A DNA stretch of 12,721 nt from Flavobacterium psychrophilum (GTDB lineage: Bacteria; Bacteroidota; Bacteroidia; Flavobacteriales; Flavobacteriaceae), in NCBI GenBank assembly GCA_945897545.1, contig CAMDGJ010000063.1, positions 1 to 12,721 of the forward strand. Reading direction: 5' to 3'. Under the pieces are notes generated by a model. It saw only the letters and a list, made by a program, of their open reading frames with translations. It searched no databases and was not told the DNA's origin. Positions 1-12,721 of this stretch are shown one piece after another. Made by a program: the position numbers and the translations under genes. Positions within the stretch are counted from its first letter, which is position 1. Each line of letters opens with the position of its first letter.

Positions 1-890
1 CCGATATCGGAGCAGCATTCAACCAAAATAGAGAATTAAATGTTGGTACTCTCTATAATGGTATTCCGGCTACACCTAATTATCCAGCAGGTACAAATGG
101 AATTGGAACAATGTACAAATCTTTTCAATACGCTTATGTAGGCAAAAAATTCTTCTTTGGAGATTTATCCTTTTTATTTTTCAAAGACGATTTCAACAAA
201 TACACTACAATTGCAGCTGTTAAAACACCTGTTCAAGGGGTTTGGAGCCGTACAACGACAGGTCTGTATTACAGTATTAATCCAACCAGAAAAATCAACC
301 TTACTGGTAGTTACTATTACCAAGGAGGAAGAAATAAAGATGGTCGTGTTTTGAGTGCAAACCTAGCTTCTATCACATCAACAGTTCAAGTTAGCCGAAA
401 ACTTTTTGTAGGACCTGGTGTTGATTATTTATCAGGAACCGATGGAACAAAAGCAGTGACAGCTGATTCAAGAAGTAACCTTTTCGACCCACTTTACGGA
501 ACGCCGCACAAATTTTGGGGTTATATGGATTATTTTTACGTTGCTAGTGGTTTTGGCAACCAAGGATTGCTTAACTATTTTATGAAAGCAAAATACAACG
601 CTACTGATAAATTGACTTTGTTTGCCGATCTACACGGATTTGAATCCGCTAATAAAGTTTCTAATGGAGCAGGCGGAACAAGAACCCCATATTTAGGTAC
701 TGAATTAGATTTGAAATTGTCTTACAACTTTACCAAGTTAATCAATATTGAGGCGGGTTATTCCTATATGAAAGCTACCAACACAATGGCTTCTGCTCAG
801 GTAAAGAATGTTTCTAATGCTAATCTTTCGCCTCAATGGGCTTATGTAACTCTAAATATTAAACCTGATTTTTTAGCTACAAAAAAATAA
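1..890 (+). CDS. Outer-membrane beta-barrel porin, alginate-export type (3' part only)
   Basis: The reading frame is open from base 3 and has no start inside the window, so the N-terminus and signal peptide lie upstream; the internal ATG at 111 is not the start. About 295 codons are visible. They show the alternating polar/aromatic pattern of amphipathic beta strands (for example LTGSYYYQGG, LTLFADLHGF and INIEAGYSYM), short glycine- and asparagine-rich turns, and a last strand (WAYVTLNIKP) close to the C-terminus, as in outer-membrane barrels. The style matches the alginate-export/porin family. nrtA follows after 26 nt on the same strand, so the likely job is passive entry of nitrate or nitrite across the outer membrane; that substrate is inferred from context only. 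It could also be a general anion or sugar porin. Confidence 0.72.
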   Translation, partial: DIGAAFNQNRELNVGTLYNGIPATPNYPAGTNGIGTMYKSFQYAYVGKKFFFGDLSFLFFKDDFNKYTTIAAVKTPVQGVWSRTTTGLYYSINPTRKINLTGSYYYQGGRNKDGRVLSANLASITSTVQVSRKLFVGPGVDYLSGTDGTKAVTADSRSNLFDPLYGTPHKFWGYMDYFYVASGFGNQGLLNYFMKAKYNATDKLTLFADLHGFESANKVSNGAGGTRTPYLGTELDLKLSYNFTKLINIEAGYSYMKATNTMASAQVKNVSNANLSPQWAYVTLNIKPDFLATKK

Positions 891-916
891 TTAAGTAAAA
901 CTATAAACTATTAGAT

Positions 917-2140
917 ATGAAAACATTAAAACTAAATAGAGCAACACAATCAAAATTATTTTTTGTACTATTATTAGCCATCAGTACTGTTTTTTCAACA
1001 GTAAGTGCTCAAGAACCCGTAAAATTAGGATTCATTCCACTTACTGATTGTTCGCCAATAGTAATGGCAAAAGAACTGGGATTATTTAAAAAATACGGTG
1101 TCGAAGTAATTGTTACCAAAGAATCGTCTTGGGCAAACATTCGCGACAAAGTCCTAACAGGCGAATTAGACGGTGCACATTGTTTGTATTCAATGCCATT
1201 TTCAGTTTATACAGGAGTGGGTGGAAAAGCAGGTTCTGAAATGAAAATTGCGATGATGCTCAACGTGAACGGACAAGCTATCACACTTTCCAATGATTTT
1301 TGCGGTAAAGTAGGTTTCAAACAAATGAACAAAGTAACTCCCGTTGTAGCGGCTAAATTAAAAGCCGAAAAAGAAGTAACATTTGCAATGACATTTCCAG
1401 GTGGAACCCACGATTTATGGTTGCGAAACTGGATGTCTATTGCTGGTTTAAATCAAAAAGCAGTAAAAATAATCACTATTCCACCTCCACAAATGGTAGC
1501 TAATATGAAAGTGGGTAATATGGACGGATACTGTGTTGGTGAGCCTTGGGGCGGAGTTGCCGTAAAACAAGGTATTGGATTTACTCAAGTTGCGACTCAA
1601 GATATCTGGAAAGATCACCCAGAAAAGGCATTGGTTGTCAATAAAGATTTTAGTGCAAAACGCAAAGCTGATTTAGTAAAAGTAATGAAAGCAGTAATGG
1701 AAGCCTGTAAATGGTTAGACGTTCCTGCCAATCGTAAAAAAGCTGCTGCTATCATAGGAAAAGCACCTTATGTAAATGCTCCTGCAGAAGTAATCGAAAA
1801 TAGATTGATGGGGAATTATGATTTGGGTTGCAACCAAGGAACTGAAATTTATGACAATGATTATATGTTGTTTCACAAAGGCGGAATGGTCAATTATCCT
1901 CGTAAATCACATGCAATATGGGCAATGGCACAGTTTGTTCGATTCGGATATTTGAAAGAAGCTCCTGATTACAAAGCCATAGCAGACAAATTAATCTTGC
2001 AAGATTTGTATGAAGAGGTGGCTGCCAGTATGAAAGTAAAAGTACCTGCTGATGATATGAAACCGTTTTCACTTACTATGGACAAAACTGTTTTTGACCC
2101 AAATAATCCGACAGCCTATTTGAAAGTTGTTAAAAAATAA
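917..2140 (+). CDS. nrtA: Periplasmic nitrate-binding protein of an NrtABC/D-type ABC importer
   Basis: The 407-residue protein is of the CmpA/NrtA family, which captures nitrate or nitrite in the periplasm and hands it to the NrtB permease. Residues 1-31 form a Sec signal peptide (Lys/Arg start, hydrophobic LFFVLLLAISTV, likely cut after VSA at 31). There is no lipobox cysteine, so the protein should be soluble, unlike the lipoprotein NrtA of cyanobacteria. Family hallmarks seen are LGFIPLTDCSPIVMAKELGLF near residue 38, SW at 71-72, FPGGTHDLWLR at 160-170 (H165 matches the ligand-binding histidine region of NrtA) and GYCVGEPWGG at 204-213. The length is close to the family norm. It is the second gene of the visible operon. 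Bicarbonate (CmpA) or another anion cannot be excluded, but the nirBD and narK genes nearby favour nitrate. Confidence 0.9.
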   Translation: MKTLKLNRATQSKLFFVLLLAISTVFSTVSAQEPVKLGFIPLTDCSPIVMAKELGLFKKYGVEVIVTKESSWANIRDKVLTGELDGAHCLYSMPFSVYTGVGGKAGSEMKIAMMLNVNGQAITLSNDFCGKVGFKQMNKVTPVVAAKLKAEKEVTFAMTFPGGTHDLWLRNWMSIAGLNQKAVKIITIPPPQMVANMKVGNMDGYCVGEPWGGVAVKQGIGFTQVATQDIWKDHPEKALVVNKDFSAKRKADLVKVMKAVMEACKWLDVPANRKKAAAIIGKAPYVNAPAEVIENRLMGNYDLGCNQGTEIYDNDYMLFHKGGMVNYPRKSHAIWAMAQFVRFGYLKEAPDYKAIADKLILQDLYEEVAASMKVKVPADDMKPFSLTMDKTVFDPNNPTAYLKVVKK

Positions 2141-2156
2141 AAAAAGTAAATCACTC

Positions 2157-2185
2157 GTATTCCTCTTCACCTAGAGGAGGAATAC
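2157..2185 (+). promoter_or_regulatory. Strong intergenic RNA hairpin between nrtA and nrtB
   Basis: Twelve bases at 2157-2168 (GTATTCCTCTTC) pair with 2174-2185 (GAGGAGGAATAC) with a single T-G wobble, around the 5-nt loop ACCTA. It starts 17 nt after the nrtA stop and ends 52 nt before the nrtB start. No T-run follows, so it is not a classic intrinsic terminator. A stem here could block 3' exonucleases and keep nrtA mRNA in excess over nrtB, as known for binding-protein genes such as malE. That role is inferred. Confidence 0.6.
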
Positions 2186-2237
2186 CAAATGATGCTCCAC
2201 ACAAATTAAAGATTAAAACTAATTAAATTTTATTACC

Positions 2238-3119
2238 ATGTCAGATAAAAATACACTAACCATTGATGCATTGGAGTCAACCATCAATATTGCTACAGAA
2301 TCACAAAAGAGTTTTGCAAAGGAAAATTACAAGCTCAAATTGGCTTTAAACACAATTATTGAAAAATCAAAATCAATCTTTTTTGCAGTAATTGGTTTAC
2401 TGGTTTTTGGTGGATTTTGGAGTTTATTGAGTATTTATACAGAAGATGCTTTGCCTGGCCCTGTTGCTACTTTAACTGTATTGAAAGAAATGTTAAGCGA
2501 TCCATTCTACGATTATGGTCCAAATGACAAAGGAATTGGATTGCAATTATTCAACTCCATAAAAACAGTTCTTTTGGGATTCTTGTTGGGGTCTTTAATT
2601 GCTATTCCTATCGGGATTTTGATGGGAGCAAGCACCATTTGCAAACAAATTTTTTATCCAATAGTGCAATTATTGAAACCAGTTTCGCCTTTGGCTTGGT
2701 TTCCGATTGGGTTGGTAGTTTTTAAAGATACAGGAATGGCAACTATATTTATTGTTTTTATCACTTCGTTGTGGTCAACGCTTATCAATACTTCTTTTGG
2801 AGTTGCCTCGATTCCACAAGATCATAAAAACGTAGCGAAAGCTTTTGGTTTCTCAAAAATGAGATATTTGACAAAAATATTGATTCCATATAGTTTGCCT
2901 CACATTATTACTGGTTTGCGATTGAGTATCAGTGTCGCTTGGTTGGTAATTGTTGCCGGCGAAATGTTGTCTGGTGGTGCTGGAATTGGGTTCTTTGTTT
3001 GGGACAGCTGGAATGCATTGAGCCTTGAAAAAGTAATATCGGCCATTTTAATCATTGGTATTGTGGGATTACTTTTCGACAGAATATTCACTTTTATTGA
3101 AAACAAAGTAGCATATTAA
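2238..3119 (+). CDS. nrtB: Nitrate ABC transporter inner-membrane permease
   Basis: The 293-residue protein is a BPD-type (MetI-like) permease of the NrtB/SsuC/TauC group. After a hydrophilic N-terminus of about 45 residues come hydrophobic segments at roughly 46-66, 107-130, 152-178, 216-240 and 265-283. The cytoplasmic EAA-type loop that docks on the ATPase is seen at about 199-221 (VAKAFGFSKMRYLTKILIP); the usual EAA start is VAKAFG here, as is common in NrtB. PLAWFPIGLVVF at 151-162 is typical of this permease group. The ATG at 2238 gives the expected length. It sits between the binding protein and the ATPase gene, with unusually long gaps for one operon (97 and 108 nt) that hold a hairpin and tandem repeats. 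The nitrate assignment rests on nrtA and the neighbourhood. Confidence 0.9.
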   Translation: MSDKNTLTIDALESTINIATESQKSFAKENYKLKLALNTIIEKSKSIFFAVIGLLVFGGFWSLLSIYTEDALPGPVATLTVLKEMLSDPFYDYGPNDKGIGLQLFNSIKTVLLGFLLGSLIAIPIGILMGASTICKQIFYPIVQLLKPVSPLAWFPIGLVVFKDTGMATIFIVFITSLWSTLINTSFGVASIPQDHKNVAKAFGFSKMRYLTKILIPYSLPHIITGLRLSISVAWLVIVAGEMLSGGAGIGFFVWDSWNALSLEKVISAILIIGIVGLLFDRIFTFIENKVAY

Positions 3120-3120
3120 A

Positions 3121-3203
3121 AAGTTAGAAGTGAGAGGTTAGAAGTGCGAAGTTAGAAGCATTCATAGCAACCATCTTTAATCTTCCATCGCCTTACTTCC
3201 ATC
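3121..3203 (+). repeat. 14-nt-period tandem repeats between nrtB and the ATPase gene
   Basis: Two full copies and a partial third copy of a 14-nt unit start right after the nrtB stop: AAGTTAGAAGTGAG (3121-3134), AGGTTAGAAGTGCG (3135-3148) and AAGTTAGAAG (3149-3158). A second pair, CTTCCATC at 3182-3189 and 3196-3203, has the same 14-nt spacing. It is non-coding. The G/A-rich first block and C/T-rich second block could pair weakly in RNA. The function is unknown. Confidence 0.7.
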
Positions 3204-3227
3204 TTAAAACAACTAAAACTAAAAAAA

Positions 3228-4034
3228 ATGAGTTATTTAGAAATCAAAAACTTAGAAATTTCGTTTCCAACGCCAAAAGGAAAATATATTGCAGTAACAG
3301 ATATAAATTTATCTATCAAAAAAGGAGAAAAGATATCCATAATTGGTCACTCGGGTTGTGGCAAATCTACTATTATGAATGCCATTGCTGGAATGTTAAC
3401 TCCAACAGGAGGAACGGTTGTATTAGACGGAAAAAACATAAAAGGCCCAGGCCCAGACAGAGGAATTGTTTTCCAAAATTATTCACTTTTGCCTTGGTTA
3501 TCGGTTCACGAAAACATCTTTCAAGCTGTCGATTCCGTAATGGATTGTTCCAAGAAAGAAAAACACGAAATTGTAGATTACAATCTAAAAATGGTTAATT
3601 TATTGTCGCACCGAGATAAATTACCGGGTCAATTATCGGGCGGAATGAAACAAAGAGTTGCCATTGCAAGAGCCTTTGCCATCAATCCTGGAGTGTTGTT
3701 ATTGGATGAACCTTTTGGAGCTTTAGATGCCTTTACAAAAAGTTCTATGCAACTGGAAGTGTTGAAATTATGGAACCTCAACAACCGCGACAAAACCATT
3801 ATTATGATTACACACGACATCGAAGAAGCCTTATTTTTATCAGACAGAATTGTGGTTTTAAATGACGGACCAGCTTCGACCATAAGAGAAGTTGTAGACG
3901 TTCATCTAAAAAGACCAAGAAACAAAATTGAGATTGTAAAAACTGCTGAATATATTGAATTGAGAGATAAATTATTGCATCTACTCACCGAAGAATTCTC
4001 TATCGAAGATATGGGAGTAGAGTATAAAAATTAG
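3228..4034 (+). CDS. nrtD: Nitrate ABC transporter ATP-binding protein (NrtD type, not fused)
   Basis: The 268-residue ABC ATPase powers the importer from the cytoplasmic side. All nucleotide-site motifs are intact: Walker A GHSGCGKST at 40-48, the Q-loop glutamine Q83 in VFQNYSLLPW, the signature LSGGM at 136-140, Walker B VLLLDEP at 156-162 with catalytic E161, the D-loop ALD at 165-167, and the H-loop H196 in MITHDIEEA. The Q-loop followed by LLPW and the C-terminal end of about 60 residues fit the NrtD/SsuB/TauB group. Cyanobacterial NrtC has a second substrate-binding domain of about 380 residues; that is missing here, so NrtD is the better name, and one homodimer would serve NrtB. It is the last gene of the + strand operon, and a terminator follows 24 nt after the stop. 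Confidence 0.9.
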   Translation: MSYLEIKNLEISFPTPKGKYIAVTDINLSIKKGEKISIIGHSGCGKSTIMNAIAGMLTPTGGTVVLDGKNIKGPGPDRGIVFQNYSLLPWLSVHENIFQAVDSVMDCSKKEKHEIVDYNLKMVNLLSHRDKLPGQLSGGMKQRVAIARAFAINPGVLLLDEPFGALDAFTKSSMQLEVLKLWNLNNRDKTIIMITHDIEEALFLSDRIVVLNDGPASTIREVVDVHLKRPRNKIEIVKTAEYIELRDKLLHLLTEEFSIEDMGVEYKN

Positions 4035-4058
4035 TTTAAGTTAATTTTTGTTAGTTGG

Positions 4059-4092
4059 AATCCTTGTGATGTGAATTGCAGGGATTTTTTTT
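4059..4092 (+). terminator. Intrinsic terminator of the porin-nrtA-nrtB-nrtD operon
   Basis: An 8-bp stem, AATCCTTG (4059-4066) with CAGGGATT (4079-4086) including one T-G wobble, has a 12-nt loop and runs into eight T at 4085-4092. It lies 24 nt after the ATPase stop. On the other strand no T-run follows the stem, so it acts on + strand transcripts only. Confidence 0.75.
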
Positions 4093-4125
4093 CAGAATTA
4101 ATAAATATCGAGCAACCAATTTTTT

Positions 4126-5040
4126 TTATAGTTCAATTTTTGAAATTCTTTCTTTAAAAATCTTATTGATAGAATTTCCATTTTTTTCAATAAAATCGAT
4201 TCTTTTTAAAATACTTTCGATAAATCTTTTACTTTCGAAAATTAATTCATTTACTTGTAGTTTTTCTTTAGGATTAAGGCTGAACTGATGTTGTACATCA
4301 TAAAAAATATTTGTATAAATAAATAGCTTTAAAAAAATCAAATAGATAAAATGTTCGTGAGAAATATTACTTATTGAATATCGAATTCTATCTTTTCTTT
4401 CATCTCGATAATTACCGGATGACATAAAATTGATATGGCAATGTTCACATAAAAGTTCATATATTGCATTGTGAACATTTATATCTTCGGTATAATTTGT
4501 TTTTGAAGCTTTTTCAAAAATTCCAGTTCCGAAATTATAAATATTATTATCTTCAATATTCAGAATTTTATTTTTAATTTCTTTACCGTTTTTATTAATT
4601 GGATGAACATATTTACCAAAATGTAAACCAACTTTAAAAATCGAATCACATACCCTTCTAGGATCTTTATTCAAAAATGCAATATACACATATGCCTAAT
4701 AGCTGCTGCGAAGTAAGCTAAATGCATCCTCATAATTAAATATTTTTATCAAAGCATCAATGGATTTATGAATCCGAAGAGATTTAGTAAAACAAAAAAG
4801 TTGCACATCGAAATTTATTGATAAAAAATCATCCGAATCTCTTTTATCTATAAATTTTGGATAACCATATTTTTTTAAAAGTTTTTCACTTAGCTGAAAA
4901 AAATGTTTGTTTAGTTGATTAAAACTTTTACTAATTAACTGTTCGGTATAGATTTCTCCAAGTTGCTTAGATTTCATCAAAATCGTATTATATTTATAAT
5001 TTTTGAATAGCTTATATAATCTATTCCAAATGTACAACAT
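4126..5040 (-). pseudogene. DUF5677-like gene interrupted by one in-frame TAG codon
   Basis: The frame is open from upstream of 5040 down to the TAA at 4126-4128, except for a single TAG at 4696-4698 on the - strand. The two halves are in exactly the same frame, so this is one gene of roughly 300 codons with a nonsense codon, not two genes. Around the break it reads EDAFSLLRSSY-stop-AYVYIAFLNKDPRR. This resembles the RSxxE helix motif of DUF5677 proteins (HEPN-like, mainly helical, function unknown); the stop sits where the motif's Glu is expected, and GAG to TAG is one change. The start is either ATG 5040 or ATG 4977; the latter lies about 50 nt behind a TAnnTTTG element. The region is clearly more AT-rich than its neighbours and sits between two convergent nitrate transport units, which suggests acquired DNA. 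A truncated 93-114-residue product is possible. The family assignment is from memory of its motifs and moderate. Confidence 0.6.
5027..5034 (-). promoter_or_regulatory. Possible Bacteroidota -7 element of the DUF5677-like gene
   Basis: TACATTTG on the - strand matches the TAnnTTTG consensus of the Bacteroidota housekeeping sigma factor exactly. It lies downstream of the narK terminator. A transcript from here would begin near 5020 and favour the ATG at 4977 over the one at 5040. No good -33 TTTG element is seen, so the call is weak. Confidence 0.3.
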
Positions 5041-5051
5041 AACAAAAACAT

Positions 5052-5084
5052 AAAAAAGGCCTCTGAAATCAATCAAAGGCCTTT
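5052..5084 (-). terminator. Intrinsic terminator of narK
   Basis: On the - strand AAAGGCCT (5084-5077) pairs perfectly with AGGCCTTT (5062-5055) around a 14-nt loop; the second arm and the bases after it make a run of six T ending at 5052. It is 28 nt after the narK stop. It overlaps the first codons of the open frame of the following gene if that were started upstream of 5040, which argues against such a start. Confidence 0.75.
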
Positions 5085-5111
5085 ATCAACAATTTATTAT
5101 TAAAATTAATA

Positions 5112-6602
5112 CTATTTCTTAGAAGATTCACGCTCCATAACCTTTGACAATTCGGGTTGTTTCTCGTTCATAATTCGGGTTACTGTTCTATGCATCCAAA
5201 TCAAACAAATCGATGAAAATATCAAAATGAATATCCAAGAACTTGACCAAAAACCCGTACTGGTCAATAAATATCCAAAAATAATTGGACCGAAGAAACC
5301 TCCTAAACCACCTATCATTCCTACCATTCCTCCTACAACACCCACTTCGGTCGGGAAATATTCTGGAATATGTTTGTAAACTGCAGCTTTACCAATTCCC
5401 CAAGAAATACCAATCAAGATTACCAAAACTAAATACACCCACATATTAGCATCAAAATTAATTTGGGTTACCCCTTTGGCTAATAATTCTTTCTTCTTTA
5501 CTTCTTGATTTTCTTTAACTACTACTTCCTGCCACGAATTTTTAGTTGGAAAAATAGTATTTTGGTTTGGCTTCTCAACTTTTTTATTAATTGCAAAATC
5601 CTTTTCGCCTACTTTTACATTGGTATCAGAAACTGAAGTTATTATTCCTTTTTTTCCAGCCATAACACCTGGACCAGCCGTTGTGATATCCATTTTTGGC
5701 ACCATTAATAAAGCAATAAGTATTACGGACGATGATAAGACCCAATACATTACTTTTCTGGCTCCAAATTTATCCGACAAATAACCCCCAAATGCACGAA
5801 TCACGCCTGATGGCAAACTAAACATCGTAGCAAACATTCCTCCCATAACCAAACTGGTTTGATAGACATTCATAAAGTTGGGCAACAACCATTGCGCATA
5901 AGCCACAAAACACCCAAATACCAAGAAATAATAGGCTCCAAATCGCCAAACCCGAACACTTTTTAAAGAACCCAGCATTTGAGAAACCGTTTTGGTATTA
6001 TTTTCTAATTTTTTGTTTTTGGCAAAAATCAAGAATAAAACTCCAATAACCAACAAGGCAATACCGTAAATAACCGGCAATAATTTCCATCCATTTTGCG
6101 GGTCATCAATCGAAAATTTATTTAGTAATGACGGTGCCATAAAAGTTGTAATCGCTGCTCCAGCATTTCCCATTCCGAAAATTCCCAAGGCTCTTCCTTG
6201 CCATTCTTTTGGATACCAAATAGATGTAAAACCAATACCTACAGCAAAACTGGTTCCCACCATTCCAAACAAAAAGCTTAAAACGGCAAACATAAAAAAG
6301 CTGTTGGCCAACGGAAGTAAAAACAAAGGAATGGAACACAGGAGTAATAAAAAGGAGAAAACATATTTTCCACCATATTTATCGGTCAGCATTCCTATCG
6401 GCAAACGCATAATGGAACCTGTTAGAATTGGAATTCCCAAAAGCCACCCAACTTGAACAACGCTCCAATGGAAAATGCCATTATCCACCAGAAAGGTGAC
6501 TAAGACACCATTCAAAGTCCAGCAAGCAAAACATACCGTAAAGGCAAGAGTATTTAGAAATAAAATTTTGTGAGATTGTGATAAGGAATTTGCATCTGTC
6601 AT
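5112..6602 (-). CDS. narK: NarK-type nitrate/nitrite transporter (MFS) with an extra periplasmic domain
   Basis: The 496-residue major facilitator moves nitrate and/or nitrite across the inner membrane. NarK hallmarks are present: the anion-binding arginines R66 in TM2 (IMRLPIGMLTDKYGG, with the MFS loop 2-3 motif) and R269 in TM8 (GVIRAFGGYLSDKFGARK), nitrate signature 1 at about 141-152 (IFGMGNAGAAIT, TM5) and signature 2 at about 424-438 (GGMVGMIGGLGGFFG, TM11). Residues about 302-386 form a hydrophilic Lys/Val-rich insert between TM9 and TM10, which should face the periplasm; E. coli NarK (463 residues) has only a short loop there. The gene has its own terminator, and a TACGTA inverted repeat lies 77-111 nt upstream of the start. 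Whether it is an uptake carrier or a nitrate/nitrite antiporter cannot be told from sequence. Confidence 0.9.
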   Translation of the reverse strand: MTDANSLSQSHKILFLNTLAFTVCFACWTLNGVLVTFLVDNGIFHWSVVQVGWLLGIPILTGSIMRLPIGMLTDKYGGKYVFSFLLLLCSIPLFLLPLANSFFMFAVLSFLFGMVGTSFAVGIGFTSIWYPKEWQGRALGIFGMGNAGAAITTFMAPSLLNKFSIDDPQNGWKLLPVIYGIALLVIGVLFLIFAKNKKLENNTKTVSQMLGSLKSVRVWRFGAYYFLVFGCFVAYAQWLLPNFMNVYQTSLVMGGMFATMFSLPSGVIRAFGGYLSDKFGARKVMYWVLSSSVILIALLMVPKMDITTAGPGVMAGKKGIITSVSDTNVKVGEKDFAINKKVEKPNQNTIFPTKNSWQEVVVKENQEVKKKELLAKGVTQINFDANMWVYLVLVILIGISWGIGKAAVYKHIPEYFPTEVGVVGGMVGMIGGLGGFFGPIIFGYLLTSTGFWSSSWIFILIFSSICLIWMHRTVTRIMNEKQPELSKVMERESSKK

Positions 6603-6619
6603 AATACTTATATTTTTGA

Positions 6620-6627
6620 CAAAAATA
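6620..6627 (-). promoter_or_regulatory. Possible narK promoter (-7 element)
   Basis: TATTTTTG on the - strand matches TAnnTTTG and lies 18 nt upstream of the narK ATG, giving a leader of roughly 12 nt. A GTTTA about 17-18 nt further upstream is a poor fit to the -33 TTTG. In this AT-rich DNA a chance match is possible. Confidence 0.35.
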
Positions 6628-6676
6628 AGTACTAATACTGGAAATAAACCTGCTTTTTCGCAGTTTATGTAAAATA

Positions 6677-6715
6677 ATTACGTATTTATACTTAAATATT
6701 TTACAGATACGTAGT
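6677..6715 (-). promoter_or_regulatory. TACGTA inverted-repeat operator upstream of narK
   Basis: TACGTAT at 6679-6685 faces ATACGTA at 6707-6713, with 21 bases between them, so the two heptamers form an inverted repeat about two helix turns apart. The same arrangement lies before the response regulator gene, and the first 20 bases (6677-6696) match there at 18 of 20. TACGTAT fits the E. coli NarL heptamer TACYYMT at six of seven positions. The pair sits 77-111 nt before narK, a normal activator position. Binding by the neighbouring NarL-type regulator is inferred. Confidence 0.55.
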
Positions 6716-6747
6716 TTTAAATCTTTAAAAAACTAAGCATTAAGAAA

Positions 6748-7407
6748 TTAAAGCAACGAATATTCATTTGCTCTATTAGAAAGTTCTATCAGGTTTTTGA
6801 CTTTCAATTTTTTCATTAAGTTAAAACGATGCACTTCTGCAGTTCTTTTGCTGATGTCCAATGCTTCGGCGATTTCTTTGTTTCCTTTTCCAGATAATAG
6901 CAATTTGAGGATTTCTTTTTCTCTTTTGGTAATCATCATATCTTCATCTATAGTTTGCTTAATATCCATAGAGGCTAGAGGATTACTAAGTTGACTAATT
7001 AATATGGAGGAGATGTCACCACTAAAGTATTTCCCGCCATTGGCAACCGTATGAAGCGCTTTAAGAAATTCTTCTTTACTAGAACCTTTCAACAAATAAC
7101 CATCGGCACCTGCTTTGATAGATTTCAGGACATATTCTTCGGATTCGTGCATAGAAAGCATCACGATTTTCACTAAATTGTTTTGGCTTCTTAATTTCTC
7201 GACTACTTCAATACCAGTCATATTTGGCATACGAATGTCTAAAATAAGCAAGTCTGGTTGTTCGGTTTCAACTACTTTCAATGCTTCTAATCCATCTGTT
7301 GCTTCACCAACAACTTCTATGTTAGCTTCATTTTCTAATAATGATTTGATGCCGTCTCTAACAAAAACGTGATCATCTGCTAGTACAACTCGAATAGTAT
7401 CACTCAT
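6748..7407 (-). CDS. NarL/FixJ-family response regulator, probably nitrate/nitrite responsive
   Basis: The 219-residue protein is a two-component regulator with an N-terminal receiver (about 5-122) and a C-terminal LuxR-type helix-turn-helix (about 157-214). Receiver residues are complete: acidic pocket D11-D12, phospho-acceptor D57 in LLILDIRMPNMTG, switch S85 and K107 in GYLLKGSS. The DNA-binding part shows ITKREKEILKLLLSGKGNKEIAEALDIS and RTAEVHRFNLMKKL, the usual scaffold and recognition helices. The partner is very likely the kinase encoded 183 nt upstream on the same strand; the gap holds a candidate operator and a repeat, so the regulator probably has its own promoter. The inverted repeat is only 28-63 nt before the ATG, so control of its own gene is plausible. 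Length and layout equal E. coli NarL (216 residues). Orthology to NarL itself is not claimed. Confidence 0.88.
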   Translation of the reverse strand: MSDTIRVVLADDHVFVRDGIKSLLENEANIEVVGEATDGLEALKVVETEQPDLLILDIRMPNMTGIEVVEKLRSQNNLVKIVMLSMHESEEYVLKSIKAGADGYLLKGSSKEEFLKALHTVANGGKYFSGDISSILISQLSNPLASMDIKQTIDEDMMITKREKEILKLLLSGKGNKEIAEALDISKRTAEVHRFNLMKKLKVKNLIELSNRANEYSLL

Positions 7408-7432
7408 AACTTACTTAATTTAAAATTATATT

Positions 7433-7472
7433 ATTACGTATTAAAACTTAAAAGTAAGCTAATATACGTAAT
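7433..7472 (-). promoter_or_regulatory. TACGTA inverted-repeat operator upstream of the response regulator gene
   Basis: TACGTAT at 7435-7441 faces ATACGTA at 7464-7470 with 22 bases between. Bases 7433-7452 (ATTACGTATTAAAACTTAAA) match 18 of 20 bases of the site before narK. It lies 28-63 nt before the start codon, close enough to overlap the promoter, which would suit feedback control. A weak -7-like TAATTTTA is seen between this site and the gene. Confidence 0.55.
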
Positions 7473-7481
7473 TTTCAATTG

Positions 7482-7591
7482 CAATAGCAAAAATCAATTT
7501 CAATAATTAATTGAAAATTTGAATCTTTCTTCAATTGTAATTGCCATTGACATTGTAATTGATATTGTTATTGAAATTGCTATTGATATTT
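7482..7591 (-). repeat. NNATTG hexamer tandem repeat with an inverted counterpart, between kinase and regulator genes
   Basis: Nine hexamers ending in ATTG run without a break from 7532 to 7585 (CAATTG, TAATTG, CCATTG, ACATTG, TAATTG, ATATTG, TTATTG, AAATTG, CTATTG), and a degenerate tenth abuts the stop codon of the kinase gene. The 18 bases at 7568-7585 are the reverse complement of the segment 7482-7506 apart from a 7-nt insertion there, so the transcript could fold into a long AT-rich hairpin. It may end or stabilise the nirB-nirD-kinase transcript, or be a lineage-specific intergenic repeat. The function is not known. Confidence 0.65.
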
Positions 7592-9396
7592 TATATGGGA
7601 ATATTAAAGGTAATTCGCGTTCCTTCTTTTGGAATAGAATTTATAAAAACACGTCCATTAATATATTGAATCCTTTCTTTCATGAATAGCAATCCCATTC
7701 CAGATTGACTATTCCTTGTCTTATCTATTTCAGAAACCTCAAACCCTTTTCCATTATCATCAATCGTAATGCTCAAAAGAGTTGCGCTGTGAGAAAGCTG
7801 TACAATAATATGGGTTGAATCTGCATATTTTATGGCATTGTTTATTGCCTCTTGGGTTAACCTATAAATATTTATTTCGACTAAAGAATCCAATCGTTGA
7901 TCAAAATCGGTCTTGTTGTAAAAGAGTATATTTTTGCCGGTCAATTTTGATAATTCCTGGGTCAGTTTTGCCAATGCCGAATTAATTCCGTGGTCACTCA
8001 ATTCCGGTGGCATTAAATTAAATGTTGCCGTGCGAACTCCTTTAATAATATCTAGGGACAATTTTTTGAGGTATTCAATTTTTTGGGCTGCTTTTTCTTT
8101 GTCTTCAAGATCAATACTTTCGAGACTGAATTTCAATCCGGTGAGCATTTGTCCTATTCCGTCGTGAATCTCTCTAGCGATTCTGTTTTGTTCGTTTTCT
8201 TGATTTTCGACAATCTTGCTGGAAATAATTTTCTGTTGATTTATTTTGTCGTTTATGTTCTCTGAATTTAATCGCTCGACTTCTTGTTCTGCTTTTTTAC
8301 GCTCCGTTATATCAAAACAGATAATCAACAACTCTGATTCTTCTTTCTTAATCGTTACGGGAACCATTGATAAATCAAGCCAAATAGATTCATTATTCCT
8401 ATTGGTAATATTGAGTTCACCTTGCCAACCCGTTCTATTTTTATTGCCAATAATACGGTCGATAACTTCTTGTTCTTTTTCGATTGGAGTTAATACTTGA
8501 GCAAAAGTTTTATCGGAAAGGAAAGGATTATATTGGAGTAATTTTGAGAATTTTTCCCCAATATGAATGATGGAACCATCTGGAGAAAGTCTGCAATACA
8601 ACAAAGTGTTTTCCATTGCAAAGTTAAGCGATTTCAATTCTTTGACGGAGTTCTCTTTGATTTCGCTAAGATTTTCTGTGTCTCGCGCTAGTTTCAAGGC
8701 TTTCTTTTCGGAATTCAGCAATTTAAAAATGAGTTGTTCCACCTTTTTATTTGTGGGCTTGAAAATAAAAATAAATTCTAATAACAAAACCAACATCGTG
8801 AATAGTAGAATAGCATATTCGGTTTTGCTTTGCAGCGTCACTTTTTCGAGGGCTTCTTTATCGTACTCACCTACAATTTGGTTCATTTTTTCCAGAAAAA
8901 CACCTTGATTTTCGAGAATAGTTTGTACTAATTCTTGATTTTCTTTTTCGTTGATTCCTAACTTTTTGTTGTCTAGAAATGCCGTTGCAGCTTTGACGAT
9001 AGTGTCAAAATTGGGTTTAATAGCACTATACAATTTAGCTAGAGTCTCGCTTTTTTGTTTTGGAAAACCAAGACTATCATTTCCGTTTTCTAAGGCATTA
9101 TGGTTGAATTTCCAGAGCGATATGGTTTCATTAATTCTATTTATTTCCAACTTGCTTTTAATTGTATCCGTTACAAAATTCAAAATCAAAATTTCTTTGG
9201 TCAATTTCTGGCTCAACATTCTTTGTTTTCCTGAAATATTGATTATTCTGGAATCGCTCAACTGGCTGTTGAGATTGTATTGTATGAGCAACTGGCTTAG
9301 CAACACCGTAAAGGCAATAGTCAATAAGGCAAAAAGGTACAATCGCCTTAAGTTTTTGAATGAGATGTCGACTGATGTTTCGTCACTTTTTTTCAT
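7591..9396 (-). CDS. NarX-like sensor histidine kinase (PilJ-type sensor, PAS, HisKA_3, HATPase)
   Basis: The 601-residue membrane kinase probably senses nitrate/nitrite and phosphorylates the neighbouring NarL-type regulator. Order of parts: TM1 about 19-39; a periplasmic helical domain 40-192 of the PilJ/NarX type, starting with the P-box-like INISGKQRMLSQKL at 52-65, where R59 matches the arginine of the NarX/NarQ nitrate site; TM2 about 194-212; a coiled linker; a PAS domain about 258-365 ending in ICFDITERKKAEQE; a second coil; a HisKA_3 dimer region with phospho-acceptor H411 in REIHDGIGQML; and the ATPase with N519/N520 (QEAINNAIKYA), G1 DDNGKGF at 546-552 and G2 GMGL at 566-569. The ATG is 12 nt behind the DUF4202 stop, so it belongs to the nirBD operon. 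NarX itself has GAF-like rather than PAS modules, so the domain build differs. The ligand is inferred. Confidence 0.88.
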   Translation of the reverse strand: MKKSDETSVDISFKNLRRLYLFALLTIAFTVLLSQLLIQYNLNSQLSDSRIINISGKQRMLSQKLTKEILILNFVTDTIKSKLEINRINETISLWKFNHNALENGNDSLGFPKQKSETLAKLYSAIKPNFDTIVKAATAFLDNKKLGINEKENQELVQTILENQGVFLEKMNQIVGEYDKEALEKVTLQSKTEYAILLFTMLVLLLEFIFIFKPTNKKVEQLIFKLLNSEKKALKLARDTENLSEIKENSVKELKSLNFAMENTLLYCRLSPDGSIIHIGEKFSKLLQYNPFLSDKTFAQVLTPIEKEQEVIDRIIGNKNRTGWQGELNITNRNNESIWLDLSMVPVTIKKEESELLIICFDITERKKAEQEVERLNSENINDKINQQKIISSKIVENQENEQNRIAREIHDGIGQMLTGLKFSLESIDLEDKEKAAQKIEYLKKLSLDIIKGVRTATFNLMPPELSDHGINSALAKLTQELSKLTGKNILFYNKTDFDQRLDSLVEINIYRLTQEAINNAIKYADSTHIIVQLSHSATLLSITIDDNGKGFEVSEIDKTRNSQSGMGLLFMKERIQYINGRVFINSIPKEGTRITFNIPI

Positions 9397-9408
9397 AATG
9401 AAATGGTA

Positions 9409-9996
9409 TTACAACCCAAGTGCTTCTTTTATCAATTGAAGATTTGCTGTGCTAAAATTGATTTTTAAAGCTTCTTGATGACCGCTTTCTGACATTTTAT
9501 TCCAGGTTTTCAAAATGATGTTTTTGAGTTTCTCCGTGTCGTGTTTGTGTACAAATGGCTCTAAGTAATATTCCAAAAACACGAGACAAATTACATCTTC
9601 TAATAACTGGGTTTCTTCGTCTTTTTTTAGTAATTTTTTTTCGATTAGGAAAGAAACTCGGTCTATAAATGCTGGAGAATAGCCTGCTTTTTCTAAAATT
9701 TCGGCAGTTGTTTTAGCGTGGAATTTTTTTAAATCTTCGCGCCATTTTAAATAACCCACACGATCCATTGGGTAGGATTCTCTGGGCATTTTCCATCGGC
9801 AAATGTGTTGTGCTTTTGCAGCAATTTGAACTGCTTCGGAAGCATTTGGATGAAAATCCATCAGCCTTTCATACATTCGATTCGAATATAAAAGTTCTTT
9901 TGAATAGGTTTTAGATTGGTATATTTCTTGGTTGGGATCTTGAGCATTTTCTGCATCGATCCAAGTGCTTGCTTTCTGGAATTGTGATTGTATCAT
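9409..9996 (-). CDS. DUF4202 family protein in the nitrite reductase operon
   Basis: The 195-residue soluble, mostly helical protein has no signal peptide or membrane segment. I recognise the DUF4202 family from FDxANAxDP-like start WIDAENAQDPN (12-22) and the core AAKAQHICRWKMPRESYPMDR (about 60-79) followed by GYLKWREDLKKFHA (81-94). A second block, KKDEETQLLEDVICLVFLE (124-142), holds acidic residues. The invariant-looking H64, R67, H93, E133 and D134 resemble a metal-binding, HD-like site, but this is a guess. The biochemical role is not known to me. Its place, 30 nt after nirD and 12 nt before the sensor kinase, ties it to nitrite reduction or its regulation, for example cofactor handling, maturation of NirBD or modulation of the kinase. 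Confidence 0.85.
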   Translation of the reverse strand: MIQSQFQKASTWIDAENAQDPNQEIYQSKTYSKELLYSNRMYERLMDFHPNASEAVQIAAKAQHICRWKMPRESYPMDRVGYLKWREDLKKFHAKTTAEILEKAGYSPAFIDRVSFLIEKKLLKKDEETQLLEDVICLVFLEYYLEPFVHKHDTEKLKNIILKTWNKMSESGHQEALKINFSTANLQLIKEALGL

Positions 9997-10026
9997 TTGA
10001 AAAAGTATAATTTCAAAGATACATAT

Positions 10027-10404
10027 TTATTCTAAAAACCCAACGAATACTTCATCTCCTACAATTTTTACGGGATAAGTCGCTATAGAATAGTCGTCTC
10101 CATTTAAATTTGAACCATCCACAAGAGAAAAAGTTTTTTTGTGAAGTGGGCAGGCAATTTTAGGAATTTCGTCCATAGAACCTATCATTCCTCTAGACAA
10201 AACCATTTCCAATTTATGTGGACATAAATTTTGGCAAGCATACCATTCGTTTCTACGATTAAATTGTATGACCGCTATTTGCTTGTTTTTGTATTTGATG
10301 CAATTTCCGCCATCAATTGGGAAATCTGTTGTTTTTCCTGCATTGAACCAAACTTTTACATCTTCTTTATTGACGGTTTCGTATTGATTTAGTATTTCTT
10401 CCAT
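10027..10404 (-). CDS. nirD: Nitrite reductase [NAD(P)H] small subunit, Rieske type
   Basis: The 125-residue cytoplasmic protein is the NirD partner of the siroheme subunit NirB. It carries a complete Rieske [2Fe-2S] site: C61-P-H63 and C85-P-L-H88, in NLCPHK and IACPLHKKTFSL, within a Rieske_2 beta fold that starts around VKVWFNAGK at 17-24 and ends in DEVFVGFLE. Some NirD proteins keep the fold but lose part of the ligands; here all four are present, so a bound cluster is expected. The gene begins 34 nt after the nirB stop and ends 30 nt before the DUF4202 gene, which indicates one transcript. Length is slightly above E. coli NirD (108 residues), mostly from an N-terminal extension of about 15 residues. 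Confidence 0.92.
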   Translation of the reverse strand: MEEILNQYETVNKEDVKVWFNAGKTTDFPIDGGNCIKYKNKQIAVIQFNRRNEWYACQNLCPHKLEMVLSRGMIGSMDEIPKIACPLHKKTFSLVDGSNLNGDDYSIATYPVKIVGDEVFVGFLE

Positions 10405-10438
10405 AAAAAATTAAATTTAAAAATGAATTATCTCAAAC

Positions 10439-12721
10439 TTACCATGACCTCGGCATTTTTTGTTCTCTTAGCGGCAAATATTCCAAAGTATCATCTCTAT
10501 CGTCTGAATTCGTAAAGTGGCTAAATCTTTTCATCATTTCAGGATCTTCTATCGCTTGTTTCCATTCACACTCAAAAGTATCAACCAAACCTTGCATTTC
10601 GGCTTCTAATGTTTGAACAATTCCTAAACTGTCATTGATGATTACCTCTTTTAAATAATCCATACCACCATCTAATTTTTCTAACCAAGTCGCTGTTCGA
10701 ACTAACGGGCCGGCAGTTTGAATGTAATACATCAGAAAACGATCCATATATTTAATCACGGTTTCTTTGTCGATTTGTTCCGCCAATAAAACAGCGTGTT
10801 TTGGGTTAGCACCACCGTTACCGCAGATGTATAAATTCCAACCACCTTCGACAGCGATAACTCCAAAATCTTTTCCTCGAGCCTCAGCACATTCTCGGAT
10901 GCAAGCAGAAACACCGCCTTTGAGTTTGTGAGGAGAACGAATACCACGATAACGGTTTTCTAATTCGATTGCTAGTGAAGTACTATCGTCCATGCCGTAA
11001 CGACACCAAGCATTTCCGACACAACTTTTTACTGCTCGAAGTGATTTTCCGTAAGCGTGACCACTTTCGAAACCTTTATCAATTAATTTTTTCCAAATTG
11101 TAGGTAAATCATTGAGTTCTGCACCAAACAAATCGACCCGTTGCGCACCCGTAATTTTGGTGTATAAATTATACTCTTTGGCTACCTCGCCAATGGCTAT
11201 TAATTTCTCGGCAGTTACCTCGCCACCCGCCATTCTAGGCACAACCGAATAAGTTCCGTTGCGTTGAATATTAGCCAAAAATCGATCGTTTGAATCTTGA
11301 GAAGTTACGTGTTTGTTGGCAGTATCATTATAAATACTTGAGAAAACAGAAGACAAAACAGGTCGGCAAACTTCGCAACCGTCGCCTTTGCCTACAACTC
11401 CCAATACTTCGTTGTGATTGGTAAACTTATTAATTTTAACAATATCATATAACTCTTGACGAGAATAAGCAAAATGCTCACAAACAGTATCTTTTACTTC
11501 TTTTCCTAATGATTTTTGAGCTGCTTTGACCAAATCGACTACCATCGGTTTACAACCGCCACAACCCGAAGTCGCTTTGGTTAATTTAGCAACATCCGAG
11601 AATGTTTCGCAAGTTCCATCGGTTATGGAATCGCAAATTGCTCCTTTGGTAACATTTTCGCAAGAACATATAACCGCAGTATCTGGTAAATCATTGGCTC
11701 CCATAGCCATCGATTCTCCTCCACGTGAACCCAAAATAAGATCTTCGGGATTTTTGGGCAACGCCATTGCGTTACTATATATTTGAAACAAAGAGTTATA
11801 ATCACTAGAATCACCCACTAGAATTCCGCCCAAAAGTGTTTTTCCGTCTTTGGTAACATTGATTCTTTTGTAAATTCCGCTGAATTTATTTTCGTAAACA
11901 ATGGCTGTAACCGAATTATTTTCGATAAAAGGATCTCCAAAACTTGCTACCTCAACCCCAATTAATTTCAATTGGGTAGACATATCTATTGTGTCTCTCA
12001 TTGTTTTATCACCATTCAAAATTTGCTCAGCAGCCACATCGGCCATTTCGTAACCTGGTGCTACCAAACCATAAATCATACTATTGTAAAGAGCAACTTC
12101 GCCAATAGCATAAATATGAGAGTCTGAAGTTTGCATCCTGTTGTTTACTACAATTCCACCACGTTCGCCTACTTCAAGACCTCCAACTCTCCCTAGTTCG
12201 TCTCGAGGTTTTATTCCTGCAGAAATTACAAGCATATCTACTTTTAGCAATTCATTGTTGGCGAACATCATTCCTGTAATTGCCTTATCACCATCTAAAT
12301 ATTGAGTAGCTTTATTGAGGTGAATACCTATGTTGAGTTCTTCAATTTTAGATTGCAACATATTACTAGCTTGTTGATCGAGTTGTCGTGGCATTAGCTT
12401 TGGGGCAAATTCTACTACGTGAGCATTTAATCCCATACCGAGAACTGCGTTTGCAGCTTCAAGACCGAGCAATCCTCCACCTAAAACAGCAGCTTCAGTC
12501 GCACCATTTTTTTTGATTTTTTTGGCGTAAGACATCATCGCATCGAGATCTTCGATGGTTCTGTATACAAAAACCCCTTCTTTATCCGAGCCTTTTATTG
12601 GTGGAACAAAAGCAGAAGAACCTGTTGCTAAAACTAAGTAGTCATAAGAAATTGTATTGCCTAAATGAGTTGAAATGGTTTTGTTTTCTTTGTCTAAACC
12701 TATTACCAATTCAGAAGTATT
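10439..12721 (-). CDS. nirB: Nitrite reductase [NAD(P)H] large subunit (5' end outside the window)
   Basis: The siroheme/FAD enzyme reduces nitrite to ammonium with NAD(P)H in the cytoplasm. The frame is open to the window edge; about 760 codons are seen, and comparison with NirB (about 850 residues) suggests some 85 are missing, including the first FAD-binding GxGxxG. Visible in order: FAD/NAD(P) domain with YLVLATGSS (near 12640) and nucleotide-binding AAVLGGGLLGLEAA (near 12490); a BFD-like [2Fe-2S] site, CSC and CGGC (11668 to 11552); a second BFD-like block with CEHFAYSRQELYDIV and CEVC; then the sulfite/nitrite reductase core with the 4Fe-4S/siroheme cysteines in CVGNAWC (11023-11003) and CIREC (10903-10889). 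All four cluster cysteines are present, so it should be active. It is the first visible gene of the nirB-nirD-DUF4202-kinase operon. The TTG at 12709 is not the start. Confidence 0.95.
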   Translation of the reverse strand, partial: NTSELVIGLDKENKTISTHLGNTISYDYLVLATGSSAFVPPIKGSDKEGVFVYRTIEDLDAMMSYAKKIKKNGATEAAVLGGGLLGLEAANAVLGMGLNAHVVEFAPKLMPRQLDQQASNMLQSKIEELNIGIHLNKATQYLDGDKAITGMMFANNELLKVDMLVISAGIKPRDELGRVGGLEVGERGGIVVNNRMQTSDSHIYAIGEVALYNSMIYGLVAPGYEMADVAAEQILNGDKTMRDTIDMSTQLKLIGVEVASFGDPFIENNSVTAIVYENKFSGIYKRINVTKDGKTLLGGILVGDSSDYNSLFQIYSNAMALPKNPEDLILGSRGGESMAMGANDLPDTAVICSCENVTKGAICDSITDGTCETFSDVAKLTKATSGCGGCKPMVVDLVKAAQKSLGKEVKDTVCEHFAYSRQELYDIVKINKFTNHNEVLGVVGKGDGCEVCRPVLSSVFSSIYNDTANKHVTSQDSNDRFLANIQRNGTYSVVPRMAGGEVTAEKLIAIGEVAKEYNLYTKITGAQRVDLFGAELNDLPTIWKKLIDKGFESGHAYGKSLRAVKSCVGNAWCRYGMDDSTSLAIELENRYRGIRSPHKLKGGVSACIRECAEARGKDFGVIAVEGGWNLYICGNGGANPKHAVLLAEQIDKETVIKYMDRFLMYYIQTAGPLVRTATWLEKLDGGMDYLKEVIINDSLGIVQTLEAEMQGLVDTFECEWKQAIEDPEMMKRFSHFTNSDDRDDTLEYLPLREQKMPRSW

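Follow-up and report, generated by a model that had tools for sequence, protein, structure and literature searches.

In E. coli, NarL recognizes a 7-2-7 site, in which two heptamers face each other across a 2-bp gap (PMC4549865), and its heptamer consensus is described as TACYYMT (PMC4886647). For FixJ, the sites described are the SELEX motif GTAMGTAG and the 16-bp TAAGTAATTTCCCTTA (PMC4999443), and the fixK site of R. palustris is given as GTACGTAG (PMC13327599). In Bacteroidetes, the genes of a nitrate two-component system have been named narHK and narRR in a review, with sensors that lack HAMP and GAF domains (PMC8199190); the words promoter and DNA-binding are absent from the main text of that paper, which therefore gives no operator there. 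A comparative study of nitrogen-oxide regulons from 2005 covers NarP for gamma-proteobacteria and Neisseria; for Bacteroides it treats an FNR-like regulator next to hcp (PMC1274295). We found no description of the operator of a flavobacterial nitrate two-component system in the open-access literature, most subscription papers being outside the scope of the search.

We analysed a window, meaning the whole stretch of DNA of 12,721 nucleotides, in which an initial annotation had pointed out two inverted repeats, one before narK and one before a response regulator gene, as a candidate regulon operator. We consider it probable (roughly 0.85) that these repeats are sites of the neighbouring NarL/FixJ-family response regulator and that they belong to a nitrate-regulon operator of flavobacteria. 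The features of the window are as follows.

917..4034, plus strand: nitrate ABC transporter-like genes (Pfam NMT1_2, BPD_transp_1, ABC_tran), namely an NMT1-type binding protein (917-2140), a permease (2238-3119) and an ATPase (3228-4034), all on the plus strand; the substrate is presumably nitrate, judging from the genomic setting.
5112..6602, minus strand: narK, an MFS nitrate/nitrite transporter-like protein (Pfam MFS_1; best NCBIfam match TIGR00886, at 191.7 bits under the cut-off of 311.7).
6605..6610, minus strand: leader heptamer core TAAGTA directly before the narK ATG (in 33 narK upstream regions, 22 cores lie at +21 to +24 relative to the proximal core).
6620..6631, minus strand: narK promoter-proximal element TACTTA-TT-TTTG, its core overlapping the presumed -7 box TATTTTTG.
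6679..6694, no strand: putative narK operator, the perfect 7-2-7 palindrome TACGTAT-TT-ATACTTA, supported by shuffles and by TAMGTA-N4-TACKTA before narK in related loci.
6708..6713, no strand: an additional TACGTA heptamer core lying 29 bp away from the first core of the palindrome (the far arm of the repeat in the initial annotation).
6748..7407, minus strand: response regulator of the NarL/FixJ family with receiver and GerE HTH domains (profile matches), the presumed reader of the operator.
7412..7417, minus strand: leader heptamer core TAAGTA ahead of the regulator ATG (in 72 upstream regions, 64 cores lie at +55 to +57 relative to the proximal core).
7435..7440, no strand: the other TACGTA of the wide pair, which on the regulator strand follows the first at a distance of 30 bp.
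7435..7450, no strand: near 7-2-7 site, TAAGTTTTAATACGTA on the regulator strand, with 1 mismatch and not conserved.
7458..7470, minus strand: regulator-gene promoter element TACGTATATTAGC, with a heptamer core on the presumed -7 box TATATTAG.
7591..9396, minus strand: sensor kinase with PilJ-type sensor domain, PAS, HisKA_3 and HATPase (Pfam).
9409..9996, minus strand: DUF4202 protein, a member of the conserved cluster (Pfam PF13875; homolog in 68/80 loci).
10027..10404, minus strand: nirD, nitrite reductase small subunit (TIGR02378, 92.4 bits, above the cut-off of 74.65).
10439..12721, minus strand: nirB, nitrite reductase large subunit, an open ORF whose start and promoter lie outside the window; its relative in locus L021 exceeds two NirB profile cut-offs.

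The annotated identities of narK and the response regulator held in the profile matches. Between the ABC transporter genes and narK (4126-5076), we also noted two short ORFs on the minus strand that match no Pfam family. Like the NarX–NarL and NarQ–NarP systems of E. coli, the locus combines a nitrate-sensor-like kinase, whose sensor domain carries the G-x-x-R signature (G-K-Q-R, read by eye in the ORF) within a P-box-like stretch, with a NarL-family regulator, and the predicted targets are again nitrate and nitrite genes. Unlike NarX and NarQ, the kinase has a PAS domain and no HAMP or GAF match. It agrees in these features, in its nitrate-type sensor domain with G-x-x-R and in its location among nitrate metabolism genes with narHK/narRR, as far as these are described, a PAS domain being present in some of the narHK kinases. 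The regulator passed none of the equivalog models (NarL/NarP, 167.3 bits against a cut-off of 250 and 137.7 against 343; FixJ, 93.6 against 255). Its recognition helix, RTAEVHRFNLM, is closer to that of FixJ (RTVEVHRANVM) than to that of NarL (STVKVHVKHML). The HTH domain alone matched EsrB, FixJ and NarL in the PDB, in that order, and the full-length protein matched NarL best.

Both repeats are exact as the initial annotation wrote them, TACGTAT-N21-ATACGTA at 6679-6713 and TACGTAT-N22-ATACGTA at 7435-7470, and the wide pattern that they share, which matches twice in the window, was found in 0 of 200 dinucleotide-preserving shuffles. Reading by eye, we also found that they are identical at 18 of their first 20 bases and that TACGTAT matches the E. 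coli NarL heptamer at 6 of 7 positions, as had been stated. The left arm of the narK repeat is at the same time half of the perfect 7-2-7 palindrome at 6679-6694, TACGTATTTATACTTA, which matches once in the window and in none of 200 shuffles.

To place these elements among related loci, we collected at least 537 relatives of the regulator and kept the best 80 (76–92% identity; 73/80 titled Flavobacterium), a set in which related species are not independent samples. Tabulating all facing TAMGTA...TACKTA pairs in these loci revealed 298 occurrences of gap 4, which is the 7-2-7 layout, whereas five local shuffles averaged 1.6; smaller peaks appeared at gaps 14-16, 24-27 and 36. At least one palindrome was present in 77/80 loci. 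Locus genes were located by tblastn at 45% identity or more, leaving out copies with an incomplete N terminus, and their names rest on profile and similarity matches; the name nitrate reductase reflects resemblance, neither of the gene's best NCBIfam matches (formate dehydrogenase alpha and NasC) reaching its cut-off. The palindrome lay within 200 bp upstream of narK in 69/71 cases (window included), of the nitrate reductase gene in 50/50 and of nirB in 67/68. When A at position 3 was not assumed, the hexamer 10 bp from TACGTA was TACGTA or TACTTA in 105/238 cases at narK and 99/136 at the nitrate reductase gene; these two hexamers were in the minority at nirB and fell outside the eight commonest at the regulator gene. 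From these counts, the predicted operator unit of the target genes is TAMGTAT-NN-ATACKTA (M = A or C), a heptamer facing its copy in the 7-2-7 layout.

The initial annotation had instead taken as the unit a wide inverted repeat, TACGTAT-N20-23-ATACGTA, a new spacing that would be bound as such and would depart from the 7-2-7 layout of NarL. A TACGTA pair spaced 28-33 bp is indeed kept at the regulator gene, in 72/80 loci (45 of those at 33), but at narK it is rare (5/71 upstream regions, window included), it is not the arrangement at nirB or the nitrate reductase gene, and 7-2-7 is dominant. We therefore regard the wide unit as highly improbable and dropped it for the target genes, which show precisely the spacing from which they were said to depart, and retained it as a genuine feature of the regulator gene. 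Not all genes of the loci have the 7-2-7 palindrome: in the 260 bp preceding the start, we found it at 0/11 nrtA, 0/24 sirHem and 0/68 DUF4202 genes of the 80 loci, and at 2/6 cobA-like genes, upstream regions shorter than 150 bases being left out of these four counts. Separately, 9/68 DUF4202 upstream regions contain TACKTA-NN-TTWG within 260 bp.

The predicted operator combines traits of two known systems. As in E. coli NarL sites, 16 bp are made up of facing heptamers with a 2-bp gap, and single heptamers stand elsewhere. Unlike NarL sites, the heptamers do not follow TACYYMT, the core being TAMGTA, in which position 3 is A or C and position 4 is G; the recognition helix also differs, and the operator meets a Bacteroidota-type -7 box. 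The TAMGTA half-site core, the 16-bp site and a similar recognition helix are shared with rhizobial FixL–FixJ, which differs in having an oxygen sensor and nitrogen-fixation targets, against the nitrate-type sensor here.

To determine where the palindrome occurs outside the locus, we took the 15 genomes to which the loci led (14 titled Flavobacterium and 1 Chryseobacterium) and searched them with the pattern TAMGTATNNATACKTA. There were 51 matches, with at least one in 14/15 genomes, and the reversed-pattern control gave 0. The window is AT-rich, and such motifs might be put down to chance or composition; against this stand the shuffles of the window and of the loci described above and the empty reversed control in all 15 genomes, which leave that explanation a negligible probability. 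We inspected 31/51 matches from 10/15 genomes, chosen partly to view off-locus matches, and 26/31 were at nitrate-related genes, a Crp/Fnr gene, an Alginate_exp porin, cobA or moeA. These comprised nirB (5), narK (4), a second NarK (1), the nitrate reductase gene (7, of which 4 are shared with a divergent Crp/Fnr gene), a Crp/Fnr gene (1), the Alginate_exp porin (5, and 1 more where the porin frame is broken), a cobA-like methylase (1) and moeA (1). Of the remaining inspected matches, one follows the regulator and precedes an nrtA-like gene by about 500 bp, one is at a nucleotidyltransferase-like gene and one is directly behind the regulator, before a methyltransferase gene. A perfect palindrome between sdhC-like and aminopeptidase P genes in two genomes (L099:3530 and L107:3551) accounts for 2/31. 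In other genomes the palindrome adjoins moeA (L122, L128), the second NarK (L124, L127, L129) or a P-II gene (L134), and some matches fall within reading frames (L131, L133) or near no named gene. A stricter pattern that includes the -7 box matched in 19/20 genomes, with 37 matches on both strands against 4 for the control; part of these were inspected, and one sits 341 bp from the palindrome at nirB.

Bacteroidota-type promoters have a -7 box of the form TAnnTTTG. We observed that a heptamer core frequently enters this box, as TACKTA-NN-TTWG, in the upstream regions of nirB (66/68), the nitrate reductase gene (46/50), the regulator gene (72/81) and narK (33/71), so that a heptamer overlaps the presumed -7 box in 217/270 upstream regions in total. 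In the window, the narK element (6620-6631) and the regulator element (7459-7470) both match this pattern, and two or more matches occurred in 1/200 shuffles. Further cores are found mainly at -22, -10 and +20 from the proximal core at nirB, at -20 and -10 at the nitrate reductase gene, and at -63 and -53 at narK (about 20 of 33 narK). The promoters of nirB and the nitrate reductase gene have three cores about 10–12 bp apart, the last of which overlaps the presumed -7 box. One could read the promoter-proximal TACKTA, which abuts TAnnTTTG in fixed register, as an extended -7 element of a sigma factor, leaving only the distal palindromes as operators. Elsewhere in the loci, outside these four promoter sets, TACK precedes only 38/2377 TANNTTTG sites, and the proximal element has the same core as the distal ones and, at nirB and the nitrate reductase gene, their 10-bp phase; we therefore consider this alternative unlikely. 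The phased cores upstream at the targets suggest activation, and the cores downstream of the presumed start at the regulator gene suggest repression. A heptamer on the -7 box could alternatively mean repression, and NarL is described as an activator at some promoters and a repressor at others (PMC4549865).

The upstream region of the regulator gene has a layout of its own. No exact 7-2-7 site was found within 200 bp in 81 upstream regions (window included), and 2/81 had one with 1 mismatch, compared with at most 1 mismatch in 16/1620 shuffles. On account of these rates, we did not rely on the near 7-2-7 at 7435-7450, a candidate proof of an operator common to both promoters. The same rarity (2/81) implies that the 18/20 agreement between the two repeats is partly particular to the lineage of the window. 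Relative to the proximal core, the conserved cores are at +33 and +57. Single heptamers, and not palindromes, are what the regulator gene conserves.

To examine whether the motif accompanies the regulator, we scored 395 genomes of the phylum, in 19 of which the regulator was present at E <= 1e-65; only the 7 best candidates per genome were scored, so regulators could be missed. Two or more palindromes were found in 16/19 genomes with the regulator and in 10/376 without it (Fisher p = 3.9e-19). The reversed control gave 34 matches in 31 of the 395 genomes, none of them among the 19 regulator carriers. Three of the 19 carriers had fewer than two exact palindromes (G193 none, G300 none, G260 one). 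G300 has the TACGTA pair of the regulator gene and, behind the regulator, a palindrome altered by one base; G193, with a locus of 61% G+C, still has many copies of TACGTA grouped in front of nirB and the nitrate reductase gene; and G260 has a TACGTA pair before the regulator, its sole palindrome not being at a recognised nitrate gene. In two of the 10/376 genomes that have two or more palindromes but no detected regulator, the copies, 14 and 16 in number, belong to an unrelated repeat. The initial proposal of a regulon operator holds in its outline: the motif stands before narK and the regulator gene, is compatible with a NarL-family regulator, is retained at orthologous loci and is not equally common in the background, be it shuffles, reversed patterns or genomes without the regulator.

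Several other placements were recorded in the course of this search. The two repeat-bearing genomes (G304 with 16 copies, G099 with 14) gave no detected regulator. In the five stretches inspected there (L117-L121), the palindromes mostly form pairs 32-33 bp apart within a repeated element roughly 52 bp long, away from nitrate genes. Three stretches, L160 (G260), L161 (G007) and L162 (G011), contain the regulator and DUF4202 genes but none of the kinase, nirB, narK and nitrate reductase genes; TACGTA persists before the regulator in all three, and L160 and L162 also have a gap-4 pair directly behind it. A pattern search of viral contigs gave 14 matching stretches, and no relative of the regulator is encoded in any of them.

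The reader of the palindromes might, in place of the response regulator, be a Crp/Fnr-family regulator whose gene stands next to that of the nitrate reductase in several genomes. Its gene (65–100% identical, query included) adjoins the palindrome in L101, L103, L106, L110 and L114, and Crp-type proteins are generally known to bind palindromes of similar length. The motif is not confined to genomes with a Crp/Fnr ortholog, however. An ortholog (53–76% identity) was present in 9/21 genomes searched. In G193, G197, G209, G260, G007 and G011, the best Crp/Fnr match had 29–34% identity or was missing, with no match at E <= 1e-20 in G193 and only paralogs of 30–34% in G197, G209 and G260. Yet palindromes persist in G197 and G209 and groups of TACGTA in the locus of G193 and G260, and G007 and G011 have a pair and a single TACGTA ahead of the regulator gene. 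The persistence of sites where the ortholog is absent makes Crp/Fnr an unlikely reader, to which we assign a small probability, and points to the response regulator. Single phased half-sites and a FixJ-like core would also fit a LuxR-type output domain better.

We propose the following mechanism for control by the response regulator. When nitrate is present, the partner kinase, with its nitrate-sensor-like domain, would phosphorylate the regulator, the output domains of which may then dimerise on the facing heptamers of TAMGTAT-NN-ATACKTA. The regulator would also occupy extra heptamers, often phased by approximately whole helical turns. Because the cores run up to one that overlaps the -7 box, the bound regulator would sit where the -33 element would otherwise be read, and at the target genes it probably recruits RNA polymerase. 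At its own gene, one heptamer is on the -7 box and others are about 33 and 57 bp downstream, an arrangement resembling a roadblock, by which the regulator probably limits its own synthesis.

For the flavobacterial nitrate two-component system, these results supply a predicted operator and regulon together with a promoter layout, and they lead to direct predictions on nitrate uptake in soil and freshwater bacteria. Since the layout joins NarL spacing with a FixJ half-site, it offers a natural test of how LuxR-type regulators choose DNA. A broader idea, which we put forward tentatively and with more doubt than confidence, is that nitrate promoters of Bacteroidota follow a distinct activation logic, with a regulator heptamer in fixed register on the -7 box and phased partners replacing the -33 element, and that TAMGTA is an ancient half-site, used by LuxR-type response regulators whose recognition helix contains E-[VT]-H-R and common to rhizobial FixJ and the Bacteroidota nitrate regulators. 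If TAMGTA goes with this helix, the operators of other regulators that have it would be predictable.

Two other regulators with receiver and GerE domains, of 36% and 38% identity, adjoin TACGTA palindromes (L163:3224-15813 and L164:3348-4015), a hint that further regulators of the same helix type may use the TAMGTA half-site.
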